From Methylobacterium durans (lineage in GTDB: Bacteria; Pseudomonadota; Alphaproteobacteria; Rhizobiales; Beijerinckiaceae), in NCBI RefSeq assembly GCF_003173715.1, contig NZ_CP029550.1:6650001-6714000 (forward strand): 64,000 bases of DNA, written 5' to 3'. The notes beneath the pieces were generated by a model. That model was not told the DNA's origin. It did not search any database and saw only the letters and a list, made by a program, of their open reading frames with translations. The position numbers and the translations under genes are program-made. Below are positions 1 through 64,000 of this stretch, piece after piece. How positions within the stretch are numbered: the first letter of the stretch is position 1; the number at the start of each line of letters is the position of its first letter.

Positions 1-1
1 G

Positions 2-628
2 CGTGGCTATCAGGTCGTGCGCCGCGGCAACACGATCTCGGTGCGCCAGCCGCCGGGTGAGCGTAACGCGCTGGGCTTCATCAAATTCCTGTTCCCCAAC
101 AACCACGCGGTCTATCTGCACGACACGCCGAACCGCTCGTTGTTCTCGGCGTCCTTCCGGGCGATGAGCCACGGCTGCGTGCGCGTCGACGATCCCTTCC
201 GCTTCGCCGATTCGGTCCTGCCCGCCGCCTGGACCAGCGAGCGGCTGACGAAGCTGATCGGCAAGGGCGAGCGCACCATCCGCCTCGACGAGAAGCTGCC
301 CGTTCACCTCGCCTATTTCACGGCCTACCTCGACGATGCCGGACAGTTCCGGACGCTGCCCGACCTCTACGGTGTCGATGCGCGCATGCGGGCGGCTCTC
401 GGCCTGCCGGGCGGTGCCGCCCTCGTCGCCAAGGCTCCGCCGGAGCCCAAGCGGCGCGCCACCGAGATGCCGAAGCCCAAGCCTCAAGCGGTCGCGCAGC
501 AGGCGGCCCAGCACGCGCCCCGCCTGCCCCGGCGCACGGCCCGCGCCGCGGAAGCCCCGCCGGCCGATTTCGGCGAGCCGGGCCTCTGGACGCCGCGCCC
601 GGCGCCGGTCTCGCGCGGCTGGTGGTGA
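2..628 (+). CDS. L,D-transpeptidase (YkuD family), 3' part
   Basis: The frame is already open at the left edge, so the N-terminus lies outside the window; 208 residues and the stop are visible. The fragment holds the end of a YkuD catalytic domain: HDTP at nt 119-130 and SHGCVRVDD with the nucleophilic Cys at nt 176-178. Such enzymes act in the periplasm, making 3-3 cross-links in peptidoglycan or attaching proteins to it. The last 75 or so residues form a Lys/Pro/Ala-rich, probably disordered tail ending in RGWW. Two other YkuD proteins in the window (7615-8253, 58372-59181) lack this tail. The fold is clear from the active-site motif; the substrate role is inference. Confidence 0.9.
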   Translation, partial: RGYQVVRRGNTISVRQPPGERNALGFIKFLFPNNHAVYLHDTPNRSLFSASFRAMSHGCVRVDDPFRFADSVLPAAWTSERLTKLIGKGERTIRLDEKLPVHLAYFTAYLDDAGQFRTLPDLYGVDARMRAALGLPGGAALVAKAPPEPKRRATEMPKPKPQAVAQQAAQHAPRLPRRTARAAEAPPADFGEPGLWTPRPAPVSRGWW

Positions 629-1073
629 GCGCGCGCCCCAGCCTCGACGGGGCATCGATGCCGTGAGCCCCGTCGCGGAGACGACGGTCGGCTGACGGCG
701 GCCCCTGCTGGCTCCCGTCCCACAGGGGATCGTCCCGGCCGGGGCCGCCCTCGGCGCGGCCGTCAGGATCCTTCTCCGCCGCATCGCACGCGTCCTGCGA
801 CGTCTCGACCGGTCTCTCGCCCGACGGGGCCAGTCACCCGCAGATATGGACAAGCTCGATCTGACGATCAGTCGGATCGACACTGCACATCGTCGCTCCG
901 TCACACGTAAGTCGCGAAACGTACGTAGGATGTAGAACTATAAATTCTTGGGCGCGCGCAAATACGACTGACGACAGCTTTGGCGCAACTGCTGGTGCAA
1001 GCCGGCCACACGCAGGACGGTGGGGCAATCCAGAAGATTCTGTCGGGGGCGGCAATCCGCTTGGATGGGCGCC
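629..1073. other. Intergenic region, 445 bp, no gene seen
   Basis: No convincing coding frame is present; reading frames here look like GC-rich shadows. The stretch 900-965 is noticeably richer in A/T than its surroundings and holds a TATAAA at 939-944, a possible -10 element for the gene starting at 1074. No good -35 is seen 16-18 bp upstream (GAAACG at 916-921), so a sigma-70 promoter is only weakly supported. An 8-bp palindrome ACGTACGT-like segment lies just upstream. No terminator-like hairpin was seen behind the L,D-transpeptidase. Confidence 0.4.
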
Positions 1074-1964
1074 ATGACATACCAGTTCACGGACATGACA
1101 GACGGCCGCGGTTTGACACCCGGACTCTTCACCGACCTCGGTGGATCGGGCGAGGGGGAGGCGTCCGGAGGTGGAACGCCGAATCCCGGCTCGGAAAATC
1201 ACACTTGGTTCGGATCCTACACGCACTACGTCGGCAGCACCGGCGGAGAGGTCTACGCCCTGTATAACGGCCTGCTGGAGCGAAATCCCGATCCGTCGAG
1301 CGACTACTGGCTGACATTGCTCACCCAGGGCGCGAGCCTCGAAGAGGTGACCCAGGGCATCCTGACCTCGCCCGAGGGTCAGACCCACATCAACGCTCCC
1401 GACACGGCGGGCTACGTCGAGCAACTCTACCAGACGGTGCTCGACCGGCCGAGCGACCCGGCGGGCGCCGCCTTCTGGATCGCGAGCCTCAACAGCGGCC
1501 TGTCGCGCGCCGCGGCGGCGGACGGCTTCGTGTTCTCGGCTGAGCACATCGGCCAATTGCAGCCCGCCTTCGATGCCGGCATTTTCGTGCCCGACCCGAC
1601 GGCCTCGAACATCTCACGGCTCTATTACGGGTTGCTCGACCGGTCTCCCGATGCCGGCGGCCTGCAGGCGTGGCACACGCAGGCCGATTTCGGGACGTCG
1701 TTGTCGGCCATCGCCCAGGGCTTTCTGCTGTCCCCGGAATACGCGGCCCAGCATCCGACATCCCCGACGGACGCGGCGTATGTTGGCGACCTCTACGAAG
1801 GTGCGCTGGGCCGGGCGCCGGACGCCGCGGGCGCGCAGTACTGGGAGAGCGCCCTCGCTTCCCAAACCCTGACGCGGGCGGAGGTCGCCGTCGGCATCTC
1901 TGAGAGTGCCGAGGCCCACGCGTATCTCAGCGCTTTCATCGAGGAGGGCTGGCTCCTCGCGTAG
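1074..1964 (+). CDS. DUF4214 repeat protein
   Basis: A 296-residue protein starting at the ATG of MTYQFTDM; an in-frame ATG 54 nt upstream has no better ribosome binding site. Four copies of the DUF4214 signature L-Y-x-x-x-L-x-R-x-P-D-x-x-G-x-x-x-W lie at about residues 63, 118, 183 and 240: LYNGLLERNPD, LYQTVLDRPSDPAGAAFW, LYYGLLDRSPDAGGLQAW, LYEGALGRAPDAAGAQYW. The repeat spacing of 55-65 residues matches the family. DUF4214 domains are common in secreted, often type I-exported surface or S-layer-like proteins. No classical signal peptide is visible, which fits type I export, but no RTX nonapeptides are present. The residues before 60 are Gly/Ser-rich. Function unknown. Confidence 0.8.
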   Translation: MTYQFTDMTDGRGLTPGLFTDLGGSGEGEASGGGTPNPGSENHTWFGSYTHYVGSTGGEVYALYNGLLERNPDPSSDYWLTLLTQGASLEEVTQGILTSPEGQTHINAPDTAGYVEQLYQTVLDRPSDPAGAAFWIASLNSGLSRAAAADGFVFSAEHIGQLQPAFDAGIFVPDPTASNISRLYYGLLDRSPDAGGLQAWHTQADFGTSLSAIAQGFLLSPEYAAQHPTSPTDAAYVGDLYEGALGRAPDAAGAQYWESALASQTLTRAEVAVGISESAEAHAYLSAFIEEGWLLA

Positions 1965-2437
1965 GCGCCGGCGATGGGCGTGCCGGGCCGATGTCGTCGG
2001 GACCGGCCCCGCGGACGGTCAGGCCGCGCGGCCGGGTCGTTCGGTCCGCGCCCGCAACGCCGGGCCGTTCGGCGGCCGCCCGCCGATGATCGGGCCGCGC
2101 CGGCGCAGGCCGGCAGCCACCTCGAGATCCGCGCGATCCTCTGTGCTGCCGCGCCTCGCGCCCGCCGCCGGCGCGGGTGTTGCCTGCGGGGCAGGCCGCG
2201 CGGCCTGATCTCGGTACGCATCGGGACGGAACGCCCAGGTGCCTCCGCCGCGCGCGTGCGTCAGCACTCTTGCCGGCCATTTTTCGCCACGGTTGCGCCT
2301 TAGCGGTTGACCGGAAGCGGCGGTGTTCAGCCTGCGGACCCGATAACCCGGCCTTTACGGTTTTCGGCAACCCTGCGTTCACCATGACGTCCGCGCCCGG
2401 CGCGGCATCTGGCAGAGGGTGAGGACATCGTGCGTAG
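1965..2437. other. Intergenic region, 473 bp, no gene seen
   Basis: High-GC sequence between the DUF4214 gene and the DUF882 gene. Frames open on either strand are arginine- and proline-rich shadows without recognisable motifs. A GGAAC at 2228-2232 has no CGTT partner at the right distance. No strong terminator hairpin followed by a T run was found. The last 60 bases are likely the leader of the DUF882 gene. Confidence 0.35.
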
Positions 2438-3964
2438 GCGCTTGCGAGCCGGGTCGAAGCCCGCCCCGAACCACCCTTCCGCCCCCGACGTTCCCTCAGC
2501 ACGATTTCTCTCCGAAGCGCGGCGCTCGCCGCTTCGGCAATCGGCCTCACCCTCCTCGGCGGGACTAGTGGCACCCAGGACGCCGTCGCCAACGGCGACA
2601 CCCGCTCGCTGACGATCTTCCACACCCACACCAAGGAGAGCGCCACCATCACGTTCCGGCGGGACGGGCGCTACGACCGGGCCGGCCTCGACCAGCTCAA
2701 CTGGATCCTGCGCGACTGGCGGTCCGACGAGAAGACCAAGATGGATCCCCGCCTGTTCGACACGGTGTGGGAGGCCTACCGGCAGCTCGGCTCCTCGGAG
2801 GCGATCCACATCGTCTCCGCCTACCGCTCGCCCGGCACCAACGCGATGCTGCGCCGCCGCTCCCGGGCGGTCGCCGAGTTCAGCCAGCACATGCTCGGCA
2901 AGGCGATGGACTTCTACCTGCCCGACGTCTCGATCGACCAGATCCGGGGAATCGGCATGCGCATGCAGCGGGGCGGCGTCGGCTGGTATCCGCGCGCCGG
3001 CTCGCCGTTCGTGCATCTCGACGTCGGTTCGGTGCGCTCCTGGCCGCGCATGAGCCACGACCAACTCGCCCGCCTGTTCCCGGACGGCAAGACCGTGCAC
3101 CTGCCCTCCGACAACCGGCCGCTGCCCCGCTACGAGGAGGCCCGCGCCGAGATCCTGGCGCGAGGCGGCACCGTGCTCGGCGTCACCGCGGTCGCGCAAG
3201 CCGAGGAGGACGAGGGCCCGAGCATCAAGAGCTTCTTCGCCGGGCTGTTCGGCGGCGGCACCAGCGCACCGGCGCCCGCCGCGGTGGCATCCGCGCCGTC
3301 CCGCAAGACGAAGCCGGTCGTGGCCGTCGCGAGCGCCGACCCGGAGGACACGACCGGTACCCGCGCCGCCCTCGCCTACGCGGCGCCGAACGCCAACGGT
3401 GCCCTGCGCGACTCGCTGCTCCAGCGCAACGGGCGGGATGCGCAGAGCCTCCTGACCGCGCAATCGCCCCAGGCCGGAGAGGCGCCGCAGGCCAGAGAGG
3501 CGCCGGCGGCCCAGGCCGAGGCGGTCGCGGCGCCGCTGCCGCCGCGCCGGCCGTCCGAATTCGCCGCCGTCGCCGAGGCGCTGGCGATGCCCCTGCCGCC
3601 GCCGCGCCCGGTCCAGCTCGCCGGCCTCGGCATCGTCGGTATGGCCCAGGCCGCGCCCGTCTCCGCGGAGACGCCCGCGCCCATCCGGAAGGTGTCCCTG
3701 GTGGCGCCGGACGCCGACGCGAAGGTCCAGCTGCGCGCGCTGTTCGATGCGGTCTCGGCGACTGGCGGCCCCGTTTCGCCGCCGCGCTCGGCGCCGGTGC
3801 ACGTGGCGCTCGCGCGGCCGGTGGCCGACGCGGCGCCCGGCCCCCTCGTGGCCGAGCCCGCGAGCCTCGTCGCCAGCCGCTTCACCCGCAACGGACCGGG
3901 CGAGGACCTCGCCACGGGCCGCTTCACCGGCTCGGCGATGCGGGCCGTGCCGGGACAGCGCTGA
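2438..3964 (+). CDS. DUF882 / peptidase M15-like murein protein, start unclear
   Basis: The conserved DUF882 (YcbK-like, peptidase M15 fold) domain runs from NGDTRSLTIFHTHTKE (near 2594) through IVSAYRSPGTN, SQHMLGKAMDFYLPDV and GSPFVHLDVGSVRSWPR. The His/Asp residues of the M15 zinc site are present (SQHMLGKAMD, FVHLD). A Pro/Ala-rich tail of about 250 residues follows. Related proteins carry a signal peptide, and such a segment (SAALAASAIGLTLLGG) is encoded at about 2516-2563 in this frame. The frame opens only after a stop at 2435 and offers no ATG, GTG or TTG before 2741, which lies inside the domain. A GTG at 2430 in the neighbouring frame encodes MRRRLRAGSKPAP and would join after a one-base shift. 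The domain is certain, the start is not. Confidence 0.75.
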   Translation, partial: ALASRVEARPEPPFRPRRSLSTISLRSAALAASAIGLTLLGGTSGTQDAVANGDTRSLTIFHTHTKESATITFRRDGRYDRAGLDQLNWILRDWRSDEKTKMDPRLFDTVWEAYRQLGSSEAIHIVSAYRSPGTNAMLRRRSRAVAEFSQHMLGKAMDFYLPDVSIDQIRGIGMRMQRGGVGWYPRAGSPFVHLDVGSVRSWPRMSHDQLARLFPDGKTVHLPSDNRPLPRYEEARAEILARGGTVLGVTAVAQAEEDEGPSIKSFFAGLFGGGTSAPAPAAVASAPSRKTKPVVAVASADPEDTTGTRAALAYAAPNANGALRDSLLQRNGRDAQSLLTAQSPQAGEAPQAREAPAAQAEAVAAPLPPRRPSEFAAVAEALAMPLPPPRPVQLAGLGIVGMAQAAPVSAETPAPIRKVSLVAPDADAKVQLRALFDAVSATGGPVSPPRSAPVHVALARPVADAAPGPLVAEPASLVASRFTRNGPGEDLATGRFTGSAMRAVPGQR

Positions 3965-4003
3965 GGCGCGGACCCACCGATCTCCGCCCCGGTAGAGGGC
4001 GTC

Positions 4004-4264
4004 CTAGAAGGGCTTGCGGCCGTGGTTCACGGCGAGTGCCGTGACGAGGGTGCCGAGATAGCCGCTACCCGCGGCGTCGGCATTCGCCATCCGCTCGGCG
4101 TCGCTGCCGCACTGGGTCGCCACGGCGAAGACGACGAGGCCCGCCGCGGCGGTGCCGCCGATGGCGGCCAGCGCCCACAGATAGGCTTTCTCGACCGCCC
4201 GGTGGACCGGGACGGTGACGGGATTCTCGCCGATGTAGAGGGGGGTCGGGCTCGGGTCGTTCAT
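4004..4264 (-). CDS. Small single-pass membrane protein, unknown
   Basis: An 86-residue protein beginning MNDPSPTPLYIGENPVTV, chosen at the ATG ending at 4264 because the upstream extension is Arg-rich noise. One hydrophobic stretch (YLWALAAIGGTAAAGLVVFAV) at about residues 31-51 should span the membrane, with a short Asp/Ala-rich loop and a C-terminal NHGRKPF. Start region and compact length look like real coding sequence, but no family is recognised. It is encoded convergent with the DUF882 gene, 39 bp away. Confidence 0.6.
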   Translation of the reverse strand: MNDPSPTPLYIGENPVTVPVHRAVEKAYLWALAAIGGTAAAGLVVFAVATQCGSDAERMANADAAGSGYLGTLVTALAVNHGRKPF

Positions 4265-4515
4265 GGCCGTCGTTCCCGCGGGAGGCTTCGCCCGGGCGGA
4301 CTGGATGGCGCTCGCACGCCGCAATCCGCCGCAAGCACCTAACGTGCCGATGCGCCCTCGGTTCGCACGCGCACGGGAATTTTTCCACCGGATTTTCGGC
4401 CGTGCCGGCGATCGGTGAAGCACCGAGCGCCGAAATCTCAGGGCAGCGTTAAGAAACCCGCCGCAAGCCGCTCGCGGAGCACGAGTTTTCCCCGCATTCC
4501 ACGAACAGCCCCGCT

Positions 4516-7209
<2,694 letters not shown>

Positions 7210-7392
7210 ATCGATCCCGTCCACTTCGCAGATTTGTGACAGCCCCGAGCTTATGGCGGCGGGTTGGACCAACTCCTGCTGCAATGCAAGATGAACGGCA
7301 TAGCATCGCACTGCGCAGGGATTGACGCTCCCCGCCTCCTGTCACCGCGCGGTCGAGCCGGCGGCCCCGGTCCGACGCGCGGACCGCGACCG

Positions 7393-7545
7393 TCAAGATA
7401 GAGCGCGGAAGAGGCCGAGGCCAATCACACCCACGAGGATGAGGTAGGCGGCGACGATGTAGTGGAGGAGCTGCGGGCGCAGCAGGATCAGCACGCCCGC
7501 CGCGATGGCGAGGATGGGCTGCAGCTTCGCGATCGTGATCGTCAT
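7393..7545 (-). CDS. DUF3096 small membrane protein
   Basis: A 50-residue protein, MTITIAKLQPILAIAAGVLI..., ending GLGLFRALS. It has two hydrophobic segments (about residues 9-22 and 28-46) with the DUF3096 pattern: Q-P-I-L near the start, then R-P-x-L-L-x-Y-I-V-A-x-Y-L-I-x-x-G at the centre. Families of this kind are tiny two-pass inner membrane proteins of unknown function, often in stress-related contexts. It lies upstream of ppdK on the same strand, separated by 183 bp with no obvious hairpin, and downstream of the L,D-transpeptidase at 7615. I translated it directly from the complement strand. Confidence 0.8.
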   Translation of the reverse strand: MTITIAKLQPILAIAAGVLILLRPQLLHYIVAAYLILVGVIGLGLFRALS

Positions 7546-7614
7546 GGATCTCTCATCCGGCTTCGTCCGCGACGGGGCGCGCGCGACGCCCGGTCCCGTC
7601 AGGCCCGGCCCGCC

Positions 7615-8253
7615 TCAGACGCGATACTTGCCGTTGCGCTTGATCAGCACCGTCGTCCCGACCGGCACGCGCTCGTAGAGATCGACGATGTCCTCGTTGA
7701 GCATGCGGACGCAGCCCGAGGACAATTGCTCGCCGATGCTCCAGGGCTCGTTGGTCCCGTGGATGCGGAACAGGATGTCGCGGTTGCCCTGGTAGAGGTA
7801 GAGGGCGCGCGCGCCGAGCGGGTTGTCGAGGCCGCCCTTGCGGGTGCGCGGCAGGTCGGGATTGAGCGAGACCATCGTGGTGGTCGGGCTCCAGTCCGGC
7901 CAGACGCCCTTGCGGCCGACGCGGGCCTCGCCCTTCCAGGAGAAGCCGAGTTTGCCCACGCCGACGCCGTACTGCACGGCCGTGCCGTCCTCCTGGACCA
8001 GAGCGAGCTGGCGCTTGTCGATGTCGACCACGATCGTGCCGGGCTTCTCAGGGCCGCCGTAGCGCACGATCTGGCGCCGGTACTTCGGGTCCAGGCGCGA
8101 CTTGTCGACGAGCGGGACGTCGTAGGGCTTGTCGGGCATGGACCCGATGTACCAGGCCGAATCGTCGTCGGCCGCCACGTTGACCGGGCCGCGGCTGTTG
8201 CAGGCTGCGAGCGGCGCGATCAGCATCGCGGCGATCAGGATGCGGCGGTTCAT
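7615..8253 (-). CDS. L,D-transpeptidase lipoprotein (YkuD family)
   Basis: A 212-residue protein from MNRRILIAAMLIAPLAACNS, a lipoprotein signal with lipobox LAAC, so the mature protein should be lipid-anchored. The start is the ATG ending at 8253; the ORF extends upstream without a signal. The YkuD domain covers most of the rest: [31 protein letters not shown] and SSGCVRMLNED with the catalytic Cys preceded by the His of IHGTNEP. Expected role is periplasmic peptidoglycan 3-3 cross-linking or protein anchoring. It is a close architectural relative of the protein at 58372-59181 (same PLGARALYL and IHGTNEP segments). No partner gene is adjacent except the DUF3096 protein. Confidence 0.93.
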   Translation of the reverse strand: MNRRILIAAMLIAPLAACNSRGPVNVAADDDSAWYIGSMPDKPYDVPLVDKSRLDPKYRRQIVRYGGPEKPGTIVVDIDKRQLALVQEDGTAVQYGVGVGKLGFSWKGEARVGRKGVWPDWSPTTTMVSLNPDLPRTRKGGLDNPLGARALYLYQGNRDILFRIHGTNEPWSIGEQLSSGCVRMLNEDIVDLYERVPVGTTVLIKRNGKYRV

Positions 8254-8470
8254 GCGCCCCCCATGCTGGTTTCGTCTCGATCGGGCCCTTGCTAACCCCT
8301 CCGGGCCGGATCCGATGTGACTTTTGCGCCGCATCGCGGCGCCAATGACCCGGCCGTCTCGGGGCGCTCACGGTTTCGGGAACGGGTGTCCGCGAGAGTA
8401 CGAAGGCGCTCGCAGCCGCGTCTCCGGCGCCCTATCTGCCGGTGGCGACGACAGCGCGAGGGGGTGTCCG

Positions 8471-8914
8471 ATGGCCGACACGCAGATCCTGCCGAGCGAG
8501 GCCGCGACTGGTCCGGACCCGGAGCTTCGCCCCGCGATCCACCTCGACCATTGCGTGATCCACGTCTCCGATTGGGACCGCTCGACCGCCTTCTACCGGG
8601 ACGTGCTGGGTGCCGAGGTCATCCCGGTCGGGCGCGGCGTCGTCTTCCGCTTCGGCGGCGTGCAGCTCAACGTGCACGGCCCCGGCCAGATCGGCGAGCC
8701 GCGGGCCGACAAGCCCGTCATGCCCGGCAACAGCGATCTCTGCTTCCGCTGGTCGGGCAGCGTCGAATCGGCGATGGCCCATCTCGCCGCCCAGGGCGTG
8801 CCGGTCGAACTCGGACCCGTCACCCGGCACGGCGCCGCCGGCGAGGGCACCAGCGTCTATTTCCGGGATCCCGACGGCTCGCTGATGGAGTTCATCACCT
8901 ACACGAGCGCGTGA
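8471..8914 (+). CDS. VOC family (glyoxalase-fold) protein
   Basis: A 147-residue single-module VOC protein. LDHCVIHVSDWDRSTAFYRDVLGAEV gives the first beta-alpha-beta unit with a metal-type His. The second unit ends YFRDPDGSLMEFITY with a Glu in the usual metal-ligand position. VOC proteins include glyoxalases, ring-cleavage dioxygenases and antibiotic-binding proteins; nothing here decides between them. The start is the ATG at 8471, preceded by GAGGGGG-type purines; the ORF extends 49 codons upstream without similarity. It stands alone between a divergent L,D-transpeptidase and a small secreted protein. Confidence 0.85.
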   Translation: MADTQILPSEAATGPDPELRPAIHLDHCVIHVSDWDRSTAFYRDVLGAEVIPVGRGVVFRFGGVQLNVHGPGQIGEPRADKPVMPGNSDLCFRWSGSVESAMAHLAAQGVPVELGPVTRHGAAGEGTSVYFRDPDGSLMEFITYTSA

Positions 8915-9002
8915 TCGATCGCACATCGGGCGGGAGGCGCGGCGCTGGCCTGCAACCGGGGCCGTCCCCATATCGTTGGTCAGCCAACCGAATCCGGAGA
9001 CG

Positions 9003-9254
9003 ATGATGATACGGACCATCCTGGTGGCCGCTTCCGCCCTCGCGCTCACCGCCGCGGCCGCTCAGGCGCGCGGCGGCGGCTCGTCGGGCGAGGGCGACGG
9101 CTACCTGCGCCAGCAGTTGCAGAACCCGGGCTACATCGAGCCGAGCCCCTACGCCTACCGCAACGGCTACCGGCCAAACGACCGCGGCGCGGAGTACGAA
9201 GCCTATCGCCGCGGATACCCGATCTACGGCGAATGGGGCTGGAAGTACCGCTGA
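9003..9254 (+). CDS. Small secreted protein, unknown
   Basis: An 83-residue protein: MMIRTILVAASALALTAAAAQA is a clear Sec signal peptide, with probable cleavage after AQA-R. The mature part of about 60 residues is Gly/Tyr/Arg-rich (RNGYRPNDRGAEYEAYRRGYPIYGEWGWKYR). Two ATG codons stand in tandem (9003, 9006). CCGGAGA just upstream gives better spacing to the second, so either may be used. The family is not recognised, but small Tyr/Gly-rich exported proteins of this type are frequent in Methylobacterium. It ends 14 bp before the convergent cNMP-binding protein gene. Confidence 0.7.
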   Translation: MMIRTILVAASALALTAAAAQARGGGSSGEGDGYLRQQLQNPGYIEPSPYAYRNGYRPNDRGAEYEAYRRGYPIYGEWGWKYR

Positions 9255-9268
9255 TCGGCGAATCGCCG

Positions 9269-9712
9269 TCAGCCCCGGCTCTGGGCGAGCGCCTGGTTGG
9301 TCTGCTCCAGGCGCAGAGCCAGTTCCCGCATGACCGCGATGCTGATCTGCGGAAACTGGCTCAGCAATTCGAGGAAGACGCCGCGGTCGACGCGCAGGGC
9401 CGTCGTCGCGGTCTCGGCCGTGACGGTGGCCGAACGCGGCTGATCGGCGAGGATGCCCATCTCGCCGACGAGGGCGTTCTCCGTCAGCAGCGCCAGCCGG
9501 AAGGGTCCCTGCGCGCCCTCGATCGAGACGGCGGCGCTGCCCTCCAGGATCAGGTAGGCCGCGTCGGCGACATCCCCTTGCGAGAAGAAGCGCTGGCCGG
9601 GCTCGAAATGGACGCGCTCGCTCGTGAAGGCGAGGAGCTTCAGGCGGGCCGGCTCCACCTCGCGAAACAGCGGCACTTGCCGTAGGGACAGGACCTCGGC
9701 GTCGAGGGTCAT
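9269..9712 (-). CDS. Stand-alone cyclic nucleotide-binding domain protein
   Basis: A 147-residue protein consisting of one Crp-like cNMP-binding domain: FFSQGDVADAAYLILEGSAAVSI, then LTENALVGEMGILADQPRSATVTAET with the phosphate-binding-cassette GEMGILxxxPRSAT. It ends after the C-helix (ELALRLEQTNQALAQ) with no DNA-binding HTH, so it is not a transcription factor by itself. Such single-domain proteins may act as ligand sensors or partners. The Arg and Glu of the cassette are present, so nucleotide binding is plausible. The start (MTLDAEVL) is the ATG ending at 9712, which overlaps the ATG of the divergent SCO-type gene by two bases. Confidence 0.85.
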   Translation of the reverse strand: MTLDAEVLSLRQVPLFREVEPARLKLLAFTSERVHFEPGQRFFSQGDVADAAYLILEGSAAVSIEGAQGPFRLALLTENALVGEMGILADQPRSATVTAETATTALRVDRGVFLELLSQFPQISIAVMRELALRLEQTNQALAQSRG

Positions 9713-10640
9713 GATTTCGCTCCGGGAGGCGCCAAGGTTGGACGGTCCGTTCGATACGATCGGCAAACGCCCGTATCCATGCGGGTTGCGCGCGGCTTGT
9801 CCAGAGGCCGCCGCACCGGGCAGCGGCGCCGTCCCGCCTCCGCGATCGGCCGCGTCCCGTGCGCTGGCGTGCCTGCTCGCGCTTGCCGGCTTCCTGCCGC
9901 TCCCGGTCGCGGCCCGCCTCGGCCGGGCCGAGATGTCGGCCGTTGCCGTGGCGCCGTCGGCGGGAGCGCGCGCGCCCCTCGACCTCGCCTTCGTCGAGGC
10001 GGAACGCGAGCACCCGACGAGCCTCGGGGCGGAGATCGGCGGGCACCCCGCCCTGCTCCTGCCCGTCGACTACACCTGCGGGAACGTCTGCGACCCGATG
10101 GTCTCGCTCTCCGCCGCCGCGCTGCAGGCCACGGGATTGCGCCCGGGCGTCGACGTTCGGCTCATCCTCGTCGGTCTCGATCCGCGGGACGGCCCGGCCG
10201 CGGCCCGCGCCCTCCTCGCCCGTGACGGCGCGGGCGATGCCCTCGGCGAAGGGTTCCGGGCTCTCGTCGGCGACCGGGCCGCGATCGACCGGCTGACGGG
10301 CGCGCTCGGCTACAGCCTCACCACGGATCGCGAGGCCGAGGCGATCGTCCATCCCGCCGCGGCGCTTCTCCTCGCGCCGGACGGTCGCCTCGCCCGAGTC
10401 CTGTCGCCGCTGGCGCTGAACGGCCGCGACCTGCGGCTCGCCATCGTGGAGGCGGGCGAGGGCCGGATTGGCGATCTCACCGACCGCTTCACGCTGCTCT
10501 GCTACGGCTTCGACGCGGCGACCGGGATCTACACGCCCCTCGTCCGCCGAATCCTGACGGCTGCCGCCCTGCTGACCCTCCTCGCGGTCGCGGCCGGGCT
10601 CCTGCTGCTCGGGCGATCGTCGCGGCGGGCCGCCCGCTAG
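9711..10640 (+). CDS. SCO1/SenC-type copper chaperone-like protein
   Basis: A protein of up to 309 residues. An N-terminal hydrophobic segment (SRALACLLALAGFLPLPVAA) would serve as signal or anchor. The SCO-type thioredoxin-fold domain has the copper/redox motif CGNVC in LLLPVDYTCGNVCDP and a downstream His in VHPAAALLLAPDGRLARVLSP, matching the CxxxC...H ligand set. A second hydrophobic helix (LTAAALLTLLAVAAGLLLL) near the C-terminus implies membrane attachment. SCO proteins deliver copper to cytochrome oxidase or act as thiol oxidoreductases. The start is uncertain: ATG 9711 overlaps the divergent neighbour's start, while TTG 9786 would give a shorter leader. No oxidase genes are nearby. 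Confidence 0.75.
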   Translation: MISLREAPRLDGPFDTIGKRPYPCGLRAACPEAAAPGSGAVPPPRSAASRALACLLALAGFLPLPVAARLGRAEMSAVAVAPSAGARAPLDLAFVEAEREHPTSLGAEIGGHPALLLPVDYTCGNVCDPMVSLSAAALQATGLRPGVDVRLILVGLDPRDGPAAARALLARDGAGDALGEGFRALVGDRAAIDRLTGALGYSLTTDREAEAIVHPAAALLLAPDGRLARVLSPLALNGRDLRLAIVEAGEGRIGDLTDRFTLLCYGFDAATGIYTPLVRRILTAAALLTLLAVAAGLLLLGRSSRRAAR

Positions 10641-10858
10641 GTCCGGTCGGTGCCGAGGCCGGGCCGGCGCTCGCTCGGCGGAGACCGCTTGATGCTGGCA
10701 TTCGGTTGGGGCGAGTCGATCGGCTCCTCACGGGTGGTGGGCGTCGGGCTGTCCTCCGGCGCGGGCATCGGGGGCAGCGGCTGCCGGTTCGGCTCGGGAG
10801 CCTCGGCGGCCTTCGCCCCGGTCCCGACTGCGCCCTTGGCCATCTCGCGGTTCGTCAT
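10637..10858 (-). CDS. Small Pro-rich protein, unknown
   Basis: A 73-residue hydrophilic protein from MTNREMAKGAVGTGAKAAEA to PGLGTDRT, rich in Pro, Glu, Ser and Thr and lacking a membrane segment or signal, so it is probably disordered. The start at the ATG ending 10858 is favoured over an upstream ORF extension that looks non-coding. The stop overlaps the stop of the convergent SCO-type gene. No family recognised. It lies beside the stress island, but no good EcfG promoter precedes it (the GGAAC/CGTT pair near 10962-10979 is spaced only 9 bp). Confidence 0.5.
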   Translation of the reverse strand: MTNREMAKGAVGTGAKAAEAPEPNRQPLPPMPAPEDSPTPTTREEPIDSPQPNASIKRSPPSERRPGLGTDRT

Positions 10859-11073
10859 GTCGTGATCTCGCGCCTCGTCGCTTCGTTGTGCGCTGCCCGG
10901 TGCGCCGGCCGCACTGCGCGGCACGAAACAGAATATCCGCGCCGCGCGGTCATGCCCGCACAACGCATCGGCAGGTTCCGGGTTGCCGCTTTCGTGACGC
11001 AGGCTGAGCAGAGGAACCATCGGTTATTGGTGAAGGTTGATCCGGGTGTGAGGCAAAGCCTGAGGAGGCGCTG

Positions 11074-11268
11074 ATGGCAACTGGAAATTCGACCTCGAAG
11101 CGAGGTTTCGCGTCGATGGATCTCGAGCGGCAGCGCGAGATCGCGAGCAAGGGCGGGCGCAGCGTCCCGGCCGAGAAGCGCTCGTTCTCGCAGGACCGCG
11201 AACTCGCATCGTCCGCCGGCCGCAAGGGCGGTCAGTCGACCGGGACGGGCCGCGGCGGCGCCGAATAA
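11074..11268 (+). CDS. KGG-repeat stress protein
   Basis: A 64-residue, very hydrophilic protein with two KGG motifs in the ASKGGRSVP and AGRKGGQSTG contexts, the pattern of the YciG/GsiB-like KGG domain family. These small disordered proteins are typically induced by general stress or desiccation. GGAGGCGCTG just upstream of the ATG provides a ribosome binding site. The upstream region has GGAAC at 11013-11017 followed after 17 bp by GGTT (11035-11038), one base from the EcfG consensus, so control by the general stress response is possible but weaker than for neighbours. It ends before a strong bidirectional hairpin at 11342-11390. Confidence 0.85.
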   Translation: MATGNSTSKRGFASMDLERQREIASKGGRSVPAEKRSFSQDRELASSAGRKGGQSTGTGRGGAE

Positions 11269-11341
11269 CGATCTCGCGGAGGGTGGCGCCGGCCCGGAGG
11301 GGGCGGCTTCACCCTCGGCCCACGGATGGCACGAACAGATG

Positions 11342-11390
11342 GCACGAACGAGAAACCCCTCGCCGACAGCGAGGGGTTTCTCGTTCGTGC
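11342..11390. terminator. Perfect 22-bp inverted repeat, bidirectional terminator
   Basis: Arms 11342-11363 and 11369-11390 are exactly complementary (GCACGAACGAGAAACCCCTCGC and its reverse complement) with a 5-nt CGACA loop. The central part CCCCTCGC/GCGAGGGG followed by TTT works as an intrinsic terminator on either strand. It sits between two convergent genes, the KGG protein (+) and the protein at 11431-11826 (-). A 12-13 bp direct repeat (GATGGCACGAAC) at 11325 and 11338 runs into the left arm, which is unusual for a plain terminator. Confidence 0.8.
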
Positions 11391-11430
11391 GGATGCTGAC
11401 GCCGGGGTGGATGTCGAGGCGGGGCGCGGC

Positions 11431-11826
11431 TCAGGCGATGCAGCGGCCGGGAACCATGCGGCGCGCCTCGGGCCCGACCAGGGAGCTCAGCGCGCCCTCG
11501 CAGCCTTCGCGCATGCGGCGGGGCCGCACGGGGGCCGGCTCGCCCGCGTCGGTGGACGGAGGCTGCGACAGGGCCGGGGTCGCGTTGGCGGGCCGGGGCG
11601 CGGTCGCGACGCGGATCGGGCTCAGCGCCGTCGAGACGGGCCGCATGCCCGGGAGGGGCGCCTGGGTGGGGACGGCGACCGTGGCCGGTGCCGGAACGGC
11701 GATGGGCTGCGCCTGTGCGGCGATCGATGTCCAGCTATCCGCCGTCTGGCGGACCATCGGATGGACGAGAAGCGTCAGCACGACGGCCGGACCCGCTACG
11801 CCGAGGATGATGCCAGACCGAAGCAT
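11431..11826 (-). CDS. Small membrane-anchored protein, unknown, EcfG promoter
   Basis: A 131-residue protein. The start is the ATG ending at 11826 (MLRSGIILGVAGPAVVL) because GGAG stands 8 bp upstream and because an EcfG promoter at 11867-11892 would place transcription start near 11860, inside any longer TTG-started version. An N-terminal hydrophobic helix of about 20 residues is followed by a Pro/Ala-rich linker of about 75 residues and a distinct basic C-terminus (RPRRMREGCEGALSSLVGPEARRMVPGRCIA) with two Cys. No known family is recognised. Context in the PhyR/NepR island and the promoter suggest a general stress gene with periplasmic or membrane location. Confidence 0.65.
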   Translation of the reverse strand: MLRSGIILGVAGPAVVLTLLVHPMVRQTADSWTSIAAQAQPIAVPAPATVAVPTQAPLPGMRPVSTALSPIRVATAPRPANATPALSQPPSTDAGEPAPVRPRRMREGCEGALSSLVGPEARRMVPGRCIA

Positions 11827-11866
11827 CGTCACGATCTCCGATGGGAGCTTGACAGGATGTCGGGAC

Positions 11867-11892
11867 AACGCGAGTGGCGGGTTACTGGTTCC
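11867..11892 (-). promoter_or_regulatory. EcfG-type (general stress) promoter
   Basis: On the minus strand GGAAC (11892-11888) is followed after 17 bp by CGTT (11870-11867), the consensus of alphaproteobacterial EcfG sigma promoters. It reads toward the gene at 11431-11826, with a predicted 5' leader of about 35 nt. Confidence 0.7.
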
Positions 11893-12024
11893 TTAACTGC
11901 CCAGGTCTAGCTCTGAGTGAGTATTCACCTCTGCCGACGTGGGGCATCGGGGCTGGTCCCCGCTCCTATCCACAGCGAGGCTGTGGCGAGAAAGACGCAG
12001 GATCGGGAAAAAGCGCGCCTTGGC

Positions 12025-12049
12025 GGAACCGCGCAGGCCCCGGCCCGTT
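12025..12049 (+). promoter_or_regulatory. EcfG-type promoter of an intergenic RNA
   Basis: GGAAC (12025-12029), 16 bp, CGTT (12046-12049), an exact match to the EcfG consensus. It reads rightward into a region with no coding gene that ends at a strong plus-strand terminator (12112-12142), so it probably drives a small RNA. Confidence 0.75.
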
Positions 12050-12055
12050 AGCATG

Positions 12056-12142
12056 ACACCCGGCCACCTGGTCCTCCCCGCATTCCCCTTGTGCATTGGC
12101 CGGAACCTTCGAACGGGTCGGATCCCCTCCGGCCCGTTTTTT
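12056..12142 (+). ncRNA. Putative general-stress small RNA (C-rich loop)
   Basis: Predicted transcript of about 87 nt from an EcfG promoter to an intrinsic terminator in the gap between phyR and the protein at 11431; no ORF fits. It should fold as two hairpins. The first has a 7-bp stem, CCGGCCA (12060-12066) with TGGCCGG (12097-12103), enclosing a 30-nt pyrimidine-rich loop with CCTCCCC (12073-12079) and a second CCCC run (12085-12088). The second is the terminator stem. An exposed CCUCC loop can pair with Shine-Dalgarno sequences. The layout resembles the sigma-T-dependent sRNA GsrN of Caulobacter, which has a C-rich 5' hairpin loop. The start is predicted from promoter spacing, and the function is inference. 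Confidence 0.65.
12112..12142 (+). terminator. Intrinsic terminator of the small RNA
   Basis: Stem AACGGGTCGG (12112-12121) with CCGGCCCGTT (12129-12138), one G-U wobble, 7-nt loop, then a run of T to 12142. It is a classical rho-independent terminator on the plus strand, although no protein gene precedes it on that strand. Confidence 0.85.
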
Positions 12143-12224
12143 CTTGGCCGCTTTCCCCGAAGTCGCTCCGGTGCATCACAAGTGGACCGCGGCCCAGCGT
12201 CCGCCGAGAAGATCGCGCAAAACG

Positions 12225-12248
12225 AAAAACCCCGGCTTTCGGCCGGGG
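12225..12248 (-). terminator. Intrinsic terminator of phyR
   Basis: On the minus strand CCCCGGC, 5-nt loop CGAAA, GCCGGGG, then five T (plus-strand A run 12225-12229). It lies 37 bp after the phyR stop. Confidence 0.9.
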
Positions 12249-12284
12249 CTCGTCGGTCTCGTCGTGCTGCCGGCGGGCGCGGCG

Positions 12285-13085
12285 TCAGGCGGTGCGGGCT
12301 TCCCGGCGGCGGGCGCTCTGCTGGAAGAACAGCGCCTGGCTGATCACCGCCGACACGTTGGCCGGCTGGAAGGGCTTGGCGATGAGGAAGGCCGGCTCCG
12401 GCCGCTCGCCGGTGAGGAAGCGTTCCGGGTAGGCGGTGATGAAGATCACCGGCACCTCGAAGGTCTTGAGGAGGTCGTTGACCGCGTCGAGGCCCGAGGA
12501 GCCGTCCGCGAGCTGGATGTCGGCGAGGATCAGCCCCGGCCGCTTGTCGCCGGCGAGCTTGATCGCCTCCGTGCGGGTGCGGGCGACGCCGATCACGTTG
12601 TGGCCGAGACCCTCGACCAGGGCCTCGAGATCCATGGCGATCAGGGGCTCGTCCTCGATGATCAGGATCTCGGTGGCCATGTCAGCGGCGAGTTCGCGGC
12701 CCGCCTCGTCCACGAGGTCGCGCACCTCCGAGACGTCGACGTCGAGGATGATGGCGGCATCCTCCTCGGAGAAGCCTTCGAGGCAGGAGAGCAGGAAGGC
12801 TTGGCGGGGCAGAGGTGTGATCTGTCCGAGACGGACTTCGGCGGGCAGGTCGTGCTGCACCTGCTCGCTCTGGCCGTTCACAGAGAGCGAGTTCCAGATC
12901 CGGGTGAACACGCGGAACAGGTCGGCCTTGACGTTGGCGCTCCGGCCGAGCGTCTCGGGCTCGTTCACCAGCGTCTCGAGCGTGGCCGCCACGTAGGCGT
13001 CGCCGGCGACTTGGCTGCCCGTCAGCGCGCGCGCATAGCGGCGCAGATAGGGCAGGTGCTGCACGACGAGTTGAGATGTCGACAT
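12285..13085 (-). CDS. phyR: PhyR, general stress response regulator
   Basis: A 266-residue protein with the inverted PhyR architecture: a sigma-factor-like domain first (about residues 1-130, LVVQHLPYLRRYARALTGSQ, then PLPRQAFLLSCLEGFSEEDAAIILDV resembling sigma region 4), then a receiver domain (138-258). The phosphoacceptor is Asp189 in LILADIQLADG, and TAYPERF and the switch Lys in IAKPFQP are present. In the family, phosphorylated PhyR binds the anti-sigma factor NepR and so frees the EcfG sigma factor. The start at MSTSQLVV is chosen by family length (267 in M. extorquens). Divergent nepR lies 180 bp away; both have EcfG promoters, so the switch is autoregulated. No PhyK kinase or ecfG gene is in the window. 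Confidence 0.97.
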   Translation of the reverse strand: MSTSQLVVQHLPYLRRYARALTGSQVAGDAYVAATLETLVNEPETLGRSANVKADLFRVFTRIWNSLSVNGQSEQVQHDLPAEVRLGQITPLPRQAFLLSCLEGFSEEDAAIILDVDVSEVRDLVDEAGRELAADMATEILIIEDEPLIAMDLEALVEGLGHNVIGVARTRTEAIKLAGDKRPGLILADIQLADGSSGLDAVNDLLKTFEVPVIFITAYPERFLTGERPEPAFLIAKPFQPANVSAVISQALFFQQSARRREARTA

Positions 13086-13128
13086 TAGATCCCCTGGGCC
13101 TTGCCGTTCTTCTGGTAGCCTCCGCCCC

Positions 13129-13153
13129 AACGCGGATGGTCCGACTCCGTTCC
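13129..13153 (-). promoter_or_regulatory. EcfG-type promoter of phyR
   Basis: Minus-strand GGAAC (13153-13149), 16-bp spacer, CGTT (13132-13129), directed at phyR with a predicted leader of about 37 nt. It is exactly the consensus. Confidence 0.8.
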
Positions 13154-13161
13154 GGCAACGC

Positions 13162-13186
13162 GGAACCGATTGTATGCCACGGCGTT
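13162..13186 (+). promoter_or_regulatory. EcfG-type promoter of nepR
   Basis: GGAAC (13162-13166), 16-bp spacer, CGTT (13183-13186), directed at nepR. The two divergent -35 elements (13149-13153 and 13162-13166) are only 8 bp apart, so the two promoters stand back to back. Confidence 0.8.
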
Positions 13187-13265
13187 GCAGCTGCAGCCAT
13201 GACGTATGTCAAGCCGCAAAACAATCGCGGCGGCGCCCCCATGCGGCGCCAAGGGGACCTTGTGG

Positions 13266-13523
13266 ATGATCGATGATGGTGGTGCCGAGGACGGTCCGGG
13301 ACGGGGCCGAATGGACGATGCGCGCCGCGTGGGCGCGCCGTCCTCCGGAGCCCGATGCGCGGCCGATCCGCGCCAGGACCGCGCGGGTCTGAACGAGCAG
13401 ACGCAGCGGCGGATCGGAAATCACCTGCGCAGCATGTACGACGCGGTTCTCCAGCAGCCGGTCCCTGACCGTTTCCGCGACCTGATCGCGCGGCTCGACG
13501 CCTCCGAGCCGGATCAGGCCTGA
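13266..13523 (+). CDS. nepR: NepR, anti-sigma factor of the general stress response
   Basis: An 85-residue protein (from MIDDGGAEDG) whose C-terminal half holds the NepR core: LNEQTQRRIGNHLRSMYDAVLQQPVPDRFRDLI, two helices that bind either EcfG sigma or the sigma-like domain of PhyR. The N-terminal part is Gly/Arg/Asp-rich and disordered, as in the family. AAGGGGAC upstream of 13266 supports this start; ATG 13206 and ATG 13311 are alternatives. It is divergent from phyR and preceded by a perfect EcfG promoter. The sigma factor gene often found next to nepR is not here; downstream is a convergent DUF1328 gene beyond a terminator. Confidence 0.9.
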   Translation: MIDDGGAEDGPGRGRMDDARRVGAPSSGARCAADPRQDRAGLNEQTQRRIGNHLRSMYDAVLQQPVPDRFRDLIARLDASEPDQA

Positions 13524-13586
13524 GCGGGTTCGCGTAGCGGTGCACGGGGCGGCCCGTCGAGCGTCGAGCCGATCTGATATGAACGA

Positions 13587-13618
13587 AGGCCGCCCCTGTC
13601 CGATCGGCGGGGCGGCCT
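13587..13618. terminator. Hairpin terminator between nepR and DUF1328
   Basis: AGGCCGCCCC (13587-13596) pairs perfectly with GGGGCGGCCT (13609-13618) over a 12-nt loop. No long T run follows on either side, so termination may be only partial. It lies between convergent genes. Confidence 0.65.
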
Positions 13619-13649
13619 GTTCAGGCAACGGCCGGGCGGCCGTGCCGCC

Positions 13650-13826
13650 TCAGAGTGTGGGTGAACGGCCCCGCATCAGGCCGATCACGGCCGAGATCGC
13701 GAACAGGACGATCGCCACGAAGAAGACGAGCTTGGCGGCTTCCATCGCGGTGCCGGCGATGCCGCCGAAGCCGAGGAGCGCGGCCACGAGGGCCACGACA
13801 AGAAACGTAACGGCCCATCCGAGCAT
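13650..13826 (-). CDS. DUF1328 small membrane protein
   Basis: A 58-residue protein, [22 protein letters not shown]..., of the DUF1328 (YtjA-like) family: two hydrophobic helices, the first ending GFGGIAGTA and the second [17 protein letters not shown], then RGRSPTL. Family members are tiny inner-membrane proteins that are frequently part of general stress regulons; their mechanism is unknown. The start is the ATG ending at 13826, because the family begins ML-x-W-A and an EcfG promoter at 13883-13907 predicts a leader of about 50 nt, which excludes the longer ORF version. Confidence 0.9.
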
Positions 13827-13882
13827 TTGCGTGTTCCTTCTCGATCGTGGTGCGGGCTGAGCCGTCACCTTCTGAAGGCAAT

Positions 13883-13907
13883 AACGTCAAGGTTTCGGAA
13901 CAGTTCC
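13883..13907 (-). promoter_or_regulatory. EcfG-type promoter of the DUF1328 gene
   Basis: Minus-strand GGAAC (13907-13903), 16-bp spacer, CGTT (13886-13883), an exact consensus match directed at the DUF1328 gene. Confidence 0.75.
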
Positions 13908-14053
13908 TCGGGGGCCGATCAGGTGACGGGAGGGCCGAGGTCTTCGCTGCGCGCGGATCCGATCTCCCTGCGGCGCATCGCCCGCCTCCCTCGCACGGCG
14001 CCGTTCGAGCCCCCATCTTCCGCATCGAACCGCACCGCGCGGTGGGCCGGCCC

Positions 14054-14079
14054 GGAACAGGGTCGGGCGGCACCGCGTT
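14054..14079 (+). promoter_or_regulatory. EcfG-type promoter before a small ORF
   Basis: GGAAC (14054-14058), 17-bp spacer, CGTT (14076-14079), reading toward the 51-codon ORF at 14154. The 70 bp between promoter and ORF carry several imperfect copies of CCGTGAGCC. Confidence 0.6.
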
Positions 14080-14153
14080 CGTAGACGGTTCCCGGCTCAC
14101 GTGAGCCGTGACCGTGAGCCGTCACCGTGTGAGCCCTGAACGTGAGCTCTGAG

Positions 14154-14309
14154 ATGAGAGATTTCGCCACCGCCGTCGCCAAGCGTTTCGCCGAGGCCGC
14201 CTCGACCGCCCTCAAGGGCGCCGCGCGCCTCCTCGAGGGCGCGATGCCGTCGCCGCAGCCGGTGCCGGTGCCCGTCCGGGTGCGGGGCCGCAGGGACGCG
14301 CGCCGCTGA
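14154..14309 (+). CDS. Small basic amphipathic protein, 51 aa, unknown
   Basis: Encodes MRDFATAVAKRFAEAASTAL, continuing through KGAARLLEGAM, then PVPVPVRVRGRRDARR. The first 30 residues would form an amphipathic helix with alternating Ala and charged residues; the tail is Pro/Val/Arg-rich and strongly basic. It is bracketed by an EcfG-type promoter (14054-14079) and a textbook terminator (14351-14373), which supports a real transcription unit. GAGCTCTGAG precedes the ATG as a plausible ribosome binding site. No family recognised; a role in the general stress response is inferred from promoter and place only. Confidence 0.55.
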   Translation: MRDFATAVAKRFAEAASTALKGAARLLEGAMPSPQPVPVPVRVRGRRDARR

Positions 14310-14350
14310 TCTGACAGCCGCCCCGGGGGCGCACGGACTAAGCCCTGTCG

Positions 14351-14373
14351 AAGCCGCCTGCGGGCGGCTTTTT
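14351..14373 (+). terminator. Intrinsic terminator
   Basis: AAGCCGCC (14351-14358), loop TGCG, GGCGGCTT (14363-14370) followed by further T to 14373. It is a clean rho-independent terminator for the small ORF at 14154-14309. Confidence 0.9.
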
Positions 14374-14567
14374 CGTGCCCTGAGCGGTCTTCGGCGGCAC
14401 GGATGTCCAGTCTTGGCACAGGTTCTGCGAAATCCCGGCCTCCGCCTCATCTGTTGTTCCCCCTGCCATCCGTGATCGTCCGCAATTGTACGGGCGGTGA
14501 GGGCTGCTTAAACAGCGCTCTGGCCGGACTCGGCTCGACGATTCGGCCGCGGCCGGGGGGCGTTCTC

Positions 14568-15560
14568 ATGTCTATCAGCGCGCGGCTGGGCCGGTTCGCC
14601 GCGGCCGGGGGTACGCCCCGGCAGATGATCGGCACGGCGCTGGCCGGACTGATCCTCGGCATCGGCGCCGTGATCATCAGCGCGAGCCTGGTGCGGGCCT
14701 CCGAGCGCAACGGCCTCCTCGGCTTCTTCGAGGACCTGTTCCGCCCGGCGCCGACACGGCTGGCCGCGGATATGCCGCAGCCCCGGCGCTACGCGAACCT
14801 GCCCGATGGGCGCGGGGTCCCGAGCCGCCGCCTCGCGCCGCCGGCCCACCACCGCCTCGCGGACCTCCGGATCCGAGCGGCACACCCCCGGCGCGCATCG
14901 CTCCGCCGCGACCGGGCGGCGGCTCTTACGCTCGCCGGCACGCGCACGGTCTGTGTGCGCGCCTGCGACGGCTTCCTCTTCCCGCTCGGCCATCTCGGCG
15001 CGCGCCGCGACCTGCCCGTTCACGAGGCCGCCTGCGCCGCCGCCTGCCCCGGCGCCGCCACCAGCCTCTACACGCTCGCTCCGCGCGAGAGCGACCTCGA
15101 CCGGGCCGTGAGCCTCAAGGGGCAGCCCTATCTCGGGGCGGCCTTTGCGAACGTCTACCGCCGGCGGCGCGTGGCGGATTGCGCCTGCCAGCCCCCGGGG
15201 GGCGCGGCGCCCCTGCCGATCGCGCAGGACCCGACCCTGCGTCGCGGCGACGTCGTCGCCCTGCGCACCACCGCGGCGGTGGTGAGCCAGAGCCGCTCCG
15301 GCGTCCTCGAACTCGTCGATTTCCGCAAGGCCCGGACGCTGTCCGCCGCCCGCACCCGCACGATCGAGGACAAGGTCGGCATCCTGCGCCGGGAGGCGGA
15401 GATCCGCGCCTTCCGCAGGGCGATGCGGGCCGCGGACCGCGCCGGCATCGTCCGCGTCGCCGCGGCCGGCGAAGGCTTTCAGGGCGTCCCCCGGGCAGCG
15501 GAGGCGCGGGGCGGCCTCAGCCCGGTCCGCGTGGTCGAGGCCTCGCCCTACGCCCGCTGA
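14568..15560 (+). CDS. DUF2865 domain protein
   Basis: A 330-residue protein. Near the N-terminus TPRQMIGTALAGLILGIGAVIIS is a membrane/signal helix. The DUF2865 region holds TRTVCVRACDGFLFPLGHLGARRDLPVHEAACAAACPGAATSLYTL, with the paired Cys (CVRAC, CAAAC) and the DGxxFP motif of the family, then YRRRRVADCAC. These are Hyphomicrobiales envelope proteins of unknown function. The start MSISARLG is the ATG at 14568; the ORF runs 55 codons further upstream without signal-like features. The C-terminal half is Arg/Ala-rich. Transcribed away from the stress island, 195 bp past its last terminator. Confidence 0.85.
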   Translation: MSISARLGRFAAAGGTPRQMIGTALAGLILGIGAVIISASLVRASERNGLLGFFEDLFRPAPTRLAADMPQPRRYANLPDGRGVPSRRLAPPAHHRLADLRIRAAHPRRASLRRDRAAALTLAGTRTVCVRACDGFLFPLGHLGARRDLPVHEAACAAACPGAATSLYTLAPRESDLDRAVSLKGQPYLGAAFANVYRRRRVADCACQPPGGAAPLPIAQDPTLRRGDVVALRTTAAVVSQSRSGVLELVDFRKARTLSAARTRTIEDKVGILRREAEIRAFRRAMRAADRAGIVRVAAAGEGFQGVPRAAEARGGLSPVRVVEASPYAR

Positions 15561-15667
15561 TCGGGGCCGCGTTGTCGGCAGCCGCCCGATGTCGTAGTCC
15601 GGCCCGGACAGGCGGGCCCGGCGGAGCGGGCCCCAAGCCGAGACCCGATCAAGTCGAGACCCGATCC

Positions 15668-16624
15668 ATGAACGAGACGAATGGCGGGCCCGAGGCCGAG
15701 CCGGCCTTCGACGGGGCACCGCCCGCTCCCGGCACGATCGAGGCGCTGAGCCCGCTCGTGCGCCGACGCGTCGCCCCGAACGGCGGCCCCTTCACGGCGA
15801 GCGGTACCTGCACCTACGTGGTCGGCCGCGGCCGCGTCGCGGTGATCGATCCGGGCCCCGAGGATGCGGGCCATGTCGAGGCGCTGCTCGCCGGCCTGCC
15901 CGGCGAGAGCGTCGAGGCGATCGTGGTGACGCACACCCACCGCGACCACTCGCCGGGCGCGCGCCTGCTCGCCGCGCGGACGGGTGCGCCGATCGTCGGA
16001 TGCGGTCCGCACCGGGCGGCCCGCTCGCTCGCCGAGGGCGAGCTGCCGATGCTCGACGCCAGCGCCGACAAGCTCCACCGTCCGGACCGGGAACTCACCG
16101 AGGGCGAGACGGTCTCCGGCCCCGGCTGGACGCTGGTGGCCGTCGAGACGCCCGGCCACACCATGAACCACCTCGCCTTCGCCCTGCCGGAGGAGGCCGC
16201 CCTGTTCTCGGGCGACCACGTGATGGCGTGGTCGACGAGCGTCGTCGCGCCGCCGGACGGCTCGATGCGGGCCTACATGGACTCCCTCGACAAGCTGCGC
16301 GAGCGCCCGGAAACGATCTACTGGCCGGGGCACGGCGGGCCGGTGCGCGATCCCCGCCGCTTCGTGCGCGGGCTCGCCGCCCACCGCCGCCAGCGCGAGA
16401 CCGCGATCCGGGCGCAGGTGGCGGCGGGCGAGGCCGACATCCGCAGCATCGTCGAGGCGATCTACCAGGGCCTCAACCCGGCGCTGATGGGCGCGGCCGC
16501 CCTCTCGGTCTTCGCCCATCTGGAGGATCTGGTCGAGCGCGGCCTCGTCCTCACGGACGGGCCGGCCCGGCTCCAGGGGCGCTATCGGGCCGGCCTGGTC
16601 CCGGCCGGTCCGCGCGGCGCCTGA
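15668..16624 (+). CDS. MBL-fold metallo-hydrolase (LACTB2-like)
   Basis: A 318-residue metallo-beta-lactamase-fold hydrolase: the metal motif THTHRDHSPG at about residue 90, GHTMNHLAF, the Asp of LFSGDHVMAW, and GHGGPVRDP with the late His. After about residue 230 comes a winged-helix-like C-terminal region (AIYQGLNPALMGAAALSVFAHLEDLVERGLV), the arrangement of the LACTB2 / ribonuclease Z-like hydrolases, whose substrates may be RNA or thioesters. Substrate not determinable here. It starts at ATG 15668, 107 bp after the DUF2865 gene, and its stop lies 7 bp from the convergent DUF1499 gene. Confidence 0.9.
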   Translation: MNETNGGPEAEPAFDGAPPAPGTIEALSPLVRRRVAPNGGPFTASGTCTYVVGRGRVAVIDPGPEDAGHVEALLAGLPGESVEAIVVTHTHRDHSPGARLLAARTGAPIVGCGPHRAARSLAEGELPMLDASADKLHRPDRELTEGETVSGPGWTLVAVETPGHTMNHLAFALPEEAALFSGDHVMAWSTSVVAPPDGSMRAYMDSLDKLRERPETIYWPGHGGPVRDPRRFVRGLAAHRRQRETAIRAQVAAGEADIRSIVEAIYQGLNPALMGAAALSVFAHLEDLVERGLVLTDGPARLQGRYRAGLVPAGPRGA

Positions 16625-16631
16625 AAGACCC

Positions 16632-17411
16632 CTACTTCACCGCGATGGCGAGGTTGGCGACCTCGTCGAGATAGGCGCGGATCCGGTCGGCGTTGACGCC
16701 GAGATCGCGGCCGGGGAGCCGCGAGGCCGACCGCACGTCGATGCGCGCGCCGTCGGCGCGGGGATGCACCCGCACGGTGACGTCGTCCGGCAGGTTCAGG
16801 ACGAGGCCGCGGGCGATCGCCTCGATGCGCCCGTTGCCGATGCGCCCGCCGGGCCGGATCGCCTCGACGATCTGCCAGCGCCGGTTGATCGCCGCCTTCC
16901 GGGCGAGCTCGAACGCTTGGTCGACGTCGATGTCGAGGGTCAGCGGCGCGATCTGCGGGTAGGCGGATCTCTGGCGCTCCCGCGCGGCCGGTCCGGGATC
17001 GGCCGGGTAGCGCCCGTTGCGGGCGGCGAAGGCCGTGCGCGAGCGCGAGAAGGCGGGCGGGTTCTCGATGTCGGTCGTGACGTCGTTGATCGCCGGCAGC
17101 CGCAGGCCCCGGAGGCCGGCATAGGCCGGGTAGGCGAGGATCACGAGCGACAGGAACAGGCCGCCGAAGGCCGGCCCGAGGCCGCGCGCCCCCTCGCGCC
17201 AGACCCGCAGGAAGGCGAAGGCCGCGAGCGCCAGCGAGACCAGGGCGAGCGCCAGCCCGCTCCCGAGGGTGGCGAGCGCGGGCACCGTCTCCGCCCGCGG
17301 GTCGCGGACGACGAGGAGGGCGATCCCCGTGACGAGGAGCGCGAGCCACGCCACCTGCCGCGACAGGCCGCCGGCGCGGGTGACGGGTTCCTCGATGAGC
17401 AGGCGGCGCAT
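16632..17411 (-). CDS. DUF1499 domain membrane protein
   Basis: A 259-residue protein with three predicted membrane helices in the first 110 residues (VAWLALLVTGIALLVV, GLALALVSLALAAFAFLRVW, FGGLFLSLVILAYPAYAGL), then a soluble DUF1499 domain: LPAINDVTTDIENPPAF near residue 110 and later RIEAIARGLVLNLPDDVTVRV and SRLPGRDLGVNADRIRAYL, all family hallmarks. Function is unknown. It starts at MRRLLIEE. A 240-bp divergent intergenic region separates it from the MarR gene. Confidence 0.9.
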   Translation of the reverse strand: MRRLLIEEPVTRAGGLSRQVAWLALLVTGIALLVVRDPRAETVPALATLGSGLALALVSLALAAFAFLRVWREGARGLGPAFGGLFLSLVILAYPAYAGLRGLRLPAINDVTTDIENPPAFSRSRTAFAARNGRYPADPGPAARERQRSAYPQIAPLTLDIDVDQAFELARKAAINRRWQIVEAIRPGGRIGNGRIEAIARGLVLNLPDDVTVRVHPRADGARIDVRSASRLPGRDLGVNADRIRAYLDEVANLAIAVK

Positions 17412-17651
17412 GATGGCGGGTTCGGCGTCCGGGGCTGACGGGCGTTGAGGCGGGCCGCGCGGGGTCGCGGACGGGCGGGGGGCAAGCTTTACAGCCGGGC
17501 TGTTCCCGGCGCCACCCGCGCCGCTCTCCGCAACCGGTGCGCGTGGCGCCCAGGATCATCATTGGTCGGCCACGTACGCGCCAAACCTCCCACAGCTGTC
17601 TCCGGTGGACCCGCTGCCGGCTCGTCGCGGGTCTGCTATAGGCAAGCCACG

Positions 17652-18137
17652 ATGTCGCGTCTCACCGCCCAGCAAGCCCCGGCCGCCGACCTTGAGCCCG
17701 TCGATCCGCTCCGGGTCTGGTTCCGGTTCATCCGGCTGAACCGGCGCGTCTCGGCCGCCGTGGGCGCGGAACTGCGCGAGATCGGCCTCTCGATCCCGCA
17801 ATTCGACGTTCTGTCGACCCTGACCGAGCGCGAGGGCCTGACGCAGCAGGAACTGGCCGCGCGCCTCTACGTGACCAAGGGCAACGTGTCGGGGCTGATC
17901 GACCGGCTGGTCGAGGCGGGGCTCGTGGAGCGCCGGGCGATTCCCGGGGACCGGCGCTCGCACGCCCTGCATCTCACGCCCGCGGGGACCACCCTAGCCT
18001 CGCGGGGCATCGCGGCGCAGGAGGCCTACGTGGCGCGCACGCTCGGCCGCCTCGCGCCCGAGGATGTCGCCGCCTTCGAGCGCCTCGTGCTGCAGTGGCG
18101 GGACCTCGTGCGCGCCGACGAGGCCGGTCGACCCTGA
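17652..18137 (+). CDS. MarR family transcriptional regulator
   Basis: A 161-residue regulator with the MarR winged helix: IPQFDVLSTLTEREGLTQQELAARLYVTKGNVSGLIDRLVEAGLVERR for helix-turn-helix and recognition helix, then GDRRSHALHLTPAG for the wing with the conserved D-R-R. Members repress genes for efflux or catabolism of phenolic compounds and are released by ligand. The ORF is open for 69 codons upstream; ATG 17652 (MSRLTAQQ) is chosen by family length. The likely target is the divergent DUF1499 gene or itself; no palindrome was confidently identified. It converges with gapR 10 bp away. Confidence 0.92.
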   Translation: MSRLTAQQAPAADLEPVDPLRVWFRFIRLNRRVSAAVGAELREIGLSIPQFDVLSTLTEREGLTQQELAARLYVTKGNVSGLIDRLVEAGLVERRAIPGDRRSHALHLTPAGTTLASRGIAAQEAYVARTLGRLAPEDVAAFERLVLQWRDLVRADEAGRP

Positions 18138-18147
18138 GCGGGATCGC

Positions 18148-18414
18148 CTACGCCATCCCGAGCGCCTGCATGTAGAGCTCCAGGATCGCCTCCTCCTCCT
18201 GGCGCTCGGCGTGGTCCTTCTTGCGCAGGGAGATGATCTTGCGCAGGGCCTTGGTGTCGAAGCCGGTGCCCTTCGCCTCGGCGTAGACGTCCTTGATGTC
18301 GCCGGCGAGGCCCGCCTTCTCCTCCTCCAGGCGCTCGATGCGCTCGATGAAGCTCTTGAGCTGGTCGGCGGCGACCGAGGAGGGGTCGACCGCCGGGCTT
18401 GCTGAGGCTGCCAT
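18148..18414 (-). CDS. gapR: GapR-like DNA-binding protein (DUF2312)
   Basis: An 88-residue protein: [76 protein letters not shown]. This is the DUF2312/UPF0335 family, which includes Caulobacter GapR, a chromosome-associated protein that binds overtwisted DNA ahead of forks and RNA polymerase. The coiled-coil dimer helix and the basic K-A-L-R-K-I-I-x-L-R-K-K segment are intact. Length is typical. In relatives it follows the DUF1244 gene; here an insertion sequence lies between, beginning about 90 bp upstream of the start, so its promoter may have been altered. Confidence 0.93.
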
Positions 18415-18506
18415 GTCTGCGAAAGTCCTTTCATCGGTGCGCCGCGCGGCGCCTCACGCGGGGTGGTAGGCGAGCAACCTTACCGGGAGATTAGCCCTCG
18501 ATCTCA

Positions 18507-19425
18507 GAGCCTGTTTGAGGTCTTGTTTTCAGGCGGGATTGTTGAGGGCGTTGGCGGCCATGAGGCTGGCGACGCAGGCGAGGCGTCCCGTTGCAACGTC
18601 GAGGCGACCAGCGCGCTCACGGAGCAGGCCACCCCAGTGGCTGAGCCAGCCGAAGGTTCTCTCTACGACCCAGCGCCGCTCCAGCACGACGAAGCCCTTC
18701 TGGTCCGGCTGCTTCTCGACCACGCGGTGGCGCATGCCGTGGAGGTTGCACCATTCTTGGCAGCGCTCGGCCGTGAAGGCACCGTCGAGGAGAGCCAGAC
18801 GCAGGCTGGGCCACGTCTGCTTGCCCGCATCCAGCGCCGGCAGCGTGTCGCGATCCTGCACGTTGGCGGGCACGACAGCCAGCGCCAGGACGTGCCCTTG
18901 GGCATCCACCAGAGCCACGCGTTTGCGCCCGACCAGCTTCTTGGCACCATCGTAGCCGCGCGGCCCGCGGACCCCGATGCACTTGACGCTTTGCGTGTCG
19001 ATGACCGCCAGCCGTGGATCGGGCCGACGTCCGCAACGCCGCCGCTGACGGCGCGCCAGAGCCCGCATCAGGCTCTCGAACAGGCCCTTCTCGATCCAGC
19101 GCCGGAACCAGCCATAGACCGTGCGCCAGGGCGGAAAGCCGGCCGGCAATGCCCGCCAACCTCCGCCCGTCCGCAGGTGCCAAGCGATCCCGGCCAGCAC
19201 TTGACGCGCCGCTGTCGCTTCTGGACGGCCCGGCGGATCGGCTCGTTTCAGAAAACAGGCCACCTCGTCCAAGCCAGCCTGCAACACCATGTCCTTCAGG
19301 CGCGACTCATGACGCGTCCGATGTCGGTCCGTCCACATCTGCTCTCCACTCCGCCCCGCCAGGCGGAATTCATGTTGGCTCATGAGACAGATGGGGACGG
19401 CCGGCGGAGGTGCTCAAACAGGCTC
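18507..19425 (-). mobile_element. IS5-family insertion sequence (IS1031-like), complete
   Basis: 919 bp bounded by perfect 13-bp inverted repeats GAGCCTGTTTGAG (18507-18519) and its complement (19413-19425). The flanks carry a 3-bp direct repeat TCA (18504-18506 and 19426-19428), which fits the TNA targets of the IS1031 group. One uninterrupted transposase gene fills it. The right TCA copy is also the stop codon of the neighbouring DUF1244 gene, so the element landed in a stop codon and regenerated it. Intact ends and gene indicate a recent, possibly still mobile copy. Confidence 0.9.
18529..19383 (-). CDS. IS5-family transposase
   Basis: A 284-residue DDE transposase. An N-terminal DUF4096-like region (AARQVLAGIAWHLRTGGGWRALPAGFPPWRTVYGWFRRW) precedes the catalytic core. 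The core has first Asp in LAVIDTQSVK, second Asp in ALLDGAFTAE, and Glu in RWVVERTFGWLSHWG followed by the R/K of the Y2R3E6K-type signature. VGRKRVALVDAQGHVLAL is the usual IS5 strand. Frame intact; starts at MSQHEFRLAG 42 bp inside the right inverted repeat. It is transcribed in the same direction as the flanking DUF1244 and gapR genes. Confidence 0.95.
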   Translation of the reverse strand: MSQHEFRLAGRSGEQMWTDRHRTRHESRLKDMVLQAGLDEVACFLKRADPPGRPEATAARQVLAGIAWHLRTGGGWRALPAGFPPWRTVYGWFRRWIEKGLFESLMRALARRQRRRCGRRPDPRLAVIDTQSVKCIGVRGPRGYDGAKKLVGRKRVALVDAQGHVLALAVVPANVQDRDTLPALDAGKQTWPSLRLALLDGAFTAERCQEWCNLHGMRHRVVEKQPDQKGFVVLERRWVVERTFGWLSHWGGLLRERAGRLDVATGRLACVASLMAANALNNPA

Positions 19426-19734
19426 TCAGTGCGGCTCGGCCTGCCGCTTGGCGAAGGCGGCCTGCTGCTCCGGGGTCGCCTCGGCCTGATGCTGCGCCTT
19501 CCAGGCGTCGTAGGGCATGCCGTAGACCTGCTCGCGGCTCTCGTCCTTGGTCAGCGGCAGGCCGCGCGCGTCGGCGGCGTCCTTCAGCCAGTTCGAGAGG
19601 CAGTTGCGGCAGAAGCCCGCGAGATTCATCAGGTCGATGTTCTGCACGTCGGGGCGGTTCTGCAGGTGGGAGACGAGGCGCCGGAACACGGCGGCCTCCA
19701 GCTCCGTCTGGGTCTTCGGATCGATCTCGGACAT
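19426..19734 (-). CDS. DUF1244 domain protein
   Basis: A 102-residue soluble protein with the DUF1244 core: FRRLVSHLQNRPDVQNIDLMNLAGFCRNCLSNWL, including the FCRNCLxxW motif with two Cys, then YGMPYDAWKAQHQ. This is a compact helical family of unknown function, nearly universal in Alphaproteobacteria and usually near N-formylglutamate amidohydrolase and DUF2312 as here. The stop codon TGA (19428-19426) coincides with the 3-bp target duplication of the insertion sequence, so the gene product is unchanged by the insertion but the operon downstream is split. Confidence 0.93.
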   Translation of the reverse strand: MSEIDPKTQTELEAAVFRRLVSHLQNRPDVQNIDLMNLAGFCRNCLSNWLKDAADARGLPLTKDESREQVYGMPYDAWKAQHQAEATPEQQAAFAKRQAEPH

Positions 19735-19789
19735 CTCGGGAAGCTCCTGGTGTGCGTGTCCGCTGAGGTCGGCGGCGCGGGGGCCCGCG

Positions 19790-20542
19790 TCAAGCGGCGG
19801 GGCGAAGGATCGGGCGCAGCAGCTTGGCGAAGCGCTCGGCCCATTCCGCCTGGCCCGCCTCGCCCGCGATCAGGTCCTGGCGGATCTCGACGAGGGCGTT
19901 CGGCAGGCCGCGGGCCGTGGCGTGGCGGTCGATCGTGTCGCCCGGCAATCCCCCGCCGTAGGGCTCGTTGTCGCCGACCGTGAGCCCGGCCGGATCCGCC
20001 TTGAGCCCCGCGATGAGGGGCGCGCTCAACCGGTCGTCCCGGTCGTAGAGGATGCCGACCTGCCAGGGCCGCGCGACGCCGCGCCAGTACGGCGTGAAGC
20101 TGTGGATGGTGACGAGGACGGGGGCAGCGCCCGCCGCCTCCCCGGCGGCGACGGCGGCGTCGATCGCCCGGTCGAAGGGCTCGTAGAAGCGGGCGACGCG
20201 CTCGGCCTTGCCCGCCTCGTCGATCCGCGCGTTGCCCGGCACCACTGCCCCGTCCGAGAGCCGCATCACCAGGGTCGGGTCGGCCCGGCCCCGGTTCGGA
20301 TCGATGATCAGGCGCGAGAAGCGGGTGAGGATCGCTGGCGCCCCGAGATGGCGGGCGAGCGCCCGCGTCACCCCGGCCGCGCCGATGTCGTAAGCGATGT
20401 GGCGGCCGAATTCCGCCTCCGGCACGCCGAGGACGATGTCCTCCGGCACGAAGTTCGAGGCGTGGTCGCAGACCAGGAGCAGCCCGCAGGCCGGATCGCC
20501 GGGCACCGTCTCGACGGGATGGGGCGGATGCGGGACGGGCAT
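19790..20542 (-). CDS. N-formylglutamate amidohydrolase family protein
   Basis: A 250-residue member of the N-formylglutamate amidohydrolase family: GLLLVCDHASNFVPEDI near the N-terminus, IAYDIGAAGVTRALARHLGAP, ILTRFSRLIIDPNRG and LVTIHSFTPYWRGV. These supply the His/Asp/Glu residues expected for a zinc hydrolase of the AGZ fold. Classical members release formate from N-formylglutamate at the end of histidine degradation, but no hut genes are near, so the substrate is unsettled. The start is ATG ending 20542 (MPVPHPPHPVETV); the open frame continues far upstream only as a shadow of the glycerate kinase gene. It precedes DUF1244 in the same direction. Confidence 0.9.
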   Translation of the reverse strand: MPVPHPPHPVETVPGDPACGLLLVCDHASNFVPEDIVLGVPEAEFGRHIAYDIGAAGVTRALARHLGAPAILTRFSRLIIDPNRGRADPTLVMRLSDGAVVPGNARIDEAGKAERVARFYEPFDRAIDAAVAAGEAAGAAPVLVTIHSFTPYWRGVARPWQVGILYDRDDRLSAPLIAGLKADPAGLTVGDNEPYGGGLPGDTIDRHATARGLPNALVEIRQDLIAGEAGQAEWAERFAKLLRPILRPAA

Positions 20543-20710
20543 GGGATCCGGTTCGTTTCCAGCTTGCCGACAGGTCGAGGCTCGGGCAGAGCACGTATCA
20601 AGGATCGTGCGCTCACGGCAACATGAGGCCCGTCGCCCTCCCCTCGCTGACGCGGGCGCGATGGCGAGGACGCACGAGAAGAAGACGACACGACGCGCGA
20701 GGACGCCCGC

Positions 20711-22042
20711 ATGAGTGCCACCACGCCCGCCCCGACCGGGAGCCCGAACGAGACCGGGGCGACCGATCTGCGCAGCCTGCTCAACGGGTTCCTCACGGAG
20801 GCGATCGCCGCCGCCCACCCGGCGCGCTGCCTCCTGCCCCACCTTCCGCCGCCGCCGAAGGGCCGCCTCGTCATCCTCGGCGCCGGCAAGGCCGGCGGCA
20901 GCATGGCGGCGGTGGCGAGCCGCTTCTACCGCGAGGAGCACGGGCTCGGGGCCGACCGCATCACCGGACTCGCGGTGGCCCGCCACGGCTACGGCGAGGA
21001 GGCGCCGCTGATCCGCATGGTCGAGGCAGGGCATCCGGTGCCGGACGCCGCCGGCATCGAGGCGACGAAGGAGGCGCTGCGCATCGCGACCGAGGCCGGC
21101 CCGGACGACGAGGTGCTGGTGCTGCTCTCGGGCGGCGGCTCGGCCAACTGGATCGCGCCGGCCGGCGACCTGACGCTCGCCGAGAAACAGGCCATCACCC
21201 GGGCCCTCCTGCGCTCGGGCGCGCCGATCAACGAGATCAACACGGTGCGCAAGCACATCTCGCGGATCAAAGGCGGGCGCCTCGCATTGGCCGCCCGCAA
21301 CGCGGCGCGCATCCTCACCCTCGCGATCTCCGACGTGCCCTTCGACGATCCCGCCGTGATCGCCTCCGGCCCGACCGTGCCCGACCCGTCGACGCTGGCC
21401 GAGGCCCGCGCCATCTGCGAGCGCCGCGGCATCCCCCTGCCCGCGGCGGCCAAGGCCCTCCTGAACGACCCGAACAACGAGACCCCGAAGGCGGGCGACC
21501 CGGCCTTCGCGCGGGCCGAGTACCGCATCATCGCCCGGCCGATCGACGCGCTGGAGGCCGCCGCCGCCGCCGCCGCGAAGGCCGGCTACGAGCCGGTCAT
21601 GCTGGGCTCGGACCTCGAGGGCGAGGCCCGCGAGGTGGCGGCCGAGCACGCGCGGCTCGCCCGCGAGGCGAAGGCGCAGGGGCGCAAGGTGGCCCTGATC
21701 TCCGGCGGCGAGCTGACCGTGACGATCCGCGGCGAGGGCCACGGCGGTCCGAACCAGGAATACGCGCTGGCGCTCGCCATCGCGCTGGAGGCCGAGCCCG
21801 GCATCGCCGGCATCGCGGCCGACACCGACGGCACCGACGGCGGCCGCGGCGAGGCGACCGACCCGGCCGGCGGCCTCGTCGACGCCACCACCCTGGAGCG
21901 CGCCCGCGCGGCCGGCCTCGATCCGGCCGCGATGCTCGCCGACAACGATTCGACGCGCTTCTTCGCGACGATCGGCGACCTCGTCCAGCCCGGCCCCACC
22001 CGCACCAATGTCAACGATTGCCGCATCATCCTCGTCGGCTGA
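20711..22042 (+). CDS. gckA: Glycerate 2-kinase (MOFRL family)
   Basis: A 443-residue enzyme of the DUF4147/MOFRL type (GckA/TtuD). The N-terminal domain contains VILGAGKAGGSMAAVA and VLVLLSGGGSANW, followed by INTVRKHISRIKGGRLA. The MOFRL domain at the C-terminus has LISGGELTVTIRGEGHGGPNQEYALALA and IAADTDGTDGGRGEATDPAGG. It phosphorylates D-glycerate to 2-phosphoglycerate. In methylotrophs with the serine cycle this step follows hydroxypyruvate reduction, and with pyruvate kinase downstream it also fits tartrate/hydroxypyruvate use. It starts at ATG 20711 and is divergent from the amidohydrolase with a 168-bp gap. The symbol follows methylotroph usage; ttuD is the alternative name. Confidence 0.92.
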   Translation: MSATTPAPTGSPNETGATDLRSLLNGFLTEAIAAAHPARCLLPHLPPPPKGRLVILGAGKAGGSMAAVASRFYREEHGLGADRITGLAVARHGYGEEAPLIRMVEAGHPVPDAAGIEATKEALRIATEAGPDDEVLVLLSGGGSANWIAPAGDLTLAEKQAITRALLRSGAPINEINTVRKHISRIKGGRLALAARNAARILTLAISDVPFDDPAVIASGPTVPDPSTLAEARAICERRGIPLPAAAKALLNDPNNETPKAGDPAFARAEYRIIARPIDALEAAAAAAAKAGYEPVMLGSDLEGEAREVAAEHARLAREAKAQGRKVALISGGELTVTIRGEGHGGPNQEYALALAIALEAEPGIAGIAADTDGTDGGRGEATDPAGGLVDATTLERARAAGLDPAAMLADNDSTRFFATIGDLVQPGPTRTNVNDCRIILVG

Positions 22043-22046
22043 GCCC

Positions 22047-22487
22047 GTGAGCGCAGGCCGCGCAGCGCTCGGGCTCGCCCTCGCGGCCTCCCTCTGCCTC
22101 CTCGGCGCGGGGCCCGCGCGGGCGGACCTGCGCATGTGCAACCTGACGGCGAGCAAGGTCGGCGTCGCGCTGGGCTACCGGGACCCGCAGGGCTGGGTCA
22201 CGGAAGGCTGGTGGGATCTGACGCCGAAGGCTTGCGAGACGCTCCTGAAGGGGGCGCTCGCGGCCCGCTTCTACTACGTCTTCGCGGTGGACTACACGCG
22301 CGGGGGCGAGTGGAGCGGGCGCTCGCTGATGTGCACCAAGGATTCCGAGTTCACGATCCGCGGGGTCGAGGATTGCCTTGCCCGCGGCTACGACCGCAAC
22401 GGCTTCTTCGAGGTCGATACCGGCGAGCAGAAGAGCTGGACGATCCAGCTCACCGACCCGAACCAGCCGGCCGCCCCCTCCCCGTGA
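22047..22487 (+). CDS. DUF1036 secreted protein
   Basis: A 146-residue protein beginning at GTG 22047, five bases after the glycerate kinase stop; an ATG at 22008 would overlap that gene and add a non-signal-like extension. SAGRAALGLALAASLCLLGAGPARA is a Sec signal peptide. The mature part is the DUF1036 fold: DLRMCNLTASKVGVALGYRD, WVTEGWWDLTPKACETLL, YVFAVDYTRGGEWSGRSLMCT and EFTIRGVEDCLARGY. Family of unknown function, conserved next to pyruvate kinase in Alphaproteobacteria. Likely cotranscribed with gckA. Confidence 0.88.
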   Translation: MSAGRAALGLALAASLCLLGAGPARADLRMCNLTASKVGVALGYRDPQGWVTEGWWDLTPKACETLLKGALAARFYYVFAVDYTRGGEWSGRSLMCTKDSEFTIRGVEDCLARGYDRNGFFEVDTGEQKSWTIQLTDPNQPAAPSP

Positions 22488-22504
22488 CCGCCCCCTCCCC
22501 GTGA
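22471..22504 (+). repeat. 17-bp tandem duplication at a stop codon
   Basis: The unit CCGCCCCCTCCCCGTGA occurs twice head to tail (22471-22487, 22488-22504). The first copy supplies the last codons and the TGA of the DUF1036 gene, and the second follows it outside the frame. Confidence 0.8.
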
Positions 22505-22510
22505 CCGCCC

Positions 22511-23281
22511 TCACCGCCGCGCGGCGACGAGCGAGAAGAAGGCGCCCTGCGGGTCCATGCACTGCACGATGAAGGAGCCGCCCGGCACCTCGTGCGGGCC
22601 CATCAGGATCTTGCCGCCGTGCTCGGTGACGCGGGCGGCGGCCGCGTCGATCTCCGGAACGGTGACGTAGTAGCCCCAGGCCGAGACCGGCATGCCCGGC
22701 GGCCGGTTCATCATGCCGCCGATCGCGCGCCCGTTCGCCGCGAAGGTCTGGTAGGTGCCCATCGGCCCGAGATCGACGGCCCGGTCCTTCGTCCAGCTGA
22801 ACAAGCCGGCATAGAAGGCGAAGGCGGCCTCCCAGTCCGTCGCGAAGAGCTCGTGCCAGCCGAAATGGCCGGGCGTGGCGGCGGGGACCTCCGGCATCGC
22901 GGGACCGCTCGGCCGGAAGAGGACAAAGAACGCCCCCTGCGGATCGGTGACGACGGCGAAGCGCCCGACCTCGGGCAGATCCTCGGGCCCTTTCCGCACG
23001 CCGCCGCCGGCCGCGACCACCCGCTCGGCGACCGCGTCGACGTCTGCCACGCTGACGAAGCCGCTCCAGCCCGGATGGCCCCCTTGCGCCCTCACCTCGT
23101 CGGCGAGCGGCGCGATGCCGGCGACCGGGCGGTCCCCTGCGCTGAGGATCGTGTAGGGCCCGCCGCCGCCCGTCCAGGGCTGCGCCTCCCATCCCACCAC
23201 GGCGCGGTAGAAAGCCTCGGCGCCTCCCGTGTCGGTCGTCATGAGCTGGTACCAGACGAAGGTATTGGCGCTCTCGGACAT
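22511..23281 (-). CDS. VOC family protein, two modules
   Basis: A 256-residue protein with two VOC modules. Module one spans TFVWYQLMTTDTGGAEAFYRAVVGWEAQPW to VVTDPQGAFFVLFRP; module two spans GHFGWHELFATDWEAAFAFYAGLFSWTKD to IVQCMDPQGAFFSLVA. The W-x-E-L-x-T-x-D...F-Y-x-x-x-F-x-W pattern is that of the CFP30B-like VOC proteins, described as putative hydroxylases or binding proteins; catalysis has rarely been shown. The start MSESANTF is the ATG ending 23281. It is followed in the same direction by nothing before the convergent DUF1036 gene, and preceded by another VOC gene. Confidence 0.9.
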   Translation of the reverse strand: MSESANTFVWYQLMTTDTGGAEAFYRAVVGWEAQPWTGGGGPYTILSAGDRPVAGIAPLADEVRAQGGHPGWSGFVSVADVDAVAERVVAAGGGVRKGPEDLPEVGRFAVVTDPQGAFFVLFRPSGPAMPEVPAATPGHFGWHELFATDWEAAFAFYAGLFSWTKDRAVDLGPMGTYQTFAANGRAIGGMMNRPPGMPVSAWGYYVTVPEIDAAAARVTEHGGKILMGPHEVPGGSFIVQCMDPQGAFFSLVAARR

Positions 23282-23352
23282 GGCGGACTCCCTCTCTTCG
23301 CGTCGGTGGACGGCCGATCGTGCCCGATTCGGCGCGACCGTTCGATGTCGCC

Positions 23353-23796
23353 TCAGCCGTTGCCCGCCGCGTAGGCCTCCGGGCCCTTGGCTGCCGCGAC
23401 GGGATCCATCCAGCTGATCTCCCAGACGTGCCCGTCGGGATCCTCGAAGCTGCGGCCGTACATGAAGCCGTAATCCTGCTTCGGGCCGGGATCGGGCCGC
23501 CCGCCCGCGGCCTCGGCGCGGGCCACCATCGCGTCCACCGCCTCGCGGCTCTCCTGCGAGATGCAGATCAGGACCTGGCAGGTCTCCCGTGCGTCCGGAA
23601 TCGTCTTCGTGGTGAAGGTGCCGAAGAAGGCGTGGCTCAGGAGCATCGCGTGGATCACGTCCGAGAACACCATGCAGGAGGCGTCGTCGTTCGAGAAATT
23701 CGGGTTCTTGGTGGCGCCGACCGCCTCGTAGAAGGCCGTCGACTTGGCCACGTCGCGCACGGGCAGGTTCACGAAGATCATCTGCGGCATCGGCAT
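23353..23796 (-). CDS. VOC family protein (PhnB/DUF1428-like lactoylglutathione lyase fold)
   Basis: A 147-residue single VOC polypeptide: MIFVNLPVRDVAKSTAFYEAVGATKNPNFSND, ISQESREAVDAMVARAEAAGG, then YGFMYGRSFEDPDGHVWEISWMDP. This belongs to the subgroup annotated as glyoxalase/bleomycin-resistance-like, often paired with HxlR or MarR regulators. The start is the ATG ending 23796, preceded by GAGAGAGGGA; the ATG two codons downstream is possible. It is divergent from the HxlR regulator (78 bp), which probably controls it. Confidence 0.9.
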   Translation of the reverse strand: MPMPQMIFVNLPVRDVAKSTAFYEAVGATKNPNFSNDDASCMVFSDVIHAMLLSHAFFGTFTTKTIPDARETCQVLICISQESREAVDAMVARAEAAGGRPDPGPKQDYGFMYGRSFEDPDGHVWEISWMDPVAAAKGPEAYAAGNG

Positions 23797-23856
23797 TCCC
23801 TCTCTCGTTCGCTCATGCCCGGCCCCCACGGCCAAGTTTGACCGTGATGCCTGATT

Positions 23857-23875
23857 TGGTTATAAATTGCAACCA
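23857..23875. promoter_or_regulatory. Candidate operator between VOC and HxlR genes
   Basis: TGGTT (23857-23861) and AACCA (23871-23875) form an inverted repeat with a 9-bp AT-rich centre in an otherwise GC-rich region. It directly abuts the HxlR start codon. Such a dyad at the shared intergenic region is a natural autoregulatory site for a divergent HxlR pair. Binding is inferred, not shown. Confidence 0.4.
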
Positions 23876-24552
23876 TGAAGTTAGAAAAAGTAACTGATGA
23901 GGCACGGCCGGGGCGGCGCTACGACGACGCCTGCGCGGCCGCGCACGCCCTCGATCTGGTGGGCGAGCGCTGGGCGCTCCTCGTGATGCGGGAGCTCATG
24001 CTCGGCCCGAAGCGGTTCAGCGATCTGCGCGCCGATCTTCCCGGCATCAGCGCCAACGTGCTGACGCAGCGCCTCGAAGGGCTGGAGGCGGTGGGCGTCC
24101 TCGTCCGCCGCAAGCTGCCGCCGCCCGCCGGAACGCAGGTCTACGCGCTGACGCCATGGGGCTACGAGAGCGAGCCGATCTTCCAGGCCCTGGGCCGCTG
24201 GGCGGCGCGCTCGCCGCTGCACGACCCGACGCTGCCCTTCAGCGCCACCTCGCTCTTCCTCTCCTTCCGCACCATGCTCGACCCGGCGCGGGCCGGAGAT
24301 CTCTCGGCCCGCATCGGCTTTCGCATCGGGGCCGAGACCTTCCTCGCCCACCTCCGGGACGGGGCGATCCATGTGGACCGGGGCCCGGTCGATGGCGCCG
24401 ATCTCGTGCTGACGGGCCCCGCCCCCGTCATCGCCGCGGCGGTCTACGGCGGCCAGTCCTTCGAGGCCCTCGCCGGCGCGCTCGGGATCGATGGCGACCG
24501 GGCACTCGCGGAGCGCTTCGTCACCCTGTTCCCGCTTCCCCCGAAGGCGTGA
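23875..24552 (+). CDS. HxlR family transcriptional regulator
   Basis: A 225-residue protein. The N-terminal HxlR winged helix is CAAAHALDLVGERWALLVMRELMLGPKRFSDLRADLPGISANVLTQRLEGLEAVGVLVRRKLPPPAGTQVYALTPWGYE, with the invariant Cys and G-x-R-W. The remaining 110 residues look like an SCP2-type lipid-binding domain (RIGFRIGAETFLAHLRDGAIHVDRG...ADLVLTGPAPVIAAAVYGG), an arrangement seen in longer HxlR proteins. It probably senses a small molecule or oxidant and controls the divergent VOC gene. No Shine-Dalgarno sequence is visible before the ATG; AT-rich codons at the very start may aid initiation, or the mRNA may be nearly leaderless. Confidence 0.9.
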   Translation: MKLEKVTDEARPGRRYDDACAAAHALDLVGERWALLVMRELMLGPKRFSDLRADLPGISANVLTQRLEGLEAVGVLVRRKLPPPAGTQVYALTPWGYESEPIFQALGRWAARSPLHDPTLPFSATSLFLSFRTMLDPARAGDLSARIGFRIGAETFLAHLRDGAIHVDRGPVDGADLVLTGPAPVIAAAVYGGQSFEALAGALGIDGDRALAERFVTLFPLPPKA

Positions 24553-24693
24553 GGGCCGGCGCCCGGCGCGCCCCTCCCCCGTGAAACGGCGATTGCCGGG
24601 CCCGGCCGCTTGACGCGGGGGCCCGGCCGGTGCTTGTGGCCGCTCGCCCTCAACCGGCCGGACACGACGCACCGCCGGGCTCGCGCTGCCTAG

Positions 24694-26145
24694 ATGGAGG
24701 CCGGATTGAAACGCTCACGCCGCACGAAGATCGTCGCCACGCTCGGACCGGCCTCCGACACGCCGGAGATGATCACGAAGCTCTTCCATGCGGGTGCGGA
24801 CGTGTTCCGGCTCAACATGAGCCACCTGCCGCGCGAGAAGCTGCCCGAGAAGATCGAGGTGATCCGCGCCATCGAGCGCGAGGCCAAGCGCCCGATCGCG
24901 ATCCTCGTCGATCTGCAGGGCCCGAAGCTGCGCCTCGGCGCCTTCGCGGAGGGCAGCGCCATGATCGCGAACGGGGCGAGCTTCGTCCTCGACAGCGACC
25001 AGACGCCGGGCAACGCCGATCGCGTCTACCTGCCCCATCCCGAGATCCTCACCGCGCTGGAGCCCGGCCATTCCGTCATCATCGACGACGGCAAGCTGCG
25101 CCTGACCGTCACCGAGGTGGGCGAGGGCCGCGTCGTGACCCGCGTCGAGGTCGGCGGCCGCATCTCGAACCGCAAGGGCGTCTCGCTGCCCCACACGGTG
25201 ATCCCGGTCCCGGCCATGACCGACAAGGACCGGTTGGACCTCGAGGCCGGGCTCAATGCCGGGGCCGACTGGATCGCCGTCTCCTTCGTGCAGCGCCCCG
25301 AGGACATGGCCGAGGTGAAGGCGCTGGCCGCCGGCCGGGCGCTGGTGATGGCCAAGATCGAGAAGCCGCAGGCGCTGACCCGCCTCGACGAGATCATGGA
25401 AGTCTCCGACGGCCTCATGGTCGCTCGCGGCGACCTCGGCGTCGAGATGCCCCTGGAGCAGGTGCCGGGCGTCCAGAAGCGGATCACCCGCGGCGCGCGG
25501 CGCCTCGGCAAGCCCGTCGTCGTCGCGACGCAGATGCTCGAATCGATGATCACCGCCCCCGTGCCGACCCGCGCCGAGGTCTCGGACGTGGCGACGGCCG
25601 TCTACGAGGGCGCCGACGCGGTGATGCTCTCGGCCGAGAGCGCCTCGGGGGCCTTCCCGGTCGAGGCGATCGCCACCATGAACCGCATCGCCGAGCAGGT
25701 GGAGAAGGACGCGCTCTACTGGGACATCCTGACCGCCCAGCAGCGCTCTGCGCCCGAGGCGACAGCCTCGGACGCGATCGCGGCGGCGGCCCACCAGATG
25801 GTTGGTTCCCTCGGCCTCAACGCGATCATGGCCTGGACGCATTCGGGCTCGACGGCGCTGCGCCTCGCCCGCTCGCGCCCGAACGCCACCGTGATCGCGC
25901 TCACCCCGAAGCGCGAGACCGCGCGCCGCCTCGCCATGGCCTGGGGCACGCACCCGATCGTCACGAACGACGCGAGCGACGTCGACGACATGGCCTTCCG
26001 GGCCGCGAAGTTCGCCGTGCGCGAGCGTTTCGCGGAAGTCGGCGACCGGGTGATCGTCGTGGCGGGCGTCCCCTTCGGCACGCCGGGCGCGACGAACCTC
26101 GTGCGCATCGCCTTCGTGACCCGCGAGCACGCCGCGCGGGCCTGA
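24694..26145 (+). CDS. pyk: Pyruvate kinase
   Basis: A 483-residue pyruvate kinase converting PEP and ADP to pyruvate and ATP. Landmarks are RTKIVATLGPASDT at the N-terminus, VFRLNMSHL, ILVDLQGPKLRLG, AMTDKDRLDLEAGLNAGADWIAVSFVQRPED, the active-site loop MAKIEKPQAL, and the signature LMVARGDLGVEMPLEQVPGVQK; ATQMLESMI and SAESASGAFPVEA follow. The C-terminal domain (residues about 350-475) is complete. The start MEAGLKRSRR is the ATG at 24694. With gckA and DUF1036 this is a familiar alphaproteobacterial neighbourhood, here interrupted by the VOC and HxlR genes. Confidence 0.97.
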   Translation: MEAGLKRSRRTKIVATLGPASDTPEMITKLFHAGADVFRLNMSHLPREKLPEKIEVIRAIEREAKRPIAILVDLQGPKLRLGAFAEGSAMIANGASFVLDSDQTPGNADRVYLPHPEILTALEPGHSVIIDDGKLRLTVTEVGEGRVVTRVEVGGRISNRKGVSLPHTVIPVPAMTDKDRLDLEAGLNAGADWIAVSFVQRPEDMAEVKALAAGRALVMAKIEKPQALTRLDEIMEVSDGLMVARGDLGVEMPLEQVPGVQKRITRGARRLGKPVVVATQMLESMITAPVPTRAEVSDVATAVYEGADAVMLSAESASGAFPVEAIATMNRIAEQVEKDALYWDILTAQQRSAPEATASDAIAAAAHQMVGSLGLNAIMAWTHSGSTALRLARSRPNATVIALTPKRETARRLAMAWGTHPIVTNDASDVDDMAFRAAKFAVRERFAEVGDRVIVVAGVPFGTPGATNLVRIAFVTREHAARA

Positions 26146-26149
26146 GCGC

Positions 26150-27160
26150 TCAGGGAGCGGCCGCCGGCACCGGCTGCCGCTCCGCGATCCGCCCGGCGAT
26201 CCGGCCGACCTCCCGCGCGAGGGCGTCGGCGGCGACGTAGTGGACCATGTGGCCGATGCCCGGCAGGACCACGAGCTCGGCGCCGGGGATCCGCTCCGCG
26301 AGGGGCCGGGCCTGGAGGTTCGTCCGCACGACCGGGTCCGACTCGCCCGCCACGATCACGGTCGGCGTCCGGATCGCGCCGTAGCGCGGGCCCTGCTCCG
26401 CCAACGCCGCGGGCAGGCCGATCAGGTCCTGGACGTTGGAGAGCAGGGTGCCTGGGCGCAGGACGAGGGCGGCTCGCGCCCGCGTCAGGTAATCCGCGCT
26501 CACCGGCTGCGGCGCGAATACCGCCCTGGCCGCGCCCTCCAGGTAGGTCATCGCGACGGGCGGCCCGAGAGTCCGGCTGAGGAGCCATGCGACGGGCGGC
26601 CGCGCGGCGAGCCGCCAGTACCAGGGCGGGTCCGGGCGCTGCGGGAACGGCAGGGCCACCGGCGAGACCAGGACGAGGCCCGCCACCCGCTCCGGATGCT
26701 CCAGCGCGAGATTCGCCGCGAGGGCGCCGGACCAGGAATGCCCGAGCACGATGGCGGGGCCGACGCCCATCCGCTCCAGCGCCTCGGCGATGGCGGCCGC
26801 CTGCGCCGCGGGCGTCGCGGCGTCGAGGCGGTCGCTCCAGCCAAAGCCCGGCCGGTCGAAGGCGATCACGCGAAAACCCTGCGCCGCGAGAAGGCGGCCG
26901 ACGCCCTCCATCGGCTCCGCCGCGTTCGCCGAGGCGCCGTGGAGCAGGATCACGGTGGCGCGCGCCCCCTCGTGCGGACCGGCCTCGATCGCGGCGAGGC
27001 GCCCGCCCCGCACCGGGACGAACGGCCCGGCGGGCGGAAATTGCGCCTCGGCACGGAGCGTGATGAGCAGGCTGGCGACGGCGCCGAGGCCGAGCGCGCC
27101 GCCGATCAGGGCCGCGGCGAGGCCGAGGAGGACGGCCAGCGCCTGCGGCGCGAAGCCCAT
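26150..27160 (-). CDS. Alpha/beta hydrolase, membrane-anchored
   Basis: A 336-residue alpha/beta hydrolase. An N-terminal hydrophobic helix (ALAVLLGLAAALIGGALGLGAVASLLITL) anchors or exports it. The catalytic domain has the oxyanion segment VILLHGASANA, DRPGFGWSDR, the nucleophile elbow GHSWSG (Ser at about residue 143), an acid Asp in VAGESDPVV and the late His of GIGHMVHY. The start overlaps the stop of the TPR gene (27160), implying translational coupling. Substrate unknown; typical of epoxide-hydrolase/lipase-like esterases. It converges with pyk 4 bp from its stop. Confidence 0.9.
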   Translation of the reverse strand: MGFAPQALAVLLGLAAALIGGALGLGAVASLLITLRAEAQFPPAGPFVPVRGGRLAAIEAGPHEGARATVILLHGASANAAEPMEGVGRLLAAQGFRVIAFDRPGFGWSDRLDAATPAAQAAAIAEALERMGVGPAIVLGHSWSGALAANLALEHPERVAGLVLVSPVALPFPQRPDPPWYWRLAARPPVAWLLSRTLGPPVAMTYLEGAARAVFAPQPVSADYLTRARAALVLRPGTLLSNVQDLIGLPAALAEQGPRYGAIRTPTVIVAGESDPVVRTNLQARPLAERIPGAELVVLPGIGHMVHYVAADALAREVGRIAGRIAERQPVPAAAP

Positions 27161-27822
27161 CAGAGGTCGCGGCCGTCGACCTCGGGGGCGAGCCGCTCGA
27201 TCGAGCTCTGGACCTTGTCCATGCGCGGGTAGAGGGCGGCGGCGCGGCGGAAGGCGCTGAGCGCCCGCACCTTGTCGTCCAGCGAGAGATAGACCCGGCC
27301 GAGCGTCGCCCAGGCCTCGTAGTGGCGCGGCTCCAGCACGAGGGCGCGCTGCAGGTCGGCGATCGCCGCGGCCTTGTCGGAGAGGTGCCAGAACACGCTG
27401 GCCCGCCGGCTCCAGCCCTCGGACCAGCCGGGTTCGAGCGTCAGCACCCGGTCCATCAGCTCGACGGCGAGGGGGAAGTCCCGGGACGCCATCGCCTGTC
27501 CGGCGCGCTCGGTGAGGAGGTCGGCGGTGGCGCTGCCCGACCGGTCGAGGCGCCGCTCGATCAGCTTGGAGATGCCCTTCGCCTCGGCATCGTCCTCGGT
27601 CTCGCGCAGGCGCGCGAACAGCTCTTCGAGGCTGGCAGGCGGCTTGGGCCTGGCCGCCTCGGGCCTGGCCGTGTCGGGCTTGGCGGTGTCAGGCTTGGCC
27701 CGATCCTCGGCCTGCGGCTCGCGCGAGAGCGTGCCGGGCGGCGCCGCGGCGGCGGGCAACAGGGCGGAGCCCAACAGCACAGCCAGGGCGGCCGCCGGAG
27801 ATCGGGGAAGGAGGCGCAGCAT
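27160..27822 (-). CDS. TPR-repeat secreted protein
   Basis: A 220-residue protein. The signal peptide MLRLLPRSPAAALAVLLGSALLPAAAA is followed by a repetitive acidic/Lys/Pro linker (AKPDTAKPDTARPEAARPKP) and a C-terminal TPR solenoid. TPR motifs visible are ASRDFPLAVELMDRVLTLEPGWSEGWSRRASVFWHL, DKAAAIADLQRALVLEPRHYEAWATLGRVYLSL and DKVRALSAFRRAAALYPRM. It is likely a periplasmic protein-interaction scaffold. The stop overlaps the start of the alpha/beta hydrolase, so the two probably form a bicistronic unit. Confidence 0.9.
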   Translation of the reverse strand: MLRLLPRSPAAALAVLLGSALLPAAAAPPGTLSREPQAEDRAKPDTAKPDTARPEAARPKPPASLEELFARLRETEDDAEAKGISKLIERRLDRSGSATADLLTERAGQAMASRDFPLAVELMDRVLTLEPGWSEGWSRRASVFWHLSDKAAAIADLQRALVLEPRHYEAWATLGRVYLSLDDKVRALSAFRRAAALYPRMDKVQSSIERLAPEVDGRDL

Positions 27823-27921
27823 CCGGAGAGCTTGTGCGCCCCCGGCGCGCGCGTCAACGCGCTCGCTTGCCGCGCAGGATCGCGGCGCCCGCGGACCGTG
27901 AAGCCCGCGGGCCGGATCGCC

Positions 27922-28047
27922 TCAGCCCTGGCGGGCCTTGAAGCGCTTCTGGGTCTTGTTGATCACGTAGACGCGGCCCTTGCGGCGCACGAGCTGGTTG
28001 TCACGGTGCCGGCCGCGGAGCGACTTCAGCGAGTTGCGAATCTTCAT
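27922..28047 (-). CDS. rpmJ: Ribosomal protein bL36, zinc-free type
   Basis: 41 residues, [20 protein letters not shown]...[17 protein letters not shown], translated from the complement. It is the 41-residue version of L36 that lacks the Cys/His zinc ligands (no Cys present), usual in Alphaproteobacteria. Part of the large ribosomal subunit. It lies alone between the TPR gene and the type I secretion genes, as rpmJ commonly does in this class. Confidence 0.95.
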
Positions 28048-28235
28048 CGGTCTTCTCTCGGCGCGGAGGGTCCCGGCCGCCTATCGGTTCAAGTCTCGGG
28101 AACGGGAGCGCCTCGCGGCATCCCCGGCGATGGCAGCGGACGCATCGCGGAAAGGCGGCTCCCTTATCAGGATTCGCCCCGCGGAGGCAAGCCGCCGCGG
28201 AGCGGGACGGAGCGTCCGCCCCGCTCTCGGCTCGG

Positions 28236-29585
28236 CTATCGTTCTTTCCAGGCTTTGGCGATCTGGTCGGTGAGGGGCTTGGTGAGGTAGCTGAGCACGG
28301 AGCGCTCGCCGAGTTGCATGAAGCTCTCCACCGGCATGCCCGGCACCAGCTTCGAGCCCCCCAGCCGCGCCGTCTGCTCCTCCGGCACCTGGATCCGCGC
28401 CACGTAGTAGCTCATCCCCGTCTTCGGATCGCTCGTCACGTCCGCCGAGACCCGGCTCACCACCCCGTCGATCTCCGGCGTCACCCGCTGGTTGAAGGCC
28501 GGGAAGCGCAGCACCGCCGCCTGGCCCACCCGCACGTTGTCGATGTCCTGCGGCTGGATCTTCACCTCCACCGCCAGCTGGTCGGCCGACGGCACGATCA
28601 GCATCGCCGGCTCGCTCGGCACCACCAGACCCCCGATCGTGTGCACGGCCAGCTGGTGCACCGTCCCGTCCTGGGGCGCGCGCAGGTCGATGCGCTTCAA
28701 CTGGTCCTCGGCCGCCACCCGCTTCTCCACGAGTTCCGACCAGCGACCCCGGATCTCAGCGAGCTCCTTGCCCACCTCCGTGCGCATGTCCCCGTCCACC
28801 TGCAGGATCTGCAGCTCCGTCTCGGTGATCTTGCCCCGCGCCGAGGCCGTCGAGGCGATCAGCTGGCCCCGCTCCCCCTCCAGCCGCGCCGCGTCCCGCT
28901 CCAGCGCGGTCACCCGCGAGAACGGCACCAGGTTCTTGGCAAACAGCTCGCGCACCCCTTTCAGCTCCGAGCCGATCAGCCGGATCTCCCGGTCCTTGGC
29001 CGCCGCCTGCTCGGTCAGCCCCGTGATCTCCTGGCCGAGCTGCGCCACCCGCTCGCGCAGCTGCGCCTTCTGGCCCTCCCGCGCGGCCACGCGGGCCGCA
29101 AACAGCCGCCCCTCGCCCTCGAGCAGGTGCGCCACCGCCGGGTCGGAGGAGCGCGCCAGCAGCTCGGGCCCGAACGTCACGCGGCCCGCCCCGTCCCGCT
29201 CCGCCTCGTCGCGGGCGCGGCGCGCGGACAATTCGTCGAGGGCTTTGAGCACGATGTCGAGGTTGGCCCGGGTCTGGGTCTCGTCGAGCCGGATCAGCAC
29301 GTCGCCGGCCTTGACCCGCTGGCCCTCGCGCACCCGCAGCTCGCCGACCACCCCGCCGGTCGGGTGCTGCACCTTCTTGACGTCCGACTCCACCACGAGC
29401 TGGCCCGGCGCGATCACCGCCCCCGAGATCTGGGTGAAGGTCGCCCAGCCGCCGACCCCGACGATCAGGGCCGCCGACAGGCCGATGGCCAGGGCCAGGT
29501 GGCGCCGGATCGAGCCGAGCGCGCGCGGGCGCGGCGGGCCGATCAGGCCGGGGGCGGCCAGGCCCGGGCTCATGCTCACCGACAT
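28236..29585 (-). CDS. HlyD-family type I secretion adaptor (PrsE/PrtE-like)
   Basis: A 449-residue membrane fusion protein bridging the inner-membrane ABC exporter to a TolC channel. A single N-terminal membrane helix (LALAIGLSAALIVGVGGWATF) precedes the lipoyl half-motif (APGQLVVESDVKKVQHPTGGVVGELRVREGQRVKAGDVLIRLD). A long coiled-coil hairpin follows (about residues 120-300, Leu/Glu/Arg-rich), then the second lipoyl half and the beta-barrel ending SDPKTGMSYYVARIQVPEEQ and PGMPVESFMQLGERSVLSYLTKPL, typical of the PrtE/PrsE subclass. Two Met in the first five residues are both possible starts; GGGGGA lies before the first. Encoded after the exporter ATPase. Confidence 0.93.
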   Translation of the reverse strand: MSVSMSPGLAAPGLIGPPRPRALGSIRRHLALAIGLSAALIVGVGGWATFTQISGAVIAPGQLVVESDVKKVQHPTGGVVGELRVREGQRVKAGDVLIRLDETQTRANLDIVLKALDELSARRARDEAERDGAGRVTFGPELLARSSDPAVAHLLEGEGRLFAARVAAREGQKAQLRERVAQLGQEITGLTEQAAAKDREIRLIGSELKGVRELFAKNLVPFSRVTALERDAARLEGERGQLIASTASARGKITETELQILQVDGDMRTEVGKELAEIRGRWSELVEKRVAAEDQLKRIDLRAPQDGTVHQLAVHTIGGLVVPSEPAMLIVPSADQLAVEVKIQPQDIDNVRVGQAAVLRFPAFNQRVTPEIDGVVSRVSADVTSDPKTGMSYYVARIQVPEEQTARLGGSKLVPGMPVESFMQLGERSVLSYLTKPLTDQIAKAWKER

Positions 29586-29614
29586 CTCACGATCCCCCGC
29601 ATCTCAGCCCCACC

Positions 29615-29698
29615 CATCACGCGCTCGCCCAGCATCCGGCGCTCGCCCAGCATCACGCGCTCGCCCAGCATCACGCGCTCGCCCAGCATCACGCGCTC
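29615..29698. repeat. 18-bp tandem repeat between T1SS genes
   Basis: Unit CATCACGCGCTCGCCCAG repeated head to tail: 29615-29632, 29633-29650 (one variant: CATCCGGCG...), 29651-29668, 29669-29686 and a partial copy 29687-29698. The partial copy contains the stop codon of the ABC exporter gene. Each unit reads, on the coding strand, with a TGATG. Near-identical copies indicate recent expansion or active slippage. Confidence 0.9.
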
Positions 29699-31617
29699 TC
29701 CTGCAGGCCGGCCGGCGGCTGGGCCGGACCGCCCATCGGGCCGCCGCCGGGACCGCCCTGGCCGCTTCCCAGGCCGCTTGCCAGGCCGCTTGCCTGACCG
29801 CTGGCCTGACTACCGCCGGGACCGCTTCCAAACCCCATCGCCCGCGGCATCGGCGCCTGTGGCTCGGCCGCCACCGGGGCCGGTGCCGGGCGCAGCACCC
29901 GCTTGAACACCTCGTCCTTGGGCCCGAACGCCTGGGCGCGCCCGTCCGCCATCATCAGAACGAGATCCACCGCGGCGAGCGCGCTCGGGCGGTGGGCCAC
30001 CACCACGCAGATGCCGCCGCGCTGGCGCACCCCCAGGATGGCTTGCGTCAGCGCGTTCTCGCCCTCGTTGTCGAGGTTGGCGTTGGGCTCGTCCAGGATC
30101 ACCAGGAACGGCTCGCGGTAGAGCGCGCGCGCCAGCCCGACCCGCTGGCGCTGGCCGGCCGAGAGCCCGGCCCCGCCCTCGCCGATGCGGGTGTCGTAGC
30201 CCTCGGAGAGCCGCAGGATCAGCTCGTGCACGCCCGCTGCCCGGGCGGCCGCGATCACGTGCTCGGGGTCGGGGCTGACCTCGAAGCGGCTGATGTTCTC
30301 CGCGATCGTGCCGGCAAACAGCTCGACCTCCTGGGGCAGGAAGCCGATATGCGGCCCGAGATCGGCGCTCGACCATTGGTCGAGGGCGGCGCCATCCAGC
30401 CGGACCTTGCCGCGCACCGGCGGCCAGACGCCGACGAGGGCGCGCACCAGCGAGGACTTGCCCGACGCCGACGGCCCGATCACCCCGAGCCCCTGGCCGG
30501 CCTGGAGGGCGAAGGAGAGGTCCTGCACCACGAGGCGGGGCGCGCCGGGAGGGGCGACGCTCACCCCCTCGACCGCCAGCGAGCGGGTGGGCGCGGGCAG
30601 GGCGTGGGGCTGGCTGACGGCGGGGATGCGGGCGAGCAGCTCGGAGAGCCGGCCCCAGGCCTGGCGGGCCTGCACGAAGCCCTTCCAGTTGGCGATCGCC
30701 AGCTCGGCCGGGGCGAGCGCGCGCGAGACCAGGATCGAGCTCGCGATGATGATGCCGGCGGTGGCCATGTTGTTGATCACCAGCCAGGCGCCGAGCGCCA
30801 GCACGCCCGATTGCAGGGCCATGCGGAAGACCTTGGAGCCGGCCCCGAAGCCGCCGGCCACGTCCGAGACGCGCTGCTGGGCCTCCATGTAGTCGCGGTT
30901 GGCGCTAGCCCAGCGGGCCCCGACCCGGCCCTGCATGCCCAGCGCGGCCAGCACCTCGGCGTTGCGCCGGCCGGCCTCGGCCAGGCCGTTGCGGCGAAGC
31001 CCATGGCCGGTGGCGGCCTGGGCGGGGGTGCGGGTGGAGCGGTCGGTGACGTAGGTGACGAGGGCCAGCACCAGGGCGCCGACGATGGCGGCGACGCCGA
31101 TCAGGGGATGGAACAGGAAGCAGATGACGAGGTAGATCGGCATCCAGGGCAGGTCGAAGAAGGCGCCGGGCCCGGCGCCCGAGAGGAAGCCGCGCAGGGC
31201 ATCGAGGTCGCGCAGCGGCAGGAGGCCGTCGCCGGGGGTGGCGCCCTTCAGCGGCGCGCGCACGACGAGGTCGAAGACGCGGGCGGAGAGCGCCTCGTCG
31301 AGCGCCGCGCCGACCCGGGCCAGGATGCGCGAGCGGATCATCTCGAGGAGGCCCTGGAAGGCGTAGAGGACCAGCGCCAGGGCCATCAGGCCGACCAGCG
31401 TCGGCACCGAGCGGCTCGGGATGACGCGGTCGTAGACCTCCAGCATGAAGAACGAGCCGGTCAGGTAGAGCACGTTGACCAGCCCGCTCATCACACCGAC
31501 GCCGATGAACGCCGAACGGCACCGGCTCAACGCCGAGACGATTTCGGTGGAGTCACGCCCCCTCAACAAAATCCCGCTCCATCTCTCGCTCCCGCGCGCT
31601 TGTAGCCAGGTCGGCAC
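29689..31617 (-). CDS. Type I secretion ABC transporter (PrsD/PrtD-like)
   Basis: A 642-residue exporter. The transmembrane part (about residues 40-330) begins RSAFIGVGVMSGLVNVLYLTGSFFMLEVYDRVIPSRSVPTL, characteristic of the PrtD/PrsD family without C39 peptidase domain. The ATPase domain has Walker A GPSASGKSS, ABC signature LSAGQRQRVGLARAL, Walker B LVILDEPNANLD and the switch His of VVAHRPSAL. A Gly/Ser/Gln-rich tail of about 45 residues (GSGPGGSQASGQASG...) is unusual and may be disordered. The frame opens at GTG 31617; a shorter start nearer ALSRCRSAF is possible. With the HlyD protein it should secrete RTX or similar substrates; none is adjacent. Confidence 0.93.
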   Translation of the reverse strand: MPTWLQARGSERWSGILLRGRDSTEIVSALSRCRSAFIGVGVMSGLVNVLYLTGSFFMLEVYDRVIPSRSVPTLVGLMALALVLYAFQGLLEMIRSRILARVGAALDEALSARVFDLVVRAPLKGATPGDGLLPLRDLDALRGFLSGAGPGAFFDLPWMPIYLVICFLFHPLIGVAAIVGALVLALVTYVTDRSTRTPAQAATGHGLRRNGLAEAGRRNAEVLAALGMQGRVGARWASANRDYMEAQQRVSDVAGGFGAGSKVFRMALQSGVLALGAWLVINNMATAGIIIASSILVSRALAPAELAIANWKGFVQARQAWGRLSELLARIPAVSQPHALPAPTRSLAVEGVSVAPPGAPRLVVQDLSFALQAGQGLGVIGPSASGKSSLVRALVGVWPPVRGKVRLDGAALDQWSSADLGPHIGFLPQEVELFAGTIAENISRFEVSPDPEHVIAAARAAGVHELILRLSEGYDTRIGEGGAGLSAGQRQRVGLARALYREPFLVILDEPNANLDNEGENALTQAILGVRQRGGICVVVAHRPSALAAVDLVLMMADGRAQAFGPKDEVFKRVLRPAPAPVAAEPQAPMPRAMGFGSGPGGSQASGQASGLASGLGSGQGGPGGGPMGGPAQPPAGLQESA

Positions 31618-31895
31618 GACCGGTCATGTGGGAAAACGAGAGCGTAGTTGCAGGGCAATCGTGGCGGATTTGAGCGGACGGCCTTTTTCTTCGCGCCCGG
31701 CACTACGGCCAAGCATTCGCGAGCGCCAATATTGTCGGGCGGCCGAGCTTGTTCATCGTGAGCCCGGCCGGATCAGGCGGCCTTCCTGGGACGGCGCGGC
31801 GGCAGCGGTCCCGGATTGTGCCCGGATCGTGCCTGGACCTGCCCGGATCGTGGGAGGGCGGGCACTTGAGGCCGCCCTCCCCGTCGAGGTCGCGC

Positions 31896-33071
31896 TCAGG
31901 GCTTGGGCGCGGGGGGCTGCGGCGCGGGTGCGGCCGGAGCCGGCGCGGGCGTCGCGGGAGCGGGCGTCGCCGGAACGGCCGTGGGCGCCGCCCCGCCGCC
32001 GTCCGGCGCGGCCGGTGCGGGCCCGGTCGCGGCGATCTCCGTGGACTTGGTCAGGGAGGGATAGGCCTCGACCACGTGGGCGCCGTTGAGGGGCTTGTTC
32101 ACGCCGTTGTGGCAGGTGGTGCAGTTGATCTTCGGCACGTCCCCGAGCGCGCCCAGGCGGTTCCTCGGGAAGGTCGATTGCAGCGGCTCCATGTAGTCGC
32201 CGTTGAGGTCGCGCACCATCCGGATCCCGTGCCAGGCCGAGACGCGCTGCGGCGTGCTCTCGCCCCAGTTCGAGATGGCGCGGGTGTTGTGGCAGTAGGT
32301 GCAATTGACCCCGAGACCCTGCGACATGTGCATCATCAGGCCGTAGGTCTTCTCCGCGTCCTGGATCGGCTTGCCCTTGCCCTCCGGCAGCGCCGTCGTC
32401 GCGTTCACCCGGATGACGTTGTTGTCGATCGCCTTCTGGCCGAGGAACTCGGTCAGGGTGTCGTAGGGCAGCGAGGACAGGCCGACCGATTCCTTGGCGA
32501 GGTTCTGGCCGTTGTTGCGCGGGATGAACCCTGAGCGGGCCTGCGGCCCCGGATCGGTGAACCAGATGTTGGCCGGGACCGGCTGGCCGCGGTGGCAGGT
32601 GTAGCAGGTCACGCCCGCCTCGTGGACGTGCTTCTCCTTCCAGGTCGCGTTGATGTGCTGCGTCATCTGCAGCATCCGCCGGGCGACGCGCTTCTGGTAG
32701 AGGCTGTCGTCGGCCATGTTCTCGGTGTTGTGGCAGTAGGTGCATCCCTGCTCGGGCGAGACCCACTCCGTCATCGAGACCATCAGGCGGTTGAACTCGT
32801 TCGTGGTCAGGTTCTGCAGGACCTTGACGTTCTCGTAGGTCTTGCCCGCGAGGTCGTCGCCGGGCTCGGCCGGTGCGGCGGGCTCGGGGGCTTGGTTGGC
32901 GGCCTTGACCTCGCGGGCGTCGGCCCGCGTCTCGACCTGGGCCATCGCGGTGCCGCGATAGCCGTTCTGGCTCGTGACGAGCGGCGGCCGGTCCCAGCCC
33001 GCCGTGCCGAACATCGCGAGGGTGAGGAACAGCGCGACGACTGCGCCCGCGACGGAGAGAAGGGTCTTCAT
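31896..33071 (-). CDS. pufC: Photosynthetic reaction centre tetraheme cytochrome subunit
   Basis: A 391-residue periplasmic cytochrome bound to the reaction centre; it re-reduces the photo-oxidised special pair. The N-terminal hydrophobic segment ([23 protein letters not shown]) serves as membrane anchor. Four haem motifs are visible: CTYCH, CYTCH, CTYCH and CTTCH, each with a suitably placed Met or His partner (for example [19 protein letters not shown]). The C-terminal 45 residues are a Pro/Ala-rich tail, longer than in most PufC. The start overlaps the pufM stop by the ATGA pattern, so translation is coupled. It is the last gene of the leftward superoperon. Confidence 0.97.
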
Positions 33072-34045
33072 TGGCCACCTCCGGCCGCGCTCAGAGGATC
33101 GACGATCGGGCCGTAGACATGGGGATAGGCCGGCGCGACGCCGTGCTTGACCGCCCACAGGTACCAATTGTCCACGACGGTGCCGGTGAGCAGGATGCCG
33201 ATGCCCCCGGTCAGCGTCGTCAGGACGGCAAACCACCAGGCCCAGCGGTGGACCGATTCCATCGTGGCGTTGAAGCCCATGGTCCAGCGCCAGAACAGGG
33301 CGGCGCGCTCGGTGGCGGTGCCGCGGTCGACGATCTGGTCGATCTCGCGCTCGGAGCCGTAGCGGCTCGTCGCCAGGATGGTCGCCCCGTGCATGGCGAA
33401 CAGCAGCGTCGACCCGTACAGGAAGACGATCGAGAGCATGTGGAATGGGTTGTAGAAGAGGTTGCCGTAGCGCAGCGAGAAGGCCGCCGTCCAATCGAGG
33501 TGCGGGAAGATGCCGAAGGGCACCGCCTCGCTCCACGAGCCCATCATCACCGGCCGGATGAAGCCGAGGACGAGGTAGAGCCAGATGGCCGAGGCGAAGG
33601 CCCAGGGCACGTGGGTGCCGAGGCCCAGCGCCCGGGCCCGCCGGTAGAGCCGCACCCACCAGAGCAGGATCGAGGCGGTGAGGAAGAAGCCGGCGATCAG
33701 CCACCAGCCGCCCTCGTTGAGCGGGGGCAGGACCTTGAGCCCGTATTGCGGGCGCGGCGGCTCCAGCGCCAGCCAGGGAAGTTGCCGCACGAACTGGACG
33801 GGATCCCAGTTCACCGAGGCCCACATGTTGAGGCCGATGATCTCGAAGGCGATGAGCCCGCAGGCGAGCGACAGGGCGCCGAGATAGCCGCCGTAGATCG
33901 GGCCGACCTGGGCGTTGCCGAACAGGCCGAACAGGTAGCTGTGGAACGGCCGGCCCCAGCGCCGGTCGACCGCGACGGGCACGCCCATCTCCGGATCGAT
34001 CGGCCTGACCTGCACCTGCGTGAAGATGTTCTGGTAATACGCCAT
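33068..34045 (-). CDS. pufM: Photosynthetic reaction centre M subunit
   Basis: A 325-residue membrane protein with five helices binding the special pair, accessory bacteriochlorophyll, pheophytins, quinone and the non-haem iron. Recognisable parts are [12 protein letters not shown] at the N-terminus, [28 protein letters not shown] with bacteriochlorophyll/iron His ligands, and [43 protein letters not shown]. Length and sequence match M subunits of type-2 reaction centres carrying a cytochrome subunit. It starts 16 bp after pufL. Confidence 0.98.
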
Positions 34046-34061
34046 GGCGTCGGCTCCCCCT

Positions 34062-34886
34062 TCAGCGCCAGACCGGGAGATTGAGCCACCAGCCCCACCA
34101 TTCCGGCCAGCCCTTGGTCCAGAACGGTCCGCTGATGATAATGCAGACGGCGCTCCAGAAGCCCGCCGAGAGGGCCAGGAACAGGCCGAGGCGGTGGATG
34201 CCGAGCGTCCCGATCGAGTAGCCGATCGTGTCGCGGAAGAAGGTGTCCTCGTGCTCGGGCGTCTTCACCACCTCGCCCTTAGGCGGGTTGGTGGAGGAGA
34301 GGATCAGCGAGCCGTGCAGCGACAGGGCGAAGGTCGTCGTGAAGAAGAACGACACGCCGAGCATGTGCGCCGGATTGTAGTGGAAGTGCAGGTACTGGTA
34401 GCCCGTGTTCGAGACCCAATCGAGGTGCGAGAGGATGCCGTAGGGGAAGCCGTGGCCCCAGGCGCCCATCAGGAACGGGCGGATCACCACCAGCGACACG
34501 TAGGCGAAGATCGCCACCGAGAAGGCGAAGGGCACGTGGTAGCCGATGCCGAGCTTGCGGCAGATCTCGACCTCGCGCAGCGCCCAGGAGCAGAAGGCGC
34601 CGATGGCGCAGAAGGTGATGAGCTGCCAGAGGCCGCCCTCCTTCAGGGGCGCCAGCGCCAGCCCGTATTTCAGGTCGGGCGGCGCGATGTTGATCTGCCA
34701 GACGTTCCAGGTCGGGCCGATCGCCGCCCCGTAGAGGATCAGCGCCGTGCCGAGCACGGAGAAGAAGATCGTCGTCACGCCGAAGAAGCCGACGTAGAAC
34801 GGCCCCACCCAGAAATCGAACAGGTCGCCGCCGACGAGCGTGCCGCCGCGGACCCGGTACTTCTTCTCGAAACTCAGCATCGCCAT
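34062..34886 (-). CDS. pufL: Photosynthetic reaction centre L subunit
   Basis: A 274-residue partner of PufM. The start [36 protein letters not shown] is the ATG ending 34886, with GGAGG 7-8 bp upstream; the second ATG (34880) also fits. His-bearing helices are [81 protein letters not shown], with [37 protein letters not shown] near the end. Preceded by two strong mRNA hairpins that may set the ratio of light-harvesting to reaction-centre proteins. Confidence 0.98.
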
Positions 34887-34910
34887 CGCGAAACCTCCCG
34901 GGGCTCGTAG

Positions 34911-34945
34911 GAAATCCGGTTGATCCCTTCGGGATGGCGGATTTC
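34911..34945 (-). promoter_or_regulatory. mRNA hairpin upstream of pufL
   Basis: GAAATCCG (34911-34918) pairs with CGGATTTC (34938-34945); inside, ATCCC (34923-34927) pairs with GGGAT (34931-34935) around a TTC loop. Located about 25 nt before the pufL start. Likely part of the pufA-pufL intercistronic stability region. Confidence 0.7.
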
Positions 34946-34971
34946 GCCTTCGCTCAGACGCCGCGCGGGCT

Positions 34972-35016
34972 GCCCGATACGGTCTCCGCTTGCTGGAAGC
35001 GAAGACCGTATCGGGC
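34972..35016 (-). promoter_or_regulatory. 20-bp intercistronic hairpin between pufA and pufL
   Basis: Arms 34972-34991 and 34997-35016 are complementary over 20 positions with one mismatch, which becomes a G-U pair in the minus-strand mRNA; the loop is 5 nt. In Rhodobacter a comparable pufA-pufL stem-loop protects the pufBA mRNA and lowers pufLM message; the same role is inferred here. Confidence 0.8.
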
Positions 35017-35151
35017 GTCACGGCGCGCATCGGCCGTCACGGCGCGGTCGTCGCAGCGGGCGGGGCGTGCCGGTCTCCCGGCGCGGCCCCGTCCGCGGCT
35101 GGTCTCGTGCAGGGTCCGGGCTTCGGCGCGGCCTCGCCCGGGCCGTGCGGA

Positions 35152-35337
35152 TCACGCCGGGGTCGGCGGCACGATCTGCAGGGTGGCCGCGGCCGCCGCC
35201 TTCTTCGGGCCTTCGAGCCAGTTGAACCGGTCGGTGCTGAGCAGGATGAAGTGGATCAGCAGCGCCAGGACGAACAGGAAGGTGAAGAGCGCCACGAGGG
35301 TGCGGCGCGGATCGAAGAGAAGCCAAACCTTGTGCAT
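35152..35337 (-). CDS. pufA: Light-harvesting 1 alpha subunit
   Basis: 61 residues: [46 protein letters not shown]... This is the LH1 alpha pattern of M-x-K-x-W-x-x-F-D-P-R-R, one membrane helix with the bacteriochlorophyll-ligating His in LIHFILL, and the STDRFNWL C-terminal element. It forms the core antenna ring with PufB around the reaction centre. It follows pufB by 13 bp; a ribosome binding site GAGGAGG stands before it. Confidence 0.98.
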
Positions 35338-35350
35338 GGTGCGGTCCTCC

Positions 35351-35578
35351 TCAGGAGAGCATCGAGACGAGGCCGTGGGCGGCGCTCGTCACGCTGTCGA
35401 GGGCGGCGTAGCCCTTCGGGCCGGGCAGCCAGGGGCGCCACATCCAGACGAGGATGTGCGCGACCACGGCGATCGCCGTGAAGATGATGAAGCTCGTCAA
35501 GAAGATCGCGTGGAACTCCTTGGCTTCCGGCTCCGTCAGCCCGGACAGGCTGCTCGGTCTTTCCAATCCATTGGCCAT
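35351..35578 (-). CDS. pufB: Light-harvesting 1 beta subunit
   Basis: 75 residues: [53 protein letters not shown]. It is the LH1 beta type with the TExEAKEFHxxF N-terminal amphipathic segment, a single helix, the ligand His in [16 protein letters not shown], and W residues typical of 870-nm antennae. The C-terminal extension [15 protein letters not shown] is longer than in Rhodobacter. First of the structural puf genes, 133 bp after the pufQ-like gene. Confidence 0.98.
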
Positions 35579-35711
35579 CGTCGAAGACCTCCGCTTGGGC
35601 TGGCCGCGCCGTCGGGGGCGCGGCGGGTGTCACCGTGGCGCGTCGTCCGCCACGGCCGGACTTCCACCCGTTCACCGGGACGGAAGCATCTCGGGGCCGT
35701 CGGCCCGCCCC

Positions 35712-35930
35712 TCAGCCCATGAAGGCGAAGGGGATCGCCGAGACCGCCATGGCCCGCGCCTCGCCGAAGACGGAGCGGCGGGCGCCGAGGGCCGGGCGGT
35801 CGGGGCCGCGGCCCGGCAGCAGGCGCTGCGAGATCGCGGCGGCGAGGAAGAGGGGGTAGGTCGCGGCCAGGATGACCCGGAACTGAAGGGCCTCCCGGTG
35901 CAGGCGCGACGTCGCGTTCGGTCCACGCAT
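35712..35930 (-). CDS. pufQ: PufQ-like small membrane protein
   Basis: A 72-residue protein MRGPNATSRLHREALQFRVILAATYPLFLAAAISQRLLPGRG...SVFGEARAMAVSAIPFAFMG. One membrane helix (FRVILAATYPLFLAAAISQRL) and a conserved-looking C-terminus. Position between bchZ and pufB, and length close to the 74 residues of Rhodobacter PufQ, support calling it pufQ, a protein implicated in bacteriochlorophyll precursor handling; sequence similarity is too weak to be sure by eye. GAGGAG 9 nt before the ATG ending 35930 supports this start. An in-frame ATG ending 36038 overlaps the bchZ stop as ATGA and would add 36 Pro/Glu-rich residues. Confidence 0.6.
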   Translation of the reverse strand: MRGPNATSRLHREALQFRVILAATYPLFLAAAISQRLLPGRGPDRPALGARRSVFGEARAMAVSAIPFAFMG

Positions 35931-36034
35931 GGCCTTGCTCTCCTCAGGCCGTCCCCTCTCGGGACGGGCCGGCTGATCTTCGGGCTGGAACGATGCCGGG
36001 CGGGGCGTCCGCACGGCGGGGAAGAGGGCGGCGC

Positions 36035-37501
36035 TCATGCTGCGGCCCCGAGCTTGAGGCCGGCGCGGGCCCGGTCGACGTGGTCGGCCGCGACGATGGC
36101 GGCGCCCTCGCCCCGGGCGCGGGCCTCGGCCGCGTCCCGCAGGCGCTTGGCCGCCGAGATCCGCACCAGGACGGGCTCGCGCTCGACGAGGGCGTCGAGG
36201 GCGGCGCGGGCCGCCTCCTCCCAGGGCAGTTCCCGGTGGAGACGGGCGGGGGTCGCCTCGACCGCATCCATGTCGCGGGCGAGCGGCAGGATGTGGAAGA
36301 GCGTGTCGAAGAGGGCGTTGCAGACCTCTTGGACGAGGTAGGTCGCGCCCGAGTAGCCCATGAAGGGCGTGCCCGTGTGCCGCCGGACGACGGCGCCCGG
36401 GAACGAGGCCGGCACGTAGGCCGAGCGGGCGCCGGTCTCGGCGAGGTACATCCGCTCGTTGTAGGAGCCGAACAGGACCAGGGGCGGGCTCTTTGCCACC
36501 GCCTCCCGCACGCCCGCATTGTCCGGCTTGGCGCCGGGCTTGCGGGCGATTGCGAAGCTGCAGGGCAGGCCCATCTCCTCCTCGAGGAAGTGGCGCACGC
36601 CGCGGGCGTAGGTCTCGGTGGCGACGATGCCGAAGCTCGCCGTGCCGAAGAAATCCTGCGTCACCGAGCGCCACAGGTCCCAGACCGGCTTGATCGTGGT
36701 GTGGCGCTCGCGCTCGATGAAGGGCTCCGGGTCGAGCCCGAGGATCTCGCCGAGCGAGCGCAGGAACTTCGTGGTCGAGAGCACCCCGATCGGCGCCTGC
36801 AGGTAGGGCCGCTCCAGATCCTCGCAGAGGAGGCGCCCGAATTCCCGGTAGAGGCAGATGTTGGCGTCGGCGTTGACGAGCTTCGGCACGTCCGCGAGGT
36901 GCGAGCCGAGGGGGAAGACGAGGTTGATCTCGGCCCCGATCCCCTCGACGAGGCGGCGGATCTCGGCGAGGTCGGAGGGCATGTTGAAGGTGCCGTAGGC
37001 GGGCCCGACGATGTTGACGCGGGGCCGCTCGCCGGCCTTCCGCTCGGGCCGGGCCGAGATGCCCTTCTTGGCGAAGCGCTTGGCGCCGTGCTCCTGCCAG
37101 AGCCAGCGCATCGCCCGGTCGGCGGCCTGCCACTGGTCCTCGTCGATGGTGCGGGGCAGGAATCGCTGGAGGTTCGTGCCCTCCGGCGTCACGCCGCCGC
37201 CGATCATCTCGGCGATCGAGCCCGTGACGACGACGCTGGGCTGCGACGGGTCGAGCGTCGCGTGCGCCCGCTTCATCGCCCCTTCGGTGCCGTGGCGGCC
37301 GAGCTCCTCCTCGGCGAGCCCCGTCACCACGATCGGCAATTCGTGCGGCGGCAGGGCGTCGGTGTAGTGCAGGACCGAGGTGACCGGCAGGTTCTCGCAG
37401 CCGACCGGCCCGTCGATGACGACCTGCAGCCCCTTGATCGCCGTGAAGACGTAGGCCGCGCCCCAGTAGCCGCCGGCTCTGTCGTGATCGAGGACGAGCA
37501 T
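36035..37501 (-). CDS. bchZ: Chlorophyllide a reductase subunit Z
   Basis: A 488-residue catalytic subunit (with BchY) of chlorophyllide a reductase, the nitrogenase-like complex reducing ring B to give the bacteriochlorin. The N-terminus [61 protein letters not shown] is typical, as are [25 protein letters not shown] and [42 protein letters not shown]. Its ATG overlaps the bchY stop. The longer ORF that continues upstream is a shadow of bchY. Confidence 0.97.
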
Positions 37502-39108
37502 CAGGCCATCTCCCCGATCGGGTCGTGGGCATGCGCCTTGGGCTTGGCGGCCGCCGCGCTCTTGCGGGCCTTCGGGACCTCCTCCCAGATGCCGGCGGCG
37601 TGGCCGGTGCCGACGCCCTCGAAGAAGTCGCGCATGCGGTCGAAGCGGGCCCGGTTGCCGAGGGCCGCGTTGATCACCGCCGCGAGCGAGCCGGCGCCGG
37701 CCACCCCCATCAGGGGGCGGGCCGAGATCAGGTTCGTGAAGTAGAGGGCGGGCGTGCCCGCTTCCTTGGCCTTCTGCACCACCGGCGTCGTGCCGATGGC
37801 GAGATCCGGCCGGAACTCGGCGAAGGCGGCGAGGTCGTCCTCCAGCGAGGCCCGGTAGCGCACCGTGACGCCGCGGGATTCGAGCCAGTCGAGATCCTCC
37901 TCCGAGTGGAGGGTGCGGGGGCAGGCGGTGCCGACGTAGCGCAGGTCCGCCCCGCTCTCGACGAGGAGGCGCCCGACGAGGAGTTCCGAGCCCTCGTAGC
38001 CGGAGAGCGTGATGCGGCCGCGGATCGGGGCGGCCTGGAGCGCCGCGCGGATCGGCGGGAGAAGCCGGTTCTCGGCGGCCTCGACCACCTGCCGCGGCAC
38101 GCCGCAGGCCTCGCCGATCCGGGTGAGCCACGTGGCCGTGCCGTCGTGGCCGACCGGCGCCGAGCCGATCGCGGGCCGGCCCGCCGCCTCGAACTCGCGC
38201 AGGCTCGCCGTGTAGAACGGGTGGATCGCCGCGACCGCGGCGCCGTCGAGGGCGGCGTAGAGCTCGCGCCATTCCCGCGTCGGCACGACGGGGCCGGCGG
38301 CGAGCCCGATCGCGCCGAGCATCGCGCCGATCACCACGGGATCGGCCGGGAACATCTCGCCGAGCAGCGTCACGGTGGGGCGCTCGGAGCGGCCGGCGCG
38401 GGGGGCCTGGACCGGGCCCTGCTCGGCCTCGGTGCGGGCGACCCGCAGCATGGCGCCGGCCAGCACGTCCTTGGCTTCCGCATGGGTCGGCACGCCGAAG
38501 CCCGGCACGTCGATGCCGATGACCCGCACCCCGTCGATCTCCTTCGGCAGCAGCCGCAGGGGCACGCCGGAGGCGGTCGGCACGCAGAGATTGATGACCA
38601 CGACCGCGTCGTAATCCTCGGGCTTCGCCGTGGCGTGCACCGCCTCGCGGATGTCCTCGAACAGCTTGCCGGTGACGAGGGTCTCGGAGTTGAACGGCAC
38701 GTAGCCGACGCTGCGGCGCGCCCCGTAGAAATGCGAGGTGAAGGTCAGCCCGTAGACGCAGCAGGCCGAGCCCGACAGGATCGTCGCCGTGCGCCGCATC
38801 CGGAGGCCGACGCGCAGGGAGCCGAAGGCCGGGCACATGCTCTGCGGCTGATCGTGGGGACCTGCCGGATAGTCCCGCGCCAGCGCCTCCAGCGTCTCGC
38901 TCATGCCGGCAGCCGCGGCGGCCGCGCGCAGCGTGTCCTTGCCGCCGTGGCAGCCGAGCCCGTCGCCCGGGTTCCCGTCGCCCGGGTTCCCGTCGCCCTT
39001 GGTGGCGGCGAGGTCGACGACCCCGCCCGCGGCCTGCGCCCCCTGGAGGGCGGAGGCCGGGCGCTCGCGGCGGGCGCGGAGATCGGCGATGTCGAGGGTG
39101 ACGGCCAT
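37501..39108 (-). CDS. bchY: Chlorophyllide a reductase subunit Y
   Basis: A 535-residue partner of BchZ in the dark-type chlorophyllide a reductase. Cys ligands for the shared Fe-S cluster occur at [72 protein letters not shown] and [14 protein letters not shown]. The central NifD/K-like region includes [20 protein letters not shown] and [16 protein letters not shown] [20 protein letters not shown]. The start is ATG ending 39108, 11 bp after the bchX stop. The Gly/Asp repeat [13 protein letters not shown] near residue 40 is a local duplication. Confidence 0.97.
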
Positions 39109-39119
39109 GTGCGCTCCCC

Positions 39120-40097
39120 TCAGACCGTGTCGTAGACGACTTCGAGGGACGGCTTCACGATCGGGCTCGTGCCGCACATGTCCTCGAAGGTGGCGGGTTC
39201 CAGCACCACGTCGCGGCCGACCGTCTCGCTCGCGAACAGGCCGAGCAGCCCGTCCTGGCTGAGGGGCCTGGGCTGGTGCGGCGCGGCCTCGCCGACGTTC
39301 CGCGCGAGGTCGGCGAAGAGCGGCCCCCAGCGCCCGTCCGGCTTGCCGATGATCTCGTAATTCGCGCTCTTGCGGCGGATGTCCTCGTCGGCCGGGATCG
39401 AGGCGAGGACCGGGATGCCGACGCTCTCGGCGAAGGCCTGCGCCTCGCCGGTGCCGTCGTCCTTGTTGATGACGAGGCCGCCGACGCCGACATTGCCGCC
39501 GAGCTTGCGGAAATACTCCACCGCCGAGCAGACGTTGTTGGCGACGTAGAGCGATTGCAGGTCGTTCGAGCCGACGACGATGACCTTCTGGCACATGTCG
39601 CGGGCGATCGGCAGGCCGAAGCCGCCGCAGACCACGTCGCCGAGGAAGTCGAGCAGGACGTAGTCGAAGCCCCATTCGTGGAAGCCGAGCTTCTCGAGCA
39701 GCTCGAAGCCGTGGATGATGCCGCGGCCGCCGCAGCCGCGCCCGACCTCCGGCCCGCCGAGCTCCATCGCGTAGACGCCGTCGCGCTTGAAGCAGACGTC
39801 GCCGATGGCGACCGCCTCGCCCGCGAGCTTCTTCTTCGTCGAGGTCTCGATGATGGTCGGGCAGGCGCGCCCGCCGAAGAGCAGCGAGGTGGTGTCGCTC
39901 TTCGGGTCGCAGCCGATCAGCAGCACCTTCTTGCCCTGCTGGGCCATCATGTAGCTGAGGTTGGCCAGGGTGAACGACTTGCCGATGCCGCCCTTGCCGT
40001 AGATCGCGATGATCTGCGTGTCCTTGCGCGCGGTGGTCGGAACCGGGTCCGGCTCATGAGCTGCTTCCGCGCGGAGAGCCGCGCCGGTCAGGTGCAT
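39120..40097 (-). CDS. bchX: Chlorophyllide a reductase iron protein X
   Basis: A 325-residue ATP-dependent reductase that donates electrons to BchYZ, homologous to NifH. P-loop [48 protein letters not shown], the two 4Fe-4S Cys ([18 protein letters not shown] and [23 protein letters not shown]), and [25 protein letters not shown] are all intact. The start is the ATG ending 40097, two bases after the bchC stop, so expression is coupled to bchC. Confidence 0.98.
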
Positions 40098-40099
40098 GT

Positions 40100-41038
40100 T
40101 CAAGGCCGAGCCCTCCAGTCGAGGATCATCTTCAGGCAGGCGGCCTCGCCGAAGGCCGTGCGGTAGGCCTCGCCCGCCTCCGCTGCGGGGCGGCGGTGGG
40201 TGATGAGGCCGTCGAGGGAGAGCGCGCCGCGCTCGATCAGGGCCGTCACCGCCGCGAGGTCGGCGGGCCGGAATTCCGCCGCGACCCGGATCCGCGCCTC
40301 GCGCAGGAAGGCCGGCGGAAAGGCGAAGGCGAGCGGCGCCTCGTAGAAGCCGGCGAGCACGATCTCGCCGCCGGGAGCGAGCCGCGCGATCAGCGCGTCG
40401 AGGATCCCGGAATCGCCGCTGACGTCGGTGATGGTGGCGTAGTCGCGCCGCGCATCCGTCTCCGGGGTGAGAACGGGATAGCCGAATTCGCCCCGCGCCC
40501 GGACCGGATTGGTTTCCCACACGGTCGGGACGGCGCCGGTCAGCACGCTGAGGCGGGCGAGCAGCCGCCCGAGCACCCCGTGCCCGACGATGAGGGCGCG
40601 CTCGCCCGGGCTGATGCCGGCGAGCGCGTGGTAGGCGGTCGCCGCGAGCGCGATCAGCACGCCCCGCTCGCCGAGCCCCGGATCGATCGGGACAAGCCGG
40701 TCGGCCGGAACCACGAGGTGGGAGGCCGCGCCCCCGAACAGGCCGCGCACCGCGCCGAAGCAGCGGGCGCCCGGCACGAACACGCTCTGCCCCGCCTTCA
40801 GCCCGGAGCCGGGCGGCGCCTCGACGATGGTGCCGACGGATTCGTAGCCGGGGACGAGGGGGTAGCCCATGCCGGGGAAGCTCGGCATGCGGCCGGACCA
40901 GAGCAGGCGCTCGGTCCCGGTGGAGATGCCGCTGAAGGTGACGGCGACCACGGCGTCGCCCTCGACAGCCGGGCTCAGCGTCAGGCGGGTGAGCGCCAGC
41001 TGCTCCGGTTTTTCGAGAACGACGGCGATCGCGTCCAT
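40100..41038 (-). CDS. bchC: Bacteriochlorophyllide dehydrogenase
   Basis: A 312-residue zinc-type (MDR) alcohol dehydrogenase-like enzyme oxidising 3-hydroxyethyl bacteriochlorophyllide a to the 3-acetyl form. VTFSGISTGTERLLWSGRMPSFPGMGYPLVPGYESVGTIVEA, VFVPGARCFGAVRGLFGGAASHLVVP and the nucleotide-binding turn IVGHGVLGRLLARL are the family hallmarks. The start MDAIAVVLEKPEQL is the ATG ending 41038; a longer frame would reach into the promoter at 41091. It is the first gene of the bchCXYZ block, 88 bp past the crtF stop, with its own promoter overlapping the end of crtF. Confidence 0.96.
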   Translation of the reverse strand: MDAIAVVLEKPEQLALTRLTLSPAVEGDAVVAVTFSGISTGTERLLWSGRMPSFPGMGYPLVPGYESVGTIVEAPPGSGLKAGQSVFVPGARCFGAVRGLFGGAASHLVVPADRLVPIDPGLGERGVLIALAATAYHALAGISPGERALIVGHGVLGRLLARLSVLTGAVPTVWETNPVRARGEFGYPVLTPETDARRDYATITDVSGDSGILDALIARLAPGGEIVLAGFYEAPLAFAFPPAFLREARIRVAAEFRPADLAAVTALIERGALSLDGLITHRRPAAEAGEAYRTAFGEAACLKMILDWRARP

Positions 41039-41090
41039 GCCCGATGCCCTTCCGCCCCATCGGCGAGCCTTGTGGCCCGCCATTACCGTC

Positions 41091-41130
41091 ATCCTAGAAT
41101 GACAACAACATGCGTCAAGGCATATTTACA
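41091..41130 (-). promoter_or_regulatory. bchC promoter with PpsR/CrtJ-like box
   Basis: On the minus strand TTGACG (41118-41113), 16 bp, TAGGAT (41096-41091) form a sigma-70-type promoter for bchC. A palindrome one base from TGT-N12-ACA (41113-41130: CGT on the plus strand, 12 bp, ACA) covers the -35 element and runs into the crtF stop codon. PpsR/CrtJ represses bchC from such sites in other phototrophs. A second box was not found. Confidence 0.6.
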
Positions 41131-42313
41131 CATTCTCAAACGGACGTGAGGCGACGACCATGCCGGCGAGCAGCGGGCGGCGGGTCGCGCGCGTCCGGAT
41201 CCCGGTGAATCCGGCCTCCGTCAGCATGCGGCCGAGCTCGTCCGCCGAGCGCGCCCGCCCGCTGCCCATCGCCAGGAGGTAGAAGCCGAAATACGCGTCG
41301 CCGATCGGCTCGGCGCCTGGTGTGCCGGCCAACGGTTCGGCGATGACGAGGCGGCCGCCGGGGGGCAGCGCGGCGCGGGCGGCGCGCAGGAGGCGCAGGG
41401 CCGGCCCGTCGTCGTGGTCGTGGACGATGCGCACGAGCGTGATCACGTCGGCGCCCCGCGGCAGGGGCGAATCGAGGAAGCTGCCGCCGTGGCAGGCGAT
41501 TCGGCTCGCCAGGCCCTGCGCGGCGAGGCTGGCGCGCGCCCGCTCGGCCACGGGCGGCAGGTCGAGGAGCATCGGGCGCAGGCCCGGGAAGCGCCGCGCC
41601 GCGGCGGCCGCGAAGGTGCCCTCCCCGCCGCCGACATCCAGCAGGCAGGCATGGTCGGCGAAGGGATAGGCGTCGAGGACGTCCTCGGCGATCAGGGCCT
41701 GCGAGGCCGACATCAGGCCGCTGTAGCCGGCCACGGCCTCGGCCGGGATCGCCCCGGAATCCGCCGCCTCGGCGTAGGGCCAGTAGGCTGACAGCCGGGT
41801 CGGGCCCGCCTCGCCGCGCAGGAGCGCCACGGGATCGCGCAGGTCGTCGTAGAGCATCGCGTGGTGCTCGATCATCGCGGCGATCGAGGGGTTGCCGATC
41901 AGCGCCGCGCCGAGATCGGCGAGCGCGTAGCGCCCGTCGGGCAGGCGGGCGAGGAGGTCGAGGGAGGCGGCCGCCCGGAGCAGGCGCTCGGCGCGGTCCG
42001 GGGCGAGCCGCAGGCGCTGGGCCAGCGCCTCGGCGCCCATCGGCCCGTCCGCCAGGAGGCGGAACAGGTCGAGGCGGATGCAGGCGTAGAGCACCTGCGC
42101 GTAGACGAAGCCGGCGCAGAGGTCGAACAGGGCGCGGGTGTTGGCGCGCGCCACCCGTCGCGTCAGCGGGAAGCCGGCGGCCCAGCGCTGGAAGGCCGGG
42201 CTCGCCACCCGCGCGTTGCGGAAGGCCCGCCAGCGCTCGCGCCACGTCTCGCGCCAGGTCGAGGCCCGGACGGGCGCGTCCTGCGCGGGCGCGGTGCCGG
42301 CCCGCGGGCTCAT
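41126..42313 (-). CDS. crtF: Demethylspheroidene/hydroxycarotenoid O-methyltransferase
   Basis: A 395-residue SAM-dependent methyltransferase (CrtF type) that methylates the 1-hydroxy group of carotenoids in the spirilloxanthin/spheroidene pathway. N-terminal dimerisation domain: AGFVYAQVLYACIRLDLFRLLADGPMGAEALAQRLRL. SAM-binding core: ACLLDVGGGEGTFAAAAARRFPGLRPMLLDLPPVAERA, then ITLVRIVHDHDDGPALRLLRAARAALPPGGRLVIAEPLAG, as in OMT-type enzymes. The start is MSPRAGTAPAQD at the ATG ending 42313; the ORF upstream overlaps crtE. The stop is 16 bp... downstream lies the bchC promoter region. Confidence 0.95.
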   Translation of the reverse strand: MSPRAGTAPAQDAPVRASTWRETWRERWRAFRNARVASPAFQRWAAGFPLTRRVARANTRALFDLCAGFVYAQVLYACIRLDLFRLLADGPMGAEALAQRLRLAPDRAERLLRAAASLDLLARLPDGRYALADLGAALIGNPSIAAMIEHHAMLYDDLRDPVALLRGEAGPTRLSAYWPYAEAADSGAIPAEAVAGYSGLMSASQALIAEDVLDAYPFADHACLLDVGGGEGTFAAAAARRFPGLRPMLLDLPPVAERARASLAAQGLASRIACHGGSFLDSPLPRGADVITLVRIVHDHDDGPALRLLRAARAALPPGGRLVIAEPLAGTPGAEPIGDAYFGFYLLAMGSGRARSADELGRMLTEAGFTGIRTRATRRPLLAGMVVASRPFENV

Positions 42314-42329
42314 CGTGCCTGCGCGCCCC

Positions 42330-43205
42330 TCACGCCAGCAGCTCCTCCCGCTGCAGGCTCGCCGGCAGGAACAGGCGGGTCTGGGCGGTGATCTCGGCGC
42401 GGAGCGCATCGGCGCCGGGGCAGGACGGGATCACCTCGATCGCCTCGCGGGCGAGCCGCTTCAGGCGCTCCAGGGCGCCGCCCATGCCGAGGAGGAGCGC
42501 CGCGTTCGGGCGCCCGAGCGTGGCGTCGCGCCCCGCCGGCTTGCCGATCTCCTCCTGGCGGCAGGCGACGTCGCGCAGATCGTCGGCGACCTGATAGGCC
42601 TCGCCGAGGCACTCGCCGAGGAGCCGCCACGGCAGCGAGGGCGCGCCCGCGGCGGCCGCACCCGTCACGGTGGCGGCGGCGAACAGCGCCCCGGTCTTGG
42701 CCTGCTGGTAGTTCGAGAGGGCGACCTCCGGCTCCGATTCCCAGGCCTGCCCCGCCACGATGCCGGCGGGCGAGCCGACCGCGCGGGCGACGAGGCCGAC
42801 GAGCGAGGCGAGCCGCTCCGGCCGCCGCGCGGCGCCCCGCGCCAGGGTCTCGAAGGCGAGCACGATCAGCGCGTCGCCGGTCAGCACCGCCAGCGGCTCG
42901 CCGTAGGCCACGTGGACCGAGGGCTTCTGCCGGCGCATCGGCGCGTCGTCGAAGCAGGGCAGATCGTCGTGGACGAGGGAGGCGCAGTGCAGGAGCTCGA
43001 TCGCGGCCGCCGCCGCGTCGGAGGCGGCCGGGTCGTCGTCCCCGCAGGCCGCCGCCACCGCGAGGCAGAGGCGAGGGCGGATCCGGTGGCCGCCCGGGAA
43101 GACCGCGTAGCGGATCGCCTCCGCGAGCCGGGGCGGCGCGCCGGGCGCCTCCGCGTGGGCCACCGCCATGTCGAGAACGCGCTCGATCCGCCTGCCGGCA
43201 TCCAT
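42330..43205 (-). CDS. crtE: Geranylgeranyl diphosphate synthase
   Basis: A 291-residue trans-isoprenyl diphosphate synthase supplying GGPP for carotenoids and the bacteriochlorophyll tail. First Asp-rich motif: CASLVHDDLPCFDDAPMRR. Second: GEAYQVADDLRDVACRQEE. Also GHRIRPRL near the N-terminus and GDALIVLAFETLA. The start MDAGRRIERVLD is the ATG ending 43205. It is the first gene of the leftward superoperon crtEF-bchCXYZ-puf, 16 bp ahead of crtF. Divergent from crtD over 116 bp that include a perfect TGT-N12-ACA box. Confidence 0.96.
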   Translation of the reverse strand: MDAGRRIERVLDMAVAHAEAPGAPPRLAEAIRYAVFPGGHRIRPRLCLAVAAACGDDDPAASDAAAAAIELLHCASLVHDDLPCFDDAPMRRQKPSVHVAYGEPLAVLTGDALIVLAFETLARGAARRPERLASLVGLVARAVGSPAGIVAGQAWESEPEVALSNYQQAKTGALFAAATVTGAAAAGAPSLPWRLLGECLGEAYQVADDLRDVACRQEEIGKPAGRDATLGRPNAALLLGMGGALERLKRLAREAIEVIPSCPGADALRAEITAQTRLFLPASLQREELLA

Positions 43206-43247
43206 CCGCACCTCCCGTAAATGTCGTTCTGGATTGTCGGTGCAATC

Positions 43248-43265
43248 TGTCCAATATAGTTGACA
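43248..43265. promoter_or_regulatory. PpsR/CrtJ binding box between crtE and crtD
   Basis: TGT (43248-43250), 12 bp, ACA (43263-43265), an exact match to the PpsR/CrtJ recognition palindrome. Its right half is also TTGACA (43260-43265), a perfect -35 hexamer pointing to crtD, so a bound repressor would block that promoter. No convincing -10 was seen 16-18 bp downstream. Confidence 0.7.
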
Positions 43266-43321
43266 CGTGTGCGGGCCGATAGCAACGCCGCATCGGATGG
43301 GATCGAGAGGGGGCCGGGCTC

Positions 43322-44857
43322 GTGCGGACGGAGCGCGTCGTCGTCGTCGGAGCGGGGATCGGGGGGCTGGTGGCGGCACTCCGCCTCGCCCATGCGGGCC
43401 TCGACGTGACGGTGCTGGAGCGGGCCGACGCGCCCGGCGGCAAGATGCGCGCGGTCGCCGTGGGGAGCCGCGCGGTGGAGGCCGGCCCCACCGTCTTCAC
43501 CATGCGCTGGTTCCTGGAGGAGATCTTCTCCGAGGCCGGGGCGCGGCTCGACGAGCACGTGCGGCTCTCGCCCGCCCGTCTCCTCGCCCGCCACGCCTGG
43601 AGCGGGACCGAGCGGCTCGACCTCTTCGCCGACATCGACGAATCGGCCTCCGCCATCGCGGCCTTCGCCGGGGCGCGGGAGGCCGAGGGCTACCGCCGCT
43701 TCTGCGCCCGGGCCGCCGAGGTCTACCGGACCCTCGAAGGCCCGTTCATCCGCGGCGAGCGGCCGAGCCCGATCGACCTCGCCTTCCGGGTCGGCCCCTG
43801 GGGCATGGCGGATCTCTGGCGCATCCAGCCCTTCGCGACGCTCTGGGGCGCCCTCGGCGATTATTTCGGCGATCCGCGCCTGCGCCAGCTCTTCGGCCGC
43901 TACGCTACCTATTGCGGCTCCTCGCCCTTCGAGGCGCCCGCCACCCTCATGCTTGTCGCCCATGTGGAGCAGGCGGGGGTCTGGTACGTGGAGGGCGGCC
44001 TGAGCCGCCTCGCGCGAGCCGTGGCGGAGCTTGCCGAGGCGCGCGGCGCCCGCATCCGCTACCGGACCGGCGCCGCCGCGATCCTCGCCGAGGGCGGCCG
44101 GGTCTCGGGTGTCGTCACCGAGGGCGGCGAGCGGATCGCGGCCGAGATCGTCGTGGCAAACGCCGACGTCTCGGCGCTCGCCGCCGGCCTGTTCGGGCGC
44201 GAGGCGGCCCGCGCCGCCGAGGGCGTGGCCGTGGCGGAGCGCTCCCTCTCGGCGGTGACGTTCTGCATGGCGGCGCGCACGGACGGGTTCCCGCTCGCGC
44301 ATCACAGCGTGTTCTTCTCGGGCGATTACCGGGCCGAGTTCGAGGCGATCCGCCGGGGGCGGCTCCCGGACGATCCGACCGTCTACGTCTGCGCGCAGGA
44401 CCGGAGCGACGACGGAGCGCCCCCCGGCGCCCCGGAGCGCCTGCTCCTGCTCGTCAACGCCCCGGCCCGGGGCGAGACCCCCCTCACAGCGGAGGAGATC
44501 GGCTCATGCGAGACCTCGATGCGGGCGCGCCTCTCGGCCTGCGGGCTGGCGCTGGACCCGGAGCCCGGCACGGTGACGACGGCGCCCTCGGACTTCGCGG
44601 CCCTGTTCCCGGGGACGGGGGGAGCGCTCTACGGCCGGGCCTCGAAGGGCTGGGCGGCGACCTTCCGGCGGCCGGGGGCGCGGACCGGCCTGCCCGGCCT
44701 CTACCTCGCGGGGGGGAGCGTCCATCCGGGCCCGGGGGTGCCGATGGCGGCGCAGTCGGGCCGGATCGCGGCGGACAGCCTGCTGCGGGATCTCGGCCGT
44801 CCTTCGACACGCCGGTCGGCCCCGGCGGCTACGCGTGGTGGTACGTCGACGCGCTGA
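43322..44857 (+). CDS. crtD: Methoxyneurosporene/hydroxycarotenoid dehydrogenase
   Basis: A 511-residue FAD-dependent carotenoid desaturase (CrtI/CrtD family) introducing the 3,4 double bond. N-terminal dinucleotide fold: RVVVVGAGIGGLVAALRLAHAGLDVTVLERADAPGGKMR. Substrate region: GPTVFTMRWFLEEIF and RYATYCGSSPFEAPATLMLVAHVEQAGVWYVEGGL. C-terminal FAD signature: GLYLAGGSVHPGPGVPMAAQSGRIAADSLLRDL. It starts at GTG 43322. The last 17 residues (STRRSAPAATRGGTSTR) are a read-through of the crtC coding region in another frame; the two genes overlap by about 55 bp. Confidence 0.95.
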   Translation: MRTERVVVVGAGIGGLVAALRLAHAGLDVTVLERADAPGGKMRAVAVGSRAVEAGPTVFTMRWFLEEIFSEAGARLDEHVRLSPARLLARHAWSGTERLDLFADIDESASAIAAFAGAREAEGYRRFCARAAEVYRTLEGPFIRGERPSPIDLAFRVGPWGMADLWRIQPFATLWGALGDYFGDPRLRQLFGRYATYCGSSPFEAPATLMLVAHVEQAGVWYVEGGLSRLARAVAELAEARGARIRYRTGAAAILAEGGRVSGVVTEGGERIAAEIVVANADVSALAAGLFGREAARAAEGVAVAERSLSAVTFCMAARTDGFPLAHHSVFFSGDYRAEFEAIRRGRLPDDPTVYVCAQDRSDDGAPPGAPERLLLLVNAPARGETPLTAEEIGSCETSMRARLSACGLALDPEPGTVTTAPSDFAALFPGTGGALYGRASKGWAATFRRPGARTGLPGLYLAGGSVHPGPGVPMAAQSGRIAADSLLRDLGRPSTRRSAPAATRGGTSTR

Positions 44858-45717
44858 GCGAGGACGGGGAGCACGGCCTCACCCTCATCGCCTTCATCGG
44901 CTCCGTGTTCTCGCCCTACTACGCCTGGGACCCGGCCCGCGACCCGTTCGACCATTGCGCCCTGAACGTCGTGCTCTACGGCCGCCCCGGCCGCTTCTGC
45001 ATGACGGAGCGCGGGCGGGCCGCGCTGGCGCGGGACGCCGACCACATCCGCATCGGCCCGAGCGCGATGGAATGGGACGGCACCGCCCTGACGATCCGCA
45101 TCGACGAGGTGACGGCGCCGATCCCGAGGCGGGTGCGCGGCACGGTGCGCCTCCATCCGCCCGGCTTCACGCGAGGGCCCTTCACCCTGGACGCGGCCGG
45201 CGACCATCGCTGGTGGCCGATGGCGCCCTCCTCCCCCGTCGAGGTGCGGCTCGACGAGCCGGCTCTCGCGTGGCGCGGCACGGCCTATTTCGACACGAAT
45301 GACGGCGACACGGCCCTGGAGGATTCGTTCACGAGCTGGACCTGGTGCCGGGCCGACATGCCGGACGGGGCTGCCATCCTCTACGACGTGCGCCGCCGCG
45401 ACGGCTCCGGCCAGAACCTGTCGCTCCGCTTCGACCGGGCGGGCGCGCGCCGGGACATCCGCCCGCCCTTGCCGGCCGCCCTGCCCCCGACCGGGCTGTG
45501 GCGGATCCCCCGCGCCACCCGCAGCGACGACGGGCACGCCCGGGTGCTGCGGACCTTCGAGGACACGCCGTTCTACGCGCGCTCGCTGCTGGCCTCGACG
45601 CTCGGCGGCGAGCCGGTCCAGGCGGTGCACGAGAGCCTGTCGCTCGCCCGCTTCCGGAATCCGATCGTCCGGCTGATGCTGCCCTTCCGGATGCCGCGGC
45701 GGGCCGCAAGCCATTGA
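44803..45717 (+). CDS. crtC: Carotenoid 1,2-hydratase, start codon not found
   Basis: CrtC adds water to neurosporene/lycopene in the spirilloxanthin pathway. Homology begins at FDTPVGPGGYAWWYVDALSEDGEHGLTLIAFIGSVFSPYYAW and continues with FDHCALNVVLYGRPGRFCMTERG, GDHRWWPMAPSSPVEVRL, YFDTNDGDTALEDSFTSWTWCRA, ILYDVRRRDG and EDTPFYARSLL, about 300 residues and essentially full length. The frame has no ATG, GTG or TTG between 44506 (inside crtD, 300 bp upstream) and a GTG at 44905 inside the domain. Either a rare start, extreme overlap with crtD, a fusion through frameshift, or a sequence error is involved. The coordinate given is where homology starts. Confidence 0.85.
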   Translation, partial: FDTPVGPGGYAWWYVDALSEDGEHGLTLIAFIGSVFSPYYAWDPARDPFDHCALNVVLYGRPGRFCMTERGRAALARDADHIRIGPSAMEWDGTALTIRIDEVTAPIPRRVRGTVRLHPPGFTRGPFTLDAAGDHRWWPMAPSSPVEVRLDEPALAWRGTAYFDTNDGDTALEDSFTSWTWCRADMPDGAAILYDVRRRDGSGQNLSLRFDRAGARRDIRPPLPAALPPTGLWRIPRATRSDDGHARVLRTFEDTPFYARSLLASTLGGEPVQAVHESLSLARFRNPIVRLMLPFRMPRRAASH

Positions 45718-45756
45718 TGGGGCACGCCTTCTCGCGCCAGGACGGGTGTGCGCGCT

Positions 45757-47325
45757 CTACGTCAGTCGGTCCGCGATGTGATCGCTCACGCGGAGCGCGT
45801 TCGCGATGATCGTCAGCGTCGGGTTCACGGCGCCGATCGAGGGAAAGAAGCTCGCGTCCGTCACGTACAGGTTGTCGAGCTCATGCGCCTTGCAGTTGAG
45901 GTCGAGCACCGACGCCGCCGGGTCGGTGCCGAAGCGGAGCGTGCCCGCCTGATGGGCCGTGCCGGAGAGCGGGATGTTCTTGCCGAGATAGAGCGAGCGC
46001 TCGAACAGGTAGGTGTAGGCGCCGCCGGGCCGGAGCAGGTCGGAGAGCTTGGCCCTCAGCCGGTCATGCGCCTCCCGGTTCGTCTCGCGGATGTCGAGGA
46101 TGGTGCGGCCGGCGGCGGCGATCGTCACGCGGTTGTCGGGATGGGGCAGGTCCTCGCTCTGCAACCAGAAATCCATGGAATGGCGCGCCACCATGTCGAA
46201 GGGCGCGTCCGGCAGGAAGCCGGTCCATTTGGGGAATTCCTCGCCGCGGATCTGGTCCGGATGCGTCTTCGCGCACATCTGGATCAGGCCCATCGGGTAT
46301 TCCCAATCCTCGGACGCGAAGTAGAAGTCCGAGACCGCGAGCGTCTTCTGGAAAACCGTGTCGTTGACCTCCTTCGACAGGGCCATCAGCACGGACATGT
46401 TGTGGCGCATGTAGTTGCGGCCGACCTGATCGGAGCCGTTTGCGAGTCCGTTCGGGTGCGCTCCATTGGCCGAGCGCAGGAACAGCAGCGCCGAGGAGAG
46501 CGCCCCGCAGGCCACCACCACGATGTCGGCGGCGTAGCGCTCCTCCCTGCCCTCGCGCGTGACGTGTACTCCGGTGACCGTCCGGCCGGCGGGATCGGTC
46601 TCCAGCCGCGCGACGTAGGCGTTCGTCAGAAGGGTGGCGTTCGGGTAGGCGGCGAGCGTCGGGTCGACCGTCATCACCTGCGCGTCGGCCTTGCCGTTGA
46701 GGAGGCAGGGGAAGCCGTCGAACGCGTCGCAGCGGATGCAGATGCTGGTCGGCGTCGGCTTGCCGTTCCGCTCGTCGAGGCGGATGCCGAGCGGGAGGTG
46801 GAACGGGTGCAGCCCCACCTTCGCCCAATCGTCTGACAATTTCTGGATGCGCGGTTCGTGCGCGACCCCCGGATGGTCGTAGGGCGCGCTCGCCCAGGGC
46901 TCGGTCGGGTCCTCGCCCCGGTTGCCGTGGACGCTGAACAATTGCTCGGCCTGCGTGTAGTAGGGCTCGAACTCGGCGTAGGAGACCGGCCAGGCCGGCG
47001 AGATCCCGTCGACGTGGCGGACCGCGCCGAAATCCTCCTCGCGCAGCCGCAGGAGCGCGGCTCCATACACCTTGGAGTTGCCGCCCACGTAGTAGTGGAG
47101 CGCCGGGCTGAAGCGGCGCCCGTCGCCGCCGTACCACGTCTCCCGCGCCTGGTAGGCGCCGTCGACGAAGACCGTCTTCGCGTTCCAGTTGTCCTGGCTG
47201 CGGGGCAGGTAGTCCCCGCGCTCGAGGAGGAGGACGCGCTTGCCCGTCCGCGCCAGCCGCTGGAACACCGAGCCGCCGCCGGGGCCGCTGCCGATGATGA
47301 TGACGTCGTAACGGTCCTGCGCCAT
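45757..47325 (-). CDS. GMC-type FAD oxidoreductase
   Basis: A 522-residue flavoprotein. ADP-binding motif YDVIIIGSGPGGGSVFQRLARTGKRVLLLERGDYLPR at residues 6-40; middle GMC region with YYVGGNSKVYGAALLRLREEDF and CIRCDAFDGFPCLLNGKADAQVMTV; C-terminal GMC domain with GTAHQAGTLRFGTDPAASVLDLNCKAHELDNLYVTDASFFPSIGAVNPTLTIIANALRVSDHIA, including the catalytic His region. It has the cholesterol-oxidase/glucose dehydrogenase-like short form, without a signal peptide. Substrate unknown. MAQDRYDV at the ATG ending 47325 is the start. An EcfG-type promoter 37 bp upstream links it to the general stress response; it is divergent from the DoxX-cupin-SMP30-VOC operon. Confidence 0.92.
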   Translation of the reverse strand: MAQDRYDVIIIGSGPGGGSVFQRLARTGKRVLLLERGDYLPRSQDNWNAKTVFVDGAYQARETWYGGDGRRFSPALHYYVGGNSKVYGAALLRLREEDFGAVRHVDGISPAWPVSYAEFEPYYTQAEQLFSVHGNRGEDPTEPWASAPYDHPGVAHEPRIQKLSDDWAKVGLHPFHLPLGIRLDERNGKPTPTSICIRCDAFDGFPCLLNGKADAQVMTVDPTLAAYPNATLLTNAYVARLETDPAGRTVTGVHVTREGREERYAADIVVVACGALSSALLFLRSANGAHPNGLANGSDQVGRNYMRHNMSVLMALSKEVNDTVFQKTLAVSDFYFASEDWEYPMGLIQMCAKTHPDQIRGEEFPKWTGFLPDAPFDMVARHSMDFWLQSEDLPHPDNRVTIAAAGRTILDIRETNREAHDRLRAKLSDLLRPGGAYTYLFERSLYLGKNIPLSGTAHQAGTLRFGTDPAASVLDLNCKAHELDNLYVTDASFFPSIGAVNPTLTIIANALRVSDHIADRLT

Positions 47326-47361
47326 CGCGGCTCTCCCCGGCTCGGCGTCCCGCGTGCCGCC

Positions 47362-47386
47362 AACGTGGCCGTGCCCGCGCCGTTCC
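47362..47386 (-). promoter_or_regulatory. EcfG-type promoter of the GMC oxidoreductase
   Basis: Minus-strand GGAAC (47386-47382), 16 bp, CGTT (47365-47362), exact consensus, with a predicted 30-nt leader before the GMC start at 47325. Confidence 0.6.
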
Positions 47387-47536
47387 GCGACGCGACACCA
47401 CCACGATTCGGCGCCGCTTCGGCGCTCCGTCCCGCACCGCACACAGGGCTGCGATCCGCCGCAACCCGGGGCAAGCGTAGGCGTTCACCCGGCGGTTCGA
47501 CCGCCGCGCTCCTGACGCCGAAGGACGGGACTTCCG

Positions 47537-48019
47537 ATGACCTGGCTCGACCTCGCCGCCGGCCCGCTGCTCGCCAAGATCTGCCTCGTGGTGCTCTTCC
47601 CCTTCAGCGCGCTGGACAAGGTGATGCACTGGGACGACGCCATGAAGCAGGCCTCCTCGGGACCGCTGCCCGGCGCCGCCCTGATGCTGGTGCTCGGCAC
47701 GCTCGTCGAGGTCGTCGCGCCCATCTGCATCGTGACCGGCTATTACGACCGCCTCGCCGCCTTTCTCCTCGCGGGCTTCTGCGCGGTCACGGCAATCCTG
47801 TTCCACCGCTTCTGGGAATTCCCGGGCTTCTGGTCGAAGAAGGGCGAGGGCAACGCCCATTTCTGGGATTTCTGGAAGAATTTCGGGCTCGTGGGCGGCC
47901 TCCTCCTCGTCACCCTCGGGGGCAGCTACGCGCCGGCCTCCGCTGTGATCGGCCACCCGCTCTCGTCCGGCCCGCAGGCAGCCCCGGCCGAGGTCGCGCG
48001 TTCCCTGCCAACACCCTGA
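47537..48019 (+). CDS. DoxX family membrane protein
   Basis: A 160-residue protein with four hydrophobic segments (LLAKICLVVLFPFSALDKVM, GAALMLVLGTLVEVVAPICIV, LAAFLLAGFCAVTAILFHRFW, FGLVGGLLLVTLGG) in the DoxX arrangement, including the F-S-A-L-D-K-V-x-x-W turn after helix one. DoxX proteins are quinone- or thiol-linked accessory membrane proteins, often tied to detoxification of oxidants. It starts at ATG 47537 with AAGGACGGGA upstream and is the first gene of a tight four-gene unit (13-bp, 11-bp and overlapping junctions). Confidence 0.88.
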   Translation: MTWLDLAAGPLLAKICLVVLFPFSALDKVMHWDDAMKQASSGPLPGAALMLVLGTLVEVVAPICIVTGYYDRLAAFLLAGFCAVTAILFHRFWEFPGFWSKKGEGNAHFWDFWKNFGLVGGLLLVTLGGSYAPASAVIGHPLSSGPQAAPAEVARSLPTP

Positions 48020-48032
48020 CCCGGAGGCCGAT

Positions 48033-48497
48033 ATGGCGGGCGACATGGCGGGCGAGAAGCCGAAGGTGCCCTACTGGCACGTCTGGACGGACGCCGAGGG
48101 CGTCAGCCACCAGGACCGGTTCGAGCTCACCGAGTTCGACCTCAAGACCATGAAGCCGCCGGCCGACCCGCAATGGCAGGGCACCCGGTTCACGGACCGC
48201 TCCACCGTGATGGTGACGGTGCAGCCGGTCGGCTGGGTCGGGCAGTGGCACGAGAACCCGAAGCCGCAATGGATCGTGCCCCTGTCGGGCCGCTGGTTCG
48301 TCGAGACCCTCGACGGCACCCGCGTCGAGATGGGGCCGGGCGAACTCTCCTTCGGCGAGGACCAGAACACCCGCCCGGACGCGCACGGGCGCCAGGGCCA
48401 TCTCTCCGGCACGGTCGGCGACGCGCCCGCAGTGCTGATGGTGGTGCAGATCGAGGACGCGGCGCCGACGATCGGCCAACCCGGCCGCTTCCGCTGA
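48033..48497 (+). CDS. Cupin domain protein
   Basis: A 154-residue protein. WHVWTDAEGVSHQDRFELTEF opens the fold; the cupin motifs are present as GQWHENPKPQWIVPLSGRWFVETLDGTRVEMGPGELSFGEDQNTRP and HLSGTVGDAPAVLMVVQIED. The metal-ligand set is incomplete relative to classical enzymes (one W-H-E and a late H), so binding or weak dioxygenase function are both possible. It lies 13 bp after the DoxX gene; GGAGG is just before its start. Part of the DoxX-cupin-SMP30-VOC operon. Confidence 0.88.
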   Translation: MAGDMAGEKPKVPYWHVWTDAEGVSHQDRFELTEFDLKTMKPPADPQWQGTRFTDRSTVMVTVQPVGWVGQWHENPKPQWIVPLSGRWFVETLDGTRVEMGPGELSFGEDQNTRPDAHGRQGHLSGTVGDAPAVLMVVQIEDAAPTIGQPGRFR

Positions 48498-48508
48498 GGA
48501 GGCACGTG

Positions 48509-49408
48509 ATGGAAGGCTTCGCGGTCCACGATCCCCGGTTTCTCGCCTACATCCTGCCGAACGCCCCCCTGGAAAGGCTCGGCGAGGGCTTTCGCTGGTG
48601 CGAGGGGCCGGTCTGGTTCGCGGACCGGGGCGAGCTCCTGTTCAGCGACGTGCCGAACGACCGGGTGATGCGCTGGAGCGAGAGCGGGAGCTTGAGCGTG
48701 TTCCGCCAGCCGGCGCATTTCGAGAACGGGCACGCCCGCGACCGGGAGGGCCGGCTCCTCTCCTGCTCGCACCGGGGCCGCTGCATCACGCGGACCGAGA
48801 TCGACGGCAGCGTGACGGTGCTGGCCGACCGCTATCGCGGCAAGCGCCTGAACTCGCCCAACGACATCGTCTGCCGCTCGGACGGGACGATCTGGTTCAC
48901 CGACCCGCCCTACGGCATCCAGACCGACTACGAGGGCGGCAAGCAGGATTCCGAACTGCCCGCGACCGTCTATCGGCTCGACCCGCGGGACGGGGCGCTC
49001 AGCGTCGTCGCCGACGATTTTCAGGGGCCGAACGGCCTCTGCTTCTCGCCGGACGAGCGCTGGCTCTACGTCTCGGAGAGCGGGCTGCAATTCGTCGAGG
49101 ACCCGCTGCAGCACATCCGCGTCTTCGAGGTCGGCGAGGCGGCCCTGAGCGGAGGCCGCATCTTCCACCGGGTCGAGCCGGGCTATGCCGACGGGTTCCG
49201 CTGCGACGAATACGGTAACCTCTGGTCGAGCGCCGCGGACGGCGTCCACTGCATCGACCCGTCCGGCACCCTGCTCGGGCGCATTCTGGTGCCGTCCACG
49301 GTGTCGAACCTCGCCTTCGGAGGCCGCAACCTCAGCCGCCTGTTCCTCTGCGCCTCGCACACCCTGTACGCGATCTACGTCAACGTGCGCGGGGCGCGCC
49401 TCCTGTGA
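48509..49408 (+). CDS. SMP-30/gluconolactonase-like beta-propeller
   Basis: A 299-residue six-bladed propeller of the SMP-30/gluconolactonase/LRE family: FRWCEGPVWFADRGELLFSDVPNDRVMRW, FENGHARDREGRLLSCSHRGR, LNSPNDIVCRSDGTIWFTDPPYGI, GPNGLCFSPDERWLYVSES and GYADGFRCDEYGNLWSSAADGVHCIDPSG. The Glu, Asn and Asp calcium/zinc ligands of the family (E-G-P, N-D, N-G/D-G) are present. Family members hydrolyse lactones. The start MEGFAVHD follows GAGGAGGCACGTG, 11 bp after the cupin gene. Its stop overlaps the start of the next gene. Confidence 0.92.
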   Translation: MEGFAVHDPRFLAYILPNAPLERLGEGFRWCEGPVWFADRGELLFSDVPNDRVMRWSESGSLSVFRQPAHFENGHARDREGRLLSCSHRGRCITRTEIDGSVTVLADRYRGKRLNSPNDIVCRSDGTIWFTDPPYGIQTDYEGGKQDSELPATVYRLDPRDGALSVVADDFQGPNGLCFSPDERWLYVSESGLQFVEDPLQHIRVFEVGEAALSGGRIFHRVEPGYADGFRCDEYGNLWSSAADGVHCIDPSGTLLGRILVPSTVSNLAFGGRNLSRLFLCASHTLYAIYVNVRGARLL

Positions 49409-50310
49409 GCGGCGTCTCAGCCCTCCTCGGCGTCAGCCGGACCGTGGCGGATCTCGAACGCGCGGAGGCGTTCTACCGGGACGGGCTCGGCTTCACGCGC
49501 GTCGCGCCGCCGGAGCCCGTGCCGCCGCCGATCCTCGAGGCGATGGGCCTCGGCGAGGCCCGGGCGACGCGCCTGCGGATGGGGCTCGGCGCGCAGGCGG
49601 TGGACGTCCTCGCCTTCGACCCGCCGGGTGCCCCCTACCCGGCCGAGCGGGCCGCCACCGACCCGATCTTCCAGCACATCGCGATCCCGGTCCGCGACAT
49701 GGATGCCGCGATGCAGCGGCTCGGCGCCCTGAATCCCGAGCCGATCAGCCACGGCGGGCCGCAGCGCCTGCCCGCATCCTCGGGCGGGGTCACGGCCTAC
49801 AAGTTCCGCGATCCGGACGGGCACCCGGTCGAGCTGATCCACTTTCCCGACGGGCCGGCCGCCGCGCGCTGGCGCGCCGCGCCAGGCCTGTTCCTCGGCA
49901 TCGACCACTCGGCGATCACGGTGAGCGACCGCGAGGCCGCGATCGGGTTCTTCACGAGCCTGATCGGCCTCGCGATCGACGGGCGCGGCCTGAATTCCGG
50001 CCCTGAGCAGGAGCGCCTCGACGGCGTGCCGGACCCGGAGGTCGACGTGATCGGCCTCGCGCCGCCGAGCCCGACCCCGCACGTCGAGTTGCTGCACTAC
50101 CGGCGCCCGGCGGCGCGGACACGTTCCGGCCCGGTCTTCGGGCCGCGGGACCGGGCCACCACCCGTCTCGTCTTCGCCGCCCCCGACCCTGACGGCCTAG
50201 CTGCGCGCCTTCGCGGAGGCGGCCATGCCGTCACGCTGTCCCGGGACGGCAGCGCCGCCTACGCCGCGGGGCCGGACGGCCACGGGATGCTGTTCCTCCG
50301 CGAAGGGTGA
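49405..50310 (+). CDS. VOC family protein, two modules
   Basis: A 301-residue protein with two VOC units: LLGVSRTVADLERAEAFYRDGLGFTRVAPPEP to AYKFRDPDGHPVELIHFPDG, and FLGIDHSAITVSDREAAIGFFTSLIGLAIDGRG to YAAGPDGHGMLFLREG. The H...E pairs are suitable for a metal site in the first unit. Extradiol-dioxygenase-like or isomerase activity would fit beside a lactonase and oxidoreductase, but is not shown. GTG start overlapping the SMP-30 stop (GTGA) indicates translational coupling. Last gene of the operon. Confidence 0.88.
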   Translation: MSGVSALLGVSRTVADLERAEAFYRDGLGFTRVAPPEPVPPPILEAMGLGEARATRLRMGLGAQAVDVLAFDPPGAPYPAERAATDPIFQHIAIPVRDMDAAMQRLGALNPEPISHGGPQRLPASSGGVTAYKFRDPDGHPVELIHFPDGPAAARWRAAPGLFLGIDHSAITVSDREAAIGFFTSLIGLAIDGRGLNSGPEQERLDGVPDPEVDVIGLAPPSPTPHVELLHYRRPAARTRSGPVFGPRDRATTRLVFAAPDPDGLAARLRGGGHAVTLSRDGSAAYAAGPDGHGMLFLREG

Positions 50311-50439
50311 CGAAGCGCACGGTCGGCTCAACCGGGGCGTGAAATTCCTTGCGTCGCCTTCGTCCTCTGCCAGACATTGCCGCACCGCAGTGCGACGCTT
50401 CGGCCCCGCTCGGAGCGTCCGTCGCCAAGGGGGATCGTC

Positions 50440-51428
50440 ATGATGCAGAGGAATTTCGTCCGCGCCCTGGCCCTCGGCCTAGCCGTCAGTCTGTCGGGCA
50501 CGGCGCAGGCGCAGGACAGCGCGACCACCGCCGAGCAGACCGTCGACGCGATGAACACGTTGTTCGGCAAGCACGCGGGCATCCGCGCCAACCACGCCAA
50601 GGGCGTCGTGGCGGAGGGCAGCTTCACGCCCTCGGCCGAGGGCGCGAAGCTCAGCAAGGCGTCCCTGTTCGCGGGCGCTTCGGTGCCGGTCACGGTCCGC
50701 TTCTCGGACGCGACCGGCGTGCCGACGATTCCCGACGGATCCGTGCAGGCGAACCCGCACGGCATGGCCCTCAAGTTCAAGCTCGCCGACGGCTCCGAGA
50801 TGGATGTGGTGGTGAATGCCCTGAAGTTCTTTCCCGTCGCCACCGGCGAGGAGTTCCGCGACCTGCTGATCGCCGCCTCCAAGAGCGGGCCCGACGCGCC
50901 GCATCCGACACCGCTCGAGCAGTTCGGGAAGAGCCACCCCGCCGCGGCCGCGGCCGGCGGCACCGCCAAGACCCCGACGAGCTTCGCCCGCCAGACCTAC
51001 AACGGCGTCAACGCCTTCGTCTTCGTCGACACGGACGGCAAGCGCCAGCCCTTCCGCTATCGCATCGTGCCGGCGCAGGGCGAGGAACTCCTCGGGGAGG
51101 CGGAAGCGAAGACGAAGGCCCGAACTACCTCGTCGACGAGATCGGCCCCCGCCTCGCGCGGGAGCCCGCGACCTTCCGGGTTCTCGCCCAGCTCGCGCAA
51201 GCCGGCGATCCGACGAACGACGCCACCAAGCCCTGGCCCGACGATCGCCGCACCGTCGATCTCGGCACGCTGACCATCACCAAGACGGTGCCGGACAGCG
51301 CCACCGCCGAGAAGGCGCTGCTCTTCATGCCGAACGCGCTGACCGACGGCATCGAGGTCTCGGACGATCCGCTGATCGACGCCCGCGTCCAGGCCTACGC
51401 GGTCTCGTTCGGCCGCCGGACGCAGTAG
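50440..51428 (+). pseudogene. Catalase-family peroxidase (SrpA-like), frameshifted
   Basis: The first frame gives MMQRNFVRALALGLAVSLSGTAQAQ, a Sec signal, then the small catalase fold: GIRANHAKGVVAEGSFTPS, VTVRFSDATGVPTIPDGSVQANPHGMALKF, FVDTDGKRQPFRYRIVPAQGEELL. Near nt 51118 the frame breaks. The rest, GPNYLVDEIGPRLAREPATFRVLAQLAQAGD to VQAYAVSFGRRTQ, continues in the next frame to 51428. Adding one base around AAGGCCCG restores 330 codons. Intact relatives are periplasmic haem peroxidases of the catalase superfamily. Either a recent inactivating deletion or a sequencing error; both halves still look under selection. Two ATG codons (50440, 50443) precede the signal. Confidence 0.85.
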
Positions 51429-51479
51429 CGGCCGGGCCGCGATCCCGGGGACGCGACGGCGTCTCCGGGACCGGACGGC

Positions 51480-52658
51480 TCAGCCCCCGTAGCTGATCCG
51501 GTAGATGATCCCGTGCTGGTCGTCGCCGAGATAGAGGCTGCCGTCCTTGGCGACCGCGAGACCGAAGGGGCGGGCGAAGCGGGACCAGCCGCTCGGTCCG
51601 CCCTCGCTGAGGAAGCCGCTCACGAAGGGCTCGACGGATCTCGGCTCGCCGTTCTCGAAGCGCACCCGCAGCACCTCGTAGCCGCTCGGGGGCTTCCGGT
51701 TCCACGAGCCGTGCATCGTGACGAAGGCGTCGCCCCGGTACGCCTTCGGGAACTGGGCGCCGTCGTAGAAGACCATCTGCATGGAGGAGGCGTGCGCCGT
51801 CCAGGTCAGGATCGGGCGCTCGCTCGCCTTGTCCCAATCCGCGAGGCTGCCCTTCGGCGGCTCGCGGTAGAGGTTCTTCATGCCGGCGCCGAAGATGAAG
51901 GGCCAGCCGTATTTCTTGCCGGCCTCGATGCGGTTGAACTCCTCCGGCTGCTCCGCGTCGCCGAGCCAGTCGACGCCGTCGTCCCAGCCGTAGAGGGCCT
52001 TGGTCTGCGGCTGCCAGTCGAAGCCGATCGTGTTGCGCAGGCCCGAGGCGACGATCTCGCGGGCGCTGCCGTCGGGCTTCATCCGCACCATCGTGGCGTT
52101 CTCGGGGTTGCGCTCCTCGCACTCGTTGCAGGTCGAGCCGAGGCTCGCATAGAGCATCCCGTCCGGCCCGAAGCCGATGGTGCGGTTCGGGTGCTGGCCC
52201 GCATCCGGCAGGTCCGCGACGATCTCGGTCTCCGGCCCGAGGGCCCCGTCCTTGTTGAGCGGCGCGGCGTAGATCGCCTTCACGGTGACGTAGAACAGCC
52301 GGCCCTCGTGGAGGGCCAGGCCGTGCACGTCCTTCTTGCGCAGGACGACCTGCGGCTCGCCGGGCTTCGCGGGATCGATCCGCGTGACGGTGCCGGCGTC
52401 GCGGTCGCTGACGTAGAGGGCGCCGTCCGGCGCCACCACGATGACCCGGGGCTTGCCGAGCCCCGTCGCGAACGTATCGATGCGGAATCCCTCCGGCAGC
52501 TTCAGGCCCGCGATGCGCGCCTCCGTCGCCTCGAGCGGCGCCGGCTTCACCACGTGCGCCTCGACGCTCGCCGTGCCCGGGTTCTGGAGGGCCTGGGCGA
52601 GGGCCGCCGGGGCGGCGAGGCAGAGCGTGGCGGACAGGAGGGTGCGGCCGAGCGGCAT
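51480..52658 (-). CDS. PQQ-type sugar/sorbosone dehydrogenase-like protein
   Basis: A 392-residue periplasmic protein: signal MPLGRTLLSATLCLAAPAALA, then a soluble glucose/sorbosone dehydrogenase-type six-bladed propeller: GFRIDTFATGLGKPRVIVVAPDGALYVSDRDAGTVTRID, HGLALHEGRLFYVTVKAIY, HPNRTIGFGPDGMLYASLGSTCNECEERNPENATMVRM, WPFIFGAG and GDAFVTMHGSWNRKPPSGYEVLRVRF. It resembles L-sorbosone dehydrogenase, which uses PQQ; the cofactor here is inferred. The CNECEERNP segment in the fourth blade is characteristic. The start is ATG ending 52658, favoured by the signal peptide over the longer open frame. Convergent with the catalase-like gene. Confidence 0.9.
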   Translation of the reverse strand: MPLGRTLLSATLCLAAPAALAQALQNPGTASVEAHVVKPAPLEATEARIAGLKLPEGFRIDTFATGLGKPRVIVVAPDGALYVSDRDAGTVTRIDPAKPGEPQVVLRKKDVHGLALHEGRLFYVTVKAIYAAPLNKDGALGPETEIVADLPDAGQHPNRTIGFGPDGMLYASLGSTCNECEERNPENATMVRMKPDGSAREIVASGLRNTIGFDWQPQTKALYGWDDGVDWLGDAEQPEEFNRIEAGKKYGWPFIFGAGMKNLYREPPKGSLADWDKASERPILTWTAHASSMQMVFYDGAQFPKAYRGDAFVTMHGSWNRKPPSGYEVLRVRFENGEPRSVEPFVSGFLSEGGPSGWSRFARPFGLAVAKDGSLYLGDDQHGIIYRISYGG

Positions 52659-52845
52659 GAGACGGTCCTTGCGGGATCGGGCGGGGCGGGTGCGGGCGGG
52701 AGGGCCGACGGGCAACCGCTCCCGGGGGACCCGGTTCCGGGGCGCGGCCGGGACGCATGAGCGCAGGGCCCGCCGGCCCGGCCCGGCTTGACGGCCCCGG
52801 GCCCGGACGTCCAATGCGCCCGATCCGAACCCGGAGGTCCCTGGG

Positions 52846-53733
52846 ATGCCCCTTCTCGCCCTGCCCTTCCCGGCGATCGATCCGGTGGCCGTCGCCATCG
52901 GGCCGATCACCATCAAGTGGTACGCGCTCGCCTACATCGCCGGTCTCGTCGGGGGCTGGTACTACGCGCGCCGCCTCGTGATGGCCGACCGGCTCTGGGG
53001 CGTGGTGCGCCGCCCGACGCTCAACGAGATCGACGACCTGATCGTCTGGGTGGCGCTCGGCGTCGTGCTCGGCGGCCGCCTCGGCTACGTGCTGTTCTAC
53101 AATCTGCCGATGTATCTCGCGGACCCGATCGAGATCTTCGCGATCCGCAACGGCGGCATGTCCTTCCACGGCGGCTTCCTCGGCGCCATCCTGGCGATGC
53201 TGATCTTCGCCCGGGCGCGCAAGCTCAACGGCTACACGCTCCTCGATCTCGCGGCGGTCACGGTGCCGATCGGCCTGTTCTTCGGGCGCATCGCCAATTT
53301 CGTGAACGGCGAGCTCTGGGGCCGGATCGCGCCCGACTTCCCCTACGCCGTCGTCTTCCCCAGCGGCGGCCCCCTGCCCCGCCACCCGAGCCAGCTCTAC
53401 GAGGCGGCGACGGAGGGGTTCCTCCTCTTCGTGGTGATGGCGCTCTGCGTGCGCCGCTTCGGCTTCCGCAAGCCGGGACTGCTCGGCGGCATCTTCGTCC
53501 TCGGCTACGCGCTTGCCCGGACGTTCTGCGAGTTCTTCCGCGAGCCGGACCGCCAGCTCGGCTACCTGTTCGGCGCCGATCTCGGGCCGCTCGGCGGCGG
53601 CGTCACAATGGGCATGCTGCTGTGCCTGCCGATGGCGCTGGTCGGGCTTGCCTACATCGTGCTCGCGGCCCGCGGCCACACCCGCCCGCGCCGCCCGGTC
53701 GAGGAGGCCGGCGACGTCCCGGTGAAGGCGTGA
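52846..53733 (+). CDS. lgt: Prolipoprotein diacylglyceryl transferase
   Basis: A 295-residue integral membrane enzyme transferring diacylglycerol from phosphatidylglycerol to the lipobox Cys of lipoproteins. Signature parts: [66 protein letters not shown] (the HGG motif) and [30 protein letters not shown] (the R-I-x-N-F-x-N-x-E-x-x-G-R signature), then [13 protein letters not shown]. About seven membrane helices. Starts at ATG 52846. Its stop overlaps the start of the SAM methyltransferase, the usual alphaproteobacterial order lgt-midA-pgeF. Confidence 0.97.
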
Positions 53734-54800
53734 GCCCGCTCGCCGAGGAGATCGCCCTGCTGATCCGGCAGACGGGGCCGATCGGCGTCGACCGCTACAT
53801 GAGCCTCTGCCTCGGCCACCCGGTCCATGGCTATTACCGCACCCGCGATCCGCTGGGCGCGCGGGGCGACTTCACTACCGCGCCCGAGATCAGCCAGATG
53901 TTCGGGGAACTGATCGGCCTCTGGATCGCCGCCGTCCGGGGGATGATGGATCCCGCCGCCCGCCCGCTCCTCGTCGAGCTCGGGCCCGGACGGGGAACGC
54001 TGATGGCGGACGCCCTGCGGGCCCTCGGCTCGGTCCTGCCGGACGGGCAGGTCGATCTCCACCTCGTCGAGACGAGCCCTCCCTTGCGCGCCGCCCAGGC
54101 GGCAGCCCTCGCCCGGTTCCGGCCGACCTGGCACGAAGACCCCGCCGATCTGCCGGACGGGCCCGCGATCGTGATCGCCAACGAGTTCTTCGATTGCCTG
54201 CCCGTGCGCCAGTTCGCCCGCACCGAGCGCGGCTGGTGCGAACGCCTCGTCGGGCTCGCGCCGGAGGGCGGGCTCGGCTTCGGCCTCGCGCCCGATCCCG
54301 AGCCCGGCATCCGGGCCGAGGCGCCGCCCGGCGCGCTGATGACGCTGCCCGCCGCCGGCTTGAGCGTGATGCGCGCGCTCGCCGCGCGCTTGGCGCGCGC
54401 GGGCGGGGCCCTGCTCCTCATCGATTACGGGCACGTCGCGCCGGGCTTCGGGGACACGCTCCAGGCGCTCGCCCGCCACCGCTTCGTCGATCCGCTGGCG
54501 GAGCCGGGCGAGGCGGATCTCACCGCCCATGTGGATTTCGCGGCACTGGCCCGCGCGGCGCAGGGCGAGGGCGCGCGCGTGCACGGGCCGGTCACGCAGC
54601 GCGATTTCCTCATGGATCTCGGCCTGCTCGCCCGGGCCGAGCGGCTGACGCGTTCGGCCGATCCGGCGCAGGCCGCCGCGATCGCCACGGCCGTGGCGCG
54701 CCTGACCGATCCGGCCGAGCGCGGGATGGGCCACCTGTTCAAGGTGATGGCGATCGGCAGTCCGGATCTCGCGCAGCTGCCGGGCCTTCCGGCGCGATGA
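53730..54800 (+). CDS. SAM-dependent methyltransferase (MidA/NDUFAF7 family)
   Basis: A 356-residue DUF185 methyltransferase. [46 protein letters not shown] is the family opening; the SAM motif is [35 protein letters not shown] and [46 protein letters not shown] follow. Mitochondrial homologues dimethylate an Arg of complex I subunit NDUFS2; the bacterial substrate is likely NuoD-like but not proven. GTG start (53730) overlaps the lgt stop as GTGA. No nuo genes are in the window. Confidence 0.93.
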
Positions 54801-54813
54801 CGGGCAAAAGGAA

Positions 54814-54833
54814 GGGGCGGCCGAAGCCGCCCC
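54814..54833. terminator. Hairpin terminator after the methyltransferase gene
   Basis: GGGGCGGC (54814-54821), loop CGAA, GCCGCCCC (54826-54833). On the minus strand it is followed by CTTCCTTTTG, so it is a better terminator for the leftward gene at 54891-55097, while also able to stop rightward transcription. Confidence 0.65.
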
Positions 54834-54890
54834 CGATCCCCACCTCCGATTCCCGCCCCGATCTCCGTTCCGGTTTCCGTCCCTGCCCGC

Positions 54891-55097
54891 TCAGCTCTCG
54901 AACGAGGCGAAGCCGTCGGAGGCCGGGGCGCGGACGGGCTGTCCCTGCGGCGCGGGCGGGAGCGGGCCGCCGAGGCCCGTCTTAGAGGCGCGGGCGCGGT
55001 CCGCGCCCTTGTCGAGGGGCGCATGACGCGGGGGGAGTCCCGTCTCGGGGATGGAGGGCCAGATGGGACGGTCGGGCTGGATCTGCTGGGCCATCAT
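54891..55097 (-). CDS. Small hydrophilic protein, unknown
   Basis: A 68-residue protein MMAQQIQPDRPIWPSIPETGLPPRHAPLDKGADRARASKTGLGGPLPPAPQGQPVRAPASDGFASFES, Pro- and Arg-rich without membrane segment or signal; probably disordered. GGAAGGATG upstream of the tandem ATG codons is a fair ribosome binding site, and a terminator follows at 54833-54814, which supports a genuine short gene. Short proteins of this composition are found between lgt/midA and pgeF in relatives, but no function is known to me. Confidence 0.55.
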   Translation of the reverse strand: MMAQQIQPDRPIWPSIPETGLPPRHAPLDKGADRARASKTGLGGPLPPAPQGQPVRAPASDGFASFES

Positions 55098-55353
55098 CCT
55101 TCCTCATGCTGCGTCGCCCGATTGCCCGGGAGACAGCCTGAAAGCGGGAGATGAAGTCGGTTCCGCCGCCCGGGTTCCCGACGCGCGCGTCGATTCGGGA
55201 ACGAGGCCGTGCCGGCACGGGGAAACGCGCGGCCCGCAGAGGGATGCGGCCGCCTTGGGGACATGGCTGGCCCCGCCATCGTCTCGCCCCCGCGGGTGCG
55301 CTATCGAACGCGTTCCAGCGACATGGCCCGCCCGGCCCGACCCGGAGTTCCCG

Positions 55354-56124
55354 ATGTTCCTCGAAGCGCCCGAGCTGAAGCCGTTTCCGACGATCCGCCA
55401 CGCCTTCTTCACCCGCGAGGGCGGCGTCTCCGAGGGCGTCTACGCGTCCCTCAACGGCGGGATCGGGTCGAGCGACCGGCCGGAGCGCGTCTCCGAGAAC
55501 CGGGCCCGGATGTGCGCGCATCTCGGCCTGCCGGAGGGGCGCCTCGTCAGCCTGTATCAGATCCACTCGGCCGACGTGGTCACGGTCGAGGCGCCCTCAC
55601 CTCTCGCCGAGCGACCCAAGGCGGACGCGATGGTCACCCGCGTGCCCGGCCTCGCCCTCGGCATCGCGACCGCGGATTGCGGGCCGATCCTGTTCGCCGA
55701 TCCGGAGAATCGGGTTGTCGGCGCCGCCCATTCCGGCTGGAAGGGCGCGCTGGGCGGCGTCGTCGCTGCGACCGTCACGGCCATGGAGGCGCTCGGAGCC
55801 GAGCGGGGCCGCATCGTCGCCGTGCTCGGCCCCACGATCGCGCAGAACTCCTACGAGGTCGGCCCGGATTTCATCGCGCGCTTCTCCCGCGAGGCTCCCG
55901 GGGGCGAGCGCTTCCTCGCCCCGGGCACGCGGGAGGGCCACGCCCAGTTCGACCTGCCAGGCTTCATCCTGGAGCGGCTGCGGGAGGCCGGGATCGCGCG
56001 GACCGCGTCGGTCGGGCTCTGCACCTACGCCGACCCCGACCGCTTCTACAGCTTCCGCCGGACCACGCATCGGGGCGAGAGCGACTACGGGCGCCTGATT
56101 TCCGCGATCGCTCTCGCACCCTGA
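55354..56124 (+). CDS. pgeF: Multicopper polyphenol oxidase-like / purine nucleoside enzyme (YfiH, PgeF)
   Basis: A 256-residue DUF152 protein: FPTIRHAFFTREGGVSEGVYASLNGGIGSSDRPERVSENRARM, YQIHSADVVTVE, TADCGPILFADPENRVVGAAHSGWKGAL and GPTIAQNSYEVGPDF. The two His and one Cys that make the metal site (H-S-A-D, T-A-D-C-G, A-A-H-S-G-W) are intact. E. coli YfiH/PgeF edits cytoplasmic peptidoglycan precursors, and human FAMIN homologues act on purine nucleosides; older annotation calls it laccase. The start is MFLEAPELK at 55354. It closes the lgt-methyltransferase-pgeF group, separated by the small protein on the other strand. Confidence 0.93.
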   Translation: MFLEAPELKPFPTIRHAFFTREGGVSEGVYASLNGGIGSSDRPERVSENRARMCAHLGLPEGRLVSLYQIHSADVVTVEAPSPLAERPKADAMVTRVPGLALGIATADCGPILFADPENRVVGAAHSGWKGALGGVVAATVTAMEALGAERGRIVAVLGPTIAQNSYEVGPDFIARFSREAPGGERFLAPGTREGHAQFDLPGFILERLREAGIARTASVGLCTYADPDRFYSFRRTTHRGESDYGRLISAIALAP

Positions 56125-56399
56125 ACGGCCACATTTCGCCCGCGGGGGTGCGACAATTTGTCAACCACGTCTGAGCAGAAAAAGCGTGGCCGCAACTGAA
56201 CCTTGGCCATTGGAGCGCGTTTCCGGTTCAAGATGCCAGGGGAAGAATGAGGCGATCATCGCCACAAAGGGGCCGCCTTCGACGCGGTCGGCGTGGTCGC
56301 ACAGCAACAGCATCCCTGGGATCGCTCGCATAAGACGGGGAACTCGTGCCGGAGGACGGGCCGCAAAGGCCGCCGGCACTCACGAGTGAGGACCAGATC

Positions 56400-57311
56400 A
56401 TGAAGGCCATGCTTCGGGGCGCAACCGCCCTCGCCGGAATCGCGCTCGCCGGTTCCGCTCTCGCTGCCGATCTTCCGCGTCGCGCTGCGCCGCCGCCGGT
56501 GTTCGCGCCGGTCCCGGTGTTCACCTGGACGGGCTTCTACGCGGGTTTCAACGCCGGCTACGCGTTCGACACCGGCAACAACCGCAACGGCTTCCTGCAG
56601 ACGGCCGGCAACCCGGTCACCCTGACGGGCGTCGGCGGCGCGCCGGTGACCACCTCGATCCTGCCGGTCGGCAACACCCTGCTCTACCGCTCGGGTGACC
56701 GCGACGGCTTCACCGGCGGTGGCCAGATCGGCTACAACTACCAGTTCACGCCGGGCTCGGGCGTGGTGGTCGGCGTCGAGGCCGACGCCCAGTACCTCGA
56801 TTTCGGCTCGGGCCGGAACAACCGCTTCACCACCACCGCGCCGGTCGGCACGATCAACCCGAACTTCGTTCCGGTGAACGGCACGCTGAGCACGCTCGAC
56901 TTCTTCGGCACGGTGCGCGGCCGCCTCGGCTACGCCTTCGACCGCACGCTGATCTACGGCACCGGCGGCTTCGCCTACGCCTCGGGCGACACCAGCCTGG
57001 GCAACTTCGCCAACGTGGCCCGCGGCAGCGACTTCCTGACCGGCTGGACCGTGGGCGGCGGCATCGAGTACGCGCTGCCGACCGACTCGTTCCTGAACTT
57101 CTTCCGCTCCTCGGCGGTGACGCTGAAGGTCGAAGGTCTGTACGTGAACCTCGATCGCGGCCGGACGGGCGTCAACACCCTGGTGGGCGGCCTCAACACC
57201 GCCGGCGGCCTGGTCCCGGTCTACGACACGCTCGGCTTCGCCGGCCGCAACCGCAACGACGAGTTCGCCGTCGTCCGCGCCGGCCTCAACTACAAGTTCG
57301 GATCCTACTAA
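56400..57311 (+). CDS. Outer membrane beta-barrel protein (Omp25/31-like)
   Basis: A 303-residue protein. Signal MKAMLRGATALAGIALAGSALAADLPRR, a short Pro/Ala linker (RAAPPPVFAPVPVFTWTGFYAGFNAGYAF) and an eight-stranded barrel with alternating patterns, ending in GLNYKFGSY with the C-terminal aromatic for BAM recognition. TWTGFYAGFNAGYAF and FGTVRGRLGYAFDRTLIYGTGGFAYA are the hallmarks of the rhizobial OM porin-like family. It is a structural envelope protein, usually abundant. The codon usage is strongly optimised (few rare codons), which suits high expression. Followed by a strong terminator at 57362-57387. Confidence 0.92.
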   Translation: MKAMLRGATALAGIALAGSALAADLPRRAAPPPVFAPVPVFTWTGFYAGFNAGYAFDTGNNRNGFLQTAGNPVTLTGVGGAPVTTSILPVGNTLLYRSGDRDGFTGGGQIGYNYQFTPGSGVVVGVEADAQYLDFGSGRNNRFTTTAPVGTINPNFVPVNGTLSTLDFFGTVRGRLGYAFDRTLIYGTGGFAYASGDTSLGNFANVARGSDFLTGWTVGGGIEYALPTDSFLNFFRSSAVTLKVEGLYVNLDRGRTGVNTLVGGLNTAGGLVPVYDTLGFAGRNRNDEFAVVRAGLNYKFGSY

Positions 57312-57361
57312 GACCCGGCTGGCCCGATCAGGCGGTCCGCCAGGACCGTCGCCAGCGAGCG

Positions 57362-57387
57362 AGAGCCCGGCCGTGAGGCCGGGCTCT
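57362..57387 (+). terminator. Intrinsic terminator of the outer membrane protein gene
   Basis: AGAGCCCGGCC (57362-57372), loop GTGA, GGCCGGGCTCT (57377-57387), then TTCGCGTTT. 11-bp perfect stem. Confidence 0.85.
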
Positions 57388-57585
57388 TCGCGTTTCCGGG
57401 CACCGCGCGGCCGTGTCTGAGGGGGCGCCGTTTTCATCCCGCCGCGACCGCGAAACGTCCCGCGGCCGAACATCACGGCGAAGTTCGTGCGCGCCCCCCT
57501 GACAAAAGCGCCGCACCCTCCCCATCTCGTCTCCGCCCGCGCGGAGTGCAGTGAGCCTCCCGCTTGCCTGTAGGAGGACGACTCC

Positions 57586-58301
57586 ATGAACAGCGAAGAA
57601 CGCGACGTCATTTCCGGCATCTTCCAGCGCCTGGAGCAGGCTGCGAGCCAGCCCCGCGACGCCGACGCCGAGCGCTTCATCGCCGACAAGATCCGCGCCC
57701 AGCCCTACGCGCCCTACGCCATGGCGCAGCTCATCTACGTTCAGGAAGAGGCGATCAAGAGCCTGAACGAGCAGCTGGAGGAGGCGCGCCGCCAGCAGCA
57801 GGCGCAGCCTCAGGGCGGCGGGGGCGGCTTCCTCTCGAGCATCTTCGGCGGCGGCGGCCAGCGCCAGCCCGAGCCGCAATACCAGCAGCGTCCCGCCGGC
57901 CAGCCTTGGGGAATCAGGGCGGGGGCGGCTACGGCGGCCCGCCGCAGGGCTATCCGCAGCAGCAGGGCTACGGCGGCCAGCAGGGCGGCCCCTGGGCCGG
58001 CCAGCCCCAGGCGCCCGCGCGCGGCGGCGGCTTCCTCGCCACGGCGCTGCCGATGGCGGCGGGCGCGGCGGGCGGCATGCTGCTCGGCAGCGCCCTCTCG
58101 AACGCCTTCGCGGGCGGTCACTCGCAGCTCGGCAGCGCCGCTGCGGCGGGTCTGGGCGCGCCGGCGGGCGGCACCGAGGATTTCGGTGCCCCGCTCGGTG
58201 GCGGCAGCGACGGCGGCTTCCAGGACGCGTCGTTCGACAATGACCCCGGCGGCGATTTCGACGGGGATCTCGGCGGCGGCGACGACAGCGACTGGACCTG
58301 A
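57586..58301 (+). pseudogene. DUF2076 protein, frameshifted
   Basis: The first 109 codons encode MNSEERDVISGIFQRLEQAASQPRDADAERFIADKIRAQPYAPYAMAQLIYVQEEAIKSLNEQLEEARRQQ, the DUF2076 start, up to QRPAGQPWG. The family's Gly/Gln-rich middle and C-terminus (NQGGGGYGGPPQGYPQQQGYGG, then FLATALPMAAGAAGGMLLGSALSNAFAGG and the acidic end DFDGDLGGGDDSDW) then continue in the next frame. One added base near 57909-57912 (TTGGGGAAT) would give an intact 238-residue protein. Members are periplasmic ligand-binding proteins. Both halves keep normal composition, so the break is recent or an artefact in a G run. No EcfG promoter seen upstream. Confidence 0.85.
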
Positions 58302-58325
58302 TCCGTCGCATTCCCGAACGCAGGG

Positions 58326-58358
58326 AGGCCCGGTCCCGCGCTCCGCGGGGCCGGGCCT
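58326..58358. terminator. Hairpin terminator between DUF2076 and L,D-transpeptidase
   Basis: 15-bp stem, 58326-58340 with 58344-58358, one G-U pair, 3-nt loop CTC, followed by TTC. It lies between convergent genes and may serve both. Confidence 0.75.
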
Positions 58359-58371
58359 TCGCGTGTCTGCC

Positions 58372-59181
58372 CTAGAGGACCTCGACTCGGGTGCCGACGC
58401 TCGCGCGCTCGTAGAGGTCGATCACGTCCTCGTTCATCATGCGGATGCAGCCCGAGGAGACCGACTGGCCGATCGTGTGCGGCTCGTTGGTGCCGTGGAT
58501 CCGGTAGAGCGAGGAGCCGAGATAGAGCGCGCGCGCGCCGAGGGGGTTCTCGGGGCCCCCCTCCATGTGGCGCGGCAGGTCCGGCCGACGCCGGATCATC
58601 TCGGCCGGCGGCGTCCAGTCCGGCCATTCCCGCTTCTGGGTGATCGTCTTCAGGCCCGCCCAGGTGAAGCCCGGCCGGCCGACGCCGATCCCGTAGCGGA
58701 TCGCCTGGCCGCCCGGCTGCACGAGGTAGAGGAAGCGCGACGGCGTATCGACGACGATGGTGCCGGGCCGCTGCGGGCCCGGGTAGGGCACAACCTGGCG
58801 GGTGAATTGCGGATCGAGGACCCGGGCGATGCGCGTCTCATCCTGCGCCGGCGGGACGGCCGCGATCCGGGCGGGCTCGGCGTAGCCCGGCGGCACCGGA
58901 TCGCCCGATTGCAGCCTGGGGGCCGAGGCCCCGCCGTAGCCGTAGGCCGCCTGATGCGCCGGCAGCGTCGCCCCGGCGGGGCCGAGGGGGCTCGGTCGCT
59001 CGGCCCGCGGGCGCGGCGTTTCCCCCGTCATCAGGAACTCGATGAAGCCGCCGCCATAGGCGCCGGCCGCCGCCTGCTGCTGGTATCCGCGGCTCTGCGC
59101 CTGCGCGGCTCCGCCGGATCCCACGCCGCATCCCATCGCGGCGAGCGCCGCCGCCACGCACCACGCTTCACGCATCCTCAT
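58372..59181 (-). CDS. L,D-transpeptidase (YkuD family)
   Basis: A 269-residue exported protein: [26 protein letters not shown] signal with a possible lipobox Cys, a Pro/Gly/Gln-rich linker to about residue 115, then the YkuD domain: [76 protein letters not shown] and [28 protein letters not shown]. The catalytic His (IHGTNEP) and Cys (SSGCIRM) are intact. It should form 3-3 peptidoglycan links in the periplasm. Two Met (59181, 59175) are possible starts. It is the closest relative of the protein at 7615-8253 in this window. Confidence 0.93.
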
Positions 59182-59432
59182 GACCTTCCGTCCGGCGCCT
59201 CATGGCGCGCTACCCCGGGCTCGCCGCAGGGCTCCGCGAAGGTTTGACGCGATGGCCGTGAAACCCGTGAAGGAACGTGGTGAATCGTTCACGCAGACGC
59301 CGTTGTCCGGTCGCGGAATGCCGTCATCCTCAACGCCGCGTAAAAGCGTGACCACGGCCTTTTCCATTCAGCAACTGGCAACCAGTTTCCGGCATTTTCG
59401 CCATCGTCCCTCATGCCGGTTGACCCGAGACG

Positions 59433-60161
59433 ATGACCACCAAGCGCTACCGCATCGAAGACGCTCTCGGTCTCGGCCCCCAGATCCCCGCCGCGGGCGC
59501 GGCCGCGCCCGAGGTGTCGGCCGCGCAGGGCGCGCGCCTCGACGAGATCCTCTCGGCGATCCAGGATCTGCGCCGGGTCACGCAGGCGAGCGCCGGCGAG
59601 ACCATCGACGCCTGCCGGCGGGAGCTGTCCGAGGCGTTCTCGATGCGGGGCGAACTCGACCTGATGAAGGACGCGATCACCCGCACCAAGCAGGAGATCG
59701 CCGCGCTTCACCGCTCGGAGAATACCGGCAAGGGCATGCGCCGCGCCGCCGACGAGCTCGACGCGGTCGTCGAGTCGACGGAGCGCGCCACCACATCGCT
59801 GCTCGGCGCCATCGAGGAGATCGAGACCAACGCCAACATGCTGCGGGCCTCGCTGGGCAAGGCCGGGCAGGACCATGTCGACGTGATCCTGGAGAAGGTC
59901 ATCGTCGCCTACGAGGCCTGCAACTTCCAGGATCTGACCGGGCAGCGCATCAGCAAGATCGTCGGCGTGCTGAAATTCGTCGAGGACCATCTCGACCGGG
60001 TCATCGAGGCCTGGAGCGGCCTCGACAGCTTCCGCGACTTCGCGAGCCTGCAGGAGACCGGCCCGAGCATCGACGACGAATCCTCGCTGCTCAACGGGCC
60101 GAAGCTCGCGGACGACATCGGCCACGTCGACCAGACCGACATCGACGCCCTGTTCGACTGA
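59433..60161 (+). CDS. CheZ-like protein phosphatase
   Basis: A 242-residue, mostly helical protein. A long coiled coil covers residues 30-140 ([34 protein letters not shown] through [28 protein letters not shown]). Then comes the CheZ active-site helix [39 protein letters not shown] with the invariant Asp/Gln (F-Q-D-L-T-G-Q-R-I). The extreme C-terminus [11 protein letters not shown] resembles the acidic CheY-binding peptide of CheZ. It should dephosphorylate CheY-type receivers. No chemotaxis operon is nearby, so the receiver partner is unknown. It starts at ATG 59433. Confidence 0.9.
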
Positions 60162-60208
60162 CGGAGCCGCCCCTTCCCTCGCGAATCGGCGCGGCTTACA
60201 TCTGCGGC

Positions 60209-62257
60209 ATGAGCCGCAGAGCCCGGACAGACGTACCTCCCGACACGTTCGACGACGGCGAGGGGCCGGAGGATTTCTCCGACGCCGCCCCCCTCGACGA
60301 ATCCCCCGAGATCGACTTCGATTTCGAGCCCGGTGCGGTCACGGCCGGCACCGAGGTGATCCGCCGCTTCTGGACGACGCTGCCGACCTCGCCCGGCGTC
60401 TACCGGATGTTCGACCACAAGGGCGACGTCCTCTACGTCGGCAAGGCCAAGAACCTGAAGGCCCGGGTCGGCTCCTACGCGCGGGGCCAGGCGCACTCGA
60501 ACCGCATCGCCCGCATGATCTCGCAGACGGCGGCGATGGAGTTCGTCACCACCGCCACCGAGACCGAGGCGCTGCTCCTCGAGGCCAACCTCATCAAGCA
60601 GCTGAAGCCCCGCTTCAACGTGCTGATGCGGGACGACAAATCCTTCCCCTACATCCTCGTCACCGGCGATTCCGAGGCGCCCCAAATCGTCAAGCACCGG
60701 GGCGCCCGCCGCCGCAAGGGCCATTATTACGGGCCCTTCGCCAGCGTCTGGGCGGTCAACCGCACGGTCAACGCGCTCCAGCGCGCCTTCCTGCTGCGCA
60801 CCTGCACGGACAGCTACTACGAGAACCGCACCCGGCCCTGCCTGCTGTTCCAGATCAAGCGCTGCTCGGGCCCCTGCACCGGCGAGATTCCGCTCGACGA
60901 GTACCGGGGGCTCGCGGAATCCGCCAACGCGTTCCTGGCCGGCAAGTCGAACGCCGTGAAGGACCGGATGCGGACCGAGATGGAGGCCGCCTCCGAGGCC
61001 ATGGAATTCGAGCGCGCCGCCCGCTTCCGCGACCGGATCGCGGCGCTCTCGGCGATCCAGGGCACGCAAGGGGTGAACACGCAAGGGGTCGAGGAGGCCG
61101 ACGTCTTCGCCCTCGACGAGCAGGCCGGCCAGTTCTGCATCGAGGTGTTCTTCTTCCGGAACTTCCAGAACTGGGGCAACCGCGCCTACTTCCCGAAGGC
61201 CGACCGGACGATGAGCCCTGAGGAGGTGCTGGGCTCCTTCATGAGCCAGTTCTACGACGACAAGCCGGCGCCCCGGATCGTGCTGACGAGCCACGCCATC
61301 GAGGATGCGGAACTCGTCGCCGCCGCCCTGTCGAGCCGCACCGAGCACCGGGTCGAGATCCACCTGCCTCAACGGGGCGAGCGCAAGAACCTCGTCGACT
61401 ACGCCCGCCGCAACGCCAAGGAGGCGCTCGCCCGGCGGCTTGCCGACACCGCCTCCCAGGGCAAGCTGCTGGCGGCGCTCGGGCAAGCCTTCGGCCTCGA
61501 CAGGGCGCCGCGCCGCATCGAGGTCTACGACAACTCGCACATCATGGGCACGAACGCGGTCGGCGGCATGATCGTGGCCGGGCCGACGGGCTTCATGAAG
61601 CCGCATTACCGCACCTTCAACATCAAGTCGGAGGAGCTGACGCCGGGCGACGATTACGGGATGATGCGGGAAGTCCTGCAGCGCCGCTTCAAGCGCCTCG
61701 TCAAGGAGGCGCCCCGGACCGCCAACGAAGCGGCGGTGGCGGCGCTGGAGGGCGGCCCGCCCGAGCCCGTGCCCGAGCCGCAGGCGGATTCCGACGCCTT
61801 CCCGGCCTGGCCCGACCTCGTCCTGATCGACGGCGGCAAGGGTCAGCTCGACGCGGCGCGCGCCGCGCTGCAGGAGGTCGGCGTCGCGGACGTGCCCCTC
61901 GTCGGCATCGCCAAGGGACGCGACCGGGACGCGGGCCGCGAGACCTTCTTCGTGCCCGGCCGCCCGCCCTTCAAGCTGCCCCCGCGCGACCCGACCCTCT
62001 ACTTCGTGCAGCGCCTGCGCGACGAGGCCCACCGCTTCGCGATCGGCACGCACCGGGCCAAGCGCAAGCGCGAGATGGTCAGGAACCCGCTGGACGAGAT
62101 CGCCGGCATCGGGCCGACCCGCAAGCGCGCCCTCCTCCATCATTTCGGGACCGTGAAGGCGATCCAGCGGGCGGCCCTCGAGGATCTCGCCAAGACCCCG
62201 GGCGTCAACGCCGCCACGGCACGGGCCGTCTACGACTTCTTCCATGCCGGCGCCTGA
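60209..62257 (+). CDS. uvrC: UvrABC excinuclease subunit C
   Basis: A 682-residue endonuclease making both incisions in nucleotide excision repair. An acidic N-terminal extension of about 45 residues ([20 protein letters not shown]) precedes the GIY-YIG nuclease ([30 protein letters not shown], then [30 protein letters not shown]). Cys-rich segment: [20 protein letters not shown] domain: [16 protein letters not shown]. RNase H-like C-terminal nuclease: [23 protein letters not shown] and [13 protein letters not shown]. Final helix-hairpin-helix: [18 protein letters not shown]. The start MSRRARTD at 60209 is used; the frame is open far upstream as noise. Followed by pgsA. Confidence 0.97.
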
Positions 62258-62330
62258 CTCCGTGGGACGGGAAGCCGGGGATGAAACCGGACGGTTGACG
62301 CGTTCACCGCCCCGTGATTTCACCGCGCCG

Positions 62331-62930
62331 ATGAACGCCGTCCTCCCCCGACGTCGGTCGCAGGCTTGGACGCTCGCGAACTGCCTGACCTACGGCCGCC
62401 TCGCCGCCGTGCCCGTCGTGGTCGGCCTGCTCTTCTGGCCGGACGAGATCGGCGCCCGCTTCGCGGCCTTCGCGGTGTTCGTGCTCGCCGGCATCACCGA
62501 CTATCTCGACGGCTACGTCGCCCGCACCTACGCGCAGAGTTCGGCGCTCGGGCGCATGCTCGACCCGATCGCCGACAAGCTTCTCGTCGCCGCCTGCCTG
62601 CTGATGCTCGCGGCCGACAACACGATCGCGGGCTGGAGCCTGTGGGCGGCCATCGTGATCCTGTGCCGGGAGGTGCTGGTCTCGGGGCTTCGCGAGTATC
62701 TCGCCGAGCTGAAGGTGAGCGTGCCGGTGAGCCGCATCGCCAAGTGGAAGACGACGGTGCAGCTCGTCGCGATCGGCTTCCTCGTGGCGGGTCCGGCCGG
62801 CGAGACGGTGCTGCCCGGCACCGAGCGCATCGGCATCGTGCTCCTCTGGGTCGCGGCGGCCCTCACCATCTGGACCGGCTGGGACTACATGAGAGCCGGG
62901 ATCAAGCACGTGATCGACGATCCGCGCTGA
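62331..62930 (+). CDS. pgsA: CDP-diacylglycerol-glycerol-3-phosphate 3-phosphatidyltransferase
   Basis: A 199-residue membrane enzyme making phosphatidylglycerophosphate. The CDP-alcohol phosphotransferase signature DG-x2-AR-x8-G-x3-D-x3-D is seen as DYLDGYVARTYAQSSALGRMLDPIADKLL. Five to six hydrophobic segments are present. Start: MNAVLPRRRSQAWTLANCLTYGRL at 62331; a longer version from ATG 62244 would overlap the uvrC stop. The gene order uvrC-pgsA-moaD is common in Alphaproteobacteria and suggests one transcription unit (10 bp to moaD). Confidence 0.96.
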   Translation: MNAVLPRRRSQAWTLANCLTYGRLAAVPVVVGLLFWPDEIGARFAAFAVFVLAGITDYLDGYVARTYAQSSALGRMLDPIADKLLVAACLLMLAADNTIAGWSLWAAIVILCREVLVSGLREYLAELKVSVPVSRIAKWKTTVQLVAIGFLVAGPAGETVLPGTERIGIVLLWVAAALTIWTGWDYMRAGIKHVIDDPR

Positions 62931-62939
62931 GGCCGGAGG

Positions 62940-63200
62940 ATGTTTTCGGTGAAGCTCATCTATTTCGCCTGGGTGCGCGAGCGCGTCGGCAAGGCCGAGG
63001 AGAGCGTCGACCTGCCGCCCGGCATCGGCACCGTCTCCGACCTGGTGGCGTGGCTGAAGGGCCGGGGCGAGGAATACGCTTACGCCTTCGAGAACGCGGG
63101 CGTGGTGCGCGCCGCGATCGACCGGGTCCACGCCAAGCCCGACGCGCCGATCACGGGCGCGGCGGAGATCGCCTTCTTCCCGCCGATGACCGGGGGATAG
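62940..63200 (+). CDS. moaD: Molybdopterin synthase small subunit MoaD
   Basis: An 86-residue ubiquitin-like sulfur carrier: VKLIYFAWVRERVGKAEESVDLP, ITGAAEIAFFPPMTGG. The C-terminal Gly-Gly that is thiocarboxylated is intact. It passes sulfur to MoaE-bound precursor Z in molybdopterin formation. ATG 62940 follows GAGGCCGGAGGA. The gene moaE, normally next, is absent: the next gene, on the other strand, is a metal ABC protein after a hairpin. Confidence 0.95.
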   Translation: MFSVKLIYFAWVRERVGKAEESVDLPPGIGTVSDLVAWLKGRGEEYAYAFENAGVVRAAIDRVHAKPDAPITGAAEIAFFPPMTGG

Positions 63201-63215
63201 GGTCAGGCCGCGCCA

Positions 63216-63233
63216 CTCTCCCGAACGGGAGAG
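63216..63233. terminator. Hairpin between moaD and the metal-binding protein gene
   Basis: CTCTCCC (63216-63222), loop GAAC, GGGAGAG (63227-63233), located between convergent genes. No T run, so termination strength is uncertain. Confidence 0.55.
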
Positions 63234-63240
63234 GCGGGGT

Positions 63241-64000
63241 TCAGCCGCGGCCGAGCGCCGCCGAGAACTCACGCAGGTTGCTGCGCATCATGTCGAGATA
63301 GGTCGGGGCCGGGCCGGAGGGGCCAGACAGGGCGTCCGAATAGACCCGGCCGCCGATCTTCGCGCCGCTCTCGCGGGCGATCTGCTCCATCAGGCGCGGA
63401 TCCGCGATCGTCTCCAGGAAGACGGCCGGCACCTGCTCCTGGCGGATCTGGCGGATGATCCGCGCCACGCTGCGCGGGCTCGCCTCGCTCTCGTTGGCGA
63501 CGCCCTGCGGCGCGATGAAGCGCAGGCCGTAGGCCGCGCCGAAATAGCCGAAGGCGTCGTGGGTGGTGATCACCCGGCGGTGCTCGGGCGGGATCGCGGC
63601 GATGGCGGCGCGCACCTCGCCGTCGAGGGCGTCGAGCTTCGCAAGATACGCGGCGGCGTTGCGCGAGAAATCCTCCGCGTGGGCCGGATCGACCTTCGCG
63701 AGGCCGTCGCGGATGTTGGCGACGTAGACCTTGGCGTTGGCGATGCTCTGCCAGGCATGGGGATCGGCATGCGGGGCGGCCCCCGCTTCCGCCTCGCCCG
63801 CATGCGCGTGGCCGTGATCGCCCGCGTGGTCGTGCGGGGTCGCGATGGTCCGGACGCCGTTTGCCGCGACGATCACGGGCGCCTTCGCGCCGGAGGCCCG
63901 GATCAGCCGGTCGAGCCAGCCCTCGAAGCCGAGCCCGTTCACGAAGACGATCTCGGCCCTGGACAGGATCCGGCCGTCGCCCGGAGCCGGGCTGTAGCCG
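63241..64000 (-). CDS. Metal ABC transporter substrate-binding protein (ZnuA/TroA type), 5' cut
   Basis: The gene runs off the right edge; about 253 C-terminal residues are visible. Landmarks: LSRAEIVFVNGLGFEGWLDRLI, a His-rich loop (HDHAGDHGHAHAGEAEAG), PHADPHAWQSIANAKVYVANI, VITTHDAFGYFGAAYGLRF and PAVFLETIADPRLMEQIARESGAKIGGRVYSDALS. These give the His/Asp metal ligands of cluster A-I (zinc/manganese) binding proteins. The His-rich loop favours zinc. Ligand order matches TroA/ZnuA. The transporter ATPase and permease would lie to the right, outside the window. Confidence 0.92.
   Translation of the reverse strand, partial: GYSPAPGDGRILSRAEIVFVNGLGFEGWLDRLIRASGAKAPVIVAANGVRTIATPHDHAGDHGHAHAGEAEAGAAPHADPHAWQSIANAKVYVANIRDGLAKVDPAHAEDFSRNAAAYLAKLDALDGEVRAAIAAIPPEHRRVITTHDAFGYFGAAYGLRFIAPQGVANESEASPRSVARIIRQIRQEQVPAVFLETIADPRLMEQIARESGAKIGGRVYSDALSGPSGPAPTYLDMMRSNLREFSAALGRG

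Follow-up and report, generated by a model that had tools for sequence, protein, structure and literature searches.

Methylobacterium extorquens is the organism in which the general stress response (GSR) and its regulator PhyR were originally elucidated. In the underlying partner switch, stress leads to the phosphorylation of PhyR, upon which NepR is drawn off EcfG.

The closest described RNA is GsrN of Caulobacter crescentus, a sigma-T-dependent small RNA (sRNA) that activates katG through a C-rich 5′ loop, according to the portions of its description used here (PMC5869019). In those portions GsrN matches are limited to Caulobacteraceae, GsrN-like RNAs are predicted near switch genes in Rhizobium etli, Sinorhizobium meliloti, Brucella abortus, Rhodopseudomonas palustris and Bradyrhizobium diazoefficiens, and nepR mRNA is reported to have come down with GsrN, with feedback on GSR transcription sought and not found; Methylobacterium and Rhizobiales are not mentioned there (PMC5869019). 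The EcfG-type sigma factor RpoE2 of S. meliloti is reported to activate seven sRNAs, whose impact is called unknown in the excerpted text (PMC6180224). A further stress-linked alphaproteobacterial RNA type, represented by SmelA075/SmelA099 and RS0680a, carries anti-Shine-Dalgarno loops on its two to four hairpins; the part of the source cited gives CCUCCUCCC as the motif of these loops in SmelA075/099 (PMC3927594). Among open-access titles and the beginnings of abstracts, we found no description of an RNA in the Methylobacterium phyR switch; one paper states, in its excerpted part, that sRNA transcripts were not examined (PMC6520949).

The RNA gene described here lies beside phyR in the window, by which we mean the whole 64-kb stretch of DNA that was analysed. 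Like GsrN, as portrayed in the cited portions of PMC5869019, it has an EcfG-type promoter, an exposed C-rich 5′ loop, a location near phyR/nepR/ecfG (phyR in 106 of 110 loci) and G-rich mRNA sites that the loop could meet, and it differs in that the best matched sites belong to phyR and nepR, whereas the effect described for GsrN is activation of katG. Its EcfG-type promoter directly upstream of a non-coding, structured and terminated unit is what is expected of a general-stress sRNA, and the putative EcfG-type control also sets it alongside the RpoE2-dependent sRNAs of S. meliloti, by description and not by sequence (PMC6180224, in part). It resembles SmelA075/SmelA099 and RS0680a as a candidate stress-linked RNA with anti-Shine-Dalgarno loops (PMC3927594, in part); unlike SmelA075/RS0680a, which are recognized by two or more such hairpins, it combines a terminator with a single 5′ stem-loop that contains UCCUCCCC and UUCCCC, and all 110 loci hold the CCUCCCC-type loop within that one stem-loop. 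We liken the window RNA to GsrN by its features and not by homology. The sequence-only reading, an earlier account of this DNA, had given it the same plan as GsrN, which holds for the kind of promoter, the C-rich loop and the proximity to switch genes.

Results

An sRNA gene with an EcfG-type promoter 3′ of phyR

The predicted sRNA gene occupies 12056–12143 on the plus strand (a transcript of about 88 nt, its start placed by promoter spacing), sits 3′ of phyR and is oriented toward it. Directly upstream, at 12025–12049 (+), is an exact match to the EcfG-type promoter GGAAC-N16-CGTT, just as the sequence-only reading had claimed, and the gene is closed by an intrinsic terminator identified by a terminator scan (12111–12142, +), in which a terminator-like hairpin (12111–12139) followed by a T tract agrees with the U-tract terminator proposed earlier. 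phyR, a candidate target (12285–13085, −; PhyR_sigma2, PhyR_sigma-like and Response_reg domains), is convergent with the RNA gene and has a terminator-like site at 12251–12227 (−), which together with the RNA terminator separates the two genes; nepR (13266–13523, +; PF18557 NepR, E 4.7e-17) is divergent from phyR. At gathering score the 4227 families of Rfam 15 had no match in the window, and a lax Rfam search of 11850–12300 returned only three, with E values of 2–4.8.

GGAAC-N15-18-CGTT occurs seven times in the 64-kb window against 1.26 expected, and at least seven occurrences were seen in none of 100 shuffles. Terminator-like sites number four in 6 kb against 2.5 expected from shuffles, so the terminator pattern alone is weak.

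Six of the seven promoter-type sites in the window fall within 2.2 kb (11867–14079). By position, these would serve a 131-aa ORF (11431–11826, −), which has no Pfam match, the small RNA, phyR and nepR, and further a DUF1328 gene (13650–13829, −) and something to the right of 14079. Upstream of the small RNA locus lies a small ORF (11074–11268) with two KGG stress-motif stretches (PF10685).

Conservation across the genus

BLASTN with 12000–12180 found matches in 110 of 111 Methylobacterium genomes and none in the remaining one (G073), with one full RNA copy per genome where found, and all 110 matching loci were taken into the conservation analysis. phyR lies downstream and convergent in 106 of them, the two gene ends being 50–617 nt apart in the loci measured; at the other four (L039, L041, L058 and L064) no phyR falls within the approximately 3-kb stretch examined. 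Over the 110 loci, mean pairwise identity upstream of the promoter is 0.32. The −35 and −10 boxes reach 0.99 and 0.97, against 0.37 for the spacer and 0.31 for the 7 nt that follow (the discriminator). Within the RNA, the 5′ and 3′ stem arms have values of 0.95 and 0.92, the loop 0.96, hairpin B (defined below) 0.98, the linker 0.74 and the terminator 0.77; beyond it, identity is 0.35. This profile is that of a promoter plus an RNA, and we take the gene to be confirmed because the promoter boxes and the RNA core are conserved whereas the intervening and flanking sequence is not, which is the decisive point.

GGAAC-N16/N17-CGTT stands upstream of the RNA in 103 of the 110, with the first aligned RNA base 7 nt further on in every one of these, and the second box of the other seven reads GGTT (five loci) or TGTT (two loci); the published M. 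extorquens consensus permits C/GGTT, according to the excerpted part of PMC4814048. Judged from these sequences, control of the small RNA by EcfG is very likely.

The absence of an ORF, claimed earlier for the window, extends to the genus: no reading frame is conserved, 73 of the 110 loci contain no ORF that is closed within the RNA plus 20 nt, the longest one elsewhere is 24 aa and lacks conservation, and an ATG precedes the terminator in just one locus. The C-run of the loop has four C in 85 loci, five in 16 and six in 7, and reads CAACC in 2. We regard it as practically certain that the segment is a real, strongly conserved sRNA gene with its own stress-type promoter. The sequence-only reading had named, as grounds for abandoning it, relatives that lose promoter, loop and terminator or a conserved protein encoded here, and the comparison of relatives provided neither.

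RNA structure

The fold of 12056–12145 has an energy of −36.8 kcal/mol (z −4.0), equalled by none of 200 shuffles. Its 5′ stem-loop (12060–12103, +) pairs CCGGCCA (12060–12066) with TGGCCGG (12097–12103) around a C-rich loop of 30 nt with CCUCCCC and CCCC, which is the 7-bp stem already seen in the earlier reading. What had been described as a single loop is here refined into two predicted mini-hairpins: hairpin A, GG-UCCUCC-CC, with an anti-Shine-Dalgarno-like loop (12070–12079, +), and hairpin B, GCAU-UCCCCUU-GUGC, whose loop is the complement of AAGGGGA (12080–12094, +).

In an alignment of 25 sequences from four genera, 33 cells were changed on both sides of a pair, against 7.8 in shuffles, and none of 500 shuffles reached that figure; the number of pair types, as another measure of covariation, was not above shuffles (286 of 500 reached it). 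One outer-stem pair changes from C-G to U-A in three sequences of the Salinarimonas genus (g20), and six of the nine terminator stem pairs are changed on both sides in the same 25 sequences. Hairpin A is predicted in the window RNA and several relatives and is not predicted in L173 or L181, where the hairpin B fold is also absent from the predictions. The two pairs of hairpin A are invariant in the 25 sequences and therefore speak neither for nor against pairing, and the four pairs of hairpin B are unpaired in 2–4 of the 25 without compensation, because of which the letters of the loop are better supported than its inner fold.

Relatives outside Methylobacterium

A covariance model (R1), built from 93 distinct sequences and run over 298 genomes of the family, gave strong matches (E < 1e-10) solely in genera g1, g20, g32 and g36, the last three being the sister genera Salinarimonas, Microvirga and the YIM 77505 genus. 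phyR adjoins the RNA in all 18 sister-genus loci checked, out of 28 strong matches, and in all four of a set of weak matches from genus g41. An exact 23-mer of the RNA core was found in 105 stretches of a named genome collection, carried by Methylobacterium, Methylorubrum, Microvirga, Salinarimonas, bacterium YIM 77505 and some MAGs. Genus g34, a near one by PhyR identity (77–78%), carries a different gene 3′ of phyR and lacks the RNA there; at the place of the RNA, L225 and L226 have a coding gene next to phyR that looks SufE-like.

Over the order (297 genomes), R1 gave weak matches only (E 1.7e-4 and weaker), and none of the 24 that were fetched (L141–L164) has phyR in its stretch, so that we do not count them as relatives. 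Over the class (190 genomes), it gave no credible relative beyond the window's own genome, and four matches were set aside, as they match by terminator-like hairpins and have no adjoining EcfG promoter. To judge from these sequences, credible relatives appear only in the Methylobacterium–Microvirga–Salinarimonas clade.

The surroundings of phyR (about ±7 kb) in 40 other genomes did not yield the same RNA. Different C-rich candidates, with an EcfG promoter, a terminator and a C-rich loop near phyR, are carried by L465 and L466 (genus g10), L439 (family f29) and L454 (family f2). The two g10 candidates both match the phyR ribosome-binding site over 7 nt, and those of L439 and L454 over just 5 nt. 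Other heuristic matches (L447, two in L449, L458, a second in L465, and L469) look long or protein-coding and were set aside.

Complementarity to the ribosome-binding sites of phyR and nepR

The UCCCCUU of hairpin B is the reverse complement of AAGGGGA, and the C-rich loops as a whole are, by computation, complementary to Shine-Dalgarno-type sites, as had been anticipated from the window. In the window AGGGGA lies in the phyR ribosome-binding site (13090–13095, −), and CCAAGGGGACC forms that of nepR, the other candidate target (13249–13259, +). The phyR ribosome-binding site has AGGGGA in 103 of 106 Methylobacterium loci, the exceptions being L018, L103 and L104, which retain the loop, and in all 18 loci of the three sister genera g20, g32 and g36. 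It is absent before phyR in all four g41 loci, where the loop is rewritten and reads CCGCUUUGCCCCC, and in both g34 loci, which have no RNA beside phyR and in which the site reads AAGGAT or AAGGATG. Among outside phyR loci it was found in 2 of 46, a set that includes the two g34 loci and leaves out 12 Methylobacteriaceae of the 58 fetched by protein search.

Within this genome, AGGGGA stands before 7 of 655 sampled gene starts, phyR being one, and AAGGGGA before none; these starts come from a home-made gene finder run on 864 kb of 6.79 Mb and are therefore approximate, with genes under about 100 aa missed, and nepR is not among them. At least six contiguous nt complementary to hairpin B occur in 104 of 106 phyR leaders versus 30 of the 655 genes (and 6 of the 46 outside loci), and at least seven in 63 of 106 versus 7 of 655. 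Shuffled loops matched the phyR leaders as often in 7 of 1000 cases, a figure to be read knowing that hairpin B was chosen after the match had been seen. By duplex energy phyR ranks 128th of 655 for loop B and 194th for the whole loop, and so is not singled out. The nepR site CCAAGGGGACC takes fourth place among 656 with loop B, and its rank is 29th when the whole loop is used and 52nd with loop A.

AGGGG precedes the assigned nepR start in 80 of 97 Methylobacterium matches, the other 17 having another motif or no assigned start, and in 15 of 21 of the sister-genus set; the nepR genes of the Salinarimonas-genus and g41 loci are without an AAGGGGA-type site. The genome has 40 occurrences of AAGGGGA-N3-9-ATG and 12 of the backwards pattern, and the 40 include nepR and one NepR-like ORF. 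The latter (L367 502–714, G000:2931501–2931713) encodes 70 aa, and matches PF18557 below the Pfam cut-off (E 0.00013). Its start is preceded by CAAGGGGA, and upstream of the ORF no strict EcfG promoter was seen.

How far such constancy can be taken is limited by control genes. In rpsA the AGGAG is retained by 26 of 30 genomes and, after correction of their starts, by the remaining four; nuoD varies, with the commonest Shine-Dalgarno-like hexamer in 8 of the 21 starts found among 30. Because rpsA keeps its AGGAG, a constant site needs no RNA, which rules out the constancy of the phyR site as proof on its own. Independent events are few, loop and site having been lost about twice.

Two other kinds of target were considered and rejected. 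For EcfG genes, 14 of 16 NepR-domain places in the genome were read, and in none of EcfG type does AAGGGGA precede a candidate start; one of the places (L370) has CAGGGGA 11 nt upstream. Of several EcfG-type ORFs with a NepR-like N-terminus, two (L363 and L364; G000:2059941 and 1212848) seem, by eye from their translations, to be disrupted beyond the start. Long near-complements of the loop occur at 8 sites for each of two patterns, the gene itself included, which is at chance level because the backwards controls gave 2 and 5.

Discussion

We propose, as the leading mechanism and as close to an even call, that the small RNA is a general-stress RNA that gives feedback by pairing onto phyR and nepR. 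EcfG, once released from NepR, would transcribe the small RNA from the promoter at 12025–12049, and the RNA of about 88 nt, ended by its intrinsic terminator, would accumulate with two nearly invariant C-rich stretches exposed by the 5′ stem-loop. Its UCCCCUU could then pair with the ribosome-binding sites CAGGGGA of phyR and AAGGGGA of nepR, and probably with further mRNAs. Such pairing may lower translation of phyR and nepR, in which case the switch would limit or reset itself after activation.

The main rival is that the RNA is purely an output, driven by EcfG and using its C-rich loops to pair with G-rich sites in many effector mRNAs downstream of the switch, its match to phyR and nepR being a coincidence or of no consequence for the switch. 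This is how GsrN behaves in the cited portions of its description, activating katG via the C-rich loop with no effect on GSR transcription (PMC5869019), and it accords with the 193 of 655 genes that outrank phyR in duplex energy with the loop and with the excess of AAGGGGA-N3-9-ATG in the genome (40 versus 12 backwards). It leaves unexplained, however, why a rare site type is common to phyR and nepR, present with the loop and missing without it, and we hold an output-only role to be possible, if rather doubtful. The earlier suggestion of a post-transcriptional arm inside the switch is specifically strengthened by the loop's complementarity to both ribosome-binding sites, and we see the sequence-only interpretation as a whole as partly supported.

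That the RNA acts otherwise, as an antisense to the phyR 3′ end by read-through, as a sponge for another RNA or by binding a protein, draws on its convergence with phyR at gene ends 50–617 nt apart. In the window, however, the two genes are each provided with a terminator-like site, the distance to phyR varies widely, and conservation lies in the loop and not in a region shared with phyR, so we consider this improbable. Promoter- and terminator-like patterns do arise by chance in GC-rich DNA, and a small protein might be missed; yet chance patterns fit poorly with the conservation profile, the constant promoter spacing and the covariation, and a protein with the lack of a conserved frame and with length changes of 1–2 nt inside the conserved core, which together make the absence of an RNA gene very improbable.

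Feedback pairing onto phyR and nepR may also be stated for the clade: its switch would have an RNA arm, an EcfG-made RNA whose pairing partners are the phyR and nepR ribosome-binding sites, loop and sites having been kept together across Methylobacterium, Microvirga and Salinarimonas, with an analogous pair of RNA and site separately arisen in a further genus of the family, that of L465 and L466. We consider this wider proposal plausible, on the doubtful side of even. An EcfG-driven RNA with a C-rich loop is a known kind, and the family and its proposed targets are new as far as our literature searches go. Deletion and loop-swap tests would be simple, since the RNA is short, present in one full copy per genome and next to phyR. 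Should the RNA indeed pair with these sites of phyR and nepR, the set point of the switch would in part be decided post-transcriptionally, which bears on how the stress response is limited and shut off. It would then be an RNA feedback onto the partner switch, of the sort that was sought and not found for GsrN.
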